A stretch of 64,000 nucleotides of DNA from Trichococcus shcherbakoviae (GTDB lineage Bacteria > Bacillota > Bacilli > Lactobacillales > Aerococcaceae), in NCBI RefSeq assembly GCF_963666195.1, contig NZ_OY762653.1, positions 496,001-560,000 on the forward strand, read 5' to 3'. Below are positions 1 through 64,000 of this stretch, piece by piece (positions within the stretch are counted from its first letter, which is position 1; each line of letters opens with the position of its first letter). A program made the position numbers and the translations under genes. Below the pieces are notes generated by a model, which was given only the letters and a program-made list of their open reading frames with translations, was not told where the DNA came from and did no database searches.

Positions 1-5
1 TCAAA

Positions 6-13
6 CTCCTTTT
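6..13 (-). promoter_or_regulatory. Ribosome-binding site of a gene starting just off the left edge
   Basis: The minus strand reads AAAAGGAG followed by TTTGA and then the window ends, which is the layout of a strong ribosome-binding site five or more bases before a start codon. The gene lies outside the window, immediately downstream of the SCIFF peptide gene. By family knowledge the expected neighbour is the SCIFF radical SAM maturase, but none of its coding sequence is visible. Confidence 0.5.
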
Positions 14-28
14 TTGTCCATAAAATTG

Positions 29-65
29 CCGCCCGACTGGAATCAGTCGGACGGACTCTTTTTTA
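29..65. terminator. Stem-loop after the SCIFF peptide gene
   Basis: A ten-base stem with one mismatch (29-38 with 45-54) closes a six-base loop. On the plus strand a T-rich run follows, so it would terminate rightward reading from outside the window. On the minus strand it sits between the SCIFF peptide stop and the next ribosome-binding site with only a weak T tract, so it may act as a leaky terminator or RNA stabiliser that sets the ratio of peptide to downstream gene. That last role is inference. Confidence 0.5.
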
Positions 66-218
66 TTTCGCTGCTTGTTTAGGGTTCACACAGCTTTGGT
101 TGGCGATTCCGCAAGAAGTTTTGCATGCGGATTGGCAAGATGTTTGGCATGCTCCGCAGCCGCCATGTTTGGCAGTATCCTTCAGGTTGCGGGTGCTTAA
201 TGTTACGATTCTTTTCAT
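63..218 (-). CDS. SCIFF-type six-cysteine peptide (ranthipeptide precursor)
   Basis: A 51-residue peptide that begins MKRIVTLSTRNLK and carries six cysteines in its second half (C21, C24, C28, C32, C36, C43) in the order GGCGACQTSCQSACKTSC then NQSCVNP. This matches the SCIFF family (six cysteines in forty-five residues), ribosomally made peptides in which a radical SAM enzyme makes thioether bridges from the cysteines. An AGAGGAG ribosome-binding site sits eight bases before the ATG and a 17-bp-spaced promoter lies upstream. A further ribosome-binding site follows at the window edge, where the maturase gene is expected. SCIFF is known mainly from Clostridia, so its presence in a Lactobacillales-like genome is notable. 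The biological role of mature SCIFF is not known to me. Confidence 0.88.
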   Translation of the reverse strand: MKRIVTLSTRNLKDTAKHGGCGACQTSCQSACKTSCGIANQSCVNPKQAAK

Positions 219-287
219 AACGACATCTCCTCTGAAATAGGTTAAGGAAGCATATTGCTTGACAGAAAAATGCTCCCTTTGTGATTA

Positions 288-316
288 ATTTTACCAACAA
301 ATTGTTAGCCCGTCAA
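288..316 (-). promoter_or_regulatory. Promoter of the SCIFF peptide gene
   Basis: The minus strand has TTGACG (316-311), a 17-base spacer and TAAAAT (293-288), which is a near-consensus sigma-A promoter. Transcription would begin near 281, giving a leader of about 60 bases. Confidence 0.7.
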
Positions 317-388
317 TCTACCGACCTATCAGCATAGTGACCGTTTTTGTAAAAATCGTGATTCACCCAATAACTATCAAATTGTAAG

Positions 389-1861
389 TTAGTGAGCAAG
401 GGTTTCCTGTCGCATAATTTGGATATTTTTCGGAAGCTCATCAGCATCGCTGTAGACCTTTGTCCCCTTTTCCAATAGCGTATGGATTTGGCGGATAAAT
501 CCATTACTGATCCGTTCCCCAGGCACAAGCAAAGGAATTCCGGGCGGGTAGGCCCAGACGTATTCGGCTACCGTTTGCCCTATCGCGTTTTCAATCGGGC
601 AATCTATTTTTTCTGATTCCAAGGCCTGCCAGATTTCACATTGCTTTTCGGGTGATGCGAAAAATAATGTCCCGTCGCTCTGCAAGTGCTCCCCATTCAA
701 CGAGTCGAGCGTGCCGTCGACGGCCAACAGCGCATCCGCCAACGTAGCCATTGCTGCATCTGTATCGCAGACACTGGTCATCGCCAACGCATGATCGCCG
801 TATGCCATCTCCATTTCGATATGGTATTCGCTCCGCAACATTTCGGAAAGTTTCTGTCCGGTCAATCCAGTTCCTTGCGCCGAAATCAGGATTTTGCCTT
901 TGTCGAAGGCGAAAAAGGTTTTGTGAGCGCCAAGTCTGTCTTTGCCGTGGCAAAGCACCTTCAGATGCTGGAGCTGCTCCATTTTTTCCGAGAAGTCCGT
1001 TAATCTCTTATTGTAGTTTTCGAATAACTGCTCCCCTTCGTCCCGCAGCAATCGGAAACAGCTGTCGATTGAAGCCATCAGCACATAGGACGGCGAACTG
1101 CTTTCGAAGATGGCGAGTTGCCGGGCCATCTCTTCTGGTCTGACCAAGTCGCCGTTCAGATGGGCAAAGGAGGTCATCGTCAAAGAAGGCAAAGTCTTAT
1201 GCAGGCTCTGGATCACGATATCTGCGCCGAGTGCAGTCGCGCTGGTTGGGAAATGTTCCGAGTAGTTGAAATGTGAGCCGTGTGCCTCATCGATCATCAA
1301 CGGAATCCCTTGCGCATGACAGATATCGGCAATCGCCGCGATGTCACTGACCACCCCTTCGTACGTCGGTGAAGTCAAAACGACCAGCTGCGTGTCCGGA
1401 TGCTTTTTTAGCGTATCGGCGATGCTTGCTGTCGAAATGCCTCCGTGGATGCCGAATGTTTCATCCACTTCCGGCATCAGATAAACAACCTCCAATCCGA
1501 AAAGCTCGATGGCATGATAGACGGATTTGTGGCAATTGCGACCGATCGCAATCTTGCTGCCGCGTTTGGTAGCAGCGCGGATTCCCGCCAGCATGCCGCA
1601 GGTGCTGCCGTTCACGAGGTAGAATGAGCGTTTTGTGCCGTAGAAGTCTGCGATTTCTTCCATATATTCATTGATGATGCCGCTCGCGCCGTGCAGATTG
1701 TCGAAGCCGTCTATCTCTGTGATGTCGATGTTGTAAGGCAGATCTTTACCGAGCAGTGCAGTGTTCCGCTTATGCCCCGGCATGTGCATGGGGATGCTGT
1801 CGGACGCCGCATGTGCTTTCAGTCTGTCCAGCAAAGAAGGTTTCGTTGTATGTTTGTCCAT
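389..1861 (-). CDS. Orn/Lys/Arg decarboxylase family protein (PLP-dependent)
   Basis: A 490-residue fold-type I PLP decarboxylase of the short Gram-positive type, like Bacillus SpeA/YaaO. Visible signatures are MPGHKRN (about residue 27), the DEAHG motif (191-195) and the PLP lysine in SLHKT (K222). The reaction is decarboxylation of arginine, lysine or ornithine to the matching polyamine or diamine; the substrate cannot be read from sequence. I chose the ATG at 1861 because AAGGA lies eight bases upstream; a reading-frame extension to 1948 has no ribosome-binding site. An extended -10 element lies at 1899-1907. It is transcribed alone, with its own upstream terminator separating it from the SMP-30 gene. 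Confidence 0.88.
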   Translation of the reverse strand: MDKHTTKPSLLDRLKAHAASDSIPMHMPGHKRNTALLGKDLPYNIDITEIDGFDNLHGASGIINEYMEEIADFYGTKRSFYLVNGSTCGMLAGIRAATKRGSKIAIGRNCHKSVYHAIELFGLEVVYLMPEVDETFGIHGGISTASIADTLKKHPDTQLVVLTSPTYEGVVSDIAAIADICHAQGIPLMIDEAHGSHFNYSEHFPTSATALGADIVIQSLHKTLPSLTMTSFAHLNGDLVRPEEMARQLAIFESSSPSYVLMASIDSCFRLLRDEGEQLFENYNKRLTDFSEKMEQLQHLKVLCHGKDRLGAHKTFFAFDKGKILISAQGTGLTGQKLSEMLRSEYHIEMEMAYGDHALAMTSVCDTDAAMATLADALLAVDGTLDSLNGEHLQSDGTLFFASPEKQCEIWQALESEKIDCPIENAIGQTVAEYVWAYPPGIPLLVPGERISNGFIRQIHTLLEKGTKVYSDADELPKNIQIMRQETLAH

Positions 1862-1898
1862 AAGTGTGTCCTTTTCTTGATAATATAGTTCTGCCTTC

Positions 1899-1907
1899 AT
1901 TATAACA
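1899..1907 (-). promoter_or_regulatory. Extended -10 promoter of the decarboxylase gene
   Basis: The minus strand reads TGTTATAAT, an extended -10 box. No good -35 hexamer is seen, as is common for extended -10 promoters. The start point would fall about 30 bases before the ATG. Confidence 0.5.
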
Positions 1908-1929
1908 GAGGAAAAAAACATCCAGACGT

Positions 1930-1975
1930 AAAAAATGCCCGTTCTCACTCATTATCGTGAGAACAGGCATTTTTC
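1930..1975. terminator. Bidirectional terminator after the SMP-30 gene
   Basis: TGCC-GTTCTCAC pairs with GTGAGAAC-GGCA around an eight-base loop, flanked by A5 on the left and T5 on the right. It ends the SMP-30 transcript on the minus strand and lies just upstream of the decarboxylase promoter. Confidence 0.85.
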
Positions 1976-1988
1976 AGCATATATTGAT

Positions 1989-2840
1989 TTAATCCAGCTT
2001 CACGCGGAACAGCCCACCCGCCAATTCCTCTTCCGTCTCGCCGACTTTCGCAGTCGTGATGTAGAGATACTCCAGATCCTTGCCGCCCAGAGAGCAGGAA
2101 GTCGCATTCTTCACCGGCATCAGGATTTCTTCAAGCTTTTTGCCGGTCTCCGGATCCCATCTGCAGACTTTTCCGCCGCCGTATTGCGCCACCCAGATCA
2201 TGCCTTCCGGGTCCACGCACATGCCATCCGGATTGCTGCCGTCGGTGATCTCGACCACATATTTCTCGAAATTCGCTTCACCTGTTTTTGTGTCATAAGC
2301 ATAGCTGCCCACTTTCTTGGTCGGCGTGTCGATGAAATAGAGCGTCTTTCCATCCGGTGACCATCCCATACCGTTGGCCAACGTGAGGCCATCCAAAACT
2401 GTGCGGACCGTTCCGTCCTTTTCGATGGCATACAAAGCGGCCTCCCCTTCATAGGTGCCCTCATAACCCATCGTCCCGACAAGCAAGCGGCCTTGCGGAT
2501 CCAACTTCCCGTCGTTGTAGCGCATCCGTTCGTCATCGCGAGCCTTTGCCACCAGTTGCTTCTCCTTCGTCCGAGGGTCGATCCGGAAAATACCGTCCAT
2601 TTCGGCTTCCAGAATCATCCCATCCTGATCGAGCACGGCGCATCCGACCGGTCCATCGGTCAAATAGGTCCGCACCTCACCTGTTTCCGAATCGATGGCA
2701 TAGATCATGCAGTCTTCGATCGAAACGCAATAAAGCAAGCTGTTCTCCGCATCCCAATGCGGTCCTTCCAACAGAGTCGAACCTGCATAGAAAACCAGTT
2801 CCGGTTTCCTTACATTAGCCTGTTCGGATTTGTTTTCCAT
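1989..2840 (-). CDS. SMP-30/gluconolactonase family protein
   Basis: A 283-residue six-bladed beta-propeller of the SMP-30/gluconolactonase/LRE family, which hydrolyses sugar lactones with a bound divalent metal. Family metal ligands are apparent: the glutamate in LLEGPHWD near the N terminus, the asparagine in LANGMGWSPDG and the aspartate in NPDGMCVDPEG. The real substrate is unknown. The start at 2840 is favoured because AGGTGG lies six bases upstream; two earlier in-frame ATGs (2855, 2846) precede or touch that site. It is monocistronic, with a TTGGAA-17-TATACT promoter and a terminator at 1930-1975. Confidence 0.85.
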   Translation of the reverse strand: MENKSEQANVRKPELVFYAGSTLLEGPHWDAENSLLYCVSIEDCMIYAIDSETGEVRTYLTDGPVGCAVLDQDGMILEAEMDGIFRIDPRTKEKQLVAKARDDERMRYNDGKLDPQGRLLVGTMGYEGTYEGEAALYAIEKDGTVRTVLDGLTLANGMGWSPDGKTLYFIDTPTKKVGSYAYDTKTGEANFEKYVVEITDGSNPDGMCVDPEGMIWVAQYGGGKVCRWDPETGKKLEEILMPVKNATSCSLGGKDLEYLYITTAKVGETEEELAGGLFRVKLD

Positions 2841-2878
2841 CTTCATCCACCTCATATTCTTGTGTCGTTTATGGTTTC

Positions 2879-2907
2879 AGTATATAACAACAAAAAATGC
2901 ATTCCAA
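2879..2907 (-). promoter_or_regulatory. Promoter of the SMP-30 gene
   Basis: The minus strand shows TTGGAA (2907-2902), a 17-base spacer and TATACT (2884-2879). Confidence 0.7.
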
Positions 2908-2955
2908 TTGATTCGATTTTGTGGATAATTTTTGATATTTGGATGCCCGCGATTT

Positions 2956-2983
2956 TTTGTTCTCTCCTGAAAAATGCTATACT
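2956..2983 (+). promoter_or_regulatory. Promoter of the cyclodeaminase-family operon
   Basis: TTTGTT (2956-2961), a 16-base spacer and TATACT (2978-2983) preceded by TGC, an extended -10. It diverges from the SMP-30 promoter, so the 70 bases between the two could hold shared regulation. Confidence 0.55.
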
Positions 2984-3044
2984 TTATGTGACTGTTCGAG
3001 GGGAACAATTCTTCTGAACACATCTTGTCTAAAGGAGAATGGCT

Positions 3045-4049
3045 ATGGAAGATCGCAGTACGCTTCTGATCAATCAGAGCACCATCAAGGAATTATTGGA
3101 CATTGCGGATTTCAACAATCTCGTGCATCAGACATTTCAGGGACTCGGTGACGGCACAATCATCAACCCGACAAAATTGACGCTGGATCTGGGTGAAGCT
3201 GGCGGTTATCCTCCTAACGAAGGGTTCATGAACGCAATGCCGGCCTACATCGCCTCGCAGGATATCGCCGGCTTGAAATGGGTCGGGGGATTTTTGGGCG
3301 AACGCAAAGCTGCCGGACTGCCTTATATCACAGGGATGATTTTGTTGATCAATCCGCATCTCGGTACTTTCACCGCTGCACTCGAAGGCGCTTATATCAC
3401 CAATATGCGCACCGGGGCCCAGACCGCAAACGCATTGCGGTATTTACTCAAGAAACCGACCGTAACGATCGGCCTTTACGGAGCAGGGATGCAAGCCGGC
3501 ACTAATATCCGTGCAATAGCGGATCTGTTCGACATCACCGAATTAATCGTCTGGAACCACAGACGCAGCACGGCGGAAACATTTGCAAAAAAAATGCAGG
3601 AACACGTCAAAGGCGCCATCCGGGTCGTCGATGATCCCCAGGAAGCCAGTCAGGCTGAGGTCCTCATCACCGTCACGTCAGCGCAGACTCCCCTCATCAA
3701 AGCGGAATGGATCAAAAAAGGCACCATCATTTTTTCGATGGGTTCTTTCCAGGAAATCGAGGATGCACTCATTCTGAAGGCGGACAAGGTCATCGTTGAT
3801 CATGTGGATCAGGCTCTCCATCGCGGTGCTTTGAAGAAACTGACGGGTGAAGGAAAACTGTCCGAAAAAAATATTTTTGCAACTCTAGGCGAATTGGCGG
3901 TCGGAAAGAAAGATACCGGCGACCTTTCGCAGGACATCACCATCTGCATCCCGATTGGTACCGGAGCGATGGATGTCGCAATCGCCGGGGAAGTTTACCG
4001 AAGAGCACTGGAAAAAGGAATGGGCTACGCTTTTGATTTTGAAGCATAA
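3045..4049 (+). CDS. Ornithine cyclodeaminase / mu-crystallin family protein
   Basis: A 334-residue NAD(P)-dependent protein of the ornithine cyclodeaminase/mu-crystallin family. The Rossmann dinucleotide loop GLYGAGMQAG is near residue 148, and ITGMILLINPHLGTFTAAL and the TGAQTANALRYL segment are typical of the family. Members include ornithine cyclodeaminase (ornithine to proline plus ammonia), alanine dehydrogenase and cyclic ketimine reductases, and sequence alone does not decide. The start at 3045 sits seven bases after AGGAG; the ATG at 3039 is too close to it. The next gene follows after 27 bases, suggesting an operon. The decarboxylase nearby makes an amino-acid link plausible but unproven. 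Confidence 0.82.
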   Translation: MEDRSTLLINQSTIKELLDIADFNNLVHQTFQGLGDGTIINPTKLTLDLGEAGGYPPNEGFMNAMPAYIASQDIAGLKWVGGFLGERKAAGLPYITGMILLINPHLGTFTAALEGAYITNMRTGAQTANALRYLLKKPTVTIGLYGAGMQAGTNIRAIADLFDITELIVWNHRRSTAETFAKKMQEHVKGAIRVVDDPQEASQAEVLITVTSAQTPLIKAEWIKKGTIIFSMGSFQEIEDALILKADKVIVDHVDQALHRGALKKLTGEGKLSEKNIFATLGELAVGKKDTGDLSQDITICIPIGTGAMDVAIAGEVYRRALEKGMGYAFDFEA

Positions 4050-4076
4050 AAATAGGAACGAACAGGAGGGATTTTT

Positions 4077-4679
4077 ATGAATACCAACAACATCGAAAAA
4101 CAAAACAGCCACTTGGACTTGCAGGATCAAGCGGTGCAGGATATTTTCGCGCTTTATCAGGATTATCCGGAAGTGCCTTACGTTTCCAAAAAACGCGATA
4201 AGGAGGGTTGGCTGAACGCCGTCCGGATCGGGTCGGAACAGCTCGTACCCAAACGCAACATGGTCCGTTTTGAGGAAGATATCTTGCCGGGTCATCTGAT
4301 TCTGTTGTGGCGCATCCAGTTCGGCACGTTCACGAACGAGAGCGGCTATCCGAAATATTTCGAATACAACTACGGCATCAACGGCCCTCAAGCGTTGGAT
4401 GAGGTGATCGAAAAAGGCTATGCGGTGGAACTGTCGGCATCCGATTCGCTGGATCACCTGAACGCAGCCAGCCTAAAAGCCATCCTGAAACACTACGAAG
4501 TGGCCGGCTATTCCAAAATGAAGAAGCCGGAATTGATGGAAATCGCAAAACAGAAATTGAGCGAGGATCAGCTCGCCTCCCAGTTCCCGCTGAGGGGTTA
4601 CCGCATCACTCCTGCAGGAGAAGCGATCCTGGCAAAATATCCGGAAGTCGTCGACCGCCATCCGAAGAAGAAATATTGA
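4077..4679 (+). CDS. Hypothetical protein with SAP-like C-terminal segment
   Basis: A 200-residue soluble protein that I do not recognise as a named family. Residues 1-120 are mixed alpha/beta with a WRIQFGTFTNESGYPKYFE segment. Residues about 129-162 (LNAASLKAILKHYEVAGYSK then KKPELMEIAKQKL) have the leucine/lysine spacing of a SAP-type helix-extended loop-helix motif, which often binds nucleic acid. The tail is basic (RHPKKKY). AGGAGG lies nine bases before the ATG. It is co-directional with the cyclodeaminase-family gene, 27 bases downstream of it, and is followed by a strong terminator, so the two probably form an operon. The function is unknown. Confidence 0.75.
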   Translation: MNTNNIEKQNSHLDLQDQAVQDIFALYQDYPEVPYVSKKRDKEGWLNAVRIGSEQLVPKRNMVRFEEDILPGHLILLWRIQFGTFTNESGYPKYFEYNYGINGPQALDEVIEKGYAVELSASDSLDHLNAASLKAILKHYEVAGYSKMKKPELMEIAKQKLSEDQLASQFPLRGYRITPAGEAILAKYPEVVDRHPKKKY

Positions 4680-4689
4680 TGGACCACAA

Positions 4690-4728
4690 ACAAGCATCCA
4701 GAAATCGAATTCTGGATGCTTGTTTTGT
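4690..4728 (+). terminator. Terminator of the cyclodeaminase-family operon
   Basis: CAAGCATCCAGAA pairs perfectly with TTCTGGATGCTTG, followed by TTTTGT. Confidence 0.85.
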
Positions 4729-4736
4729 GCGCGTTT

Positions 4737-4870
4737 CTCCGCTGAGGAGTTGCTTCATCGGAGGTCAGTTGGCTAAATGGGTTCGGATCTCCGGCCAACG
4801 CAGCCAGACCGGAGATCGTTTGGCTGATTGCGGTCGTTCCTCCGGTGAATGCTGTCCCAACCGGAGCTGG
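4737..4870. repeat. Three-unit hairpin array, about 51-bp period
   Basis: CTCCG-type half palindromes start at 4737, 4789 and 4840, each closed some 20 bases later by CGGAG, giving three short hairpins at a 51-52-bp period with diverged loops and spacers. It sits between two converging terminators. It belongs to the same class as the arrays at 15996-16125 and 53955-54090. No open reading frame with a ribosome-binding site is seen here. Confidence 0.6.
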
Positions 4871-4889
4871 GATGACCCAAAAATTACCG

Positions 4890-4920
4890 AAAAAAAGAAC
4901 CTGATCCGAAGATCAGGTTC
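4890..4920 (-). terminator. Terminator of cold-shock gene 1
   Basis: GAACCTGATC and GATCAGGTTC form a perfect ten-base stem with a CGAA loop, followed on the minus strand by a run of Ts. The same sequence ends the second cold-shock gene. Confidence 0.88.
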
Positions 4921-4939
4921 CTATAAGTTTAATTTTGAA

Positions 4940-5140
4940 TTAAGCTTTGTTTACGTTTGTTGCTTGAGGTCCACGGTTACCTTCTTCGACGCTGAAAGTT
5001 ACTGCTTGTCCTTCTTCTAAAGATTTGAAACCTTCAGATTGGATAGCTGAGAAATGTACGAATACATCGTCTCCGTTTTCGCGTTCGATGAAGCCAAAAC
5101 CTTTGTCTGCGTTAAACCATTTTACTGTACCTTGTTCCAT
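4940..5140 (-). CDS. csp: Cold-shock protein, copy 1
   Basis: A 66-residue CspA-family OB-fold RNA/DNA-binding protein, starting [20 protein letters not shown] and holding both RNA-binding motifs (KGFGFI and DVFVHF). These proteins melt RNA structure in the cold and in rapid growth. The start at 5140 is set by AGGAGG ten bases upstream. A promoter at 5254-5282 implies a structured leader of about 107 bases, the usual site of cold-dependent control. It differs from copy 2 at only two residues (D12 for E, N64 for T), and leader segments and terminator are also shared, so a recent tandem duplication is likely. Confidence 0.95.
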
Positions 5141-5253
5141 AATTGAAAATCCTCCTCGTGCTATTGCACATATATCATACATTGTTGCTAACGCTACGGA
5201 TCGGAATTTTCGTAATGCAATTCTTTTCTCTAACCCAACAAAATGTTAAATTC

Positions 5254-5282
5254 ATTGTATCATGCTTAACTCAATAATGCAA
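5254..5282 (-). promoter_or_regulatory. Promoter of cold-shock gene 1
   Basis: The minus strand has TTGCAT (5282-5277), a 17-base spacer and TACAAT (5259-5254). The transcribed leader begins with a segment (CAATGAATTTAACATTTTGT) that is identical in the second copy. Confidence 0.75.
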
Positions 5283-5365
5283 ATCGAAATGGCAAATAAA
5301 TTCGCAATACCGCTACAATACCACAAAAATTCTTTTTTCCAACGCGCTCTTCTGGAATTTTTCGT

Positions 5366-5397
5366 CAAAAAAAGAACCTGATCCGAAGATCAGGTTC
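5366..5397 (-). terminator. Terminator of cold-shock gene 2
   Basis: The same ten-base stem and CGAA loop as at 4897-4920, followed on the minus strand by Ts. Confidence 0.88.
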
Positions 5398-5415
5398 CTA
5401 TAAGTTTAATTTGAA

Positions 5416-5616
5416 TTAAGCTTTAGTAACGTTTGTTGCTTGAGGTCCACGGTTACCTTCTTCGACGCTGAAAGTTACTGCTTGTCCTTCTTCTAAAGAT
5501 TTGAAACCTTCAGATTGGATAGCTGAGAAATGTACGAATACATCGTCTCCGTTTTCGCGTTCGATAAAACCAAAACCTTTTTCTGCGTTAAACCATTTAA
5601 CTGTACCTTGTTCCAT
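5416..5616 (-). CDS. csp: Cold-shock protein, copy 2
   Basis: A 66-residue CspA-family protein almost identical to copy 1 (E12 and T64 here). The start follows the same AGGAGG plus ten-base spacing. It has its own promoter and terminator, so the twins are separate transcription units and could respond differently through their leaders, which have diverged between the shared start and the ribosome-binding site. Confidence 0.95.
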
Positions 5617-5727
5617 AATTGAAAATCCTCCTCGTGCGTTTTGCACTTTATGATACATTGTTGCTAACGTTACGAATCGGAATGTTTTGAAACAATTCTT
5701 TTCTGCGCTTCACAAAATGTTAAATTC

Positions 5728-5756
5728 ATTGTACCATGGATTTTTTGATTGTGCAA
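5728..5756 (-). promoter_or_regulatory. Promoter of cold-shock gene 2
   Basis: The minus strand has TTGCAC (5756-5751), a 17-base spacer and TACAAT (5733-5728), with the same downstream leader start as copy 1. Confidence 0.75.
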
Positions 5757-5791
5757 GCCCTATCCTCTTTTCTTGTAGTTTCAAATGAAAT

Positions 5792-5829
5792 AAAAAGAAG
5801 CAATCCTTTGTGGGATCGCTTCTCTCTTT
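5792..5829. terminator. Terminator of the small gene at 5834-6034
   Basis: GAAGC-ATCC pairs with GGAT-GCTTC around a six-base loop, with T runs on either strand. It serves the minus-strand gene. Confidence 0.75.
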
Positions 5830-5833
5830 TACT

Positions 5834-6034
5834 TTATTTTTTTTCTTTATCAAGAATTTCGGATATTTTTCTGTCGACATAATTTAAGCCCATACCCATG
5901 AAATATTCAGCCAAGTCTTCATCGCTGATATCTTTTACATCGTATCCGCCCTGTTTTCTTTTAGCGGCATACCCTTTTCTCATTTTTTCAAGCATGTCTT
6001 CAGGTAGCTCCACTTGGAATTTCTTCATTGTCAT
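5834..6034 (-). CDS. Small hypothetical protein, possibly ribbon-helix-helix-like
   Basis: A 66-residue charged protein starting MTMKKFQVELPEDMLEKM. The short beta-like start (KKFQVELP) followed by a helix is reminiscent of ribbon-helix-helix DNA-binding proteins, but I cannot assign it firmly. AGGAGG lies eight bases before the ATG, and a terminator follows closely, which supports a real monocistronic gene. Confidence 0.7.
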   Translation of the reverse strand: MTMKKFQVELPEDMLEKMRKGYAAKRKQGGYDVKDISDEDLAEYFMGMGLNYVDRKISEILDKEKK

Positions 6035-6262
6035 CGCAACCGCCTCCTATGTCGTTGTTAGCCTGAACGATCGGATAAGATAAAGATTCTTCCGCATTGT
6101 TCAGGTAACGCTTTCATTATACCCTTCTTTTCAAAATATATACAGAATTTTATGCAAGAAGCAGCAATATAATCGATAACTGTTATTCGAATATAGAAAA
6201 ACCCTTGAAGTGAGTGGCTTTTCCAACTCTTCATTCAAAAGATGTGACAGATACCTACATGA

Positions 6263-6487
6263 TTATCCTCTTTTCCGAGTTACCTAAGCCGATTCATCAA
6301 GATCCAGACCGAAACGCTGGTTAAGGAACTGCGCCGCAACAATGCCTGTATCCTGCTTAAGAATACCGGAACCCCGATCGAAATTATCAGCGAACAGATC
6401 GGTTACAGGAACGTCACATTCTTTTACCAGAAATTCAAGCAAGCCTATGATATGACGCCGCATGAATACCGGATGAGTCTGAATTGA
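6263..6487 (+). pseudogene. Remnant of an AraC-family regulator (C-terminal HTH)
   Basis: The frame from 6278 encodes SYLSRFIKIQTETLVKELRR, then ACILLKNTGTPIEIISEQIG, YRNVTFFYQKFKQAYDMTP and HEYRMSLN before a TGA. This is the second half of the AraC/XylS DNA-binding domain: YLSRxFK, the recognition turn and the FxxxFKxxYxMTPxxYR signature. There is a stop immediately upstream at 6260, no start codon with a ribosome-binding site, and no ligand-binding or first HTH segment, so it is a decayed fragment, left by deletion or by transfer. Confidence 0.75.
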
Positions 6488-6504
6488 CCTTGCATTTCCG
6501 GGCA

Positions 6505-6545
6505 TAAAAAAAATGACCGCGCTCCAACTAAGGAGGCGGTCTTCA
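6505..6545 (-). terminator. Terminator of the small basic protein gene
   Basis: GACCGC-CTCC pairs with GGAG-CGGTC with one mismatch, followed on the minus strand by a run of eight Ts. Confidence 0.75.
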
Positions 6546-6556
6546 TTATTATTGAC

Positions 6557-6766
6557 TTATTTTCTTTTTTTGAACAGATCCCAAATCGAGAAAGTGGCTT
6601 TTTTGTAAATCCGGTTATAGGCGGTCCTTTTGGCATCCCGGATGAGTCCCATCCCCTTTTTTCCATAGAACGGATTGGTTTTGCGCTTGATCGCCCGCTT
6701 CATCTTTCCGGTTGTCCTAGCCTTCAATGAACGTTTCAGGCTAGGTTTGCGCATCCCGAATTTCAT
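6557..6766 (-). CDS. Small very basic hypothetical protein
   Basis: A 69-residue protein rich in lysine and arginine, starting MKFGMRKPSLKRSLKARTTG and containing NPFYGKKGMGLIRDAKRTAY. Similar small basic proteins occur in Lactobacillales genomes and their phages, but I know no function. AAAGGA lies nine bases before the ATG. It lies 53 bases downstream of the DUF1541 lipoprotein gene and may be read from the same promoter, since no separate one is evident. Confidence 0.65.
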   Translation of the reverse strand: MKFGMRKPSLKRSLKARTTGKMKRAIKRKTNPFYGKKGMGLIRDAKRTAYNRIYKKATFSIWDLFKKRK

Positions 6767-6819
6767 AGTGACCAGTCCTTTCTTGCGTACAGGAATATTT
6801 CTGGATGTTCGATCAGAGG

Positions 6820-7434
6820 TTACGGTTCTTCAATTGGAGAAAGTTCCGATTCGGTAACCCACTTATGGTTTTTGATCGTTTCCCCGGTGACCGTATCTAT
6901 GTAATCCACCATATAGACTGTAGTCGTTTCAGCCGCATCGATAGTGGCAGTAGCGCCGCTCATCCCTTCCGTGTGCTCGGCTTCCAGCATCACTTCACTG
7001 CCGACGCCTAATGGGTCTGTTCCGGCATCCATGATTTCTTCCTGGATCACCCATTGATGGTTCTCCACTCTTGGGTCTCCATTGGTTGGATCATAGGAAA
7101 CTTCATAGGCAACCGTGTCGAAAGCTCCAATGATTGTCGCTTCCGCACCTTCCATGCCTTCCATATGTCCTGCCTGCATGATGACGGAATCGCCAACTTT
7201 ATAAGTAGGATTCTCCGCTTCCATCAACCCTTCAGGAATTACACCGGAATCGTCATGGACCATATCCCCCATTCCTTCAGAACTGCTGACGGAAGACTCC
7301 TCAGCCATGCTTTCCATCGAAACACTCTCTACTTCGACAGAAGCTTCCTCAGTCGAAGTCTGCGTTGAACAAGCGGCCAATAATACGGTAGCCGATAGAC
7401 TGAAGAAACTCATCAACAATTTTCTTTGTTTCAT
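6820..7434 (-). CDS. DUF1541 (YdhK-like) lipoprotein
   Basis: A 204-residue exported lipoprotein. A signal peptide with the lipobox LLAAC precedes an acidic, methionine- and serine-rich linker (about residues 25-65). Two DUF1541 repeats then follow, recognisable by HMEGMEGAEATI and HTEGMSGATATI with NHQWV and NHKWV endings. Relatives such as Bacillus YdhK are found near metal-resistance genes; the function is not established. The ATG at 7434 is nine bases after AAAGGA; upstream in-frame ATGs lack spacing. The promoter is TTGAAA-17-TAAACT. Confidence 0.82.
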   Translation of the reverse strand: MKQRKLLMSFFSLSATVLLAACSTQTSTEEASVEVESVSMESMAEESSVSSSEGMGDMVHDDSGVIPEGLMEAENPTYKVGDSVIMQAGHMEGMEGAEATIIGAFDTVAYEVSYDPTNGDPRVENHQWVIQEEIMDAGTDPLGVGSEVMLEAEHTEGMSGATATIDAAETTTVYMVDYIDTVTGETIKNHKWVTESELSPIEEP

Positions 7435-7478
7435 TTTCATCCATCCTTTCTTAATGGTGGTGCTTGTCACTTATTTAT

Positions 7479-7507
7479 AGTTTATAGAAAATGACAGTAC
7501 ATTTCAA
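7479..7507 (-). promoter_or_regulatory. Promoter of the DUF1541 lipoprotein gene
   Basis: The minus strand has TTGAAA (7507-7502), a 17-base spacer and TAAACT (7484-7479). Confidence 0.6.
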
Positions 7508-7636
7508 AGGATAGCCCTTTCAGAATGGCCTCGGCGATAACCAGAAAGCTTCAGAATCCCTTCGCTCCGGTTCTGGGAAGCTTCACGATTCTCTTTTTAC
7601 TTGCGACAGGCTGCAAAAATATTTTGTGCATAATCC

Positions 7637-7664
7637 TTGCTTTTTGGAATGGATGCCGTATAAT
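7637..7664 (+). promoter_or_regulatory. Promoter of the tmRNA gene
   Basis: TTGCTT (7637-7642), a 16-base spacer and TATAAT (7659-7664). The start would lie about 29 bases before the mature tmRNA 5' end. Confidence 0.75.
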
Positions 7665-7699
7665 ATGAAATGCAAGATAACTCTGTGCATTCCCATTAC

Positions 7700-8060
7700 G
7701 GGGACGTTACGGATTCGACAGGTATAGGTCGAGCTTTTGATGCGCTCCGTAGGTTACGTCTACGCTAAAACGTTACAGTTAAAACAACTGACAAAACACA
7801 AAACAACACTTTAGCTTTCGCTGCTTAATTGTAGCTAGCTAAGATCCTCCTGGTATCGCCCATGTACTCAGATCAGGGTCTCAATGATGTGGGATACGCT
7901 GTGACCTTCCATCTGGAGGAATCAGAAGAGAACAATCAGATTAGCCAACAATAATGCCTGTTAAACGGCTAGTTCAAGGCGAATTCCAATAGTTTAACTA
8001 TGAGCGTAGACTTGGAAGTGCCGATATGCTTGGACACGGGTTCGACTCCCGTCGTCTCCA
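7700..8060 (+). ncRNA. ssrA: tmRNA (10Sa RNA)
   Basis: The 5' end GGGGACGTTACGGATTCGAC and the 3' end TTCGACTCCCGTCGTCTCCA form the tRNA-like domain (GGGGACG with CGTCTCC); the CCA tail is not encoded. The molecule rescues stalled ribosomes with SmpB, whose gene is in this window, and tags the protein for proteolysis. The tag frame ends at TAA 7826-7828 and reads ...TQNNTLAFAA. Upstream in that frame a stop occurs at 7766, so the tag begins between 7769 and about 7790; VKTTDKTQNNTLAFAA is one candidate. No alanine resume codon is evident in frame. Confidence 0.95.
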
Positions 8061-8073
8061 TCTAGATGAAGGC

Positions 8074-8134
8074 AACACCCCACAGAAATGCCGATATGAA
8101 GCGATTCATTCGACATTTCGTGGGGTGTTTTTTG
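8074..8134 (+). terminator. Terminator of ssrA
   Basis: AACACCCCAC-GAAATG pairs with CATTTC-GTGGGGTGTT, followed by six Ts. Confidence 0.9.
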
Positions 8135-8240
8135 TCGTTCATCAAGTTGATTGGATGAGAGAACGCAGCGGACGGCCCCTTGGACTAAGGTCTCGACTGT
8201 TTGGGTTTGTGGCCTGCATCAACTACCGACACAAACAAAA

Positions 8241-8286
8241 GAAAAGAGAAGCGGCCGCCTCCAATGAGGTACCCGCTTCTCTTTTC
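8241..8286 (-). terminator. Terminator of the carAB operon
   Basis: GAAAAGAGAAGCGG on the left pairs with CCGCTTCTCTTTTC on the right. It lies 12 bases past the carB stop; the T-rich arm trails on the minus strand. Confidence 0.85.
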
Positions 8287-8297
8287 TGCTTTACAGC

Positions 8298-11200
8298 TTA
8301 TTTACTCATGTCTTCCAATTGGAAATGGATGGTTTCCATCGCTTGCAGCAAAGCTTCTGCTGTATCCAATGAAGTCAAACATGGGATGTTGTTTTCGACT
8401 GCTTCACGGCGGATCAAGAATCCGTCGGTCTCGCTCGTCTTACCTTCCGTCATCGTATTGACAACCAAGTTGATGCGGCCGTCGCGGATGGCGTCGAGGA
8501 TGTCGTTGCTGTTCTCATTGATTTTCTCAATGACGTCGACTTTGATTCCTTCTGCTTCCAAAGCTTTACCGGTACCTGTCGTAGCAACGATGTGGTAGCC
8601 TAATGAAATCAAGCGTTTCGCCAATGGGATGATTTCTTCTTTGTCTTTATCCGATACAGTCATCAATGCCGTGCCATAGTCAGGCACATTCACGCCGGAT
8701 GCGATAAAACCTTTATACAAAGCTTTCGGCAAGTTGACATCTTTACCGATGATCTCTCCTGTGGACTTCATTTCAGGTCCCAGAACCGTGTCGACTTTCT
8801 TCAGTTTACTGAAACTGAAGACTGGCATCTTCACGTATACGCCTGATTTTGAAGGAACCAAACCTGTCTTGTAACCCATATCCTTCAGCTTCAGTCCTAG
8901 GATTCCTTTTGTGGCCAATTTCGCCATCGGAATACCGGTCACTTTGCTCAGGAACGGGATCGTCCGGCTCGCGCGCGGATTCACTTCGATGATGTAGACG
9001 ACGCCTTCGCTGATGACGAACTGGATGTTCACCAAGCCGATGGTGTTCAGGCCTTGCGCCACACGGATCGTATAGTCTTCGATCGTTTGGATCAATTCAG
9101 GTGACAAGTTTTGCGGCGGGTAAACAGCGATCGAGTCGCCCGAGTGGACGCCGGCGCGTTCGATGTGTTCCATGATGCCCGGGATCAGGACGGTTTCGCC
9201 GTCGCAGATCGCATCGACTTCCAACTCTTGTCCGATCAGGTAATGATCGACCAGGACCGGACGTTCCGGACTGGCCACGACCGCTTCGCGCATGTATTTC
9301 TCCAGATCCGCTTGGTTGTAGACGATCTGCATCGCCCGGCCGCCCAATACGTAGGACGGACGCACCAAGACCGGATAACCGATTTCGTCGGCAACTGCGA
9401 CCGCTTCTTCAACGGTCACAGCTGTCTTGCCGGGTGCTTGCGGGATATCCAAGTCGCGCAACAACTGTTCGAACAGCTTGCGGTCTTCAGCGCGGTCCAG
9501 ATCTTCCAGGCTCGTGCCCAGGATCTTCACGCCGTGTTTCACCAATTTGTCAGCCAGGTTGATGGCCGTTTGGCCACCGAACTGCACAACGACGCCCAGC
9601 GGTTGTTCCAGGTCGATGATGGCCATCACGTCTTCTTCGGTCAAGGGTTCGAAATACAGCTTGTCAGAGATCGAGAAGTCCGTCGAAACGGTTTCCGGGT
9701 TGTTGTTGACGACGATCGCTTCATAGCCGGCTTCCTGGATTGCCCAGACCGCATGCACGGTTGCGTAGTCGAACTCGACCCCTTGGCCGATACGGATCGG
9801 ACCGGAACCCAAGACGATGACTTTTTCGCGATCGCTCGGGAAAGATTCCTGTTCCATCTCATACGTGCTGTAGAAGTACGGTGTGAAGGATTCGAATTCG
9901 CCCGCACACGTATCCACCATCTTGAAGACAGGGACGATGCCGTTGGCTTTACGCAACGCGTAGATGTCTTCCGAAGCCATGCCCCACAATTCAGCGATGA
10001 TTTCATCGCTGAAGCCGTATTTCTTCGCTTCGCGCAGGATTTCCAAGTCTTTCGGTTCAGCTGCCGCCACTTCCTTCTCCAAGTCGATGATGTGCTTGAA
10101 TTTGTACAGGAAGAAGTAGTCGATTTCGCTCCATTCATGGATCGTTTCCGGTGTCACGCCGCGGCGCAACGCTTCTCCCAGATAGAAAAGACGTTCGTCG
10201 CAAGCGACTCGGATGTTCTGTTCGATTTCTGCCATCGTCACGGTCTGGCCTTGGTCTTTCGGCAAGGCCAGATGGTTGACGCCGTATTCCAAAGAACGGA
10301 CGGCTTTCAGCATCGATTCCTCGAACGTATGGCCCATGGCCATGACTTCGCCAGTCGCTTTCATCTGTGTGCCGAGGGTGCGGTCGCCCTTTTCGAATTT
10401 ATCGAACGGGAAACGCGGGATTTTGGAGACGATGTAATCCAAAGCCGGCTCGAAAGCCGCATAGGAAGTGCCGGTTACCGGGTTCTTCATTTCATCCAAA
10501 GTCAGACCGACAGCGATCTTCGCCGCCATCTTCGCGATCGGGTAACCGGTCGCTTTACTCGCCAAAGCCGAAGAACGGCTGACGCGCGGGTTCACTTCGA
10601 TGATGTAGTAGTCGAACGAGTACGGATCCAATGCCAACTGCACATTGCAGCCGCCTTCGATTTTCAAGGCTCGGATGATCTGCAGGGAGACATCGCGCAA
10701 CATTTGGTATTCTTTATCGGATAAGGTTTGGGAAGGCGCCACGACGATGGAATCGCCTGTGTGGACGCCAACCGGATCGATGTTTTCCATATTGCAGACA
10801 ACGATCGCATTGTCGTTGCTGTCGCGCATCACTTCGTATTCGATTTCCTTGAAGCCGGCGATCGATTTTTCCAACAGACATTGCGTTACTGGTGAGTAAC
10901 GCAAGCCGTTCGCTACGATTTCGCGCAGGTCAGCTTCATTGTGACAGATACCGCCGCCAGTGCCGCCCATTGTGAAGGCCGGACGGACGATCAGAGGATA
11001 TCCGATTTCCGCTGCGAAGCGAAGCGCTTCGTCCACAGTATGGATGATGTCGCTTTCCGGAACCGGCTGATTCAATTCCGCCATCAATTGACGGAACAGA
11101 TCACGGTCTTCGGCTTGTTGGATGGAACTCAATTTTGTTCCCAATAGCTCGACATTGAATTCTTCCAATACGCCTGCTTTATCCAATTCCACGGCCATGT

Positions 11201-11489
11201 TCAGACCGGTCTGGCCGCCCAATGTCGGCAATAAGGCATCCGGGCGCTCTTTGCGGATGATGTTCGTGATGAATTCTACAGTGAGTGGCTCCATATAGAC
11301 TTTATCAGCGATTTCAACGTCCGTCATGATTGTAGCAGGGTTGGAGTTGACCAATATGACTTTGTATCCTTCTTCTCTTAAAGCCAAGCATGCTTGCGTT
11401 CCGGCATAGTCAAATTCAGCGGCTTGGCCGATGATGATGGGGCCCGAGCCGATCACTAAGATGGATTGAATGTCGGTACGTTTAGGCAT
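8298..11489 (-). CDS. carB: Carbamoyl-phosphate synthase large subunit
   Basis: A 1063-residue enzyme that makes carbamoyl phosphate from bicarbonate, ammonia (passed from CarA) and two ATP, for pyrimidines and arginine. It has the full layout: two tandem ATP-grasp halves (starting near [20 protein letters not shown] and [20 protein letters not shown]), an oligomerisation region, and a C-terminal MGS-like allosteric domain. Its start overlaps the carA stop by eight bases, so translation is probably coupled. The PyrR-type attenuator upstream of carA suggests control by pyrimidines. Confidence 0.97.
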
Positions 11490-12582
11490 GTTGTTTTCCT
11501 CCTTGGACTGCTTTCATCATATTTACAAAATGATCAAACAAGTAATTGGCATCGTGCGGTCCGGGCGCTGCTTCCGGATGGTATTGAACCGAGAAGACCG
11601 GTTTGGTTTTGTGTTTGACGCCTTCGTTCGTGCCGTCGTTCAAGGCGCGGTGAGTTGCGACCAAGTCTGTTTGGCTCAGGCTATCTTCATCCACGGCGTA
11701 GCCATGATTTTGGCTCGTCAGGCTGATTTTTCCGGTTGTAAGATCCTTCACCGGATGATTTGCGCCGCGGTGACCGAATTTCATTTTGTAGGTTGTCGCA
11801 CCGCCGGCTAATGAGATCAGCTGGTGGCCTAAGCAAATACCGAACATCGGCAAGTTTTCCTGCGCGATCAATTGCTTGATCGTTTCGATTGCTTCCGGAA
11901 CGGATGTCGGATCTCCAGGTCCATTGCTCAACATGATGCCGGCAGGATTGAAAGCTAGAATTTCGTCTGCGCTTGTGTTCCAAGGAGCCAGAATGACTTC
12001 GCAGCCTCTTTTCAATAATTCTGCAAGGATGTTGTCTTTGAATCCGAAGTCAAGCAAGACGACGCGTGGGCCTTCACCCGCAAATATTTTGATTTCTTTT
12101 GTTGAATTCAATTGGATTTCGTCAACCGGTAATACGTAGGCTTTCAATGATGCAACAATCGCATCCAAGTTGTCCGCATTGCTTACCATTGTGCCGCGCA
12201 TAACGCCGGCGTTACGGATTTTTTTGGTGATGCTGCGTGTGTCCACGCCGTAGATTCCTGGTACATCAAAGTCCTTCAAAGCTTCATCCAATGTTTTGGT
12301 GGAGCGGAAGTTGCTTGGATGTTCCGCCACTTCATGCACGACCATCCCTTTCAAGCCCGGAAGCACACCTTCATAGTCGTCTACGTTGATGCCGTAGTTG
12401 CCGATCAACGGATACGTGAAAGTGATGATTTGGCCTGTGTAGGAAGGATCTGACAAAGTTTCTTGGTAACCTGTCATCCCTGTGTTGAATACGATCTCCC
12501 CGATTGCATCTTTTTCTGATCCGAAAGCATATCCTGGATAGCAGCTGCCATCTTCTAAAACTAAAAATCTACGTTGTTTCAT
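11482..12582 (-). CDS. carA: Carbamoyl-phosphate synthase small (glutaminase) subunit
   Basis: A 366-residue class I glutamine amidotransferase subunit that releases ammonia from glutamine and channels it to CarB. The nucleophile cysteine is in [10 protein letters not shown] and the His/Glu pair in [12 protein letters not shown]. The start at 12582 follows AGGAGG with a six-base spacer; the frame is open upstream to 12660, but that part overlaps the attenuator terminator. It is the first gene of the carAB operon, with a leader of about 200 bases. Confidence 0.97.
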
Positions 12583-12644
12583 GTTGTTCCTCCTGATTTC
12601 TGATTGACAAGGTACGTACCTCACTTGCATGAAAAATAGGAAAA

Positions 12645-12678
12645 TGTAAAAAAAACACACCTATTATTGGGCGTGTTT
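12645..12678 (-). terminator. Attenuator terminator in the car leader
   Basis: On the minus strand ACACGCC pairs with GGTGTGT around a short loop, followed by eight Ts, well before the carA start. It lies downstream of the PyrR-binding hairpin, which is the arrangement of pyr attenuation in Firmicutes. Confidence 0.8.
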
Positions 12679-12703
12679 CAACGGTTGTTTACATTAATCG
12701 TTT

Positions 12704-12730
12704 CACATGCCTTGTTAGCCTCTCTGTGCT
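12704..12730 (-). promoter_or_regulatory. PyrR-binding anti-antiterminator of carAB
   Basis: The minus-strand leader reads CACAGAGAGGCTAACAAGGC, matching the conserved AGAGAGGCU...CAAGG loop bound by the PyrR protein with UMP/UTP. When PyrR binds, this hairpin stops the antiterminator forming and the downstream terminator acts, shutting off car when pyrimidines are ample. That mechanism is family knowledge; pyrR itself is not in the window. Confidence 0.82.
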
Positions 12731-12785
12731 AATTTAAAGACGTTCTAGCCACGCTGTATCCCGTACAGTATTGTGGATTACGTTA

Positions 12786-12814
12786 ATTTTAGACTATCCG
12801 GACGGAATTTTCAA
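12786..12814 (-). promoter_or_regulatory. Promoter of carAB
   Basis: The minus strand has TTGAAA (12814-12809), a 17-base spacer and TAAAAT (12791-12786). Confidence 0.75.
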
Positions 12815-12876
12815 TTGATATTTCCAAAAAATGAAAAAAAGATGTGATTTTTAATTGTTCTTGACTCTAAAATACA

Positions 12877-12913
12877 GAAAAACCCTTGGAAACAAAGGGT
12901 TTTGTTCCAAGGG
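12877..12913 (-). terminator. Terminator of the histidine phosphatase gene
   Basis: CCCTTGGAAC pairs with GTTTCCAAGGG around an AT-rich loop, then five Ts on the minus strand. Confidence 0.8.
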
Positions 12914-12925
12914 CACTGCTTTAAT

Positions 12926-13678
12926 TTATTTGACGTCCTCTTCGACTTTATCGGCAGGCGTCACTTTATGGACTTCCGGCTCCTGCTCATCGCCAGGCGT
13001 GAAGTCATCGACAAAATGATCGGTGCCGTTGTAGAGATCCAAGTGATAGAAGCCATCCTCATAGCGGACGACCGAAATGCTGGCATTATCCAGATGGCGG
13101 TCGATCGAGAAATCAGGAATGACGGCATGGATCATGTTGCGGATCGTCATCCCGTGGGAAACGATCAGAATGTTTCTTTCGGAATCGCGGTGCTCGCTGA
13201 TCAGCTTGATCAAGCCTCGTTCGACGCGCAGCCAGAAAGTCATGTAATCTTCCGCTTCGTGGTAAGGATCCATTTCTTTCAATCCGTTCAATTCTTCGAT
13301 GACGGAGCGGTGGGCATCATAATTCGGCTCACCATCCGCGCTTCCGAGGAATTTATTCAGGTTCCCCCAGGTTTCGCTCGCATCCAGCCCTTCAAAAGAG
13401 CCAAAGAAAATCTCCCTGAATTCGGGCATGGCCACCACTTTCAAATGGTCGGCATGCTGGTTTTCCTTCAAAATGATCTGTGCTGTTTCAAATGTCCTTC
13501 TCAAGTCGCTGCAGTAGACCGCATCGAACTTGACATCGCCCAAGCCTGCTCCGCTTCTCATGACGTCGCGTCTGCCTCTGGGCGTCAGTGGTGTGTCGGA
13601 CCAGCCTTGCATCCGATTGTATTTATTCAGATAAGTTTCTCCGTGTCGCATAAAATAAAACGTTACTCCCTTTTTCAA
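12926..13678 (-). CDS. Histidine phosphatase (phosphoglycerate mutase-like) family protein
   Basis: A 250-residue member of the histidine phosphatase superfamily with the catalytic RHG motif (FMRHGETYLN) and the second histidine in IVSHGMTIRNMIH. Such proteins are phosphatases or cofactor-dependent mutases; the longer inserted middle (about residues 70-130) and the substrate are not assignable here. The likely start is a TTG with GAGGCGGG upstream; the ATG of MRHG lies 14 bases after GGGAG and would remove the first strand. It sits about 100 bases downstream of fbp, and no terminator separates them. Confidence 0.82.
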   Translation of the reverse strand: MKKGVTFYFMRHGETYLNKYNRMQGWSDTPLTPRGRRDVMRSGAGLGDVKFDAVYCSDLRRTFETAQIILKENQHADHLKVVAMPEFREIFFGSFEGLDASETWGNLNKFLGSADGEPNYDAHRSVIEELNGLKEMDPYHEAEDYMTFWLRVERGLIKLISEHRDSERNILIVSHGMTIRNMIHAVIPDFSIDRHLDNASISVVRYEDGFYHLDLYNGTDHFVDDFTPGDEQEPEVHKVTPADKVEEDVK

Positions 13679-13778
13679 GGTTAACCCGCCTCTCTCAAGC
13701 TACTTTCGCATTAGGATACTTGCTTTCCTTCTCTTATCTTAACAATTCCGGCGGCTGATTGCATCTATTTTCATGCAA

Positions 13779-15764
13779 CTATTTGTCGCTGAGCAGATCT
13801 TCGACGATTTCACCGGATTTGTAGGCGCGCAGCAGCTGCTGCAGATCAATGACTTGTTGGGTCAGCCTCTTGCCGACATCCGTCTGCCTTACCGTCTTGC
13901 GCTCCAATTCCTTGTCGACGATGCGTCGGGTCGAAACGATGTCCTTTTCGTTTTCGATGGCATCCTGTCGGGAAGTGAACGGCTGGTGCGAAACCAACTG
14001 CATTCCGAAGGAGTTGTACAGCAGCGTATAGCCGGCCAGCCCTGTCGTATTCTGGTAGGCTTTCGAGAAGCCGCCGTCGATGACGATCAGTTTGCCGTCC
14101 GCCTTCAACGGATTCTCGCCGATCTTTTCTTTAACTGGCGTGTGACCATTGATGATATGGCCTTTTTTCGGATCCAGTCCGAATTCCTTCAGTATTTTGT
14201 AGGACAGTTCCACATTGTCGCGCTGCTCGTAATACAGGTTTTTCTTCTCAACATGAGTTTCTTTGTCGGCACAATAGAGACGCTCGAAAGTCGTCATCTT
14301 GTCCTTGCCGAACAAGGAAGAAGCTTTTCCTTCCCACAAATACCAGATCAGATCCAGGCTACGGATGTTGTGTTTCGTTGCTTCGCGGTTCAGGTAACCT
14401 CTGCGCAACACTTCCTCGTATTTGTCCAGGAGGGCTTTGCCGCTGTACTTGACGTTTGCGATCGCCATCTCCATGAAGCTGCCATCCGGATTCAGCGGCA
14501 CGCAGCCGTGGAACAACAGATTGTCGTTGTAGCTCAAATACATGCTGCCTTTACTGAGAAGGAACTGAACATGCTTCTGCAGTCTTTCGGAATTCTGGAA
14601 ACCGGTCATGAGTCTCTCGACAACCAGAATTTCCTCTTCGGTCAAGCGGTACGGATCAGCTGGATCGACTGTCGGGAAATAATCGCACAGCAGCGGATAT
14701 TCTTTCCCATCCAACTTCACGGTTCCCTTTTCGTAATCGATGAAGTCTAGCACCATCCGATCGGCCATGTCGAATTCAGGGTGGCGTTTGATGATTTCCC
14801 CTTCGAGCTTGAATTGGATGATCGAAATGGCTTGATTCATTTTAGCGATTTGACGAAGTTCTTCCGGGAAGATTTTGTTTTCGTCCTCGGTGTTGATTTT
14901 CGGCATGAACGGTTCATAGCGATCCTCTTTGTAGACCATTTCCGCGAACGTGATCAACGGACGCAAGGAGATGCCATAAGCATCCTCGATAATTTCAAGG
15001 TTGTTGTAACGGGCCGAGATGCGGATGACATTGGCCATACAGGCTACTGACCCGCTCGCGGCACCCATCCAGAGGACATCATGGTTGCCCCATTGGATAT
15101 CCAACTCGTGGCCATCCATGAAGGTATCGATGATTTTGTCAGGGAATGGGCCTCGGTCGTAGATGTCCCCGACTACATGCAGGTGGTCGACCACAAGGCG
15201 TTGGATGACATGCGAAATGGCAGCGATCAGCTCTGTCGCGCGGTCCAGGGAAATGACTGTTTTGATGATTTTTTCGTAATAATCCTCTTTGTTCGTCATA
15301 ATCGTGTCTTTGAAAAGCAGCTCTTCGATGATATAGGCATAATCGGCCGGGATTGCCTTTCTGACTTTCGAGCGTGTGTATTTCGAAACGGTGAAGGCGC
15401 ACAATTCCGTGATGCGCAGTAAGGTCAACGAATAAAATTCATTGATTTCCTCTTCGGAATCCAGGCTGTCCACGATCATATCGATTTTGTCTTCCGGGTA
15501 ATAGACGATCGTCGCAAGCTGATTCATCTCGCGGGTGCTCAGTCTCCCTTGGAAAATTTCCCGGATTTTTTCTTTGACGTTCCCGGATCCATTCCTGAGT
15601 ACATGCTGCACGGCATCGTATTCCCCGTGCAGGTCGCTGATGAAGTGCTCGGTTGCTTTCGGCAAGTTCATGATGGCTTCCAAGTTGATGATTTCGGTTA
15701 CAGTTTTTGCTGCTGTCGGATATTCTTTTGCCAGCAATCGAAGATACTTGTCTTTCGTTATCAT
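13779..15764 (-). CDS. fbp: Fructose-1,6-bisphosphatase, class III
   Basis: A 661-residue class III fructose-1,6-bisphosphatase (Bacillus Fbp/YydE type), which removes the 1-phosphate from fructose 1,6-bisphosphate in gluconeogenesis. The calcineurin-like metal motifs are present: [14 protein letters not shown] near residue 43, GDIYDRGP near 200 and WGNHDVLW near 225, with a later INGHTPV histidine motif. Length fits the family (about 640-670). A GGGGTG ribosome-binding site precedes the ATG. Confidence 0.95.
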
Positions 15765-15995
15765 TACAATTACACCCCTACTTTTTTCAATTCACTCAGA
15801 ACGGAACCCCGCAAGGCAAACGTTGCTCACAGGATTATCTTTATTTTTCCTGACAAGATGATTACTTCTATCATAGCTTGAATTAAAAAAAAATGATAGA
15901 CAAGATACAAAAATTACACAATTGGTCACAATTTAGATAGTGTACCTGTCCGGGGGGTCTTGCATGGATCAAGCCAGCTCCGTTCAGGCTCCCAA

Positions 15996-16125
15996 CTCCG
16001 GTGAGGATTGTCTCGTCGGAGTTGAGTACGGATTCCGCTGCTCTCCTCCGGCGAAGGCTGCCTCGTCGGAGTTGAGCACGGATTCCACAGCTCTCCTCCG
16101 GCGAATCCTGGCTTCGCCGGAGCTG
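15996..16125. repeat. Three-unit hairpin array, exact 50-bp period
   Basis: Copies of CTCCGG-YGA ... TCGTCGGAG start at 15996, 16046 and 16096. The first two share the following spacer (GTTGAGYACGGATTCCRCWG); the third ends in a fully palindromic CTCCGGCGA/TCGCCGGAG pair. The array fills most of the 15765-16165 interval between fbp and the smpB terminator, where I see no gene. It matches the arrays at 4737 and 53955 in unit length and core. Confidence 0.75.
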
Positions 16126-16165
16126 GCGTTAACCTACCGCTACCGCCATACAGACGCTCAAACCG

Positions 16166-16207
16166 TAAAAAACGCGCCTGCACTCCATCAGGAATGCGGG
16201 CGCGTTC
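16166..16207 (-). terminator. Terminator of the smpB transcript
   Basis: AACGCGCC-GCAT pairs with GTGC-GGCGCGTT, followed by six Ts on the minus strand, 18 bases past the smpB stop. Confidence 0.85.
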
Positions 16208-16224
16208 GTTATTCACATTTATGC

Positions 16225-16683
16225 TTATCTTTCTTTCATCGCTCTGTCGATTTCGCGTTTCATATCCTTTTGCTTCAATGCGTCACGCTTGTCATAGCTC
16301 TTCTTCCCTTTTGCGAGTCCGATGAGCACTTTTGCGACGCCATTCTTGAGGTAGACCCTCAACGGCACCAGCGTAACACCGGTCGTCTTAGTCTCCTCGA
16401 TCAGGTACTTGATCTGCTTCTTGTGCAGCAATAATTTCCTGGTGCGCAGCGGATCATGGTTGAAGATATTGCCCTGTTCGAACGGGCTGATATGCACATT
16501 CTGAAGAAATACTTCCCCGTTCCGGATGCTTGCGTAGCCGTCCTTCAGGTTGATTTTCGCTTTGCGGACGGATTTGATTTCCGTTCCGGTCAGCACCATC
16601 CCGGCTTCTATCGTGTCGAGGATGATGTAATCATGGCTGGCTTTTCTGTTCTGCGCTAAAACTTTTCCTTCGCCTTTTGGCAT
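16225..16683 (-). CDS. smpB: SsrA-binding protein
   Basis: A 152-residue SmpB, the tmRNA partner that places the tRNA-like domain in the stalled ribosome. The [19 protein letters not shown] start, GTEIKSVR and the basic C-terminal helix ([19 protein letters not shown]) are characteristic. It lies 25 bases after rnr, and its RNA partner ssrA is about 8 kb away, so the trans-translation parts cluster here. Confidence 0.97.
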
Positions 16684-16708
16684 AGTCCGGCACCTTCATT
16701 TCGTTAGC

Positions 16709-19075
16709 TTACTTCTTTTTGCCTCGTTCTTTTTTCCCTTTGGCTTTTTTGCCTGGACGGGAATAGAACGGCTCTTTTCCTTTTTCGGTCTTTTTGCGCT
16801 GTCCGCTGTCGCGCTCGGATTGCCGAGGATTCCGTTTTTTGCCCTTCGGAATCTTCGAACGGATCTGTTTGACCAGATCCAGGTCGCTCTGGCTCTGGGC
16901 CTTTTCCTTGTCGATGACAAGTGAGAAGTCGATTTCACGCGTGACAGGATCGGATTTTTCTACTTTGATTTTGACTTTTTGGCCGATACGGTAAATGACG
17001 CCGGTTCGTTCGCCCATCAAAAGCAGATGGCTTTCGATGTAGTTGAAATAATCTTCAGTCATTTTCGAGATATGCACGAGGCCTTCCACCGTGTTAGGCA
17101 ACTGTACAAAGATGCCGAATTTCGTGACGGAACTGATGACGCCTTCGAACTCTTGGCCGACTTTGTCCATCATGAACTCTGCCTTCTTGAGCGATTCGGT
17201 TTCGCGTTCCGCATCAACCGAGCGGCGTTCCATCTGCGAACTCTGAACGGCGATATCAGGCAATTGCCCTTTCCATTTTTCAACCACCTTTGGTTCAACG
17301 ATGCCTTTTCCATACGTGCGGATCAGGCGGTGGACGATCAAGTCGGGGTACCTTCTGATCGGTGAAGTGAAATGGGTATAATCTTTCGCAGCCAAGCCAT
17401 AGTGGCCGACCGGTACTGCATCATATTTTGCTTGCTGCATGCTGCGCAACAGCGTGGTCGAAACAACAGCTTCGTATGGTTCATCCTTGACTTTCGCCAA
17501 AACGGCCTGCAGTTGCTTAGGTTTGACATTTTCATGCGTTCCGCTCACCAGAATTCCGAAAGTCGTCACGAATTCCAGGAAGCGCATCATTTTAGTCGGA
17601 TCCGGTTGATCATGGATCCGGTAGATGAACGGCAAATTCGCCTTCGTGAAATGATGGGCGATAGTCTCGTTCGCGCTCAACATGAAGGACTCGATGAGGC
17701 GCTCGCCGACACCGCGATCCGTCACATAGATGTCCAACGGGTGGCCATTTTCGTCCACGATGATTTTCGCTTCATCGGATTCGAAATCGATGGCGCCGCG
17801 TTTTTGGCGTTTCTTCAGGAGGATCTCATGAAGGATGGCCATTTCTTCGAACATTGGCACAAAATCGCTGTATTTTTCGCGCAGTTTCTTGTCGTGGTCA
17901 GTCAAAATCGCATTGACATCGGAATAGGTCATCCGTTGTTTGGACTCGATGATGCTCGGGAAAATATCATAGGCGACCACTTCCCCATCCGCATCCAATT
18001 CCATTTCACAAGACATCGTCAAACGGTCTTCATGCGGCAACAAGGAACAGATGCCGTTGGATAATTTCTGAGGCAACATCGGCACGACACGGTCCGTCAA
18101 ATAGACACTGGTGCCGCGTTCATAGGCTTCGCGATCGATTGGGGAATTCTCAGTCACATAAAAGGAAACATCCGCGATGTGCACGCCCAGCAGATAATTG
18201 CCATTATCTAGTTTCTTCAAGGAAATCGCATCATCCAAGTCTTTGGCGTCAGCACCATCGATCGTGACGATCTGTTCCGAACGCAAATCCCGTCTGCCTT
18301 CCAACGCCTCGGCAGGAATCTCCAATGGAATGCTTTCAGCTTGAGCCAACACATCTTCCGGGAATTCGGAAGGAATGCCGAACTTATAGAGAATGGCAAG
18401 AATATCAACGCCCGGTGCATCCTTGTGGCCAATTTCTTTCGTGACCAGCCCTTCCATCTTGACTGGATTCTGCGGTGTAGGGTAGCTAGTGATTTCCACC
18501 AGGCAGACACTGCCTTCAACCGGATGTATGCCTTCCGGTTTGATGTAGACAACGATACTGTTGATTTTCGTGTCCCGCGGAACAACGAATCCCAAAAAGC
18601 CGGTTTCTTCACGGCGATCGGAATCGTAAGGCACAAATTCACCGACGACTTGATTCGATTTGCGCGTCAAAACAGCCGTTACTTCAGCTTCGACTCCTTT
18701 GTCATTCCAAGGCTCCGCTTCTCGGGTGATCTTCAACTCGACCGTATCGCCGTCCATCGCGCTGCCTGTTTTGCCGCGCGGGACAAAGAGGTCACTTTCG
18801 TTCGGATCGACCGTCACAAAGCCGAATCCGCGGTCGTTGCTGCGGAAAGTCCCCGTCAAAGTGGCGCCTTGCACCTTCAGACGGAATTGCCCGGTCTTGT
18901 TCAGCAACAGGATACCTCTTTCCTCCAATTGCGCAAAAACTTTGACCAATGCTTTGAATTCTTCGGAATCGGTGTAGCCCAACGCTTCACTTACTTCCTT
19001 CAATGTCATGCTCTTTCCGGCATGCTCCTGAAAATAGGCTAGAACGTCAATTTGGATCTGATCTATCTTTCTCAT
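16709..19075 (-). CDS. rnr: Ribonuclease R
   Basis: A 788-residue 3'-5' exoribonuclease of the RNB family that degrades structured RNA and acts with tmRNA-SmpB on the messages of stalled ribosomes. Domains in order: N-terminal winged helix, two cold-shock domains (for example GFVTVDPNESDLFVP), the RNB catalytic domain with DAKDLDDAISL and its metal-binding aspartates, an S1 domain (EFEGVISSVTKFGIFVQLP), and a lysine-rich tail. It sits two bases after the esterase gene, so the two are cotranscribed. Confidence 0.97.
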   Translation of the reverse strand: MRKIDQIQIDVLAYFQEHAGKSMTLKEVSEALGYTDSEEFKALVKVFAQLEERGILLLNKTGQFRLKVQGATLTGTFRSNDRGFGFVTVDPNESDLFVPRGKTGSAMDGDTVELKITREAEPWNDKGVEAEVTAVLTRKSNQVVGEFVPYDSDRREETGFLGFVVPRDTKINSIVVYIKPEGIHPVEGSVCLVEITSYPTPQNPVKMEGLVTKEIGHKDAPGVDILAILYKFGIPSEFPEDVLAQAESIPLEIPAEALEGRRDLRSEQIVTIDGADAKDLDDAISLKKLDNGNYLLGVHIADVSFYVTENSPIDREAYERGTSVYLTDRVVPMLPQKLSNGICSLLPHEDRLTMSCEMELDADGEVVAYDIFPSIIESKQRMTYSDVNAILTDHDKKLREKYSDFVPMFEEMAILHEILLKKRQKRGAIDFESDEAKIIVDENGHPLDIYVTDRGVGERLIESFMLSANETIAHHFTKANLPFIYRIHDQPDPTKMMRFLEFVTTFGILVSGTHENVKPKQLQAVLAKVKDEPYEAVVSTTLLRSMQQAKYDAVPVGHYGLAAKDYTHFTSPIRRYPDLIVHRLIRTYGKGIVEPKVVEKWKGQLPDIAVQSSQMERRSVDAERETESLKKAEFMMDKVGQEFEGVISSVTKFGIFVQLPNTVEGLVHISKMTEDYFNYIESHLLLMGERTGVIYRIGQKVKIKVEKSDPVTREIDFSLVIDKEKAQSQSDLDLVKQIRSKIPKGKKRNPRQSERDSGQRKKTEKGKEPFYSRPGKKAKGKKERGKKK

Positions 19076-19077
19076 AC

Positions 19078-19836
19078 TTATCCCTCATTCCAATTTAGTC
19101 GGTTCAAAAATGCCAATACTGTTTCTTCAAATATGTTTCTGTCTTTCCCAACGGTGATGACATGCGTTGCTTCCGGGAAAAAATGATAATCCACTTCAGC
19201 ATCCACGAGGCTATCCGCCAACAACTTCCCGCAGTCGGCGCTGATCATTTCATCCTTGCCGGACTGCGCGATGTAATAGGGGACGGTGATGTCAGCCAGA
19301 TTCGCCTTAATCAGTTCCGTAAAGGCATCAATTTGGGCAAGCTGGGCACTCAATTTTGGCTTCATCAACGCCAGTTCGTGTTCGATTTCCAGATTTGCCA
19401 TGCCGAGTTTCTTCTTCGAAAGCTTGGCGAAATGCATAAAACTGATCGGCACCCGCGATTCCCCAAAGCTGATGATTGGTGAGTTGAAGGAGCCTCCACC
19501 GATGAATCCTCCCGTTTCGATGGCCCTTGTCGCCATAATGCCGCCCATTGACAACCCGAATACGGCAAGCTGATTGTAGCCCTTTTCCATCAGTTCATCT
19601 TTTGCACGCATGGCATCAGCGAACCAGACAGCCGGGCCTCCCAAATCAAGAATGTCCTCAAACCGGCCGGTCGCATGCCCCGTAAAATTCGGTGCATATA
19701 CAGTATACCCGTTCCGTTCCAAAAAGCGTCCCAACAAACGCACATCATTTGCGCTTCCGGTGTAGGCATGCAGCAAAAGGACGGCGCGCGGGCCAGCTTC
19801 GAAGAAAAAGGGTTCTGGTAAATTGATTGCTTTCAT
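19078..19836 (-). CDS. est: Carboxylesterase, alpha/beta hydrolase
   Basis: A 252-residue alpha/beta hydrolase of the Est30-type carboxylesterase family. It shows the nucleophile elbow GLSMGG, an HAYTG oxyanion segment near residue 23 and the late ATHVITVGKDR histidine motif; an acidic residue in SGKDEMISAD completes the triad. This gene between secG and rnr is the classic Firmicute order; the physiological substrate is not known. GGGAGG precedes the ATG, and a promoter candidate (TTAGGA-18-TAAAAT) lies at about 19866-19895. Confidence 0.92.
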   Translation of the reverse strand: MKAINLPEPFFFEAGPRAVLLLHAYTGSANDVRLLGRFLERNGYTVYAPNFTGHATGRFEDILDLGGPAVWFADAMRAKDELMEKGYNQLAVFGLSMGGIMATRAIETGGFIGGGSFNSPIISFGESRVPISFMHFAKLSKKKLGMANLEIEHELALMKPKLSAQLAQIDAFTELIKANLADITVPYYIAQSGKDEMISADCGKLLADSLVDAEVDYHFFPEATHVITVGKDRNIFEETVLAFLNRLNWNEG

Positions 19837-19975
19837 AAAATTCCTCCCAACTCGTTCATCTTCATTTTACTGTATTTACAGCTTTTTTCCTAATATATCA
19901 GATATTTGCGGACGAAATTTTTCAGCAATTCATAAGCTGTGTCGCCTAGTTTAGGCGAGCATCCTTTTCAGGCGA

Positions 19976-20011
19976 AAAAAAAGCAGAACCCGGTAATGTG
20001 GTTTCTGCCTG
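19976..20011 (-). terminator. Terminator of secG
   Basis: GCAGAA-CC pairs with GG-TTCTGC around an eight-base loop, followed by nine Ts on the minus strand. Confidence 0.8.
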
Positions 20012-20017
20012 CAATAG

Positions 20018-20257
20018 TTAATTTGAGGATAGATAGGTTAAAGCCAAGGCGATCAGGATGAACAATGCTCCCAGAACGACTGTGATCTGACGCAATACCG
20101 CTTCAAAGCCTCTTGCCTTTTGTTTGCCGAATAATTGCTCCGCTCCACCTGTAAGTGTGCTGGCTGCATTGGTTTTTGATGGCTGCATCAGCACAACAAT
20201 GATCAACAGCACAGAAACAACCAACAGGGCCGTTAATAGTACATCGTATAATGACAA
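20018..20257 (-). CDS. secG: Preprotein translocase subunit SecG
   Basis: A 79-residue SecG, the small two-helix subunit of the SecYEG channel. The first helix is YDVLLTALLVVSVLLIIVVL and the second VVLGALFILIALALTYL; the QPSKTNAASTLTGGAEQLFG linker is the family signature. The start is a TTG at 20257 with GGGAGG seven bases upstream; the in-frame sequence before it runs through the ribosome-binding site. Confidence 0.92.
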   Translation of the reverse strand: MSLYDVLLTALLVVSVLLIIVVLMQPSKTNAASTLTGGAEQLFGKQKARGFEAVLRQITVVLGALFILIALALTYLSSN

Positions 20258-20336
20258 ATGATGGACCTCCCTATAATAATTTTCTACTACTAACTTTAGC
20301 ACAAACTATAGGGTTTTGCTAGCAATTTCCGAAAAG

Positions 20337-20388
20337 AAAAGCGCCCGGATCCGCTCACCTCCACTGGAGGTGACAGTCCGAACGCTTT
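20337..20388 (-). terminator. Terminator downstream of serA
   Basis: A long stem (AAAGCG...GGA...CACCTCC with GGAGGTG...TCC...CGCTTT) closes on a tiny loop and is followed by a T-rich tract on the minus strand. It lies about 130 bases past the serA stop, with the long palindrome at 20410-20508 between. Confidence 0.75.
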
Positions 20389-20409
20389 CGCACTCTTTAA
20401 ACGTGTTCT

Positions 20410-20508
20410 GGATCCCAGAAATCTGTGCCTAAGCTGACTACCACACACGGACAAAAAGCGTCCGCTTTGTGTTAGTCCTCTTAGTGCTCGATTTCTGACC
20501 CGGGATCC
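20410..20508. repeat. 99-bp interrupted palindrome after serA
   Basis: A long rod-like inverted repeat in which segments pair in order: GGATCC, CAGAAATC/GATTTCTG, CTAAG/CTTAG, GACTA/TAGTC, CACA/TGTG, GGAC/GTCC. It begins 12 bases after the serA stop, so it would be a stable hairpin in the 3' untranslated region of serCA mRNA, or a mobile palindrome. See the similar object at 46841-46954. Confidence 0.8.
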
Positions 20509-20519
20509 ATCACACTCTC

Positions 20520-21689
20520 TTATCTTCTGATGACGCGGACGTTTACGATGCCGTCGATTTTTTTGAAATTTTCAACGACTTCAGCAAGTACTGCTTCTTC
20601 TGTTTCGGCGATATCGATGACAGTGTAGGCATAATTGCCACGGCTGCGGTTCAGGATATCTTCGATGTTGATGAAGTACTTAGCCAACCCGGAAGAAATC
20701 TGGCCGACCATGTTCGGGATGTTCTTGTTGATGATCGTCAAACGGATCGGTGATTGCATCGCGATATCGACTCCCGGGAAGTTCACGGAATTCACAATAT
20801 TCCCTGTTTCCAGGAAGTATTTCAATGTTTGGGCTGCCATGATTGCGCAGTTCACTTCAGCTTCTTCAGTGGAAGCTCCCAAGTGAGGCATTACAATGAT
20901 AGCATCGTTGTGAAGCAAAGCTTCGTCAGCGAAATCCGTTACGTATTTGCGGATGCTCTTTTCTTTCAACGCTGCCAGCATATCAGCCGTGTTGACCAAT
21001 TCGCCGCGGGCAAAGTTCAAAAGAACAGCATTATCTTTCATTTGAGCCAGGAATGCAGCGTCAACCATGCCTTTTGTTTCGGCATTGACTGGTACGTGAA
21101 TGGAAATGTAGTCCGCTTTAGCTAATACTTCAGCGATTGAAGCAGCTTTTTGGACACGACGATTGATGTTCCATGCAGTTTCCACGGAAACATATGGGTC
21201 ATAACCGATGACTTCCATGCCTAAACGGAAGCCGTCATTGGCCAACATAGCGCCGATAGCTCCCAAGCCGATGACACCCAATGTTTTTCCGGATATTTCT
21301 GTCCCCGCGAATTGGCTTTTGCCTTTTTCGACTTGTTTCTCGACATCGTCACCGCTTAATGTTTGGACCCATTCCATTCCTTCTTTGATCGGACGGGCAG
21401 CCATGATCATAGCAGCCAAAACAAGTTCTTTGACCGCATTGGCATTCGCGCCAGGCGTGTTGAAGACAACAACGCCTGCTTCGGAGCATTCTTCAACGGG
21501 TACGTTGTTGACGCCGGCGCCGGCACGGGCAATAGCTTTCAAACTTTCAGGAAATTCCATGCCATGCAGTTTTTCGCTGCGCAGGATGATACCGTCAGGG
21601 CTTGCGCCTGAGTTAAGGACGAATTGATCTGCATTCAGTAAATTTAAGCCTTCTGGGGCAATCGCATTGTAAGTTTTAATCTCGAACAT
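20520..21689 (-). CDS. serA: D-3-phosphoglycerate dehydrogenase
   Basis: A 389-residue NAD-dependent dehydrogenase oxidising 3-phosphoglycerate to phosphohydroxypyruvate, the first step of serine synthesis. The Rossmann loop GVIGLGAIGA, the catalytic region (NFARGELVNT, MPHLGASTEEAE) and a C-terminal ACT domain (about 315-389, INKNIPNMVGQI) are seen, so serine feedback is possible. The start shares one base with the serC stop (TAATG), implying coupling. Confidence 0.96.
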   Translation of the reverse strand: MFEIKTYNAIAPEGLNLLNADQFVLNSGASPDGIILRSEKLHGMEFPESLKAIARAGAGVNNVPVEECSEAGVVVFNTPGANANAVKELVLAAMIMAARPIKEGMEWVQTLSGDDVEKQVEKGKSQFAGTEISGKTLGVIGLGAIGAMLANDGFRLGMEVIGYDPYVSVETAWNINRRVQKAASIAEVLAKADYISIHVPVNAETKGMVDAAFLAQMKDNAVLLNFARGELVNTADMLAALKEKSIRKYVTDFADEALLHNDAIIVMPHLGASTEEAEVNCAIMAAQTLKYFLETGNIVNSVNFPGVDIAMQSPIRLTIINKNIPNMVGQISSGLAKYFINIEDILNRSRGNYAYTVIDIAETEEAVLAEVVENFKKIDGIVNVRVIRR

Positions 21690-22774
21690 TATTTGAATTT
21701 CCCTTCTTTAGCTTCAAAAGCTTTCATAAATTCTGTTAATTCTTTAACGCCTTCATAAGGGAATGCATTGTAGATACTTGCGCGCATACCGCCAACGGAA
21801 CGGTGGCCTTTCAAGTTCAGGAAGCCCAAAGCTGTAGCTTCTTTGACGAACTTCGCATCCAAGTCTTTGTTTCCGGTAACGAATGGGATATTCGTCAATG
21901 AACGGGAATTGACTGCAACTGGAGAAGAGAACAAGTCTGATTCTTCGATTGTGCGGTACAGTAAGCCCGCTTTTTCTTCGTTCATTTTCACCATAGCTTC
22001 AACGCCGCCCAAGTCCTTCAACCATTCGAAGACTAATTTAGCTACATAGATGGAGAAGCTTGGTGGTGTATTGTATAACGAATCATTTTTGATGTGTGTA
22101 CGGTAATCAAGCATGCTTGGTAATTTATTCTCAGTCTGGATCAGATCTTCTTTCACGATCACGATCGTCAATCCTGCAGGCCCGATATTTTTTTGTGCGC
22201 CAGCATAGATCAAACCGAAGTCATTGACATCGTAACGGTTGGACAGAATGTTGGAAGACATATCGGCAACGATCGGTGCATTCACGAAACGAGGGATCGT
22301 TTGGAAAGCTGTACCTTCGATTGTGTTGTTTGTTGTGATGTGGATGTAATCGTAGGCTTCGTCTGTTTCCGGAATTTCAGGAATGTAAGTGAAATTATCC
22401 TCTTCGGAACTAGCCAATACTTCCATATTCGGTACTTTTAAGATTTTAGCTTCAGAGATGGCTTTCTTAGCCCATGATCCGGAGTTGATGTAACCGACTT
22501 TGCCGCCTTTCCCAAGATTCATCGGAATCATGGAGAACTGCAGGCTTGCGCCACCTTGCAAGAACAAGACTTTATAGCCTTCAGGGATATTCATCAATTC
22601 CCGTAATAATTGCTCTGCGTCTGAAATGATCTCTTCGAACAAGGAGGAGCGGTGACTCATCTCCATAACTGACATGCCACTATCTCTGTAGGATAGCATT
22701 TCACTCTGTACTTTCTCTAAGACTGATTCTGGTAGTATTGCTGGACCAGCGGAAAAATTTCTTGCTCTTTTCAT
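21689..22774 (-). CDS. serC: Phosphoserine aminotransferase
   Basis: A 361-residue class V PLP aminotransferase that converts phosphohydroxypyruvate and glutamate to phosphoserine. Signatures include [14 protein letters not shown] at the N terminus, [16 protein letters not shown], the PLP lysine in [12 protein letters not shown] and the late [13 protein letters not shown]. It is the first gene of serCA; no phosphoserine phosphatase is nearby. AAAAGG precedes the ATG, and an extended -10 promoter lies at 22832-22840. Confidence 0.96.
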
Positions 22775-22831
22775 CCTTTTGTCTCCCCCTTATCAATTGT
22801 CCTCATTATTTATTAATAATAATTTAATCTT

Positions 22832-22840
22832 ATTATAGCA
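22832..22840 (-). promoter_or_regulatory. Extended -10 promoter of serCA
   Basis: The minus strand reads TGCTATAAT with a weak -35. The leader of about 50 bases shows no T-box. Confidence 0.55.
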
Positions 22841-22984
22841 GATTACACGGCGAAAGGAAGCGAAAATGCCTATTTCCCGAAAATAATTACATGCGGATGT
22901 TAGGAACAAACCTCATAATTATGATTATATCGGAACTCAAAACAAGTTTTTCGACCTAAAACCGAACATTAAAGGATTAGACAA

Positions 22985-23022
22985 CAAAAAAAGTCCGGCG
23001 TTCCAAGCGCCGGACTTTTTCT
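22985..23022. terminator. Terminator of the glycolytic operon (after eno)
   Basis: AAAAAGTCCGGCG pairs perfectly with CGCCGGACTTTTT. Two further hairpins (CCATCTGG/CCAGATG and GAAGACAG/CTGTCTTC) stand between it and the eno stop, making three in a row over about 110 bases. The rest of the 22841-22984 interval shows no gene. Confidence 0.88.
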
Positions 23023-23098
23023 CGCATCTGGTTGTCCCAGATGGTCTTTATGTGAAGACAGTGTTCCAAGCAGCTGTCTTCCTGTTAATTAATTAAAA

Positions 23099-24427
<1,329 letters not shown>

Positions 24428-24494
24428 TTACTTGTGTTACCAAGTATCATTTTAGACAATTTTCTTACTTTATGCAATAGCTGAAGCGTTTTGC

Positions 24495-26026
24495 TTACGC
24501 TTTAACGATCAGCGATTCGCCTGTCATTTCTGCTGGTTTTTCTACGTTCAATAAATCAAGCATAGTTGGAGCAACATCGGCCAATTTGCCGTCTGTGCGC
24601 AACGTGACGCCTTTTTTCGTTACGATTACCGGAACCGGCACGGTTGTGTGCGCAGTATGCGGCTGTCCGTCTTCAGTGGACATAGTGTCCGCGTTACCGT
24701 GGTCAGCGAAAATGATGGCATAGCCACCTTTTGCATGGATAGCATCAACGACTGCGCCCAGGTTCTCATCTACCGCTTCGATCGCTTTGATTGTAGGTTT
24801 CAACATGCCTGAATGGCCGACCATGTCAGGGTTCGCAAAGTTAAGGATGATGGCGTCGTATTTGTCGTCATTAATCTCTTTCACTAATGCTTCGCCCACT
24901 TCATAAGCGCTCATTTCAGGTTTCAAATCATAGGTTGCAACTTTCGGTGAAGGGATCAGGATGCGTCCTTCGCCTTCGAAAGGCTCGTGACGTCCGCCGT
25001 TCATGAAGAAAGTTACATGCGGATATTTTTCGGTTTCAGCGATACGCAATTGTGTAAGTTTATGTTGCGCCAGAACTTCACCCAGAACGTTTGTCATCGG
25101 GATAGGCTTGAAGGCGATATCCGCGATTACAGTATCTTGGTAAGAAGTCATCGTCACAAATTTCACGTTTTTAGCGCGTTCCCCGCGTTCGAAGTTCGTC
25201 CATTCTTCGTTAGTGAAGGCATTTGAAAGTTGGATTGCACGGTCAGGACGGAAGTTGAAGAAAATGATCGCGTCATTGTCTTGCAATGGCCCAACTGGTT
25301 TGCCATCTTTAACGATGACAGTCGGCAAGACGAATTCATCCGTTTTACCATCTGCATAGCTTGCTTCTACAACAGCTTGTGCAGATTCAAATTTTTCGCC
25401 TTCGCCGTGTGCGATGGCGTTGTATGCCAATTCCACACGTTCCCAACGGTTGTCACGGTCCATAGCGTAGTAACGACCTGAAACAGTCGCGATTTCGCCC
25501 AGCCCGATTTCTTCCATCGCTTTTTCCACTGTTTCGATGTAGCCTGGTGCAGCGTGCGGATCCACGTCGCGGCCATCAAGGAAAGCATGCAGATAAAGTT
25601 TTTTGACGCCTTTTTCTTTTGCACTCTTGATCAATGCAATGATATGGTTGATGTGACTGTGCACACCACCATCAGAAAGCAGACCGAAAAGGTGCAAAGC
25701 AGAATCATTTTCGGTGGTGTGATCGTAAGCACCTACAAGCGCTTCGTTCGTCAAGAATTCACCATCGATGATGGCTTTGTCGATTCTGGTCAAACTTTGG
25801 TAGACAACTCGTCCGGCACCAATGTTTGTATGCCCTACTTCGGAATTACCCATTTGACCTTCAGGCAGTCCAACAGCAAATCCGGAAGCCAGCATCGTTG
25901 CATGCGGAAAATTGTTCCAATAACGGTCAAAGTTCGGTTTCTTCGCTAGCTTAACCGCGTTGCCCATCATTTCGTTTCTCCAGCCGAAACCGTCTAAAAT
26001 AATTATTGCTACCGGTGTTTTACTCA

Positions 26027-26027
<1 letters not shown>
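24495..26027 (-). CDS. gpmI: 2,3-bisphosphoglycerate-independent phosphoglycerate mutase
   Basis: A 510-residue manganese-dependent mutase interconverting 3- and 2-phosphoglycerate through a phosphoserine. The alkaline-phosphatase-type metal sites appear as ILDGFGWR, the phosphorylated serine in [16 protein letters not shown], and [10 protein letters not shown]. Its start shares one base with the tpiA stop (TAATG). Confidence 0.98.
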
Positions 26028-26794
<767 letters not shown>

Positions 26795-26808
26795 TTAAGA
26801 TAGGTTGC

Positions 26809-27999
26809 TTATTTGTCAGAAATTGATGCTACACCTGGTAATTCTTTGCCTTCTAGGTATTCCAATGATGCTCCGCCACCTGTTGAGATGTGCGTGAAGT
26901 CATCAGCAAAGCCTAATTGCATAGCAGCTGCAGCTGAGTCTCCGCCGCCGATGATTGTTACAGCATCGCTTAATTTAGCGATCGCTTCGCAGACACCGAT
27001 TGTTCCTTGAGCAAAGTTAGATAATTCGAACACGCCCATAGGTCCGTTCCATACGACAGTTTTCGCGCCTTCAAGCTCTTTAGTGAACAATTCGATGGAA
27101 GCAGGTCCGATATCCAATGCCATTTGATCAGCAGGGAATGCTTCGTTTTTAGCGATTGTGATTTCTCCATCGTTGCCGAATTCATGAGCCATTTTAGCAT
27201 CGATAGGCAAGATCAATTTGTCGCCAGCGCTCTCCAACAATTCTTTAGCCAATTCAACTTTATCAGCTTCCAATAAGGATTTACCGATTTCCAAGCCTTG
27301 TGCTTTCATGAATGTGTAAGCCATGCCGCCGCCGATAAGTACTTTGTCGGCTTTGTTCAATAAGTGTTTGATAACACCGATTTTGTCGCTTACTTTTGCT
27401 CCGCCAAGGATAGCTACGAATGGACGGACAGGCTCGTCAACAGCTCCGCCGATGAACTTGATTTCTTTCTCCATCAAGAATCCAGCTGCACTTTCAAGGT
27501 TAGAAGCGATTCCGACGTTGGAAGCATGTGCACGGTGAGCCGTACCGAATGCATCGTTTACGAATAGGTCGCCCAGGCTAGCCCAGTATTTACCCAATTC
27601 AGGATCGTTTTTGCTTTCTTTTTTGCCGTCAACATCTTCGAAACGAGTGTTTTCGAATACCAAAACATCTCCATCTTTCAAAGCTGCAACTGCTGCTTCC
27701 AAAGCTTCGCCGCGTGTTTCAGGAACGAAAGTGACTTCTTTGCCCAACAATTCAGCCAAACGATCAGCTACAGGCTTCAAGCTCAACTTCGCTTTGTCTT
27801 CTTCAGTTTTTACTTTTCCTAAGTGAGAGAAAAGGATGACTTTTGCGTTATTTTCGATCAAGTAGTTGATTGTAGGAAGAGCTTGAACGATACGGTTGTC
27901 GTTAGTGATTGCTCCATCTTTCATAGGAACATTGAAATCAGCACGAACCAATACTTTTTTTCCAGCTACATCTAAATCTGTTACAACTTTCTTTGTCAT
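26809..27999 (-). CDS. pgk: Phosphoglycerate kinase
   Basis: A 396-residue two-domain kinase that makes ATP from 1,3-bisphosphoglycerate. Signatures: [11 protein letters not shown] near residue 17, the substrate-binding histidine/arginine segment [13 protein letters not shown], and the nucleotide-binding [13 protein letters not shown] and [13 protein letters not shown] motifs. A hairpin in the 110-base gap upstream may cause partial termination or RNA processing between gap and pgk. Confidence 0.98.
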
Positions 28000-28032
28000 T
28001 ACGTCGCCTCCTGATATGTGTATCTACATAAG

Positions 28033-28065
28033 AAAAGCGAGGAAGCGCGTTGCCTCCCCGCTTTT
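28033..28065 (-). terminator. Hairpin between gap and pgk (partial terminator or processing site)
   Basis: AAAGCG-GGAGG pairs with TTCC-CGCTTT, followed by a T-rich stretch on the minus strand. It lies inside the operon, so it may let gap be made in excess over the genes after it. That reading is inference. Confidence 0.55.
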
Positions 28066-28109
28066 GTTATCTTCTACGATTCAGCTTTCAATAAATGAAA
28101 GACTTAATC

Positions 28110-29111
28110 TTATAAGCTAGCAAATTCTACTAAAGTACGTACTAATTGTGAAGCGTAAGACATTTCATTGTCGTACCAAGCAACAGTTTTAACTAATTGT
28201 TTGTCTCCAACTGTCATTACTTTAGTTTGTGTAGCATCGAATAAAGAACCGAAGTTGATTCCTACGATATCGCTTGAAACGATTTCGTCTTCAGTGTATC
28301 CGTAAGATTCGTTAGAAGCAGCTTTCATAGCAGCATTGATTTCTTCAACAGTTACAGTTTTTTCCAATACAGTCACTAATTCAGTCAATGAACCGGTAGG
28401 AACTGGAACACGTTGAGCAGCTCCATCTAATTTGCCTTTCAATTCAGGCAATACATCACCGATAGCTTTAGCAGCACCAGTTGTGTTAGGAACGATGTTT
28501 GCAGCTGCAGCACGCGCACGACGGAAGTCACCTTTAGGATGTGGAGCATCCAAAGTGTTTTGGTCGCCAGTGTAAGCGTGGATTGTAGTCATTAAGCCTT
28601 CAATGATTCCGTATTCGTCGTTCAATACTTTAGCCATTGGAGCCAAGCAGTTAGTTGTGCAAGATGCGCCTGAAACGATAACGTCTTCAGCATTTAATTC
28701 GTTATGGTTAACGTTATAAACGATTGTTTTAACGTCGCTGCCTGCTGGAGCAGACAATAGAACACGTTTAGCGCCTGCATCAACGTGAGCTTGAGCTCCT
28801 GCTTTGCTCATGAAGAATCCAGTACACTCTAATACGAACTCTACGCCAAGTTCTGCCCATGGAAGATCTGCTGGGTTACGTTGTGATAACACTTTGATGT
28901 CTTTTCCGTTTACAGTGAAGAATCCGTCATTAACTTCTACATCACCATTGAATCTGCCTTGAGTTGTATCATATTTCAATAAGTGAGCTAACATTTTAGC
29001 GTCAGTCAAGTCATTGATTGCTACAACTTCGATTCCTTCTACTTCTTGAATACGGCGGAATGCTAAACGTCCAATACGTCCAAAACCGTTAATACCAACT
29101 TTTACTGTCAT
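28110..29111 (-). CDS. gap: Glyceraldehyde-3-phosphate dehydrogenase, glycolytic
   Basis: A 333-residue type I GAPDH that oxidises glyceraldehyde 3-phosphate with NAD. The nucleotide loop [10 protein letters not shown], the catalytic cysteine C151 in [12 protein letters not shown] and [14 protein letters not shown] at the C terminus are all present. It lies directly after cggR, as in other Firmicutes, where CggR represses the cluster until fructose 1,6-bisphosphate rises. Confidence 0.98.
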
Positions 29112-29150
29112 ACTGAGATTTCCTCCTTAGGATAAGTCAAAATTTTTATT

Positions 29151-30188
29151 TTAAAGGGTTACCCCTTTTAAAATCAGATTAGCTGCGCCCTCATCCGTAA
29201 TCAGCCATGTTTGATGCGGGGCATATTTCATGAACGCTTTAATAGCCTTGGCTTTCGTGCTTCCCCCTGCAATGGCCATTGCGTACGGGATCTTTTCGAT
29301 GTCTTCAATCTGAAGTCCGAACCGGGACAATCGATAGACGATTTCTCCGTTCTCATTGAAGTAACAACCAAAGGCTTCACCTACCGCATTATGCGCTTCT
29401 AGGGACGAAATCAACCCATGCGACATCCTACGTCTTTCCATCATTACTTTAGCATTACCGATACTATATAACAAGCAGTTTGCCTTTTTCATGACGGATA
29501 AAGTATGTTTGATTGATGGCTCGGATTTCATGGATGCATAAGCTTTTTCGCTCAAATTATCGGGAACGAAAAGTGCCATGTTCTCACCGCCTACCAACTG
29601 CGCCATACGATCGCTGACACTGTTGGCTTGTATCGACATGGATTCGCCTAAACCGCCTCGTGTCGGGACAAACATGAACTCCCTGTTCTGTGACAATTCA
29701 GGTGAAAAATGTTCAGCAGCCTGTGCCATAGTACTCCCGCCAGCAACAGCAACGATAAATTCGCCTGCCGGCAATAACGCATGCAGTTCTTTGGCTGCAG
29801 TTTTTCCGATTTCATCCAGAACGGATGCATCTTCATCACTATCGCCAGGAACAATCCTACAAAACTGAATATTCAGATAATCCGCTAACGCCTTTTCTTT
29901 CGCATTCATATTCAGCAATAACCGCATGAACCTTTCCAGCTGACGAAAAATGTCTTCGCCTTCCTCAGTCAATTCCATCCCGTTCTTCGAACTGGAAAGA
30001 AGACCTTGTTTCCGCAAAAAATCTGTCTCAGTCCGTAAAGTCCTTTCTGACAAGGATACTTTATCGGCCAGGACGCGTCTCCCGACTGGAGCATACATTT
30101 GGATATTACGCATGATATGGTAACGATTTTGAAGGACTGACATAATGTCCGGGACTATTTGCTGCAAGACTGAAATAGACTCTTCCAT
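29151..30188 (-). CDS. cggR: Central glycolytic genes regulator, SorC/DeoR family
   Basis: A 345-residue repressor with an N-terminal winged-helix DNA-binding region (about 15-75, LADKVSLSERTLRTETDFLR) and a C-terminal SorC-type sugar-phosphate domain (VAGGSTMAQAAEHF, PTRGGLGESMSIQAN, AIAGGSTKAKAI). Family members respond to fructose 1,6-bisphosphate. The start at 30188 is chosen because AGAGGG lies five bases before it; the frame is open to 30209 without a better site. Confidence 0.95.
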   Translation of the reverse strand: MEESISVLQQIVPDIMSVLQNRYHIMRNIQMYAPVGRRVLADKVSLSERTLRTETDFLRKQGLLSSSKNGMELTEEGEDIFRQLERFMRLLLNMNAKEKALADYLNIQFCRIVPGDSDEDASVLDEIGKTAAKELHALLPAGEFIVAVAGGSTMAQAAEHFSPELSQNREFMFVPTRGGLGESMSIQANSVSDRMAQLVGGENMALFVPDNLSEKAYASMKSEPSIKHTLSVMKKANCLLYSIGNAKVMMERRRMSHGLISSLEAHNAVGEAFGCYFNENGEIVYRLSRFGLQIEDIEKIPYAMAIAGGSTKAKAIKAFMKYAPHQTWLITDEGAANLILKGVTL

Positions 30189-30330
30189 AAAAACCCTCTT
30201 CATTTGCACGTGGACGCTTTTCGCCCCGCTGCAATCTTAGGCGGTCCTCGTTTATTTCATATCAGGAGAGATGGAATAGGACTGCAAATATTTTTTTATT
30301 CCGTCTATTCTCCCTCGTCTTTACTTCATC

Positions 30331-30359
30331 ATTTTAACAGTAAACACTAGACGTTTCAA
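30331..30359 (-). promoter_or_regulatory. Promoter of the cggR-gap operon
   Basis: The minus strand has TTGAAA (30359-30354), a 17-base spacer and TAAAAT (30336-30331), giving a leader of about 140 bases before cggR. Confidence 0.7.
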
Positions 30360-30486
30360 GCGTTTTGGCAAATAAATTCAAATTCCTTTAAAATAGATTC
30401 GTTCAATATATCACGAGTAGCCTATAATCCGATTGCCTTTTAGACATACGCTTTCAGAAAACCTTGGTACATCAACTTTTTGATAA

Positions 30487-30503
30487 GGGCCGATAATCGT
30501 CCC
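30487..30503. promoter_or_regulatory. Possible CggR operator half-site
   Basis: The imperfect palindrome GGGCCGATAATCGTCCC contains CGGGAC on the minus strand, the core of the known CggR operator, but the expected TGTC partner is only half matched and it lies about 130 bases upstream of the -35 box. The rest of the 30360-30555 interval shows no gene. Confidence 0.3.
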
Positions 30504-30555
30504 GTTATTGTTTAACGTTTCGCATCTTTTTCATTTATTATTGTCGATTGACAGC

Positions 30556-31650
30556 CTATTCACCGCATAACTGGTGCAACAAAAATGTCCCACGGTCCGT
30601 TTCGATCGTTTTCTCCAATATTTCTTCGCGCATGACAGTCGCCGGGACCGCCAAATCTCCAGCCAAACGAGTCACATCGAGCGGTTCCAACTCCCGACCT
30701 TCCAGGAAAAAGCCTTTCTGCAAGCCGCAGATCAATTCTCCCGCCGCAAGCAGCAACTCTTTTCTGAATGCAACTGCAGACCGCAACTGCTCCCACTCCG
30801 TTTTCTTCGCTGCCAGAAATTGTTGCACATCCACATCTTCGTGTTGCATCATCTCTTCATAATATTCTTTTTGGAAAATGATGAAAGGAGAAGCCCACTC
30901 ATTGTACTTTACTCTCAGGTGCCCATCCACCATTTGAAGATAAAGATCCGGTCTGGGCAAAGAAAGGCTGTCCTCGCCATATGCTGATCCCGGAGTCGGG
31001 TCCAACGTTTGGGCATACTCGAATACCGCCTTCACATCGGACAGCTCGACATCCATCTCTTCAGCTATTGCTTGCCAGTTTTTGCCACTGAAGGCCGTAA
31101 AGTAATTCTCCAGAATATAATAGGCGATTTCCGGCGCATATTCATCACGCTCCGTCTGCAGCATCAGGCATTCCTGCAGATTTCGGGCCCCCACACCCGG
31201 GGGATCCAATTGATGCAGGAGCGTCAACGCATCCAGCATCACGATCGGTTCGACACCCTTCTGTTCCGCGGCTTCATTCAGATCAATTGTGACGTACCCT
31301 TCCGGATTGATGAATGCCACCAAAAATAAAACCAACTCGCGCAAGGGCGTGTCCCGCATATTTGCATAGATTTGTTCCAATAAGAATGTATCCAACGCCG
31401 GCACTTCTTCAAATACTTGATCCATAGCGGAAACAGTATCCATCGGATCGTCTTTATCCGGTTTATAGACTATCGTTCTTTCTTTTACAGCGCGTTCATC
31501 GAATTCTTTATTGATTTTCACTTCGATTAAGGGATTGCCCAACGCTTTTTGTTGAAGATAAGCGAACAATTCTTCATTATCGTACCCCACCAACCTCAGC
31601 GATTCCTCCAAACTTTCTTTATCCATATGCATACTTGATATAACCGACAC
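30556..31650 (-). CDS. rpoN: Sigma-54 factor, shortened (no RpoN box)
   Basis: A 364-residue sigma-54 homologue; normal proteins have about 430-480. Region I is short and poor in glutamine (ELFAYLQQKALGNPLIEV). The core-binding domain is clear (LDPPGVGARNLQECLMLQ), as is the central region (TLDPTPGSAYG, GLQKGFFLEG). The frame stops right after the HTH segment at TDRGTFLLHQLCGE, where relatives continue for some 80 residues to the ARRTVAKYRE box that reads the -24 element. No box is found in the other two minus-strand frames just past the stop. The start is GTG with AGGAGG seven bases upstream. Either a decaying gene or a form lacking DNA recognition. Its place before cggR is the usual one. 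Confidence 0.8.
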   Translation of the reverse strand: MSVISSMHMDKESLEESLRLVGYDNEELFAYLQQKALGNPLIEVKINKEFDERAVKERTIVYKPDKDDPMDTVSAMDQVFEEVPALDTFLLEQIYANMRDTPLRELVLFLVAFINPEGYVTIDLNEAAEQKGVEPIVMLDALTLLHQLDPPGVGARNLQECLMLQTERDEYAPEIAYYILENYFTAFSGKNWQAIAEEMDVELSDVKAVFEYAQTLDPTPGSAYGEDSLSLPRPDLYLQMVDGHLRVKYNEWASPFIIFQKEYYEEMMQHEDVDVQQFLAAKKTEWEQLRSAVAFRKELLLAAGELICGLQKGFFLEGRELEPLDVTRLAGDLAVPATVMREEILEKTIETDRGTFLLHQLCGE

Positions 31651-31833
31651 ACTAATCCCTCCTCACCTTTTCAGAATCATTTTATCACACACAAGCCTCC
31701 ATTGAAATCGTTTTCAATCAAGGGCGGGTAATTTCAGCAGGAGTGTAACTGTTGTTCTGACAAGTCAATATGAGGTTCCGCAAAGTAGAAAAAGTGCCAA
31801 AACCATCTTGCGGTTTGAGATTCAATTTTCCCC

Positions 31834-31862
31834 TTGCTATCTTTCACGCTATAGGTTATAAT
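31834..31862 (+). promoter_or_regulatory. Promoter of tRNA-Arg
   Basis: TTGCTA (31834-31839), a 17-base spacer and TATAAT (31857-31862), 14 bases before the tRNA. The stretch 31651-31833 holds nothing else that I can identify. Confidence 0.75.
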
Positions 31863-31875
31863 TTTAATGTTGCTT

Positions 31876-31947
31876 GTCTCCTTGGTGTAATGGATATCAC
31901 GTAAGATTCCGGTTCTTGAGATGGGGGTTCGATTCCCTCAGGAGACG
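31876..31947 (+). tRNA. tRNA-Arg (anticodon CCG)
   Basis: The 72-base sequence folds as a cloverleaf: acceptor GTCTCCT/AGGAGAC, D arm GTGT...ATCAC, anticodon loop TTCCGGT with anticodon CCG, and T loop TTCGATT. The CCA end is not encoded. It stands alone between rpoN and clpP. Confidence 0.93.
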
Positions 31948-32003
31948 TACTATTTTATTGACACTTCAACGGTTTTGCACTTTGAATGCAAAAAAAATGC
32001 AAT

Positions 32004-32040
32004 AAATCTCCTTTCCCAAGCGGAATAGGAGATTTTTTTA
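32004..32040 (+). terminator. Terminator after tRNA-Arg
   Basis: AAATCTCCT pairs with AGGAGATTT around a 15-base loop, followed by Ts. Confidence 0.75.
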
Positions 32041-32172
32041 TTACCTTCTCGTTTCACATTGAATCCGATCGGCATTTTCAAAATCTATTTTTGGACATTT
32101 GCTGACTGAAACGATATGATTGAGTAAGGTATATTTCATCAGAAAACGCGAAGCTTCAGGCCAAACATTACA

Positions 32173-32202
32173 ATTGACCTTTTCTGACCAATGAGTTAAA
32201 AT
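32173..32202 (+). promoter_or_regulatory. clpP promoter with overlapping CtsR box
   Basis: TTGACC (32174-32179), a 17-base spacer and TAAAAT (32197-32202). The -35 region is part of TTGACCTTTTCTGACC, which on the other strand is GGTCAGAAAAGGTCAA, close to the CtsR heptad repeat (GGTCAAA-NAN-GGTCAAA). CtsR would repress clpP until heat or protein stress. ctsR is not in the window. Confidence 0.75.
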
Positions 32203-32254
32203 AAACCTTGTAAAGAAAAACTGTTCATTCAAAACGAACAAGGAGGAAACATAT

Positions 32255-32848
32255 ATGAATTTAATCCCTACAGTAATCGAACAATCATCCCGTGGTGAAC
32301 GTGCGTATGATATTTATTCCCGTCTTCTGAAGGATCGCATCATCATGTTGAGCGGCCCGATCGACGACAACACAGCAAATTCTGTCATCGCGCAATTGCT
32401 GTTCCTGGATGCACAAGATTCAGAAAAAGACATCTACATCTACATCAACTCTCCAGGCGGCAGCGTTTCTGCCGGCTTGGCAATCTTCGATACGATGAAC
32501 TTCATCAAGGCCGACGTTCAGACGATCGCAATGGGTATGGCAGCTTCGATGGGCAGCTTCTTGCTGACTGCCGGCGAAAAAGGCAAACGTTTCGCGTTGC
32601 CGAATGCTGAAATCATGATTCACCAACCGCTTGGAGGCGCGCAAGGTCAAGCAACCGAAATCGAAATCGCAGCTCGTCACATCCTACAAACGCGTGAACG
32701 CCTTAACAAAATTTTGGCGGAACGCACAGGACAACCGATGGAAGTCATCGAACGCGATACAGACCGCGATAACTACATGACCGCCCAACAAGCCAAAGAA
32801 TACGGCTTGATCGATGAAGTTATGGTCAACTCAAAATCATTGAAATAA
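32255..32848 (+). CDS. clpP: ATP-dependent Clp protease proteolytic subunit
   Basis: A 197-residue ClpP, the serine peptidase of the ClpCP/ClpXP machines that degrade misfolded and tmRNA-tagged proteins. The catalytic triad is S98 (MAASMGSF), H123 (MIHQPLGG) and D172. It has a strong AAGGAGG ribosome-binding site, a CtsR-type operator and a perfect terminator, so it is monocistronic. Confidence 0.98.
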
Positions 32849-32863
32849 AAAAGTACGTTTAAA

Positions 32864-32906
32864 GCGAAGACAATCAGCAGAAAGATGCTGATTGTCTTCG
32901 CTTTTT
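32864..32906 (+). terminator. Terminator of clpP
   Basis: A perfect 16-base stem (GCGAAGACAATCAGCA with its complement) and a six-base loop, then TTTTT. Confidence 0.92.
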
Positions 32907-32985
32907 GTTGGGGGGTATTTCGTGGTGCTTGGCAGCTAGGTTTCCGCCACTTTCCCTGAGGACAGCAGCGGATAAGAGGTCGCAG

Positions 32986-33008
32986 CTCCGGCGAGGCGTC
33001 CGTCGGAG
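32986..33008. repeat. Single hairpin unit of the CTCCGG family
   Basis: CTCCGGCGA ... CGTCGGAG, the same core as the tandem arrays at 4737, 15996 and 53955, but as one copy. It lies between the convergent clpP and epuA terminators. Confidence 0.5.
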
Positions 33009-33067
33009 GAAAGACGAAGAATTAAAAACAAACAATCCGTCAGCGCGCCTGCGCATCTCCAATTCGA

Positions 33068-33112
33068 CAAGAAAGGCAGACGGAACGCAAGCGTTCCTGT
33101 CTGCCTTTCTTG
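33068..33112 (-). terminator. Terminator of the murA-mbl-epuA group
   Basis: AAGAAAGGCAGAC-GGAACGC pairs with GCGTTCC-GTCTGCCTTTCTT, six bases past the epuA stop. Confidence 0.8.
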
Positions 33113-33117
33113 TTTCC

Positions 33118-33306
33118 TTAACGGATATAATTGAAGATATGTTCCCAAGTCTGCTTGCTGAATACAAGCATCGGATTGCCGTCACCGAGGACGCCATACC
33201 CGACCATCAGACCGGCTCCGAAGAGAATGAAAGCCATCAACATGAAAATCAAAACCCACATCACTGTTGACAGTACAGGTTTGAAATCAAATTTCACAGC
33301 GATCAC
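33118..33306 (-). CDS. epuA: EpuA family small membrane protein
   Basis: A 62-residue protein with one membrane helix (VMWVLIFMLMAFILFGAGLM) and the tail VGYGVLGDGNPMLVFSKQTW. It matches the EpuA family, often labelled DNA-directed RNA polymerase subunit beta in databases although it is not a polymerase subunit by size. It follows mbl with no gap. The function is not established. Confidence 0.82.
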   Translation of the reverse strand: MIAVKFDFKPVLSTVMWVLIFMLMAFILFGAGLMVGYGVLGDGNPMLVFSKQTWEHIFNYIR

Positions 33307-34359
33307 CTATCTTCCTTTTTTTATTTTGGTTTTTTGGATCAATCGTGCCAACATTCCGAAAAGCCCGCTGGACGGACGATTCTTTTGGTCGATGTTATTC
33401 AAGAGGATACCCGTTCCCAAAGCAACAGCATCCAAAGGTTTTTCCGCAGCGAAAACCGGAACCTTCAACTCGCTCGAGAAAAGCTTCTCGATTCCGCTGA
33501 TCAAGGCGCCCCCGCCTGTCAATACGATCCCTGTATTGATGATGTCCGCAGCCAACTCAGGAGGCGTCATTTCCAACACTTCCTTCGCTTGCTCCACGAC
33601 AAGAACCAAAGTTTCGTGCATCGCTTCGTAGACTTCTTTGGAAGTGATGTAGATGGTGCGCGGAAGGCCCGTCACCATGTCACGGCCGCGGATTTCCATT
33701 TTCTCTTCTTTTTCAGGCTCCAAAGCAGTTCCGATGGTGATTTTGATCTTTTCGGCTGTCCGCTCACCGATCAATAATTTATGTTCTCTTTTTACGAAGT
33801 TCATGATGTCGGCATCCAGTTTATCACCGGCCGTTTTGATTGAACTGCTCGTTACGATGCCGCCCAACGACAAGACTGCGATATCACTCGTTCCGCCACC
33901 CATATCGATGACCATATTTCCGTTCGGCTGAAAAATGTCAAGTCCGGCTCCGACAGCCGCAACTTTCGGTTCTTCCTCCAGATACACATTTTTGCCGCCG
34001 CTCTTTTCTGCGGCTTGGATGATCGCTTTTTGTTCGATTGTTGTGATGTTTGTCGGACAACAGATCAAAATATTCGGCTTGGTCAAAAAGCCCTTTACAT
34101 TCAAACGATCAATAAAGTGGGTCAGCATTGCTTCTGTGATGTCAAAGTCTGCGATGACGCCGCCTTTCAACGGACGGATCACTCTGATGTTTGCCGGCGT
34201 ACGCCCGACCATCATATAGGCTTCTTCCCCAACTGCTAAAACTTTTCCGGTTTTTGTGTCTACTGCTACGACGGAAGGCTCATTCAAGACGATACCTTTC
34301 CCTTTAACGTGAATCAGTACGTTCGCTGTACCTAAATCGATCCCTATATCTCTGGCCAC
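33307..34359 (-). CDS. mbl: MreB-like cell-shape protein
   Basis: A 350-residue bacterial actin that guides sidewall peptidoglycan synthesis at the membrane. The actin-type nucleotide motifs are DIGIDLGTANVLIHVKGKGI, VIDMGGGTSDIAVLSLGG and GIVLTGGGALI. Whether it is best called mbl or mreB is uncertain; the position next to murA and epuA favours the mbl-type copy. It is read with murA upstream and epuA downstream. Confidence 0.92.
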   Translation of the reverse strand: MARDIGIDLGTANVLIHVKGKGIVLNEPSVVAVDTKTGKVLAVGEEAYMMVGRTPANIRVIRPLKGGVIADFDITEAMLTHFIDRLNVKGFLTKPNILICCPTNITTIEQKAIIQAAEKSGGKNVYLEEEPKVAAVGAGLDIFQPNGNMVIDMGGGTSDIAVLSLGGIVTSSSIKTAGDKLDADIMNFVKREHKLLIGERTAEKIKITIGTALEPEKEEKMEIRGRDMVTGLPRTIYITSKEVYEAMHETLVLVVEQAKEVLEMTPPELAADIINTGIVLTGGGALISGIEKLFSSELKVPVFAAEKPLDAVALGTGILLNNIDQKNRPSSGLFGMLARLIQKTKIKKGR

Positions 34360-34423
34360 GTTGTTCCCCTCTCAAACATTCATCATTTAGCGATAGCTAT
34401 CTTGCGGACGACAGTTGTCCGAC

Positions 34424-35737
34424 TTATTTTACAAAAAGTGCTTCAACATCTGAATCACTGAAAGCATTCTGCTCGTCTTCCGTTACACGTTCGACGTCAG
34501 CTCCCAATGCCTGCAGCTTTTTATCGAATTCATAATAACCGCGATCCAAATGCGATAGGTTCGTGACGCGCGTATAGCCTTTGGAAACAAGGCCAGCGAT
34601 GATCAAAGCAGCTGCCGCACGTAAATCCGATGCGGCTACTTCTGCACCTTGCAGATCAGTATTGCCATGAATCAGTACCGTCTGCCCTTCGACTTTGAAA
34701 TCAGCGTTCATACGTCGCATCTCTTCCAAATGCATGAAGCGGTTTTCGAATACTGTCTCAGTCATCGTGCTGGTACCTTGGGATACTAATTGTGCAATCG
34801 TCATTTGCGCTTGCATGTCGGTAGGGAACCCCGGATGCGGCATTGTTTTGACGTCAGTCGCTTTCAAAGTACGCGGACCGATGACACGCAGGCCATTTTC
34901 TTCTTCCTGGAAGGCAACGTGCATTTCCTTCAGTTTTGAAATCAGCGGTTTATTATGTTCGGCAATTGCATCTTCAATGAACACATTCCCGTTCGTGACT
35001 GCAGCTGCAATCATGAACGTTCCTGCTTCGATACGATCCGGAATGATTGAATGCTCCGTTGCTTTCATGGATGAAACGCCTTCGATACGGATTGTTTCTG
35101 TTCCGGCTCCGACCACTTTCGCGCCCATGCGGTTCAAAAAATTCGCCAAGTCAACAATTTCAGGTTCGCGGGCGACGTTTTCGATGATAGTGGTTCCTTC
35201 AGCCAAAGTAGCGCCCATCATGATGTTCTGGGTTGCACCGACACTTGGGAAGTCCAAGTAGATGCGTGCGCCGACTAATCTGTCGACTTTCGCTTCAACA
35301 AAGCCATTTTCGATCTTGATGTCGGCACCCATCGCTTCAAACCCTTTCAGGTGAAGGTCGATAGGCCGTGTTCCGATGGCACAGCCGCCAGGCAAAGCGA
35401 TGCGTGCATGGCCCAGACGTGCTAATAGCGGACCCATTACGACGATTGATGCACGCATTTTGCTGACATAAGCAAATGGCGCTTCAAAATTAATGTCGTT
35501 TGATGCATCCGCTAAGATGGTGTTGTTGTTTTCTTGAAATTCAACGCCGACATTCAGATGTTTCAGAACATTATTCATTGTGAAAACATCAGACAGTATC
35601 GGAACGTTCGTCAATACAGATTGCCCTTCGCTTGCCAAAAGTGTAGCAGCCAAAATCGGCAAAACTGCGTTTTTTGCGCCTTCAACTTTAACTGTTCCTT
35701 CAAGACGGTTACCGCCGCGAACAATTATTTTTTCCAT
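34424..35737 (-). CDS. murA: UDP-N-acetylglucosamine 1-carboxyvinyltransferase
   Basis: A 437-residue MurA, which adds enolpyruvate from PEP to UDP-GlcNAc, the first committed step of peptidoglycan synthesis and the fosfomycin target. The PEP-binding cysteine is in [20 protein letters not shown], so it should be fosfomycin-sensitive at this residue. The N-terminal [19 protein letters not shown] is typical. It lies between the DUF1146 gene and mbl. Confidence 0.97.
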
Positions 35738-35856
35738 TAAAAATCCCTCCGAAAGTCAATTGTGATTTCATTTGTATGTTTGTATGCAACTATTTAGTAA
35801 ACCTGGAACTCTGAACTGCCCGTACAGTGACAATCTCTTGTGCAACCGTGAGCGGA

Positions 35857-36093
35857 TCACGAGAACAGTAAGTAACTGATGTTCCGCGAAGTCGTCACCA
35901 ACTCAAGCAGAAACGTACTTACTGTATAGCCTAAAGCAATCGACAGAAAGAAATAGAGCACCCGTGCTTCGCGTATGTGCCCCTTCCTTATCCATTTCTC
36001 CAATCTGATGGCTTTCATCGACCAGAAAGAAATGAAAATAAATATCATATGGGATAGCAATACTATTATACCGTTAAACATCGTTATGTCCAA
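35857..36093 (-). CDS. DUF1146 (YwzB-like) membrane protein
   Basis: A 78-residue protein with two predicted membrane helices (IIVLLSHMIFIFISFWSM and VLYFFLSIALGYTVSTFLL), as in the YwzB family encoded between atpC and murA in Firmicutes. The TTG at 36093 is ten bases after GGAGG; the next ATG (36081) is too far from any ribosome-binding site. The function is unknown. Confidence 0.8.
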   Translation of the reverse strand: MDITMFNGIIVLLSHMIFIFISFWSMKAIRLEKWIRKGHIREARVLYFFLSIALGYTVSTFLLELVTTSRNISYLLFS

Positions 36094-36336
36094 GCGACGC
36101 ACTCCTCCCATATTCTCAAACTATACTAACATAAATATTGTGAAAAAAAAACCAGGAAGATCGTTTTTGTCGGGCCGTCTCCTAAGAATTTACTAAGAAA
36201 ATCGTTTACATTTATATTACCAATCAGGTATAATAATATGTTACAACACATAGAAATGAAATTGTAGGCTATTTCTGTAGATAATTTGTGCATATTATCT
36301 CGTCAACTAATTAATTGTTAGGAAATAATTGTCTGT

Positions 36337-36370
36337 AAAAAAAAAGAGGCCAACGATGGCCTCTTTTTTT
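36337..36370 (-). terminator. Terminator of the ATP synthase operon
   Basis: AAAAGAGGCCA and TGGCCTCTTTT form a perfect stem with a short loop, flanked by A and T runs. The T run on the minus strand ends the atp transcript. The interval 36112-36336 holds no gene that I can see. Confidence 0.9.
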
Positions 36371-36794
36371 ACCTAGATCTGTTTTTCGAAACACCGATAC
36401 GGTTGATGGCTTTCGATAGCGAAATCTTAGCACGTTGGAATTCTTTTTCATTTTTGATGTCGCGAGCTTCTGCCATCCGTTTTTCGGCGCGTTCTTTGGC
36501 GACTTCAGCACGGTCGATATCGATATCCTTCTCGCGTTCCGCACTGTTCGCAATGATGTTGACGATATTGTCGCGCACTTCCATGATGCCGCCGTTGACG
36601 GCAATATGGTTCTGAGCCAACTCATCGGTCACGCGTGTTACGATCAGGTCGGCGATCGCCAAAGGCACAATGATAGGGGTATGGTTTGGCATGATGGTAA
36701 TGCCGCCGTCCGTTGTTTTGGCGGTCACCGCTTTAGCGCGATGCTGAAAGGCGATGCCATCCGGCGTCACCACGTTGACTTGCAGGTATGCCAT
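36369..36794 (-). CDS. atpC: ATP synthase epsilon subunit
   Basis: A 141-residue F1 epsilon subunit, the central-stalk part that can inhibit ATP hydrolysis. The N-terminal beta-sandwich (LQVNVVTPDGIAFQ, GGITIMPNHTPII) and the C-terminal helical hairpin (ERAEKRMAEARDIKNEKEFQ) are both present. Last gene of atpBEFHAGDC. Confidence 0.96.
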   Translation of the reverse strand: MAYLQVNVVTPDGIAFQHRAKAVTAKTTDGGITIMPNHTPIIVPLAIADLIVTRVTDELAQNHIAVNGGIMEVRDNIVNIIANSAEREKDIDIDRAEVAKERAEKRMAEARDIKNEKEFQRAKISLSKAINRIGVSKNRSR

Positions 36795-36795
36795 C

Positions 36796-38247
<1,452 letters not shown>

Positions 38248-39168
38248 CTATTCTTCCAGAGCAGAAGCTCCACCGACGATCTCGGTGATTTCTTGAGTGA
38301 TTGCAGTCTGTCTCACTCGGTTGTATTGAATCGTCATATCGTTGATCATATTGGTCGCATTATCTGTGGCACTCTTCATGGCCGTCATGCGTGAAGCATG
38401 CTCGGATGATTTAGCGTCGATAATGGCGCCGTAGATCAAACTTTCCGCATATTGCGGAAGTAAAATTTCCAAAATTTCTTCTTTGTTTGGTTCAAAAAGA
38501 TAATCGACTTCGTAACCGACCGCTTCATGGGAATCCAAGTCCGTTAATGGCAGCATTTTTTCAGCCCTATACTCGGAGATCAAAGCGTTGACATGATGTT
38601 TGTAGCAAACATACAACTCATCAAACGCACCATCACGATAAAGCTGGATAGCCTTCACTACGATATCACTGACTTCCGTAAAGCTGGGTTGGTCGTTCAG
38701 ATCCCTGATTTCGAACGCAACTTCGATGCCGCTCTTTCTGAGATCATCAGCGACCGCCCCGCCGACCGACAGCACAACAAACTCATCGTTTGAAGCATGG
38801 TCGATCGCAAGCATATCTTTTGTCGCTTTAAGGATCGAACTGTTGTATCCTCCTGCCAAGCCTTTATCGGAAGAAATGATCAGATAGCCCGTTTTACGGA
38901 CCGGACGTTCGATCAACATATCGTGAAAATCGACCAGAACCTGGTCACTCGCTGACACGTGGCCATGTTCCTCAATCAAAGATAATTGTGTGCTGGCTAT
39001 ATGTGTTACGATTTCGCGTATTTTTGCTGCATAAAGCTGATATCCCCGCACCTTTTGTTCGGCACGTATCAGTTTGGAGGCAGACACCATTTGCATGGCG
39101 CTTGTTATTTGACTTGTCTTCTTTGTGGAAGAAATGCGTTTCCGGATGTCTATTAAAGACTCTGCCAT
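38248..39168 (-). CDS. atpG: ATP synthase gamma subunit
   Basis: A 306-residue rotor subunit with the long N-terminal helix (DIRKRISSTKKTSQITSAMQ), the ISSDKGLAGGYNSSI motif and the C-terminal helix NATNMINDMTIQYNRVRQTA. It couples proton flow through the c ring to catalysis. Confidence 0.97.
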   Translation of the reverse strand: MAESLIDIRKRISSTKKTSQITSAMQMVSASKLIRAEQKVRGYQLYAAKIREIVTHIASTQLSLIEEHGHVSASDQVLVDFHDMLIERPVRKTGYLIISSDKGLAGGYNSSILKATKDMLAIDHASNDEFVVLSVGGAVADDLRKSGIEVAFEIRDLNDQPSFTEVSDIVVKAIQLYRDGAFDELYVCYKHHVNALISEYRAEKMLPLTDLDSHEAVGYEVDYLFEPNKEEILEILLPQYAESLIYGAIIDAKSSEHASRMTAMKSATDNATNMINDMTIQYNRVRQTAITQEITEIVGGASALEE

Positions 39169-39205
39169 ATTATCACCTCAATATTATCTGTTCATGCTGA
39201 CCAAT

Positions 39206-40726
39206 CTACTCGACATGCGGAATAAAGATGCTCGCAAATGCACTCAATGCTTCATCCAGGTCTTCGGTAGGCGGCAAGTCTTTTGTCTCCGAAATGATGG
39301 AGAACAGATTCGGATAGGACATTTTGACGAATTTGAACAGCTCAGACTCATATCGTTCGATGTCCTGTACCGGAATGGAATCGATATATCCATGCGTCAA
39401 TGCATAGAGAATGAGAACTTGTTTTTCGACATCCAAGGTCTTGTGCAAGTCCTGCTTCAGTATTTCGACGGTTCTGCGGCCGCGGCTAAGGCGTTTCTGT
39501 GTGGAAACATCCAAATCCGAACCGAACTGGGTGAATGCTTCCAGTTCGCGATAGCTGGCCAAATCAATACGCAATGTTCCTGATACTTTTTTCATGGCTT
39601 TGATTTGAGCAGACCCACCTACACGGGAAACGGACAAACCGGCAGATAGAGCCGGACGGATTCCCGAGAAGAACAAATCGCTTTCCAGGAAAATCTGACC
39701 ATCCGTGATGGAGATGACGTTCGTCGGAATATAAGCGGAGATATCCCCAGCTTGCGTCTCTACGATCGGAAGGGAGGTGATTGAACCGCCGCCCAACTCA
39801 TCGTTCAATTTTGCCGAGCGTTCCAACAGACGGGAGTGCAAGTAGAAGACATCCCCTGGATACGCCTCGCGACCTGGCGGACGGCGCAACAGCAAGGACA
39901 TTTCGCGGTAAGCAGCTGCCTGCTTAGAAAGATCATCGTATACGATGAGTACGTGTTTGCCTTTGTGCATGAACTCCTCAGCCATAGCTGTAGCAGCGTA
40001 AGGCGCGATATAGAGCATCGGCGCGGATTGAGAAGCACTGGCGGTCACGACAATCGTATAATCCATTGCATGATATTTTTTCAATGTTTCCGTCATATTA
40101 CGGACTGTCGATTCCTTTTGTCCGATTGCGACGTAGATGCAGATAACATCTTTTCCTCGTTGGTTGATGATTGCATCGATTGCGATGCTTGTTTTCCCGG
40201 TTTTGCGGTCACCGATGATCAGCTCGCGTTGTCCTCGACCGATAGGCACCAAAGCATCCAATGCTTTTAGGCCTGTCTGAAGAGGTTCTCTGACGGACTG
40301 ACGATCCATAACGCCCGGCGCTGCATTTTCAACCGGTCTTGTGCCGGTCGTTTCGATACTGCCTAAGCCATCCACTGGGCTGCCTAACGCATCCACAACA
40401 CGCCCGATCAAAGCATCTCCGACCGGTACTTCCATGATTTTGCCTGTGCGTTTGACGATATCGCCCTCATGGATATTTTCATAAGCTCCAAAAATGATGA
40501 TACCGACATCCGTCATTTCCAAGTTTTGGGCCATACCGATGGAACCGTTGGAAAATTCCAACAATTCACCAGACATAACGTTCTCCAAACCTTTCGCGCG
40601 TGCGATTCCATCACCGATGTAGGTAACTTTCCCAATTTCTTCAAACTCTGATACAGATTGAAAAGTGTTGATCCTATTTTTGATCAATGAACTCAAATCT
40701 TCGTTTTCAGTAGCCACATTATTCAC
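39206..40726 (-). CDS. atpA: ATP synthase alpha subunit
   Basis: A 506-residue regulatory F1 alpha subunit. P loop [15 protein letters not shown], the arginine-finger region [20 protein letters not shown], and [11 protein letters not shown]-type beta-barrel sequence (here [15 protein letters not shown]) are present. It lies between atpH and atpG. Confidence 0.98.
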
Positions 40727-40739
40727 CTCTTCAACCCTA

Positions 40740-41267
40740 TTAATCTTTTAGGATATGTCTCTTCATTTCTTTCAACTTTGTAGCGATGGTATTGTCGAAA
40801 TAATGATTCTCCGACTCCAACCGGACGCCGCCCATCACCGAGGGATCGACCACTTCAGTCACAAAGAAGGTCGCTTCCCCGATTCTTTTTTCCATTTTAT
40901 CCATGATGCGCGACTTTTGTTCTGCCGTTAAAGGAACAGCAGAAGTCAACTTCATATTCACGAACTCTTTTTTATTTTCGTACAGTGCATTGAACGCCTT
41001 GACGGAAGCCAAGATACCTTCGTTATCAAGGTTATCTTGGAGTCCTTCGAGAAACTGAAGCGTCTCGGGAGCGAGATACTTCACTGCCAAATCAAGATTT
41101 GGCTTCTCTCCCGCTGCGGCGTCTGCGTGATTGAAGGCATCCTTTAACTGCGATAGATCGAGATAGAGCCTATCCGCAATCTTCGAGTTTGTCAGGCGGT
41201 TATAGTAGGCTTGCACATAGGCTTCTACAGTAGCGATTGCTTTACCGTCCTTTTCCATATCAATCAT
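40740..41267 (-). CDS. atpH: ATP synthase delta subunit
   Basis: A 175-residue OSCP/delta subunit joining F1 to the peripheral stalk, with a helical N-terminal half and the C-terminal [20 protein letters not shown] region and [12 protein letters not shown] motif. Its start overlaps the atpF stop; AAGGG is four bases from the ATG at 41267 and 13 from the next at 41258, so the exact start is unsure. Confidence 0.92.
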
Positions 41268-41763
41268 CCAGCCCTTCAATGAACGCTTCGATCAAAGTCT
41301 GTTGATCTGCATGGTTGATCTCCTTGCCGAGGATCTTTTCAGCGATTTCCAGTGAGATGACTCCGATTTCGGCGCGTAATCCTTCAAGAGCTTGTTTTCT
41401 TTCGAGTTCGAGCTCTTTTTGGGTCACTAGTTTGATCCGGAGTGCATCTTCTTTTGCTTCTTTGATGATGCTCTTTTGTATTTCATTGCCTTCTGCTTGA
41501 GCTCTGTTTAAAATATCGCTCGCTGTTGTTCTGACTTCTATCAGCTGCGCATCGACTTCCGCGTGTTTCTTCTCGGCATTCTCGCGCGCCGTTGCCGCTT
41601 TATCAATATTTGTGTGTATCATTTCTTCCCGATCCGTTAAGATCTTCATCAAAGGCTTCCATGCGAATTTTTTGATAAGAGCCATCAATATCAGAAATGA
41701 CAACAGCGTGACAATCGTATCACCTAATGCGGTAATCTCTCCCAATACGAGATTGGCTGTCAT
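41260..41763 (-). CDS. atpF: ATP synthase b subunit
   Basis: A 167-residue peripheral-stalk subunit: one N-terminal membrane helix (DTIVTLLSFLILMALIKKFA), the WKPLMKILTDREEMI hinge and a long charged coiled-coil helix. The ATG at 41763 is seven bases after AGGAGG and is preferred to the ATG six bases earlier. Confidence 0.95.
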   Translation of the reverse strand: MTANLVLGEITALGDTIVTLLSFLILMALIKKFAWKPLMKILTDREEMIHTNIDKAATARENAEKKHAEVDAQLIEVRTTASDILNRAQAEGNEIQKSIIKEAKEDALRIKLVTQKELELERKQALEGLRAEIGVISLEIAEKILGKEINHADQQTLIEAFIEGLDD

Positions 41764-41802
41764 TCTCATCCCTCCTGTAGTTATCTGTCTTGCTGGTCCC
41801 TA

Positions 41803-43241
<1,439 letters not shown>

Positions 43242-43249
<8 letters not shown>

Positions 43250-43284
43250 CTGAGCCAGAAATACCCATCGGATATCTGGCTCAG
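43242..43284 (-). terminator. Terminator of upp
   Basis: CTGAGCCAGA-AT pairs with AT-TCTGGCTCAG, followed by seven Ts on the minus strand, about 110 bases after the upp stop. Confidence 0.88.
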
Positions 43285-43392
43285 CTCTTTATTTTTATTT
43301 TTCAAGATTATGTAACTGGGAAGATCGTTCTCATGATAATATTGACTGTTCGACAATTATGGACACAATTGTCTCAATGCCATTTTGAACGC

Positions 43393-44028
43393 TTATTTTG
43401 TGCCGAACAATCGGTCGCCAGCGTCACCCAAACCAGGAAGGATGTAGCTGTTTTCGTCCAATCTTTCATCCAAAGAAGCTGCATAGATATCCACATCCGG
43501 ATAAGCCGCGTGCAATGCTTCCACTCCTTCAGGAGCTGCCACAAGGCAGATGAACTTCATGGATGATGGTGATGCGCCTCTCTTTTCCAACGCTTCGATA
43601 GCCGCGATGGCTGATCCGCCTGTCGCCAACATTGGGTCAACGATGAACAATTGACGTTCTTGGATGTCAGTCGGTAATTTCACGAAATATTCTACTGGCT
43701 CCAATGTCTCATGGTCACGGTACATGCCGATATGGCCAACTTTTGCAGCAGGCAGCATCGCCAAGAAACCATCGACCATGCCTAAACCTGCACGCAGAAT
43801 CGGAATGATGGCAACCTTTTTACCTGATAACGTTTTTTGAGTCGTTTTCACCAATGGCGTTTCGATCTCGATGTCTTCCAAAGGCATATCCCTTGTTACT
43901 TCATAAGCCATCAACATCGCGATTTCGCTTACTACCTCACGGAAAACCTTTGTTCCGCATTCTTTCTCGCGGATGATTGTTAATTTGTGTTGAATCAACG
44001 GGTGATTCATTACATGGAATTCTCCCAT
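43393..44028 (-). CDS. upp: Uracil phosphoribosyltransferase
   Basis: A 211-residue enzyme that salvages uracil to UMP with PRPP. The start [20 protein letters not shown] is the conserved family N terminus, so the open frame upstream (to 44223) is not part of the gene. The PRPP loop is in [15 protein letters not shown] and the uracil-binding end is [16 protein letters not shown]. It sits between glyA and the atp operon, a common Firmicute order. Confidence 0.97.
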
Positions 44029-44236
44029 ATACTTTTGCCCCACTTTCCTATTTTTGCTCAACCTATTGTAATGGAAAACCGCTGTAAATACCAGAAATAA
44101 AACAATGAGAAAACACTGAACGATATGTTTAGGGATGAAACAGGCCTGGTTGTGCTTGTTTTTTGGGATAAATGATGAGGTCGTCGGCTCTTCGGTATGC
44201 TTCAATCTGCGTTCAGCCGACAAAGTACGCAGACCG

Positions 44237-44270
44237 AAGAAAAGAGCCGCCTCATAGAGGCAGCTCTTCA
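44237..44270 (-). terminator. Terminator of glyA
   Basis: GAAGAGC-GCCTC pairs with GAGGC-GCTCTTTTC around a tiny loop, nine bases past the glyA stop. Confidence 0.82.
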
Positions 44271-44278
44271 GTAATCTA

Positions 44279-45517
44279 TTACGCTTCAGTTGCAGCTAAT
44301 TTTTTGTGCAATGGGAAAGCTTGCGTGATGGCTTTGACAGCCGCACGGACTTCATCCAATTTCGCTTCATCTGTGTGGTTTTGGATAGTTTCCACGATCA
44401 ATTCAGCAACCTTGCGTGCTTCTGCTTCCTTCAAGCCTCTAGTTGTGATGGCAGGTGTGCCGATACGGATTCCGCTGGCTTTGTTGGCGCCTAGCGTTTC
44501 GAAAGGAATCGTATTTTTGTTGACAGTGATTTCAACTGTATCCAACAATTTTTCTACTTGTTTTCCGTTCAAGCCGCTGCTTGTAACATCCAACAATAAT
44601 AAATGATTATCTGTTCCGCCACTGATGACGCGCAGGTCGGATGCATTGAAGACATCAGCCATTGCTTGGGCATTTTTGATGACTTGTCCGATATATTCAG
44701 TATACTCTGGTGTTGCAGCTTCAAAGAACGAAACAGCTTTAGCAGCAATGACGTGCTCTAAAGGACCACCTTGGATGCCTGGGAAGACAGCACTGTTCAA
44801 CTTTTTGCCGAATTCTTCTTTGGCTAAGATTACGCCGCCGCGCGGGCCGCGAAGTGTTTTATGTGTTGTGGTGGTTACGATGTCGGCATATTCAACAGGA
44901 TTTTGGTGATGTCCTGTTGCGCAAAGTCCTGCGATATGAGCCATATCGACCATGAAGTAAGCGCCGACTTCATCAGCGATTTCTCTTAAACGTTTGAAAT
45001 CGATTGCGCGTGGGTAAGCACTGGCGCCGGCAACGATCAATTTTGGTTGTTCTTTCAGGGCAATCTCTCTGACAGTGTCATAATTGATTGTTTCTGATTC
45101 TTTTTCCACACCATAAGCAACGAAGTCATATGTCTGGCCGCTGAAGTTCACGGATGCGCCATGCGTTAAGTGGCCGCCATGGCTCAGGTCCATACCCAAG
45201 ATTTTGTCGCCGGGTTGAACTAATGCACGGTAAGCTGCCATATTTGCTTGCGAACCGGAATGCGGTTGTACGTTGGCATATTCTGCACCAAAAATTGCTT
45301 TAATGCGATCGATCGCCAAATTTTCGATGATATCGATAAACTCGCAACCACCATAGTAACGACGACCAGGGTAGCCTTCAGCATATTTGTTGGTCAAGAT
45401 GCTGCCTTGTGCTCTCATAACATCTTCAGATACAAAGTTTTCGGAAGCAATCAGCTCGATTCCGTTCTCTTGTCTTTCGCGTTCTTTATCAATTGCTGCA
45501 AATAATTCTTTATCCAT
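44279..45517 (-). CDS. glyA: Serine hydroxymethyltransferase
   Basis: A 412-residue PLP enzyme that converts serine and tetrahydrofolate to glycine and methylene-THF. PLP lysine in [28 protein letters not shown] near residue 50, and [15 protein letters not shown] are signatures. An extended -10 promoter (TGCTATACT) lies at 45575-45583. It links to the serine synthesis genes in this window. Confidence 0.98.
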
Positions 45518-45574
45518 GTTTGCACCCTTCCATCACATTATTCCAAAATTTTAAACATAAAAAAATGTAAGTTG

Positions 45575-45583
45575 AGTATAGCA
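45575..45583 (-). promoter_or_regulatory. Extended -10 promoter of glyA
   Basis: The minus strand reads TGCTATACT about 60 bases before the glyA start; no strong -35 is seen and no riboswitch is evident in the leader. Confidence 0.5.
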
Positions 45584-45665
45584 TAATTTTTCAGAAATAA
45601 AACATATAAGCTCCTGAATTTGGATATTTTGTATAAAAAGTAAGCTAAAGACGGATATTAGGCGA

Positions 45666-46694
45666 TTATTCCGCCTGTTTTTTCGGATATTTTGAAGAAG
45701 CCGCTTTTTCCAGACGATTCATGAATGCCTTCCCGAGGCCGGCAAGGTCATAAGCTTCCGCCAAAATCACATCGATCGGCTGTTCATCCAGATAACGCAA
45801 TCCGGCATAGAGACGCTGCGATGCTGCCGCCACATCATTCTTCGATCCCAATGAATAGGTAGCTAGCGCTGCATGCTTATGGGCAGCCAGTTGTTCATCG
45901 GATGCCAAAATGCCGATTTCCTTGCCTTCACCGCGATATTCCTCAATGGCGGCTTCCCACTCAGCAGCCGTTCCATCGACGAGCACGACCGGTTGCGCGG
46001 GAGCATAATGTTGGTACTTCATCCCTGGCGCTTTCGGAGCCTCCGCTTCATTTGTTGTTTGCGCACTGCTTGACAGTTTGCCGATGATCGGCTCCAGCTG
46101 CACTTCAGTGATGGCACCCGGGCGCAAAATGACAGGTCCTTCGGCATTGGTCAAGTCCAGTACGGTGGATTCCAAACCGATCTGCGTTTCTCCGCCATCA
46201 AGGATTCCCGCAATTTTTCCCGATAGGTCGTGCATCACGTGTTGGGCTGTCGTCGGGCTCGGTTTGCCTGATGTATTCGCGCTCGGCCCTACCAAAGGAA
46301 AGCCGGTTTTTCTGATCAATTCCAGCGTCTGCTCTTGATCGGGCATCCGCAGCGCGACGGTTTTGTGGCCTGCGGTAACGGTAGGCGCAAAAACCCCTTC
46401 TTTCATCGGAAAAATCAACGTCAATGGACCCGGCCAAAAAGCCTCCATCAAGGCTTCTGCCTGTTGCGGGACAAAAGCTACATACTGAGCAATATCCCGA
46501 TCAGATACATGAACAATCAAGGGATTGTCACTGGGCCTTCCTTTCACTTTATATACATTTTTGACGGCTTCATCATTTGATGCGATAGCGCCCAAGCCGT
46601 AGACAGTCTCTGTCGGGAAGGCGATCAATTGTCCGGCTTTCAGCAACTCGGCTGCCTCATCAATCGTTGATGTGTCGTATAATTTCGTTTCCAT
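45666..46694 (-). CDS. sua5: Threonylcarbamoyl-AMP synthase (Sua5 type)
   Basis: A 342-residue Sua5/YwlC enzyme that makes threonylcarbamoyl-adenylate for the t6A modification of ANN-decoding tRNAs. The YrdC domain (about 1-200) shows AFPTETVYGLGA, KGRPSDNPLIVHV and GPSANTSGKPSPT. A C-terminal Sua5 domain (about 220-342) follows the MKYQHYAP linker. The ATG at 46694 follows AAAGGAG with a typical spacer; the frame to 46814 runs through a terminator and is not coding. Confidence 0.95.
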   Translation of the reverse strand: METKLYDTSTIDEAAELLKAGQLIAFPTETVYGLGAIASNDEAVKNVYKVKGRPSDNPLIVHVSDRDIAQYVAFVPQQAEALMEAFWPGPLTLIFPMKEGVFAPTVTAGHKTVALRMPDQEQTLELIRKTGFPLVGPSANTSGKPSPTTAQHVMHDLSGKIAGILDGGETQIGLESTVLDLTNAEGPVILRPGAITEVQLEPIIGKLSSSAQTTNEAEAPKAPGMKYQHYAPAQPVVLVDGTAAEWEAAIEEYRGEGKEIGILASDEQLAAHKHAALATYSLGSKNDVAAASQRLYAGLRYLDEQPIDVILAEAYDLAGLGKAFMNRLEKAASSKYPKKQAE

Positions 46695-46744
46695 AGTAAA
46701 TGCTCCTTTCTGGATATTTTGACTTGCAAGGTCGCCGTTCAGGT

Positions 46745-46782
46745 AAAAAAATAGCTGGGGCAATTGCCCGCAGCCATTTTTT
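46745..46782 (-). terminator. Terminator downstream of prmC
   Basis: AAAAAAT-GCTG-GGGC and its complement form a strong stem (with AATT at its tip), flanked by A6 and T6. It separates prfA-prmC from sua5. Confidence 0.82.
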
Positions 46783-46840
46783 GCCCATGGATAACAGGCG
46801 ACTCTTTTCTTCATAGATATGCTTAATAAGTCAGTTGGCT

Positions 46841-46954
46841 AGCTTCACGGGTTAGCCCTTCGGAAATTAGATAAATTGGGCCTATTGCGCTCTACGATGC
46901 TCAGTCGGCCCAATTTCCTAAATTTCATTCAGGGCTGAACGAACCCGTTCAGCT
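46841..46954. repeat. 114-bp interrupted palindrome after prmC
   Basis: Paired segments in order: AGCT, ACGGGTT/AACCCGT, AGCCCT/AGGGCT, AAATTAG with CTAAATTT, and AAATTGGGCC/GGCCCAATTT around a 24-base loop. It begins five bases past the prmC stop and is followed about 60 bases on by a separate terminator. Its layout parallels that at 20410-20508, though the sequence differs. Confidence 0.82.
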
Positions 46955-46958
46955 TTTC

Positions 46959-47807
46959 TTATTTGACTATGAGCATGCGATCGAGGCCGGAAAGATCTTT
47001 TTCGATCGTGACCGTTTTATCAGGGAAAGCTTTTTTGTAGAGTTCCAACAGCTTTTCGCCTTGGCTGAACCCAATTTCCAGGAACAGACATCCGTCCGTT
47101 TTCAAATGGAACGGCAGCGTGAAGGCCATCTTTTGGTATAAGTCCAATCCGTCGTGGTCAGCGAACAAAGCCGAATGCGGTTCGTACTCCAAAACAGAGC
47201 GGTCCATCAAACCGATCTCATCTTCGCTGATGTAAGGCGGATTGCTGAGGATGCAGTCGAAGGTCTCCAGCTGAACGGGTTCCAGCAGATCCCCTTGTAG
47301 GAAACGGATGTCGGCATCCAGTTGCTCCGCGTTCTCTTTCGCAACGGCCAACGCTTCTTCAGAAATGTCGGTGGCTGTCACTTCATCCTGCGGGCGTTCC
47401 TTCTTCATCGCAATGGCAATGGCGCCGGACCCTGTCCCGATATCGAGGACCTTCTGCGGCCCTTTCCCTTCCAGGCATTTTAGCGCCCGTTGCACGAGCT
47501 CTTCCGTTTCCGGGCGTGGAATCAACGTAGCTTCAGTGACTTTCAAGGGATACCCATAGAACCACTCGACGCCTACGATGTACTGGATCGGTTTGCCAGC
47601 GACATACTCATTTATGTCGCTGAAATACTGCTTGTATTGCTGCTCCGTTATCCTCTCGGCAAAACGCATCAAAAGATCCGTTTTCGTCCAACCCAAGCGA
47701 TCCAAAAGCAGCCTTTCAGCAGCCAACGGACTTTTCTCGTTTTGTTCCAAAAAAAGCGCGCCATTCTGCAATGCTTGCTGGTAAGTGAGCTCCTTAGATT
47801 GACCCAT
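46959..47807 (-). CDS. prmC: Peptide chain release factor N5-glutamine methyltransferase
   Basis: A 282-residue SAM-dependent methyltransferase that modifies the glutamine of the GGQ motif of release factors. The SAM loop is [15 protein letters not shown] and the glutamine-binding motif is [13 protein letters not shown]. Its start overlaps the prfA stop by 14 bases; its substrate RF1 is thus encoded by the gene before it. Confidence 0.97.
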
Positions 47808-48873
47808 TGTTTAAGGACTCCAATTTTTGCGTTTGATCTGCCATGATCAACGCATCGATGACTTCATCCAATTTTCCGCTCAAAATCGTATCCAACTTTT
47901 GCAAGGTCAAGCCGATACGGTGATCCGTGACACGGTTTTGCGGGAAATTGTAGGTGCGGATCCGTTCGGAACGATCGCCTGTACCGATTGCGGATTTACG
48001 CGTCGCATCGTATTCTGATTGTGCATCTGAAGAAATTTTGTCGTAGACACGCGTGCGCAAAATTTTCATCGCTTTCTCGCGGTTTTTGATTTGGGATCGC
48101 TCATCCTGCATGGCAACGGCGATTCCGGTCGGCAAGTGAGTCAAACGGACCGCGGATGCAGTCTTGTTGACGTGTTGTCCGCCGGCTCCGCTGGCATGGT
48201 AGATATCGGTGCGGATGTCTTTGTCTTCGATGTTCAATTCGACATCTTCCGCTTCCGGCAAGACGACAACGGTGGCAGTGGAGGTATGCACACGTCCTTG
48301 AGATTCTGTTTCCGGGACACGTTGAACACGGTGTGCCCCGCTCTCGTATTTCAGTTTGGAATAGGCACCGTTTCCGCTGATCATCAGGATGATCTCTTTG
48401 TAACCGCCGATGCCGGTAATGTTCGCATCCATGACCTCAACGCGCCAGCCATGGCTTTCAGCGAATTTGCTGTACATTGTGAACAGCTTCCCAGCGAACA
48501 AAGCAGCCTCATCTCCGCCGGCAGCCCCACGGATTTCCATGATGATATTTTTGTCATCATTCGGATCTGTAGGGAGCAACAAAACTTTGATGCGCTCTTC
48601 AAGCTCGGTCTTCTCTTTCTTTAAGTCGTTCAATTCCTCTTTGGCCATAGCAGCCATTTCGTCATCCAACTTTTCTGACAACATTTCTTCTGTGTCGGAT
48701 ATTTCTCCTTCCACCTCTTTATAGCGATTGAAGGTCGCGACTTTCTCGCGCAGCCCTGCTTCTTCTTTGGTCAATCCCAAGAACCGTTTTGTGTCAGCCT
48801 GGACTTCCGGATCGCTCAACAATTCGGAAAGCTCTTCATAACGGATAATGAATGCATCTAATTGATCATACAT
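47794..48873 (-). CDS. prfA: Peptide chain release factor 1
   Basis: A 359-residue RF1 that ends translation at UAA and UAG. The catalytic GGQ is in [19 protein letters not shown]; the N-terminal helical domain ([16 protein letters not shown]) and the central [16 protein letters not shown] segment fit. The gene order tdk-prfA-prmC-sua5 is typical of Firmicutes. Confidence 0.98.
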
Positions 48874-48915
48874 AACTTTTTCAAACTCCTCTTTTTATGT
48901 TTCTGAGTATCTGTT

Positions 48916-49488
48916 CTAGGCCAAGGGCGGATGGTGATAGTGGTTACGGCAGACGGGAAGATAGGATTCGTTTCCGCCGATCTGGATCTGTTCGCCGGCA
49001 TATACTGGTTTTCCATCCACGACACGCATGTTCATGATCGCTTTTTTATGACAGTACCAGCAGATAGTTTTGATTTCTTCTATCTTATCCGCGTAGAGCA
49101 ACAGATATTTGGAGCCTTCGAACAATTCGTTCTGGAAATCATTTTTCAATCCGAACGCCATCACCGGGATTCCCAATTCATCCACGATGCGCGCTAATTG
49201 GATGACATGCGCTTTGGATAGGAATTGGGATTCATCAATCAAAATGCAGGCTGGCTTTTTTGGATTTTTGCTGACTTCCAAAAACACATCCGTATCATCC
49301 GCAATCGGAGTGGCCTCGCGCTTCAAACCGATCCGGCTAGAAACATAGCCTACGCCATCGCGGTCATCGATCGCGCTCGTAAAGATCATCACTGATTTGT
49401 TCTGCTCTTCATAATTGTAGGCAACCTTCAGGATCTCAATCGATTTCCCGCTGTTCATCGCCCCATATTTAAAAAATAACTGTGCCAT
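48916..49488 (-). CDS. tdk: Thymidine kinase
   Basis: A 190-residue type II thymidine kinase. The P loop is [13 protein letters not shown], the Walker B region is [11 protein letters not shown], and a zinc site is formed by CWYC and CRNH. It phosphorylates thymidine (and deoxyuridine) for salvage. The ATG at 49488 is five bases after GGTGG; one nine bases earlier overlaps that site. Confidence 0.96.
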
Positions 49489-49863
49489 TATGTCCACCTT
49501 TCCAACAGCGACTTGCCTATTTTTTCATAAATCGGCCGGAATTTCCTGCAAAAAGAAAGGATGCTCTTATGTCATCCTGCTTCCGACCCGCTATTATCTC
49601 ACCTTCATCATTCCATTCCGGTAAGATTACCGAATGATAAAAAAACTGAATAACATCCCGTATAATGATAGTAGGAAATGGCTCCAAAGTCAATAAAATT
49701 CACGCTCAGCAGCCCTCCAGATGCAATCGGAACACCAATTCCTGACACGAAGCGGCATCTAAAAATATTCAATCCGGGCAATTTCTGCTATACTAACGCT
49801 ATCGAAAAAAGCCTTGTTATATGCTATGATGGCAAGAGATACATAAGTAAGGAGCGAATTTAT
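49489..49863. other. Divergent region between tdk and murT
   Basis: This 375-base gap holds an imperfect palindrome (TTCCGGTAA/TTACCGAA, 49616-49634) and two extended -10 boxes on the plus strand: TGCTATACT (49786-49794) and TGCTATGAT (49822-49830), either of which could start murT-gatD. An open frame continuous with murT extends to 49678 but has no ribosome-binding site, so it is not called. Confidence 0.5.
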
Positions 49864-51216
49864 TTGACTATCCGCGGTTCACTAGCAATCAATATCGGGA
49901 AAATCGCCCAGTGGGGTCTTCAGACATTCACAAAAGGCGGAACCAGCCTGCCAGGTAAACTGGCCGTCAAATTGGATCCCGACGTTTTGCAACACCTTTC
50001 TGAAAATTTTGATGTCGTCATCATCACCGGCACGAACGGTAAGACGCTGACGACATCTTTGACTTATCACGTCCTGCAGCAAAAATACCCACATATCCTG
50101 ACGAATCCGACAGGCGCCAACATGGAGCAAGGCATCATCTCCTCGTTCCTGGAAGGCTATTCGCGAAAAGTAAAAAAGGAAAGAGCCTTTGCTGTTCTGG
50201 AGGTCGATGAAGCCAGCCTGGTTAAGGTTACAAAGTTCATCAAACCGAAAGTCATCGTCAACACGAATGTTTTCCGTGATCAGATGGACCGGTTCGGTGA
50301 AATCTACACGATCTACCAAAAAATGGTCGATGGCGCTGCGCTCGCACCGGATGCCGTCATCTTGGCGAATGGGGACAGCCCGATTTTCAACTCCAAAGAG
50401 TTGGTCAACAAGCAGATCTACTTCGGCTTCAACCATGAACCGGATGGCGATACCCTTGCGCATTACAACACGGACGGCGTGCTTTGTCCGAAATGCCAGC
50501 ACATTTTGCGCTATAAATTTAATACCTACAGCAACCTCGGGAAATACTACTGCCCACATTGCGATTTCAAACGTCCAGAGCTGGCTTATGCTGTCACCAA
50601 AGTGGACAAATTGACGCACAAGAGTTCTTCATTTGAAATCGATGGCCATCCGTTCCACACGAATGTCGCCGGTCTCTATAACGTCTACAACGCCTTGGCT
50701 GCCTATTCAGTCGGTAAACACTTTGATTTGACTCCGGAAGAGATCCAGGCAGGTTTCTCGGCTGCCCAGCAAAAATTTGGCCGTCAGGAAACGATCACAG
50801 TCGACGACAAGGAAATAATCCTGAACCTGATCAAAAATCCGGTCGGCCTGAATCAGGTCATCGACCTCCTCCATTACGAAGACGAGCCATTCAGCGTCGT
50901 GTCGATCCTTAATGACCGCCCGGCAGACGGAACCGATGTCAGTTGGATTTGGGACGGAAATTACGAGAAGTTTTTGGATTTTGACATCCCTAAAGTAACC
51001 GTCAGCGGCATCCGCCAAAAAGAGTTGACCTTACGGATGAAAGTTGCCGGTATACCTGAAGAAAAACTGGAAGTTTTACCCGAAATCACCGATGTCATCA
51101 AAGCTTTCAAAACGGCTCCGACGAAAAAAATCTATGTGATGGCAACTTACACCGCTGTGCTGCAACTCCGTAAAGAGCTGGCGAACCAAGGCTATATAGC
51201 GGAAAGGATGAAATAA
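49864..51216 (+). CDS. murT: Lipid II isoglutaminyl synthase, MurT subunit
   Basis: A 450-residue Mur-ligase-like protein that, with GatD, amidates the D-glutamate of lipid II. The ATP loop is ITGTNGKTLTTSL. A zinc ribbon inserted at about residues 205-230 has CPKC and CPHC pairs, and a C-terminal DUF1727 domain holds the GatD contact and a catalytic aspartate region (LNDRPADGTDVSWIWD). The start is a TTG at 49864, nine bases after AAGGAG. gatD follows at once. Confidence 0.95.
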   Translation: MTIRGSLAINIGKIAQWGLQTFTKGGTSLPGKLAVKLDPDVLQHLSENFDVVIITGTNGKTLTTSLTYHVLQQKYPHILTNPTGANMEQGIISSFLEGYSRKVKKERAFAVLEVDEASLVKVTKFIKPKVIVNTNVFRDQMDRFGEIYTIYQKMVDGAALAPDAVILANGDSPIFNSKELVNKQIYFGFNHEPDGDTLAHYNTDGVLCPKCQHILRYKFNTYSNLGKYYCPHCDFKRPELAYAVTKVDKLTHKSSSFEIDGHPFHTNVAGLYNVYNALAAYSVGKHFDLTPEEIQAGFSAAQQKFGRQETITVDDKEIILNLIKNPVGLNQVIDLLHYEDEPFSVVSILNDRPADGTDVSWIWDGNYEKFLDFDIPKVTVSGIRQKELTLRMKVAGIPEEKLEVLPEITDVIKAFKTAPTKKIYVMATYTAVLQLRKELANQGYIAERMK

Positions 51217-51879
51217 ATGCGACTACGTATTTGCCACTTGTACGGCAACCTGCTGAACACTTACGGCGACAACGGGAATCTGTTGATGCTCCAATACTGT
51301 GCCCGTGAAAAAGGCATCGATTTCGAAACGGAGATCATCAGTTTGGACCAACCGTTTGATCCCGAAAAATATGACCTCGTCTTTTTCGGAGGGGGCCAGG
51401 ATTACGAACAGTTCATCGTCTCAAAAGACATTCAGGCTAAAGCAGAAGGAATCAAGGAATACATCGAAAATGACGGCGTTGTATTGGCCATCTGTGGCGG
51501 CTACCAATTGTTGGGGCATTATTATATGGATGCATCCGGCAATAAGATCCCAGGCATCAGCGCCTTGGATCACTATACATTGAGCCAGGACAACAACCGG
51601 TTCATCGGTGACATCACGATCCGCAGTGAGGAATTCAATGAGACCTATGAGGGTTTCGAAAACCATAACGGACGGACCTTCCTTGGCGAAAACATGCGTC
51701 CGCTCGGAAAAGTCGAAAAAGGCATGGGCAACAACGGCGAAGATAAGACCGAAGGCGCACGCTACAAAAATGTCTTCTGTTCCTATTTCCACGGGCCGCT
51801 GTTGGTCCGCAACATCCACTTGGCAAACCGCATCGTCGATATGGCCATTGCCCAACACAACAAAAAGATCGAAAAATAA
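51217..51879 (+). CDS. gatD: Lipid II isoglutaminyl synthase, glutaminase subunit GatD
   Basis: A 220-residue CobB/CobQ-type glutamine amidotransferase giving ammonia to MurT. The nucleophile is C93 in LAICGGYQLLGHYY and the histidine is in VFCSYFHGPLLVRN. Its ATG touches the murT stop, so translation is coupled. The pair amidates peptidoglycan stem peptides, which is needed for efficient crosslinking. Confidence 0.96.
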   Translation: MRLRICHLYGNLLNTYGDNGNLLMLQYCAREKGIDFETEIISLDQPFDPEKYDLVFFGGGQDYEQFIVSKDIQAKAEGIKEYIENDGVVLAICGGYQLLGHYYMDASGNKIPGISALDHYTLSQDNNRFIGDITIRSEEFNETYEGFENHNGRTFLGENMRPLGKVEKGMGNNGEDKTEGARYKNVFCSYFHGPLLVRNIHLANRIVDMAIAQHNKKIEK

Positions 51880-51882
51880 ATC

Positions 51883-51927
51883 GAAGAAGAGGAGCTGCCC
51901 TGGAATGGGGAAGCTCCTCTTCTTTTG
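51883..51927 (+). terminator. Terminator of murT-gatD
   Basis: GAAGAAGAGGAGCT pairs with AGCTCCTCTTCTT around a GC-containing loop, followed by Ts. Confidence 0.85.
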
Positions 51928-51941
51928 TTATAGCGCCCTAG

Positions 51942-52237
51942 TTGTCCGATTCTTCCGCGTTATCGGACATCCTCAGGAGATGACGCATGACGCATGACGC
52001 TTGTCCGATTCTTCCGCATTATCGGACATCCCCAGGAGATGACGCATGCCGCTTGTCCGATTCTTCCGCATTATCGGACATCCCCATAAGATGACGCATG
52101 CCGCTTGTCCGATTATTCCGCGTTATCGGACATCCTCAGGAGATGACGCATGCCGCTTGTCCGATTCTTCCGCATTATCGGACATCCCCATAAGATGACG
52201 CATGCCGCTTGTCCGATTCTTCCGCGTTATCGGACAT
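51942..52237. repeat. Six-unit tandem hairpin array, 52-bp period
   Basis: Six copies of a hairpin with perfect eight-base arms TGTCCGAT/ATCGGACA around an 11-base loop (TCTTCCGCRTT) start at 51942, 52001, 52053, 52105, 52157 and 52209. The period is 52 bp; the first is 59 because its spacer has a seven-base insertion (ACGCATG). Spacers are near-identical and of two types, containing CCTCAGGAG or CCCCATAAG before ATGACGCATGCCGC. It lies between the gatD terminator and the terminator of the convergent DUF1648 gene, with no gene inside. Confidence 0.92.
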
Positions 52238-52267
52238 CATCCTGTATTCCTTTGAGTGTGGCATCAC

Positions 52268-52296
52268 AAAAAAGGCTGCATCAGAATGATGCAACC
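52268..52296 (-). terminator. Terminator of the GntR-DUF1648 operon
   Basis: GG-TGCATC pairs with GATGCA-CC, followed by six Ts on the minus strand. Confidence 0.8.
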
Positions 52297-52321
52297 TTCT
52301 GTTCTTTGCTTTGACAGATTA

Positions 52322-53458
52322 CTATTCCATCGCGAATGAAAGTACGATCGTCAGCACTACAAAGGCCAACAGACCGGCGACGAAAGCCCATGATTGCCAT
52401 CTGGCCATATTCAGCGTACTGCCGATGCCAAAGCGTTTTTCGACAAATATCGAAGGATCTTCCGGATTGTAATACCATACTCCCCATTTCCAGTAGCGCT
52501 CTTCATCCGCTTCCGTCACTTCATCAGGCAGTTCACCAGCTTCGTTCAGGAACAGCTTTTCGCCGCCTTGGCCGTATTTCCAGGTCAGATAGACGCTGTA
52601 CCCAACTATGATGACCACGAACGGAATCGTCATGCCGAGGATCCAATCGGCCCCTCTTTCTGCGAAGAACAAGGAAAAGAAATGGATGCCGCTCAACAAG
52701 AGCTGCGTCAGCACCGTCACGACGAGGAAGTAATAGGACCAAGCCTGACGGAACAATTTGCTCTGCTTGCTGGAGAGGTCTGACAGATAGGGCGAAATCT
52801 TCTGTTTCGATTTGATGAAGGAATAGTGGCTGAAAAACATCATCGGAACCATCAACAATTGTATCTCCGGCAGCATGAATACGTTCACGTAGGTTTTATC
52901 GACGATCCGATCCGGTTCATTCGAGCTGTTCCAGTGAACTGGGAACCGCTCGGGAATCAGGTCGTAGAAATAGAGCGTTACCGCTACAGTCACCAACAGG
53001 ATGAACAGTTGCGCCGAAACAAAGACCGAATGGGGGACCACCTTCAGATCTTTCTGATAGCCGGTGTCGATGACGATTTTGGCTTTTTTCGTTTCGATTT
53101 TGATGTTGTTTGCTGTTTTCCAACTGCGGAGCTGCTTCCGTTTCTGCAGATAGAGAAGGAAGGACAGGAAGATGAAAACGAACATCGCAACCGTCACATA
53201 GATGCTGGAGAACATCTCCACTTTCTCCTGATCATCCCAGCGAAGAAAGAAAAAGATTGGAGCAGCGAGCAGTATACTCCCGAATATATTTTGATAAAGA
53301 TAGGTCTTTTTAAGCTTCAAAACATAAGGGTCCTTTTGATGCGATGTCGGAACCGTCACTCCAAACGGTGTACTTAACCGGCTGTAATATGGCGTAATGC
53401 CGTTGACGACCCCAATAATCAAAAATAGTATCACCATGAACCAACTAAATATCAGCAT
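52322..53458 (-). CDS. DUF1648/DUF5808 multi-pass membrane protein
   Basis: A 378-residue membrane protein with about seven or eight predicted helices. The DUF1648 motif IPERFPVHWN lies near residue 180, and the DUF5808 motif is RYWKWGVWYYNPEDPSIFVE then KRFGIGSTLNMARWQ near the C terminus. Such proteins are commonly paired with a YtrA-type GntR regulator, as here; the start overlaps the regulator's 3' end by 14 bases. The role is unknown, possibly cell-envelope stress by association. Confidence 0.82.
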   Translation of the reverse strand: MLIFSWFMVILFLIIGVVNGITPYYSRLSTPFGVTVPTSHQKDPYVLKLKKTYLYQNIFGSILLAAPIFFFLRWDDQEKVEMFSSIYVTVAMFVFIFLSFLLYLQKRKQLRSWKTANNIKIETKKAKIVIDTGYQKDLKVVPHSVFVSAQLFILLVTVAVTLYFYDLIPERFPVHWNSSNEPDRIVDKTYVNVFMLPEIQLLMVPMMFFSHYSFIKSKQKISPYLSDLSSKQSKLFRQAWSYYFLVVTVLTQLLLSGIHFFSLFFAERGADWILGMTIPFVVIIVGYSVYLTWKYGQGGEKLFLNEAGELPDEVTEADEERYWKWGVWYYNPEDPSIFVEKRFGIGSTLNMARWQSWAFVAGLLAFVVLTIVLSFAME

Positions 53459-53846
53459 CTGCTTTTTCCTCGCCTTCCAGCTCTTTCTTGATTTCGTTCA
53501 ACCAGCCGTTGAACGTTTCTTCATTGACCTCAAAAATCTGTTTGTCGATCAGGATTTCCTTGAGCTTATCCTGAATCGCCGCTTTCGTACGTTCGTTTGA
53601 CGCCATCGCTACGCGCTCGCTGACGAAATAGCCCTTCTGGTTTTTTTCCAGGACGCCTTCGTCCGCCAACAGATTGTAAGCTTTGTTCACGGTATGCATG
53701 TTGATGCCCAGTTCGCTTGCCAGGCTACGGACGCTCGGCAATCCATCACCAAATGACCATTCCCGTTTGAGGATCCCAATTTTGATTTGGTACATCAATT
53801 GCGTATAGATCGGCGTATCGCTGTTCGGAAGAATTTCGATGAACAT
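53445..53846 (-). CDS. GntR-family regulator, YtrA subfamily
   Basis: A 133-residue repressor with an N-terminal winged helix (about 10-75: PIYTQLMYQIKIGILKREW and LASELGINMHTVNKAYNLL) and a short C-terminal dimerisation tail, which defines the YtrA subfamily. A GGAGGG ribosome-binding site precedes the ATG. A palindrome GTTATATAAC lies between promoter and start, so self-repression of the two-gene operon is likely. Confidence 0.9.
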   Translation of the reverse strand: MFIEILPNSDTPIYTQLMYQIKIGILKREWSFGDGLPSVRSLASELGINMHTVNKAYNLLADEGVLEKNQKGYFVSERVAMASNERTKAAIQDKLKEILIDKQIFEVNEETFNGWLNEIKKELEGEEKADADI

Positions 53847-53863
53847 TTTTACCCCTCCTGTTC

Positions 53864-53902
53864 GTTATATAACAAGTATAACACTTGCGGAAAAATTTGC
53901 AA
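53864..53902 (-). promoter_or_regulatory. Promoter and candidate operator of the GntR operon
   Basis: The minus strand has TTGCAA (53902-53897), a 16-base spacer and TATACT (53880-53875). The perfect ten-base palindrome GTTATATAAC (53864-53873) begins one base after the -10 box, where a bound repressor would block the start. Confidence 0.65.
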
Positions 53903-53954
53903 GTAGGAAAAAATGGCCTGCCGAGGCTGCAGGATGACTAATATTCACTCTGTC

Positions 53955-54090
53955 CTCCGGTGAACGACGGATTCGTCGGAGGACAGATCCACATTCCTAT
54001 GTGTCCTCCGATGAGCACGGCCTCGTCAGAGGACAGGCTGCATTTCAAAGCGCTTCTTCGATGAACGACGACCTCGCCGGAGTTCATCAC
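53955..54090. repeat. Three-unit hairpin array, about 50-bp period
   Basis: Units begin with CTCCG or a variant at 53955, 54006 and 54056. Cores are CCTCCGGTGA...TCGTCGGAGG, CCTCCGATGA...TCGTCAGAGG and a degraded CTTCGATGA...CGCCGGAG. Same family as the arrays at 4737 and 15996. It lies between the GntR promoter region and the RDD gene terminator; no gene is seen in 53903-54148. Confidence 0.65.
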
Positions 54091-54148
54091 TATTATGCGT
54101 TCTCTCCTCCCCCACCCATACCCAAACCAACTAGATCAGCACAACATA

Positions 54149-54193
54149 AAAACGGTATGCGACCGATAACCACCGGTCGCATACCGTTTTCCA
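54149..54193. terminator. Terminator of the gutA-like to RDD operon
   Basis: AAACGGTATGCGACCG pairs with CGGTCGCATACCGTTT around a short loop, with A and T flanks on both sides. Confidence 0.88.
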
Positions 54194-54209
54194 ATATTTG
54201 TTTTCGCTA

Positions 54210-54779
54210 CTAGTAACTTTCCTGTAAAGCCCTGATGCTGTTTTCCGTCACGACCGAAGTATCGCAAAGCATATCGATCGGATGTTGTTTCTTGTTTTGG
54301 AAGGCAGCGACAAGATAAATCACAGCCACGATTTTGCCGATATAGCGGCCAACGCCCTCGCGGATCAGGATAGTCTGCCAACTGAGTTTTTCTTCCTTGA
54401 AGCAGACAACGCGGATGCCGAAGATCATCTTCCCTAGTGTTTGGCCGTTCGTATATTTCGTCATCAGTATGAAATACCCGACAAATAGCAGCAACTGAAT
54501 AAATCCGTACAAGGTTAAGGGATCGTTCCCTTGCATACTGACGCCACCCAAAGCGAAGATCGGTTTGATCAGGATCCCCACCAAAGCCTGTATGACAAGC
54601 AAATCGACGAGATATGCAAAGAACCGAATCCAAAAACCGGCGAATACGTAGTCCGGGTAGCGGTTAAACGGACGTTCCTGCTGGTCGGACAAGCGCTCGG
54701 CATCCTCCCAGGCTACTTTCTTTTTCCGGATTTCTTCCAAGCGTGCTTCATGCGTAGTGGTTTGCTCTTCCATCATCAC
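54210..54779 (-). CDS. RDD family membrane protein
   Basis: A 189-residue protein with a charged N-terminal stretch (1-50) followed by an RDD domain of three or four membrane helices, starting at FAGFWIRFFAYLVDLLVIQA with the family Arg and Asp residues, and GQTLGKMIFGIRVV. The function of RDD proteins is largely unknown; some act in ion or envelope homeostasis. Its ATG overlaps the sppA stop by four bases and follows GGAGG by six. Confidence 0.88.
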   Translation of the reverse strand: MMMEEQTTTHEARLEEIRKKKVAWEDAERLSDQQERPFNRYPDYVFAGFWIRFFAYLVDLLVIQALVGILIKPIFALGGVSMQGNDPLTLYGFIQLLLFVGYFILMTKYTNGQTLGKMIFGIRVVCFKEEKLSWQTILIREGVGRYIGKIVAVIYLVAAFQNKKQHPIDMLCDTSVVTENSIRALQESY

Positions 54780-55816
54780 TCACCTCCGTAGAGATAAAGC
54801 AATCTCGGAGCGGCGGTTGTCCCAAAAGTGTCACGGAGCAGTTGCAGTTCAGAAAGCGTCTGGTTGTTCTGGCTCGTCAGTTTGGCAGCCGCCTGAGCAA
54901 ACAACCAAGAAAAATCGGAAAACAATCCAGGTGTCGAAGTATAGTCGAAAACTTCAGCATCCTCGAGGTCATAAGCTACTTTCATCGCTTTTAACGCATC
55001 ATCTGTGTAGGCTATCTCATCCACCAACCCAAGCGCTTGAGCTTGGGTTCCAGAATAAATCATGCCATTCGCTACTGCGCGGACTTCTTCTTCAGGCATA
55101 TCCCTTCCCGTAGAAACAACAGTGACGAAACGCTGATAGGCCTCATCGACATAAGCCTGAAGCAACGCACGCTCTTCTTCCGTCATATCCCGGTCCGGCG
55201 ACCCGATGTCCTTGAGGCTGCCTGACTTGATCGTATTGTATTCGATACCCAATTTTTCAAGAAGGCCGGAGTATTCGATTGCCTGCATGATGACACCGAT
55301 CGAACCGGTAGTCGTTTCAGCTGTAGCATAAATTTTGTCCGCACCAGCGGAAATGTAGTAGCCTCCGCTTGCGGCAGTTCCTTGCATCGAAGCATAGACA
55401 GGAAGTTCCTTCTCAGCAGCTATACGGTACAACTTATCGTGCGCTTCCGCACTTTCATATACCCCGCCGCCCGGGCTATCCACTATCAGGAAAATCCCTT
55501 TGATCGTGTCATCTTCTTCGATGGCTTTCAATTGCTCCAGAAAAAGGTCGTGATCATAGCTGGAACCGTCCGTCAGCATACTCCCTGCCCCTGATTGGAT
55601 GGTTCCTTCGATATGCAGAACTGCGATCCGATTGCTGGCATCGCCGCTTTCCAGAACGCTTTCCTGCAGACTCGTTCCTGGTATCAGATTGCCGGTAAGC
55701 TGGCTTAGTGAATCTTCTGTTTGGTCAGCCAACCGGGTCGACAGAACTTGCGAGCCGAGTGATGCCACGAAAAGCACAAGCGCGATTGCCACCGCAATCC
55801 ATCTCTTTTTGTTCAT
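54776..55816 (-). CDS. sppA: Signal peptide peptidase SppA
   Basis: A 346-residue membrane-anchored serine protease of the S49 family that degrades signal peptides and membrane fragments. One N-terminal helix (WIAVAIALVLFVASLGS) precedes the protease domain, with the nucleophile serine in GTAASGGYYISAGADKIYA and the general-base lysine in SGSLKDIGSPDRDMT. The ATG at 55816 follows GGGG by nine bases; a TTG three bases earlier is an alternative. Confidence 0.94.
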   Translation of the reverse strand: MNKKRWIAVAIALVLFVASLGSQVLSTRLADQTEDSLSQLTGNLIPGTSLQESVLESGDASNRIAVLHIEGTIQSGAGSMLTDGSSYDHDLFLEQLKAIEEDDTIKGIFLIVDSPGGGVYESAEAHDKLYRIAAEKELPVYASMQGTAASGGYYISAGADKIYATAETTTGSIGVIMQAIEYSGLLEKLGIEYNTIKSGSLKDIGSPDRDMTEEERALLQAYVDEAYQRFVTVVSTGRDMPEEEVRAVANGMIYSGTQAQALGLVDEIAYTDDALKAMKVAYDLEDAEVFDYTSTPGLFSDFSWLFAQAAAKLTSQNNQTLSELQLLRDTFGTTAAPRLLYLYGGE

Positions 55817-55841
55817 CAAGCATTACCCCTTTTCGTTTCGT

Positions 55842-57056
55842 TTATTCTTGAGCATAATCCTCTTCCGGTTCTTCCTCGATTTCCGGTTCATCCAAATACA
55901 ACCCGGAAATCTCTTTGTACCAATCGAAAATATGCATGAACAGCACTTTAAGGACAGCATAACCGGGAATACCCAAGATGAATCCGGTCAGACCGAACAG
56001 TTTTCCTGCCGTAAGCAATACGAAAATGATTGTGACCGGATGGACTTCGAGATTGCTGCCGAGTACCTGCGGAGAAATGACGCGCCCCTCGATGAATTGC
56101 TCGATCGAGAAAACAAGCAGCACTTTTGCCAACATCAGCGGAGAATCCACTATCGCAACAATCACCGCGGGCACCATCGCAATAAAGGAACCCATGTACG
56201 GGATGATGTTCAGGAAGCCTGCGAGTATCCCCAGGACGATGCCGAATTTCATTCCGATGATGGCATAGCCGATGACGAACATCAGCCCGACAAAGAAGGC
56301 GACCGTTATCTGACCGCGCACATATTGACTAATCTGCGTGTTGATTTTTTTCAGCAGTTCTCCGATCGATTCCCGCAGATTTGTGGGAAAGAATTGCAGA
56401 AAAGTGAGCGGCAACTTATCTCCTTCTTTCAGAAGATAATACAAAATGATCGGCATCGTGATGATTCCCACAAACGCATTCGTCAACAATCCAACGACAC
56501 TGCCCAGGCCGCTGACCGTGTTCGACAGGACTTCATTCAATTTCGCGGAAACGGTGTTGAAGATGTCCGAATTGATTTCGTTGATCTGATCCTGCAGGGA
56601 GGTGAACCAATCATAATTGACCAATTCAATCGTCATGCTCTCGAGCGCCTGCCAATAAGCCGGAAATTCACGGACAATGCCTATCGTCTGGTCGCGGATG
56701 ATCGGAATCAGGATCGCAAATCCCCAGATCATCATCAGCAACACCAGCACGAAAGCGATCCACGTCCCGACAAAACGCTTGATGCCCCGCTTCTCCATCA
56801 GCGTAACCAACGGATTCAGCATGTAATAAAAAATGCCCGCCATTATCAGCGGAAAACCGATGACACTGAAGAAGCTGCCTATCGGACCCAAAAGATAGGA
56901 AATTTTTGAAAATACGAAAACGATCAGGAGAATCAGTAAAGTGATCAACAGGACAGTCACGAACTTGTTGTTCAGAAACCATCTTTCGAACCACGACAGC
57001 CGATTCCCGGATTTCGTTCCTCTACGCGGAGCTCTTTCCATTGGACTCACCTTCAA
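55842..57056 (-). CDS. AI-2E family transporter
   Basis: A 404-residue membrane protein of the AI-2E/PerM/UPF0118 family, with about eight helices and the family core GFLNIIPYMGSFIAMVPAVI and LTAGKLFGLTGFILGIPGYA. Members export small molecules or ions; the substrate here is not inferable. Its ATG overlaps the stop of the PTS IIA-like gene by four bases. Confidence 0.9.
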   Translation of the reverse strand: MKVSPMERAPRRGTKSGNRLSWFERWFLNNKFVTVLLITLLILLIVFVFSKISYLLGPIGSFFSVIGFPLIMAGIFYYMLNPLVTLMEKRGIKRFVGTWIAFVLVLLMMIWGFAILIPIIRDQTIGIVREFPAYWQALESMTIELVNYDWFTSLQDQINEINSDIFNTVSAKLNEVLSNTVSGLGSVVGLLTNAFVGIITMPIILYYLLKEGDKLPLTFLQFFPTNLRESIGELLKKINTQISQYVRGQITVAFFVGLMFVIGYAIIGMKFGIVLGILAGFLNIIPYMGSFIAMVPAVIVAIVDSPLMLAKVLLVFSIEQFIEGRVISPQVLGSNLEVHPVTIIFVLLTAGKLFGLTGFILGIPGYAVLKVLFMHIFDWYKEISGLYLDEPEIEEEPEEDYAQE

Positions 57057-57412
57057 TCTTTCTTCTTATAAGTAATTGTAGTGCCGTCCGTTATTGTCGG
57101 CAAAATGTAAGGGGTCAAATAGATGCTCGTTTCCAAGCGTTCATCATCCCAGTTTTTGAAGATCATAGTTGTATGGCCGATCGACTGCAGATTTTTCAGG
57201 ACATGCGTACCGACATAGGATATGCGGTATTCCTGATCGTCAAACAAAATCCGGTCACCGTCTTCCAGTTCGAACCATTCCTGGGGCTCCACAAAACGAT
57301 GGATGACGGAAACCTCCTGCAATGTTGGCGTTGCGCTGTCATCGAACAGGATGATCATCGGTTCCTTTATATCTATCGCTTTTTCTCCAATTTGAATTAC
57401 TTTGCTTTGCAT
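57053..57412 (-). CDS. Lone glucitol/sorbitol-type PTS IIA protein
   Basis: A 119-residue protein of the PTS IIA-Gut family (KVIQIGEKAIDIKEPMIILF start, GHTTMIFKNWDDE, SIYLTPYILP end). No IIB, IIC or sorbitol genes are nearby, so it may be a regulatory or orphan phosphocarrier rather than part of a transporter. The ATG at 57412 is eight bases after AAGGAG; another ATG at 57418 is too close. It is first in an operon with AI-2E, sppA and RDD genes. Confidence 0.85.
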   Translation of the reverse strand: MQSKVIQIGEKAIDIKEPMIILFDDSATPTLQEVSVIHRFVEPQEWFELEDGDRILFDDQEYRISYVGTHVLKNLQSIGHTTMIFKNWDDERLETSIYLTPYILPTITDGTTITYKKKD

Positions 57413-57546
57413 TGACATATCTCCTTTTCAGACACTTTTTACAACTTCTATTCTATCACAGTTTATTTGGCAAACCATTGATTATGCCGTTGAATCCAAC
57501 TTTATTTGCTTTCCAAGCTTTTTTTTCTGTAATTGTGAAGGGCGTT

Positions 57547-57555
57547 TGTTATAAT
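57547..57555 (+). promoter_or_regulatory. Extended -10 promoter of the lactonase gene
   Basis: TTGTTATAAT (TGn-TATAAT at 57548-57555) lies 32 bases upstream of the lactonase start; no good -35 is at the right distance. Confidence 0.5.
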
Positions 57556-57586
57556 GGAATTATCATAATATTTAGGAGGTCTTTGG

Positions 57587-58618
57587 ATGGAACAAGTTTT
57601 ATATCTTGGCTCTTACACGAAAAGAGAAAGCAAAGGGGTTCATCAAATCATTTTGGACACCGATAAAAAAGAATTGCGTGATTATCGCTTGATTGCGGAA
57701 GTCGACAGCCCTACTTACCTGGACTTATCTGCGGACAAAGAAACGCTGTACGCAATTTCCAAAACGGACGAAGGCGGCGGTGTCACTTCTTTCAAGAAAA
57801 ATGAAAACGGAACCTATGACAAGGTGTCCGAAATTTCTGCTGAAGGATCTGCGCCTTGCTATATCTACTTCGATGAAGAAAAAAAATTGATCTTCACTGC
57901 CAATTATCACGGCGGTTATTTGACTGTGTACAAAGAGAACGCTGACGGCTCATTCACGATGACCGACCGTGCGCAACATGAAGGTTCAAGCATCCATGAA
58001 AACCAAACCATCCCGCATGTGCACTACAGCGCACTTTCCCCTGACAAAAAATTCTTGCTTTCATGTGATTTGGGAACCGATGAGGTATACACCTACACAG
58101 TTTCCGCTGAAGGCAAACTGGCGGAAGTTGCCCGCTATAAAGCGACTCCTGGCACTGGCCCGCGTCATTTGGTTTTCCATCCGAACGGTAAAGTGGCTTA
58201 CATGTTCGGTGAATTGAGCAGCGATGTCGAAGTGTTGGCTTATGATGCAGCAGCGGGTACTTTCTCATTATTGCAAGTCATCACGACTATCCCTGAAGAG
58301 CATACAGGGTTCAACGGCGGCGCGGCCATCCGCATTTCCGCAGACGGCAAATTCTTGTACGCTTCCAACCGTGGACATGATTCATTGGTTGTCTATGCTG
58401 TATCCGAAGACGGCGAAACATTGTCATTAGTGGAATATGTCCCTACCGAAGGAAACATCCCGCGTGACTTCAACTTGGATCCGAGCGGTCAATTCGTGAT
58501 CGTGGCCCATCAGGATTCCGATAACCTGACTTTGTTCGAACGCGATGCAGAAACCGGCAAATTGACGTTGCTGCAAAAAGACGTCTACGCGCCAGAGTGC
58601 GTTTGCGTCTTCTACTAA
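57587..58618 (+). CDS. pgl: 6-phosphogluconolactonase-type seven-bladed lactonase
   Basis: A 343-residue seven-bladed beta-propeller of the YkgB/Pgl family, proposed to hydrolyse 6-phosphogluconolactone in the pentose phosphate pathway. Family segments are SYTKRESKGVHQIILD, HVHYSALSPDKKFLLSCDLG and TPGTGPRHLVFHPNG, ending NIPRDFNLDPSG. AGGAGG is seven bases before the ATG. It is monocistronic with its own terminator; the exact substrate is by family only. Confidence 0.9.
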   Translation: MEQVLYLGSYTKRESKGVHQIILDTDKKELRDYRLIAEVDSPTYLDLSADKETLYAISKTDEGGGVTSFKKNENGTYDKVSEISAEGSAPCYIYFDEEKKLIFTANYHGGYLTVYKENADGSFTMTDRAQHEGSSIHENQTIPHVHYSALSPDKKFLLSCDLGTDEVYTYTVSAEGKLAEVARYKATPGTGPRHLVFHPNGKVAYMFGELSSDVEVLAYDAAAGTFSLLQVITTIPEEHTGFNGGAAIRISADGKFLYASNRGHDSLVVYAVSEDGETLSLVEYVPTEGNIPRDFNLDPSGQFVIVAHQDSDNLTLFERDAETGKLTLLQKDVYAPECVCVFY

Positions 58619-58633
58619 AATAATAACAATATG

Positions 58634-58664
58634 CCTCCCGTTCTGATGAACGCGGAGGTTTTTT
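58634..58664 (+). terminator. Terminator of the lactonase gene
   Basis: CCTCC-GTTC pairs with GAAC-GGAGG around a short loop, then six Ts. Confidence 0.85.
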
Positions 58665-58734
58665 GATATCATTCAGTCGGTTTCATTTATTTCCACCCAC
58701 GGGTCCAGCCCTTCCTCCCCACTGAGCAGAATAG

Positions 58735-58764
58735 TTACCTAGTTTAGGTACTCTCCTGTATACT
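58735..58764 (+). promoter_or_regulatory. Promoter with palindromic operator of the glyoxalase operon
   Basis: TACCTA-GTT-TAGGTA (58736-58750) is a perfect inverted repeat lying over the -35 region (TTACCT) of a promoter whose -10 is TATACT (58759-58764). A MarR- or HxlR-type repressor that senses quinones or thiol-reactive agents is plausible given the genes it controls; the regulator is not in the window. Confidence 0.6.
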
Positions 58765-58801
58765 CGACTTATGGATTATTTGAATGGAGGTTGGAGCTTA
58801 C

Positions 58802-59704
58802 ATGATTTCCGGTTTTCACCATCTCACCGCCATCACCAAAGATGCGGAGAAGAACAAGATTTTTTACACCGATACCCTAGGGTTGCGTCTCGTCAAACAG
58901 ACGGTCAATCAAGATAATTTGACAGATCCCCACCTTTTTTATGGGGACTACAAGGGGACCCCTGGTACGATATTGACCTTTTTCGAGTTGCCGAGAGTCG
59001 GCCAACGTCACGAAGAAGACAGCTACATCCATGAAGTGCTGCTGAAGATACCTCAAGGCAGTCTGTCGTTCTGGAGAAACCGCCTTACCGCGGGAGCCGT
59101 TCGTTTGATTGGAAACGATGAAGCTAGCTGCACTTTTCTGGATCCGGATGACATGAAAATCAGCTTAGTCGAAATGCCCGAAATGATTGCGCCTGATCAG
59201 GCTACGCGCCATAGCGACGTGCCCGCCGAATACCAAATCATCGGAATCCAAGGCATCCACTACACTGTGTCCGACCTGGAAAAAACGGAAGCCTTTTTCC
59301 GCGATGTGCTGGGCATGAAGGTGACAAATCATATAGCCCATCCGACCCCTTTCCCGGATGAGGAAAGTCGTTTGATCCAGTCCACTAGCCTGAAGCCTAC
59401 CCGTCTCGGCAAAGGAGCCATCGACCACATCGCCTACAGCGTACCTGAACGCAAAGTCCTAGATTTGATTCTGGATAAGGCAAAAGACAGTCAGATCACC
59501 GTTGAAAAAATCATCGACCGCGGTTATTTCCAAAGCCTTTATCTGCGCGAACCGAGCGGATTGCGCATCGAAATAGCGACTGAGCACCCAGGCTTCACGC
59601 TCGACGAACCGCTGGAAAAACTCGGGGAATCTTTTGCCCTCCCTGATTTCCTGGAAACAAAACGAAAAGCGATCGAAGACACCATCCTGAACAGAAAGGA
59701 GTGA
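58802..59704 (+). CDS. Ring-cleaving dioxygenase / glyoxalase family protein (MhqO-like)
   Basis: A 300-residue protein of the vicinal-oxygen-chelate superfamily with two tandem glyoxalase modules: residues about 1-130 (SGFHHLTAITKDAEKNKIFY) and about 145-270 (GIQGIHYTVSDLEKTEAFF, DHIAYSVPE). Metal ligands are expected at the histidines of HHLTAI and DHIAY and the glutamate in LRIEIATEHPGF. Similar proteins (MhqA/MhqO) are induced by quinones. The ATG at 58802 is favoured by GGAG five bases upstream. The flavin-reductase gene follows four bases on. Confidence 0.85.
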   Translation: MISGFHHLTAITKDAEKNKIFYTDTLGLRLVKQTVNQDNLTDPHLFYGDYKGTPGTILTFFELPRVGQRHEEDSYIHEVLLKIPQGSLSFWRNRLTAGAVRLIGNDEASCTFLDPDDMKISLVEMPEMIAPDQATRHSDVPAEYQIIGIQGIHYTVSDLEKTEAFFRDVLGMKVTNHIAHPTPFPDEESRLIQSTSLKPTRLGKGAIDHIAYSVPERKVLDLILDKAKDSQITVEKIIDRGYFQSLYLREPSGLRIEIATEHPGFTLDEPLEKLGESFALPDFLETKRKAIEDTILNRKE

Positions 59705-59708
59705 GCCC

Positions 59709-60326
59709 ATGCAACATTATAATACCGAAGATCTCAACACGAAACAGATGTACAAATTTTTGACAGGGAGCATCATCCCCCGCCCGATTGCCTGGATCAC
59801 CACCCAGAATCCGGAAACTCAGGTCGTCAATGCGGCGCCATTCAGCTTCTTCAGTGTCGCTTCGAACGTGCTGCCGCTGATTAGCGTGGCCATTCTAAGG
59901 AATGACGGAAAAATCAAGGATTCTGCCAAAAACCTGCTGGCTTCCGGACAAGGCGTCGTCCATATCGTCAGCGAAGAACTGGTTGATGAGATGAATAGGA
60001 CGGCTGCTCAATTGCCTGACACCGAGAGCGAAATCAATCTGACGGATTTGACATTGACTGCCAGCAACACTGTCACTGTACCCGCGATCAAAGAGGCTAA
60101 AATACGGATGGAGACAACTGTCCATCAATATGTTCCTCTGACGGATGCGGAAGGCAACGTGCTTACGGATCTGTTCATCCTGCGCGTCGTAGATTTCTTT
60201 TTCGATGAATCGGTGTTCAATCAGGAAAAACAGTATGTTTTGGCCAACAAATTGGAGCCGGTCGCTAGGCTGGCCGGCAACGATTATACAAAGCTCGGGG
60301 AGATTTTTTCGCTGGAACGTCCTTAA
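59709..60326 (+). CDS. Flavin reductase-like, FMN-binding protein
   Basis: A 205-residue protein of the flavin reductase-like (DIM6/NTAB) family. It starts with LTGSIIPRPIAWITTQNPET, the FMN-binding signature, followed by NAAPFSFFSVASN. It would reduce flavin or bind FMN as partner of an oxidoreductase. GGAG precedes the ATG. It forms a two-gene operon with the glyoxalase-family gene; a role in detoxifying aromatic or quinone compounds is inference from the pair. Confidence 0.87.
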   Translation: MQHYNTEDLNTKQMYKFLTGSIIPRPIAWITTQNPETQVVNAAPFSFFSVASNVLPLISVAILRNDGKIKDSAKNLLASGQGVVHIVSEELVDEMNRTAAQLPDTESEINLTDLTLTASNTVTVPAIKEAKIRMETTVHQYVPLTDAEGNVLTDLFILRVVDFFFDESVFNQEKQYVLANKLEPVARLAGNDYTKLGEIFSLERP

Positions 60327-60377
60327 CGGATTTTCAGTTTGCAAATGGCGACTCTCAGGCAGCTTTTCCGCCTAACG

Positions 60378-60416
60378 AAAAAGCTTCATCCGGCAAATCT
60401 CCGGATGAAGCTTTTT
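60378..60416. terminator. Bidirectional terminator between flavin reductase and crr
   Basis: AAAAAGCTTCATCCGG and its complement form a perfect 16-base stem with a seven-base loop; it serves convergent genes. Confidence 0.92.
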
Positions 60417-60429
60417 GGGATATATGAAA

Positions 60430-60939
60430 TTATTCCTTCGGCTGGACGCTTCCTATTTCTGCTTTAACGGCAGACTCGCCGGTCACATCCAGGCTGAAAT
60501 TTTTAACTTTGTCCATATTCGTGATGACGACGACCATCGCGGAATCTTTGCCGGCTTCCTGCAGCTGCGCTAAATCCACTTTGGCGATCAGTGTGTCCGC
60601 AGTCACAGCTTGGCCTTCCTTCACGAAGATTTCGAATGGTTTCCCGTTTAACTCAACCGTATCCAACCCCATGTGCAACAAAAGTTCCAATCCGCTGTCC
60701 AACAAAATGCCTACTGCATGCTTTGTCGGAAATACGCTCAATACTTTACCTTTTGCTGGTGAATAGATGTTTCCGTCTGTAGGAATGACCGCGAAACCGT
60801 CACCCATCATTTTTTGAGAAAATACTGGATCTGCAACATCTGAAACAGGTACCACTACACCATTGGCAGGTGAATATAAGATTTCCTTCTCAACTGGCAG
60901 TTTCCCCTTTTTATCATCCTTCTTAAAAAAGCCAAACAT
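60430..60939 (-). CDS. crr: Lone glucose-type PTS IIA protein
   Basis: A 169-residue IIA-Glc (YpqE-like) phosphocarrier that takes phosphate from HPr. The active histidine is in LELLLHMGLDTVELNG and the partner histidine in PTKHAVGILLDSG. The N terminus MFGFFKKDDKK is basic and may contact the membrane. No IIB/IIC is adjacent, so it may serve several permeases. A near-consensus catabolite element lies upstream. Confidence 0.95.
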   Translation of the reverse strand: MFGFFKKDDKKGKLPVEKEILYSPANGVVVPVSDVADPVFSQKMMGDGFAVIPTDGNIYSPAKGKVLSVFPTKHAVGILLDSGLELLLHMGLDTVELNGKPFEIFVKEGQAVTADTLIAKVDLAQLQEAGKDSAMVVVITNMDKVKNFSLDVTGESAVKAEIGSVQPKE

Positions 60940-60991
60940 GCTATCGCCTCTTCCTTATTTAAATGAGCTTTTGTGAAAATTGGTATACTTC

Positions 60992-61043
60992 ATTTTAACA
61001 TAAACAGGTAAGCATTGTGAAATTTTTTTAGCACCGCTTACAT
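60992..61043 (-). promoter_or_regulatory. crr promoter with possible cre site
   Basis: The minus strand has TTCACA (61021-61016), an 18-base spacer and TAAAAT (60997-60992). Just upstream ATGTAAGCGGTGCTA (about 61029-61043) resembles the CcpA cre consensus with one or two mismatches; its position suggests activation rather than repression. This is a weak call. Confidence 0.4.
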
Positions 61044-61084
61044 TCAAAAATGCTCCTCCATTCCTTAAGAATCCTTGAAAAGGA

Positions 61085-61113
61085 TTGGCTAATCTTTTTC
61101 ATTTCGCTATACT
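61085..61113 (+). promoter_or_regulatory. Promoter of uppP
   Basis: TTGGCT (61085-61090), a 17-base spacer and TATACT (61108-61113). Confidence 0.7.
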
Positions 61114-61157
61114 AGATGGTGGAGTATCAAAAAAATGCACAACAGAAAGGATATTAT

Positions 61158-61979
61158 ATGGAATTTATGGAAATACTGAAAGCAATCATCCTCGGCATCG
61201 TTGAGGGTATCACCGAATGGCTGCCCATCAGCAGCACAGGACACATGATTTTGGTTGAAGAGTTCATCCAATTGAATCTTTCGCAGGCATTCAAAGAGAT
61301 GTTCTTCTACGTGATTCAGCTTGGTGCCATCCTCGCGGTAGTCGTCATCTATTTTCACAAACTGAATCCCTTCTCCCCTAGCAAAACGAAGGAAGAGAAG
61401 ACACAGACTTGGGATATCTGGAAAAAAGTGGTCATCGGCTGCATTCCGGCTGGAGTCATCGGCTTGCCTTTGAACGATTGGGCGGACGAAAACCTTCTGA
61501 ACGCGACAGTTGTGGCATTGGCGCTGATCATCTACGGGATCCTGTTCATCGTGATCGAAAACAAGCATAAGGATCGCGAACCAAGCATCACCGATTTCAG
61601 CCAATTAACCTATATGAAAGCTTTCCAGATCGGCTTGTTCCAAGCACTCTCGATTATTCCAGGCACATCGCGCTCCGGTTCTTCCATTCTGGGGAGCATC
61701 GTGTTGGGCACTTCCCGCTTCATCGCGACGGAATTTTCCTTCTTCATGAGCATTCCGATTATGTTCGGGATCAGCTTTTTGAAGATCATCAAATTCGGTT
61801 TTGATTTTACCGGACTTGAATTCGCTGTTCTCTTTTCGGGCATGCTTACTGCTTTCCTCGTTTCGATAGTCGCCATCAAGTTCCTGATCGGTTACCTGAA
61901 ACGCAACGACTTCAAAGCGTTCGGTTGGTACCGGATTGTACTTGGAGCAATCGTCCTGGTCTATTTCCTGTTTATCTGA
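61158..61979 (+). CDS. uppP: Undecaprenyl-diphosphate phosphatase
   Basis: A 273-residue BacA-type membrane phosphatase that recycles the undecaprenyl carrier lipid; extra copies confer bacitracin tolerance. The active-site motifs are [20 protein letters not shown] near the N terminus and [17 protein letters not shown] in the middle. About eight membrane helices. The ATG at 61158 follows AAAGGA by six bases; the frame upstream overlaps the promoter. Confidence 0.96.
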
Positions 61980-61993
61980 AAAATCAGTTTCGC

Positions 61994-62025
61994 CATCCTC
62001 TTGGGGGATGGCTTTTTATTTTGTC
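61994..62025 (+). terminator. Terminator of uppP
   Basis: GCCATCC pairs with GGATGGC around a TCTTGGG loop, followed by TTTTTATTTT. Confidence 0.85.
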
Positions 62026-62049
62026 ATCCAGAACTTTTTGAACTCTTAT

Positions 62050-62064
62050 TGATAATTATTATAA
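62050..62064. promoter_or_regulatory. Fur/PerR-type box, distal
   Basis: TGATAATTATTATAA is one mismatch from the PerR consensus TTATAATnATTATAA and one from the Fur 7-1-7 consensus TGATAATnATTATCA. It lies about 180 bases upstream of the metal ATPase. Confidence 0.55.
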
Positions 62065-62172
62065 ACTGTCATTTTTAGTTACCCTTCTAGTTTTATTGCT
62101 GTGTGCAATTTTCGACCCTTTCAAATTATGTCTGAAATATGGATATTGAGAATGAGATTCATTTCCGTTTGA

Positions 62173-62187
62173 TTATAATGATTATAA
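62173..62187. promoter_or_regulatory. PerR-type box of the metal ATPase gene
   Basis: TTATAATGATTATAA matches the PerR consensus TTATAATnATTATAA at every defined position. It overlaps two TATAAT -10 candidates (62174-62179 and 62183-62188), so bound PerR would block the promoter. In Bacillus the related pfeT gene is PerR-controlled. Confidence 0.75.
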
Positions 62188-62240
62188 TCTAGATTTTTTT
62201 AGTGCTATCATGAAGGCATATAAGGAAGGAGTGTCAAATC

Positions 62241-64000
62241 ATGAAAGACTTATTCAAGAATAAAGCGATGATCGCAACCATGATCAGCGGCATCCTCATC
62301 ATTCTTGGCATTGTGCTGCAATGGCAAAGCTTTGATACTGCTGCAGCCATCATTTTCGTGCTATCGTTCATCATAGGCGGCTATAAGCAAGCAAAAGAAG
62401 GATTCATCGATACATTTGAAAATAAACACTTGAACGTCGATATATTGATGGTGCTTGCCGCAGTCGGTGCCTCGCTTATCGGTTACTGGATGGAAGGCGC
62501 GCTGCTCATCTTCATCTTCTCGCTCTCCGGTTCGCTTGAGGAATACGCGACAGAGAAAAGTACCCAAGCGATAACCGCGTTGATGAATATTGTCCCTGAA
62601 ATAGCAAAACGCATCAACCCGGACGGTTCAATCGAGGACGTTGCGGTCAAGGATCTGAAAGTCGGCGATACCTTACTGGTCCCTAAAGGCGCCAGCATCC
62701 CCATCGACGGCACGATCGCATCGGGCCAAGGCCTGATCGATGAAGCCGCCATTTCCGGCGAATCCGTCCCTGTCGAAAAGACTGTCGGCGATGATATCTT
62801 CGGCAGCACAATCAACTTGAGCGAAGCGCTGACGATGACCGTCTCGAAAGAATCCAAGGATACCCTATTCGCCAAAATCATCCGTATGGTCGAAGAAGCG
62901 CAAAAGACCCCTTCGAAGACGGCAAGCTTCATCAACCGCATTGAAAACACCTATGTAAAAATCGTCCTCATTTTTGTGCCGGTCATGATTGCCGTTTTTT
63001 ATTTCCTCCTGGATTGGGGTTGGAATGAATCATTCTACCGAGGCATGGTGCTGTTGACGGTCGCCTCCCCTTGCGCATTGGTGGCATCGGCCACTCCTGC
63101 TGTCCTTTCCGCCATTTCCAATGCAGCCAAACGCGGTATCCTCTTCAAAGGTGGCATCGCGATCGAGAACTTCTCGGCCATGGATTGCATCGCATTCGAC
63201 AAAACAGGCACGCTGACGGAAGGCAAACCTGTAGTGACGGAAGCAAGCTATCTGACAGGCACAGATGAAAAACATATCATGTCCGTCGTCTATGCTTTGG
63301 AGCACTCATCAACCCATCCGATCGCTTCCGCGTTGGTCCAACATCTCGATACGAAGGAATATGAGAAGTCCCAGATGGATTCAATCCAAGATCTTACCGG
63401 ATTCGGTTTGGCTGGCGAAGCATTCGGAAGCTATTGGAAAATCGGCAAAAAGACCTTCGTCGTAACCGATGAACTGAATGAGCCTCCATTCGTAAAGGAG
63501 GCTTTCGCGCTCCAGAATGAAGGAAAGACCGTCATTTACGTTTCGCAGGATGATAAGGTCGTAGCCTATTACGCTTTATTGGATACGCCTAAGTCAGAGG
63601 CAAAAGACATGATCGCCTTTTTCAAAGCCAATGGTGTCCATACGATCATGATTACAGGTGATAATGAAGCAACCGGGCAGACGATCGGCAAGCAATTGGG
63701 TGTGGATGAAATCCGTGCGAATTGTCTTCCCGAAGATAAAACCACCATCCTGAAAGATCTGCAGGCGAAATACAAATTGGTCGGCATGGTCGGAGACGGC
63801 GTGAATGACGCACCAGCACTGGCAAACGCCGACATCGGCATCGCTATGGGCGAAGGCACGGACATCGCCATGGAAACAGCGGATGTGGTACTGATGAAGA
63901 GTGAACTCGATAAGTTGGAATATTGTTATGGCTTGTCGAAGAAGCTGAAAAAAATCACCATGCAGAACATCATCTTTTCGATCACCGTCATTCTCATTCT
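62241..64000 (+). CDS. P1B-type heavy-metal ATPase (SPC type, PfeT/ZosA-like), cut by right edge
   Basis: The first 586 codons of a metal-exporting P-type ATPase. No N-terminal heavy-metal domain is seen; it opens with short membrane helices. The actuator motif is AISGESVPVEK, the membrane metal site is S276-P277-C278, the phosphorylated aspartate is D320 in FDKTGTLTEGKP, the HP motif is in HSSTHPIASA and the hinge is GDGVNDAPAL. The SPC triplet marks the P1B-4 group (iron, cobalt or zinc), unlike the CPC of copper and cadmium pumps. With the PerR/Fur boxes upstream, ferrous iron efflux is the leading idea. GGAG lies nine bases before the ATG. Confidence 0.9.
   Translation, partial: MKDLFKNKAMIATMISGILIILGIVLQWQSFDTAAAIIFVLSFIIGGYKQAKEGFIDTFENKHLNVDILMVLAAVGASLIGYWMEGALLIFIFSLSGSLEEYATEKSTQAITALMNIVPEIAKRINPDGSIEDVAVKDLKVGDTLLVPKGASIPIDGTIASGQGLIDEAAISGESVPVEKTVGDDIFGSTINLSEALTMTVSKESKDTLFAKIIRMVEEAQKTPSKTASFINRIENTYVKIVLIFVPVMIAVFYFLLDWGWNESFYRGMVLLTVASPCALVASATPAVLSAISNAAKRGILFKGGIAIENFSAMDCIAFDKTGTLTEGKPVVTEASYLTGTDEKHIMSVVYALEHSSTHPIASALVQHLDTKEYEKSQMDSIQDLTGFGLAGEAFGSYWKIGKKTFVVTDELNEPPFVKEAFALQNEGKTVIYVSQDDKVVAYYALLDTPKSEAKDMIAFFKANGVHTIMITGDNEATGQTIGKQLGVDEIRANCLPEDKTTILKDLQAKYKLVGMVGDGVNDAPALANADIGIAMGEGTDIAMETADVVLMKSELDKLEYCYGLSKKLKKITMQNIIFSITVILI

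Follow-up and report, generated by a model that had tools for sequence, protein, structure and literature searches.

Few radical SAM peptides are as common in Clostridia as SCIFF, yet both the bond and the role of these peptides are disputed. What is such a peptide doing in Trichococcus, a genus of the Lactobacillales (family Carnobacteriaceae), and which bond could it carry there? The window, meaning the whole stretch of DNA that was analysed, is 64,000 nucleotides long and corresponds to G000:C1:496001-560000 of a one-contig genome of 2.93 Mb. The SCIFF class and its possible horizontal transfer are already known; the precursor-maturase pair at the left edge of the window is a further member of the class, with a function that we infer from sequence. 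Quite probably, the locus is a true SCIFF (ranthipeptide) system that has its origin in Clostridia, is inherited vertically within Trichococcus and comprises a decarboxylase-like gene, the precursor gene and a radical SAM/SPASM maturase gene on one strand. A literature search with most subscription journals outside its reach found no publication linking Trichococcus to SCIFF or ranthipeptides, nor one linking a SCIFF peptide to a decarboxylase; these facts may be published.

The precursor gene occupies window positions 63..218 on the minus strand, starts with ATG and runs for 51 codons plus a stop; its translation is MKRIVTLSTRNLKDTAKHGGCGACQTSCQSACKTSCGIANQSCVNPKQAAK. A ribosome-binding site, GAGGAG, precedes it at 227..232 (minus strand). 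An earlier note on this DNA had claimed a 51-codon SCIFF gene with six cysteines, and the reading frame bears this out: the cysteines stand at residues 21, 24, 28, 32, 36 and 43 of 51. The comparison with SCIFF models that the note had proposed places the peptide above the cut-offs of both NCBIfam TIGR03973 (76.3 bits, cut-off 50, E=1.3e-21) and Pfam PF13165 (78.1 bits, cut-off 27, E=4.6e-22), with E-values so low that this is no chance open reading frame. The peptide thus combines (i) scores above the model cut-offs, (ii) the six cysteines in the C-terminal part that are expected of SCIFF precursors of ∼45 residues and (iii) an adjacent cognate radical SAM maturase.

The maturase gene, 467 codons long, starts 7 bases to the left of window base 1 (G000:C1:494590-495993, equal to L002:8590-9993, minus strand), just where the note had suggested looking for it. 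Its upstream region (1..11, minus strand) includes the ribosome-binding site AAGGAG (11..6), 12 bases before the maturase ATG, so the further gene whose ribosome-binding site had been noticed at the window edge is the maturase itself. TIGR03974 matches the protein with 736 bits (cut-off 425) over G000:C1:494635-495990 (minus strand), directly downstream of the SCIFF gene, and the exception model NF040492 (‘not_ScfB’) scores 543 bits, below its cut-off of 855. The closest solved structure is 5WGG/5WHY (E=1.4e-161), aligned over residues 1-454; 5WGG is CteB (PMC6231123). The radical SAM motif CX3CX2C corresponds to C109/C113/C116, which are cysteines in all 188 aligned maturase rows, and nine further cysteines (C102, C341, C349, C367, C405, C408, C414, C418 and C437) are invariant in the same 188.

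Among known systems, thermocellin (CteA/CteB of Clostridium thermocellum) resembles the window pair in precursor length, six-cysteine spacing and numbering, the fourth cysteine being Cys32 in both. The Trichococcus locus differs in having Gly37, which precludes a Cys32-Thr37 bond, in its Lactobacillales host and in the decarboxylase-like gene before the pair. Tte1186a/Tte1186 of Caldanaerobacter subterraneus is reported as the same precursor and maturase class (PMC8326336, PMC8172795). Freyrasin (PapA/PapB of Paenibacillus polymyxa) is also a ranthipeptide from a related radical SAM/SPASM enzyme and is called SCIFF in some reviews, but its bonds are described as Cys-Asp beta-thioethers (PMC8326336, PMC8172795) and the PapB model gives the window maturase 277 bits, under the cut-off of 340.

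The host is indeed of the Lactobacillales and Carnobacteriaceae, as the note had gathered from the neighbourhood. The survey of Trichococcus and its relatives that it had called for finds the SCIFF model in 11 of 76 family genomes: 11 of 13 from Trichococcus, the two misses being 51% and 63% complete, and none of 63 Carnobacteriaceae genomes outside the genus. All 11 Trichococcus genomes of >90% completeness carry it. Of 398 Bacillota genomes sampled, 307 carry the maturase; in a sample of 295 genomes of the Lactobacillales it occurs in 4, all four Trichococcus. The statement that SCIFF and its maturase are characteristic of Clostridia holds with one qualification: besides Clostridia and Trichococcus, SCIFF is also found in Neobacillus, Bacillus, Paenibacillus, Brevibacillus and Sporolactobacillus. 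Contamination of the assembly was considered and set aside, since the genome is a single contig and 11 of the 13 Trichococcus genomes have the pair. One locus, L049, comes from a record named Sedimentibacter sp. SX930, and so Clostridia by name; its sequence is that of a Trichococcus locus (99% identity, neighbouring genes unchanged), and the record looks mislabelled.

Identity to the maturase at the window edge is 96-99% for named Trichococcus species (and the record titled Sedimentibacter sp. SX930) and 82% for T. palustris. Outside the genus, among the best 80 of 449 relatives, the closest maturases (75-83%) belong to Neobacillus, Bacillus, Paenibacillus, Brevibacillus and Sporolactobacillus, which share Gly37 and, in many cases, a similar hairpin; they differ in that none of 39 loci has a decarboxylase beside SCIFF and in that Sporolactobacillus has His21 (11/11). 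Loci of Oscillospiraceae/Ruminococcus (e.g. L097, L118), with maturases ∼69% identical among the same best 80 of 449, share the Gly37 core and the decarboxylase-SCIFF-maturase order on one strand; they belong to the class Clostridia and their intergenic hairpin is unrelated in sequence.

In the maturase tree (64 of 185 distinct rows), 39 Bacilli form a single clade (100/100) that includes Trichococcus, Neobacillus, Bacillus, Paenibacillus, Brevibacillus, Sporolactobacillus and others. This clade is nested in a Gly37 clade (100/100), the remainder of which is non-Bacilli, this being the meaning of ‘clostridial’ in the counts of loci and tree rows, with part of the genomes assigned to phylum only. 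The nearest neighbour of the Bacilli clade is one genome (90/86), and the Trichococcus maturases are a single group inside the Bacilli clade (95/88). The simplest reading of this topology would be a transfer from a clostridial lineage to Bacilli, followed by spread, and the Trichococcus precursor-maturase pair was apparently acquired sideways from Clostridia. Movement of SCIFF clusters between taxa had been suggested earlier from GC content, according to PMC7778980, which cites another paper for it.

Two narrower ideas about transfer were dropped. The flanks of L049, where dS is low, had hinted at exchange of cassette alleles within the genus, but sliding identity shows a near-identical patch over the aminotransferase and dapD genes with ordinary divergence elsewhere. 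A plasmid vehicle was rejected, the one plasmid record being a 51% match in a 2.6-Mb record. Twelve records of phage collections contain SCIFF-maturase-like sequence, 11 at <60% identity and one at 61.8%, and possibly these matches are bacterial DNA. At least 10 of the 12 are unannotated ‘Bacteriophage sp.’ faecal contigs (e.g. MT836452.1, MT837768.1).

Upstream of the precursor, at 389..1861 on the minus strand, lies a gene for an Orn/Lys/Arg-decarboxylase-like PLP enzyme (PF01276, 186.6 bits). Its start is placed at the ATG at 1861, since all stops in relatives precede that residue; the alternative GTG further upstream would give 1948. Internal stops reported in relatives had raised the idea of a broken decarboxylase, which was discarded when five copies were checked and the stops found only 5′ of the ATG. 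The gene adjoins SCIFF in 11 SCIFF-bearing Trichococcus genomes, and in T. palustris it stays beside SCIFF when the other tested neighbours are absent. Where a locus extends 900 bases or more upstream, the decarboxylase gene stands directly before SCIFF in 8/8 Trichococcus, 26/37 non-Bacilli Gly37 loci (the other 11 lacking it at that place) and the single Ser37 locus, and in none of 20 Thr37 loci or 39 other Bacilli.

On this pattern the decarboxylase, SCIFF and maturase genes are likely to form a three-gene cassette. Alternatively, other Bacilli may have supplied Trichococcus with maturase and SCIFF, the decarboxylase arriving on its own, in which case the three genes would not be one cassette. 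The position of the Trichococcus maturases among Bacilli (30 rows, 100/98) would fit such a history, as would the 39 other Bacilli loci with enough flank and no decarboxylase beside SCIFF. Separate acquisition must nonetheless contend with the decarboxylase tree, in which the SCIFF-linked genes of Trichococcus (10 rows, 99) sit within a group of SCIFF-linked clostridial genes (44 rows, 91) of the same place and orientation, and with T. palustris, where the gene was kept with SCIFF; loss of the decarboxylase in other Bacilli would account for both patterns. It therefore seems on the unlikely side, though deserving real weight. A second Trichococcus/Carnobacteriaceae decarboxylase paralogue lies in the other half of this tree. 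The tree was built quickly from 86 of 96 sequences, after removal of identical rows and of three sequences for which stops had been reported; its branches are long and its composition is skewed. Between Trichococcus species the decarboxylase has a dN/dS of 0.12-0.22; no other gene of the block diverges as much, and its constraint is weaker than that of its neighbours. Given the quick tree and this weaker constraint, its functional tie to SCIFF is that of a candidate, within a cassette that we still prefer.

Which bond could the Trichococcus precursor carry? For Tte1186a and CteA, in vitro work reports a Cys32-Thr37 bond, the single bond mapped in Tte1186a, whereas co-expression of CteA with CteB gave Cys32-Thr34; the conflict is unsettled (PMC8326336, PMC8172795). 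In the numbering of CteA, the window peptide has Cys32, Thr34 and Gly37. Because of Gly37 it cannot form the Cys32-Thr37 bond, which needs Thr at 37; both residues of a Cys32-Thr34 bond are present. The Gly37 precursor is hence a natural test case, one of the two reported cross-link sites being naturally absent.

The wider sample consists of 226 loci, of which 198 were counted: 25 had no SCIFF in the stretch (23 of them with ∼700 bases or less upstream) and 3 were copies of the window locus. Besides the best 80 of 449 relatives, loci were drawn from a phylum sample (30 plus 100 further of those listed, best scores first), so that low-scoring lineages are not represented. The 198 are redundant, with 22 from Trichococcus, and none was dropped for missing the anchor motif. 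Gly37 is present in the window peptide and all 22 Trichococcus loci. Of the 198 peptides, 100 have Gly at residue 37, 97 have Thr and 1 has Ser; over 44 distinct C21-C43 cores it is Thr in 31, Gly in 12 and Ser in 1. A tree of 95 of the 185 distinct rows explains the Gly/Thr split by two changes, and hence by one old event instead of many independent ones. Thr34 is found in 198/198 loci and Cys32 in 197/198. Some SCIFF peptides lack one core cysteine: L023 has Ser32 (together with Ser37), and L207, L215 and L217 have Leu36. Since L023 has Ser32, a Cys32 bond is not universal. All 11 Sporolactobacillus SCIFFs (L070, L071, L078, L080, L081, L082, L084 and L088-L091) carry His in place of Cys21; position 21 is reported to ligate auxiliary cluster I in the CteB crystal (PMC6231123).

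This distribution favours Thr34 as a general bond acceptor. Thr34 sits, though, in the near-invariant block CQSACKTSC, and because the surrounding residues are equally conserved its invariance is no proof of an acceptor role; the conservation may reflect recognition by the enzyme or a receptor instead of cross-linking. The pair might then be genuine with its bond elsewhere, Thr34 being kept for recognition and the Gly37 lineage joining other Cys, Ser or Thr residues, or no Thr. The near-invariance of the entire block, beyond Thr34, speaks for such a reading; T26, S27, S30, S35 and S42 offer further hydroxy residues in the window peptide, and participation of other donor cysteines is left open in PMC8326336. 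Thr26, however, varies (T/A/N/V/D/S, approximate for a few loci) where Thr34 does not, and the homologous pair, when co-expressed, is reported to have used Thr34 (PMC8326336, PMC8172795). A bond elsewhere is accordingly doubtful, and Cys32-Thr34 is the assignment retained below.

A sigma-70-like promoter, TTGACG-17-TAAAAT with TG before the -10, lies upstream of SCIFF at 288..316 (minus strand). The note had claimed a strong promoter of the gene's own: the site is there, at 316..288, fitting the right edge given for it, and ‘strong’ draws on its recurrence, the consensus scan being at chance level (1 found against a mean of 1.1 in shuffles). Identical hexamers with 17-nt spacing recur in the other Trichococcus loci compared (one with TAGAAT), and several loci of Neobacillus, Brevibacillus and Anaerobacillus have the promoter as well.

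At 29..54 (minus strand), a terminator-like hairpin of 11 bp, followed by AATTTTA, separates the stop codon of the SCIFF gene from the ribosome-binding site of the maturase. The stretch folds with -22.6 kcal/mol (z -3.54; none of 200 shuffles equal), and an Rfam search at the hairpin gave no match up to gathering score. Of 178 distinct intergenic stretches between SCIFF and maturase genes, 108 have a hairpin of at least 6 contiguous pairs with a T-run, where shuffles predict 18.6 and the opposite strand has 37: 8/8 in Trichococcus, 26/40 in other Bacilli and, among non-Bacilli, 60/95 Thr37, 14/34 Gly37 and 0/1 Ser37 loci. In 21 Bacilli sequences, 93.4% of cells are compatible with stem pairing (at most 46.5% when slid), with seven double-changed cells against 2.2 in shuffles (0/500 as high), so that covariation backs the pairing. 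Leaky terminators between precursor and enzyme genes are known in other peptide operons, and the hairpin is probably one, giving more precursor than enzyme.

Over the -10, at 279..296 (minus strand), there is tentatively a degenerate operator that agrees at 11/14 positions with TTGTGAANNNNTTCACAA, which we take to be a Rex/FNR-like consensus. Sites of at least 11/14 occur in 9/40 other Bacilli loci (1.93 expected from shuffles), in 11/12 near-identical Trichococcus loci (0.45 expected) and in 1/136 non-Bacilli loci (3.4 expected). Their distance from the start codon is steady, ∼60-67 bases in some of the Bacilli and 75 in Trichococcus, and the palindrome is clearer in the Bacilli loci L054-L056, L058, L061, L067 and L113. 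A Rex-type domain is encoded in the Trichococcus genome, which has 20 sites with at most two mismatches to the operator (control 8), a set for which the window site is too degenerate. For that degeneracy, a firm claim of a Rex/FNR-like operator was given up.

By analogy with homologues, the system would work as follows. The hairpin would terminate transcription in part and leave the precursor in excess; precursor residues 1-20 would bind the N-terminal recognition domain of the maturase, and Cys21 would be the ligand at the open site of that enzyme's auxiliary cluster I. The 5′-deoxyadenosyl radical would then let the Cys32 thiol join a side-chain carbon of Thr34, yielding a Cys-gamma-Thr thioether; ranthipeptides are defined by such a link from Cys to a non-alpha carbon. 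We infer that the product is a regulatory peptide, probably an intracellular or released signal under anaerobic conditions, acting otherwise than through Spo0A. In C. beijerinckii, gene disruption is reported to lower sporulation-gene expression and raise agr (PMC8102284). No Spo0A domain was detected in the present genome (the B. subtilis positive control was), nor was AgrB, for which the positive control was poor, so the C. beijerinckii targets are not simply transferable to Trichococcus. A phenotype of SCIFF removal in Trichococcus could not run via Spo0A, and with Gly37 in a host without detected Spo0A the questions of bond and role are both testable in one organism.

A bolder proposal, which we rate as rather improbable, is that Gly37 SCIFFs would make up a distinct ranthipeptide subclass with Trichococcus as its Lactobacillales branch. 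Cys32-Thr34 would be their sole conserved bond, and a dedicated PLP decarboxylase their original companion; expression would be set by a leaky terminator, joined in Bacilli by a redox-responsive operator, and the product would be an anaerobic signal independent of sporulation.

Might the locus instead be a decaying relic of a transferred cluster, functionless in Trichococcus? Other genera of the family do manage without SCIFF (0/63), and constraint on the decarboxylase is weaker than on its neighbours. The maturase, however, is under strong purifying selection: its dN/dS between Trichococcus species is 0.008-0.040 (seven comparisons), roughly at or below the values for the neighbouring DapD (0.022-0.148) and aminotransferase (0.029-0.074) genes. 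The SCIFF gene shows 3-7 synonymous and 0-2 nonsynonymous codon differences from seven relatives, every genus genome of >90% completeness has kept it, and the five decarboxylase copies checked are free of stops after the ATG. A relic is thus very improbable; from the genus-wide presence and the low maturase dN/dS, the SCIFF system is an old, functional trait of Trichococcus. A metal-binding peptide with no relation to the adjacent enzyme, an idea prompted by six cysteines within 51 residues, is scarcely credible for a product that passes the SCIFF equivalog cut-off, adjoins a SCIFF maturase and recurs across the 198 loci, each of which was collected for a maturase or a SCIFF match.

Elsewhere in the window, two near-identical genes for cold-shock-like proteins of 80 codons each stand in tandem at 4940..5182 and 5416..5658 (minus strand).
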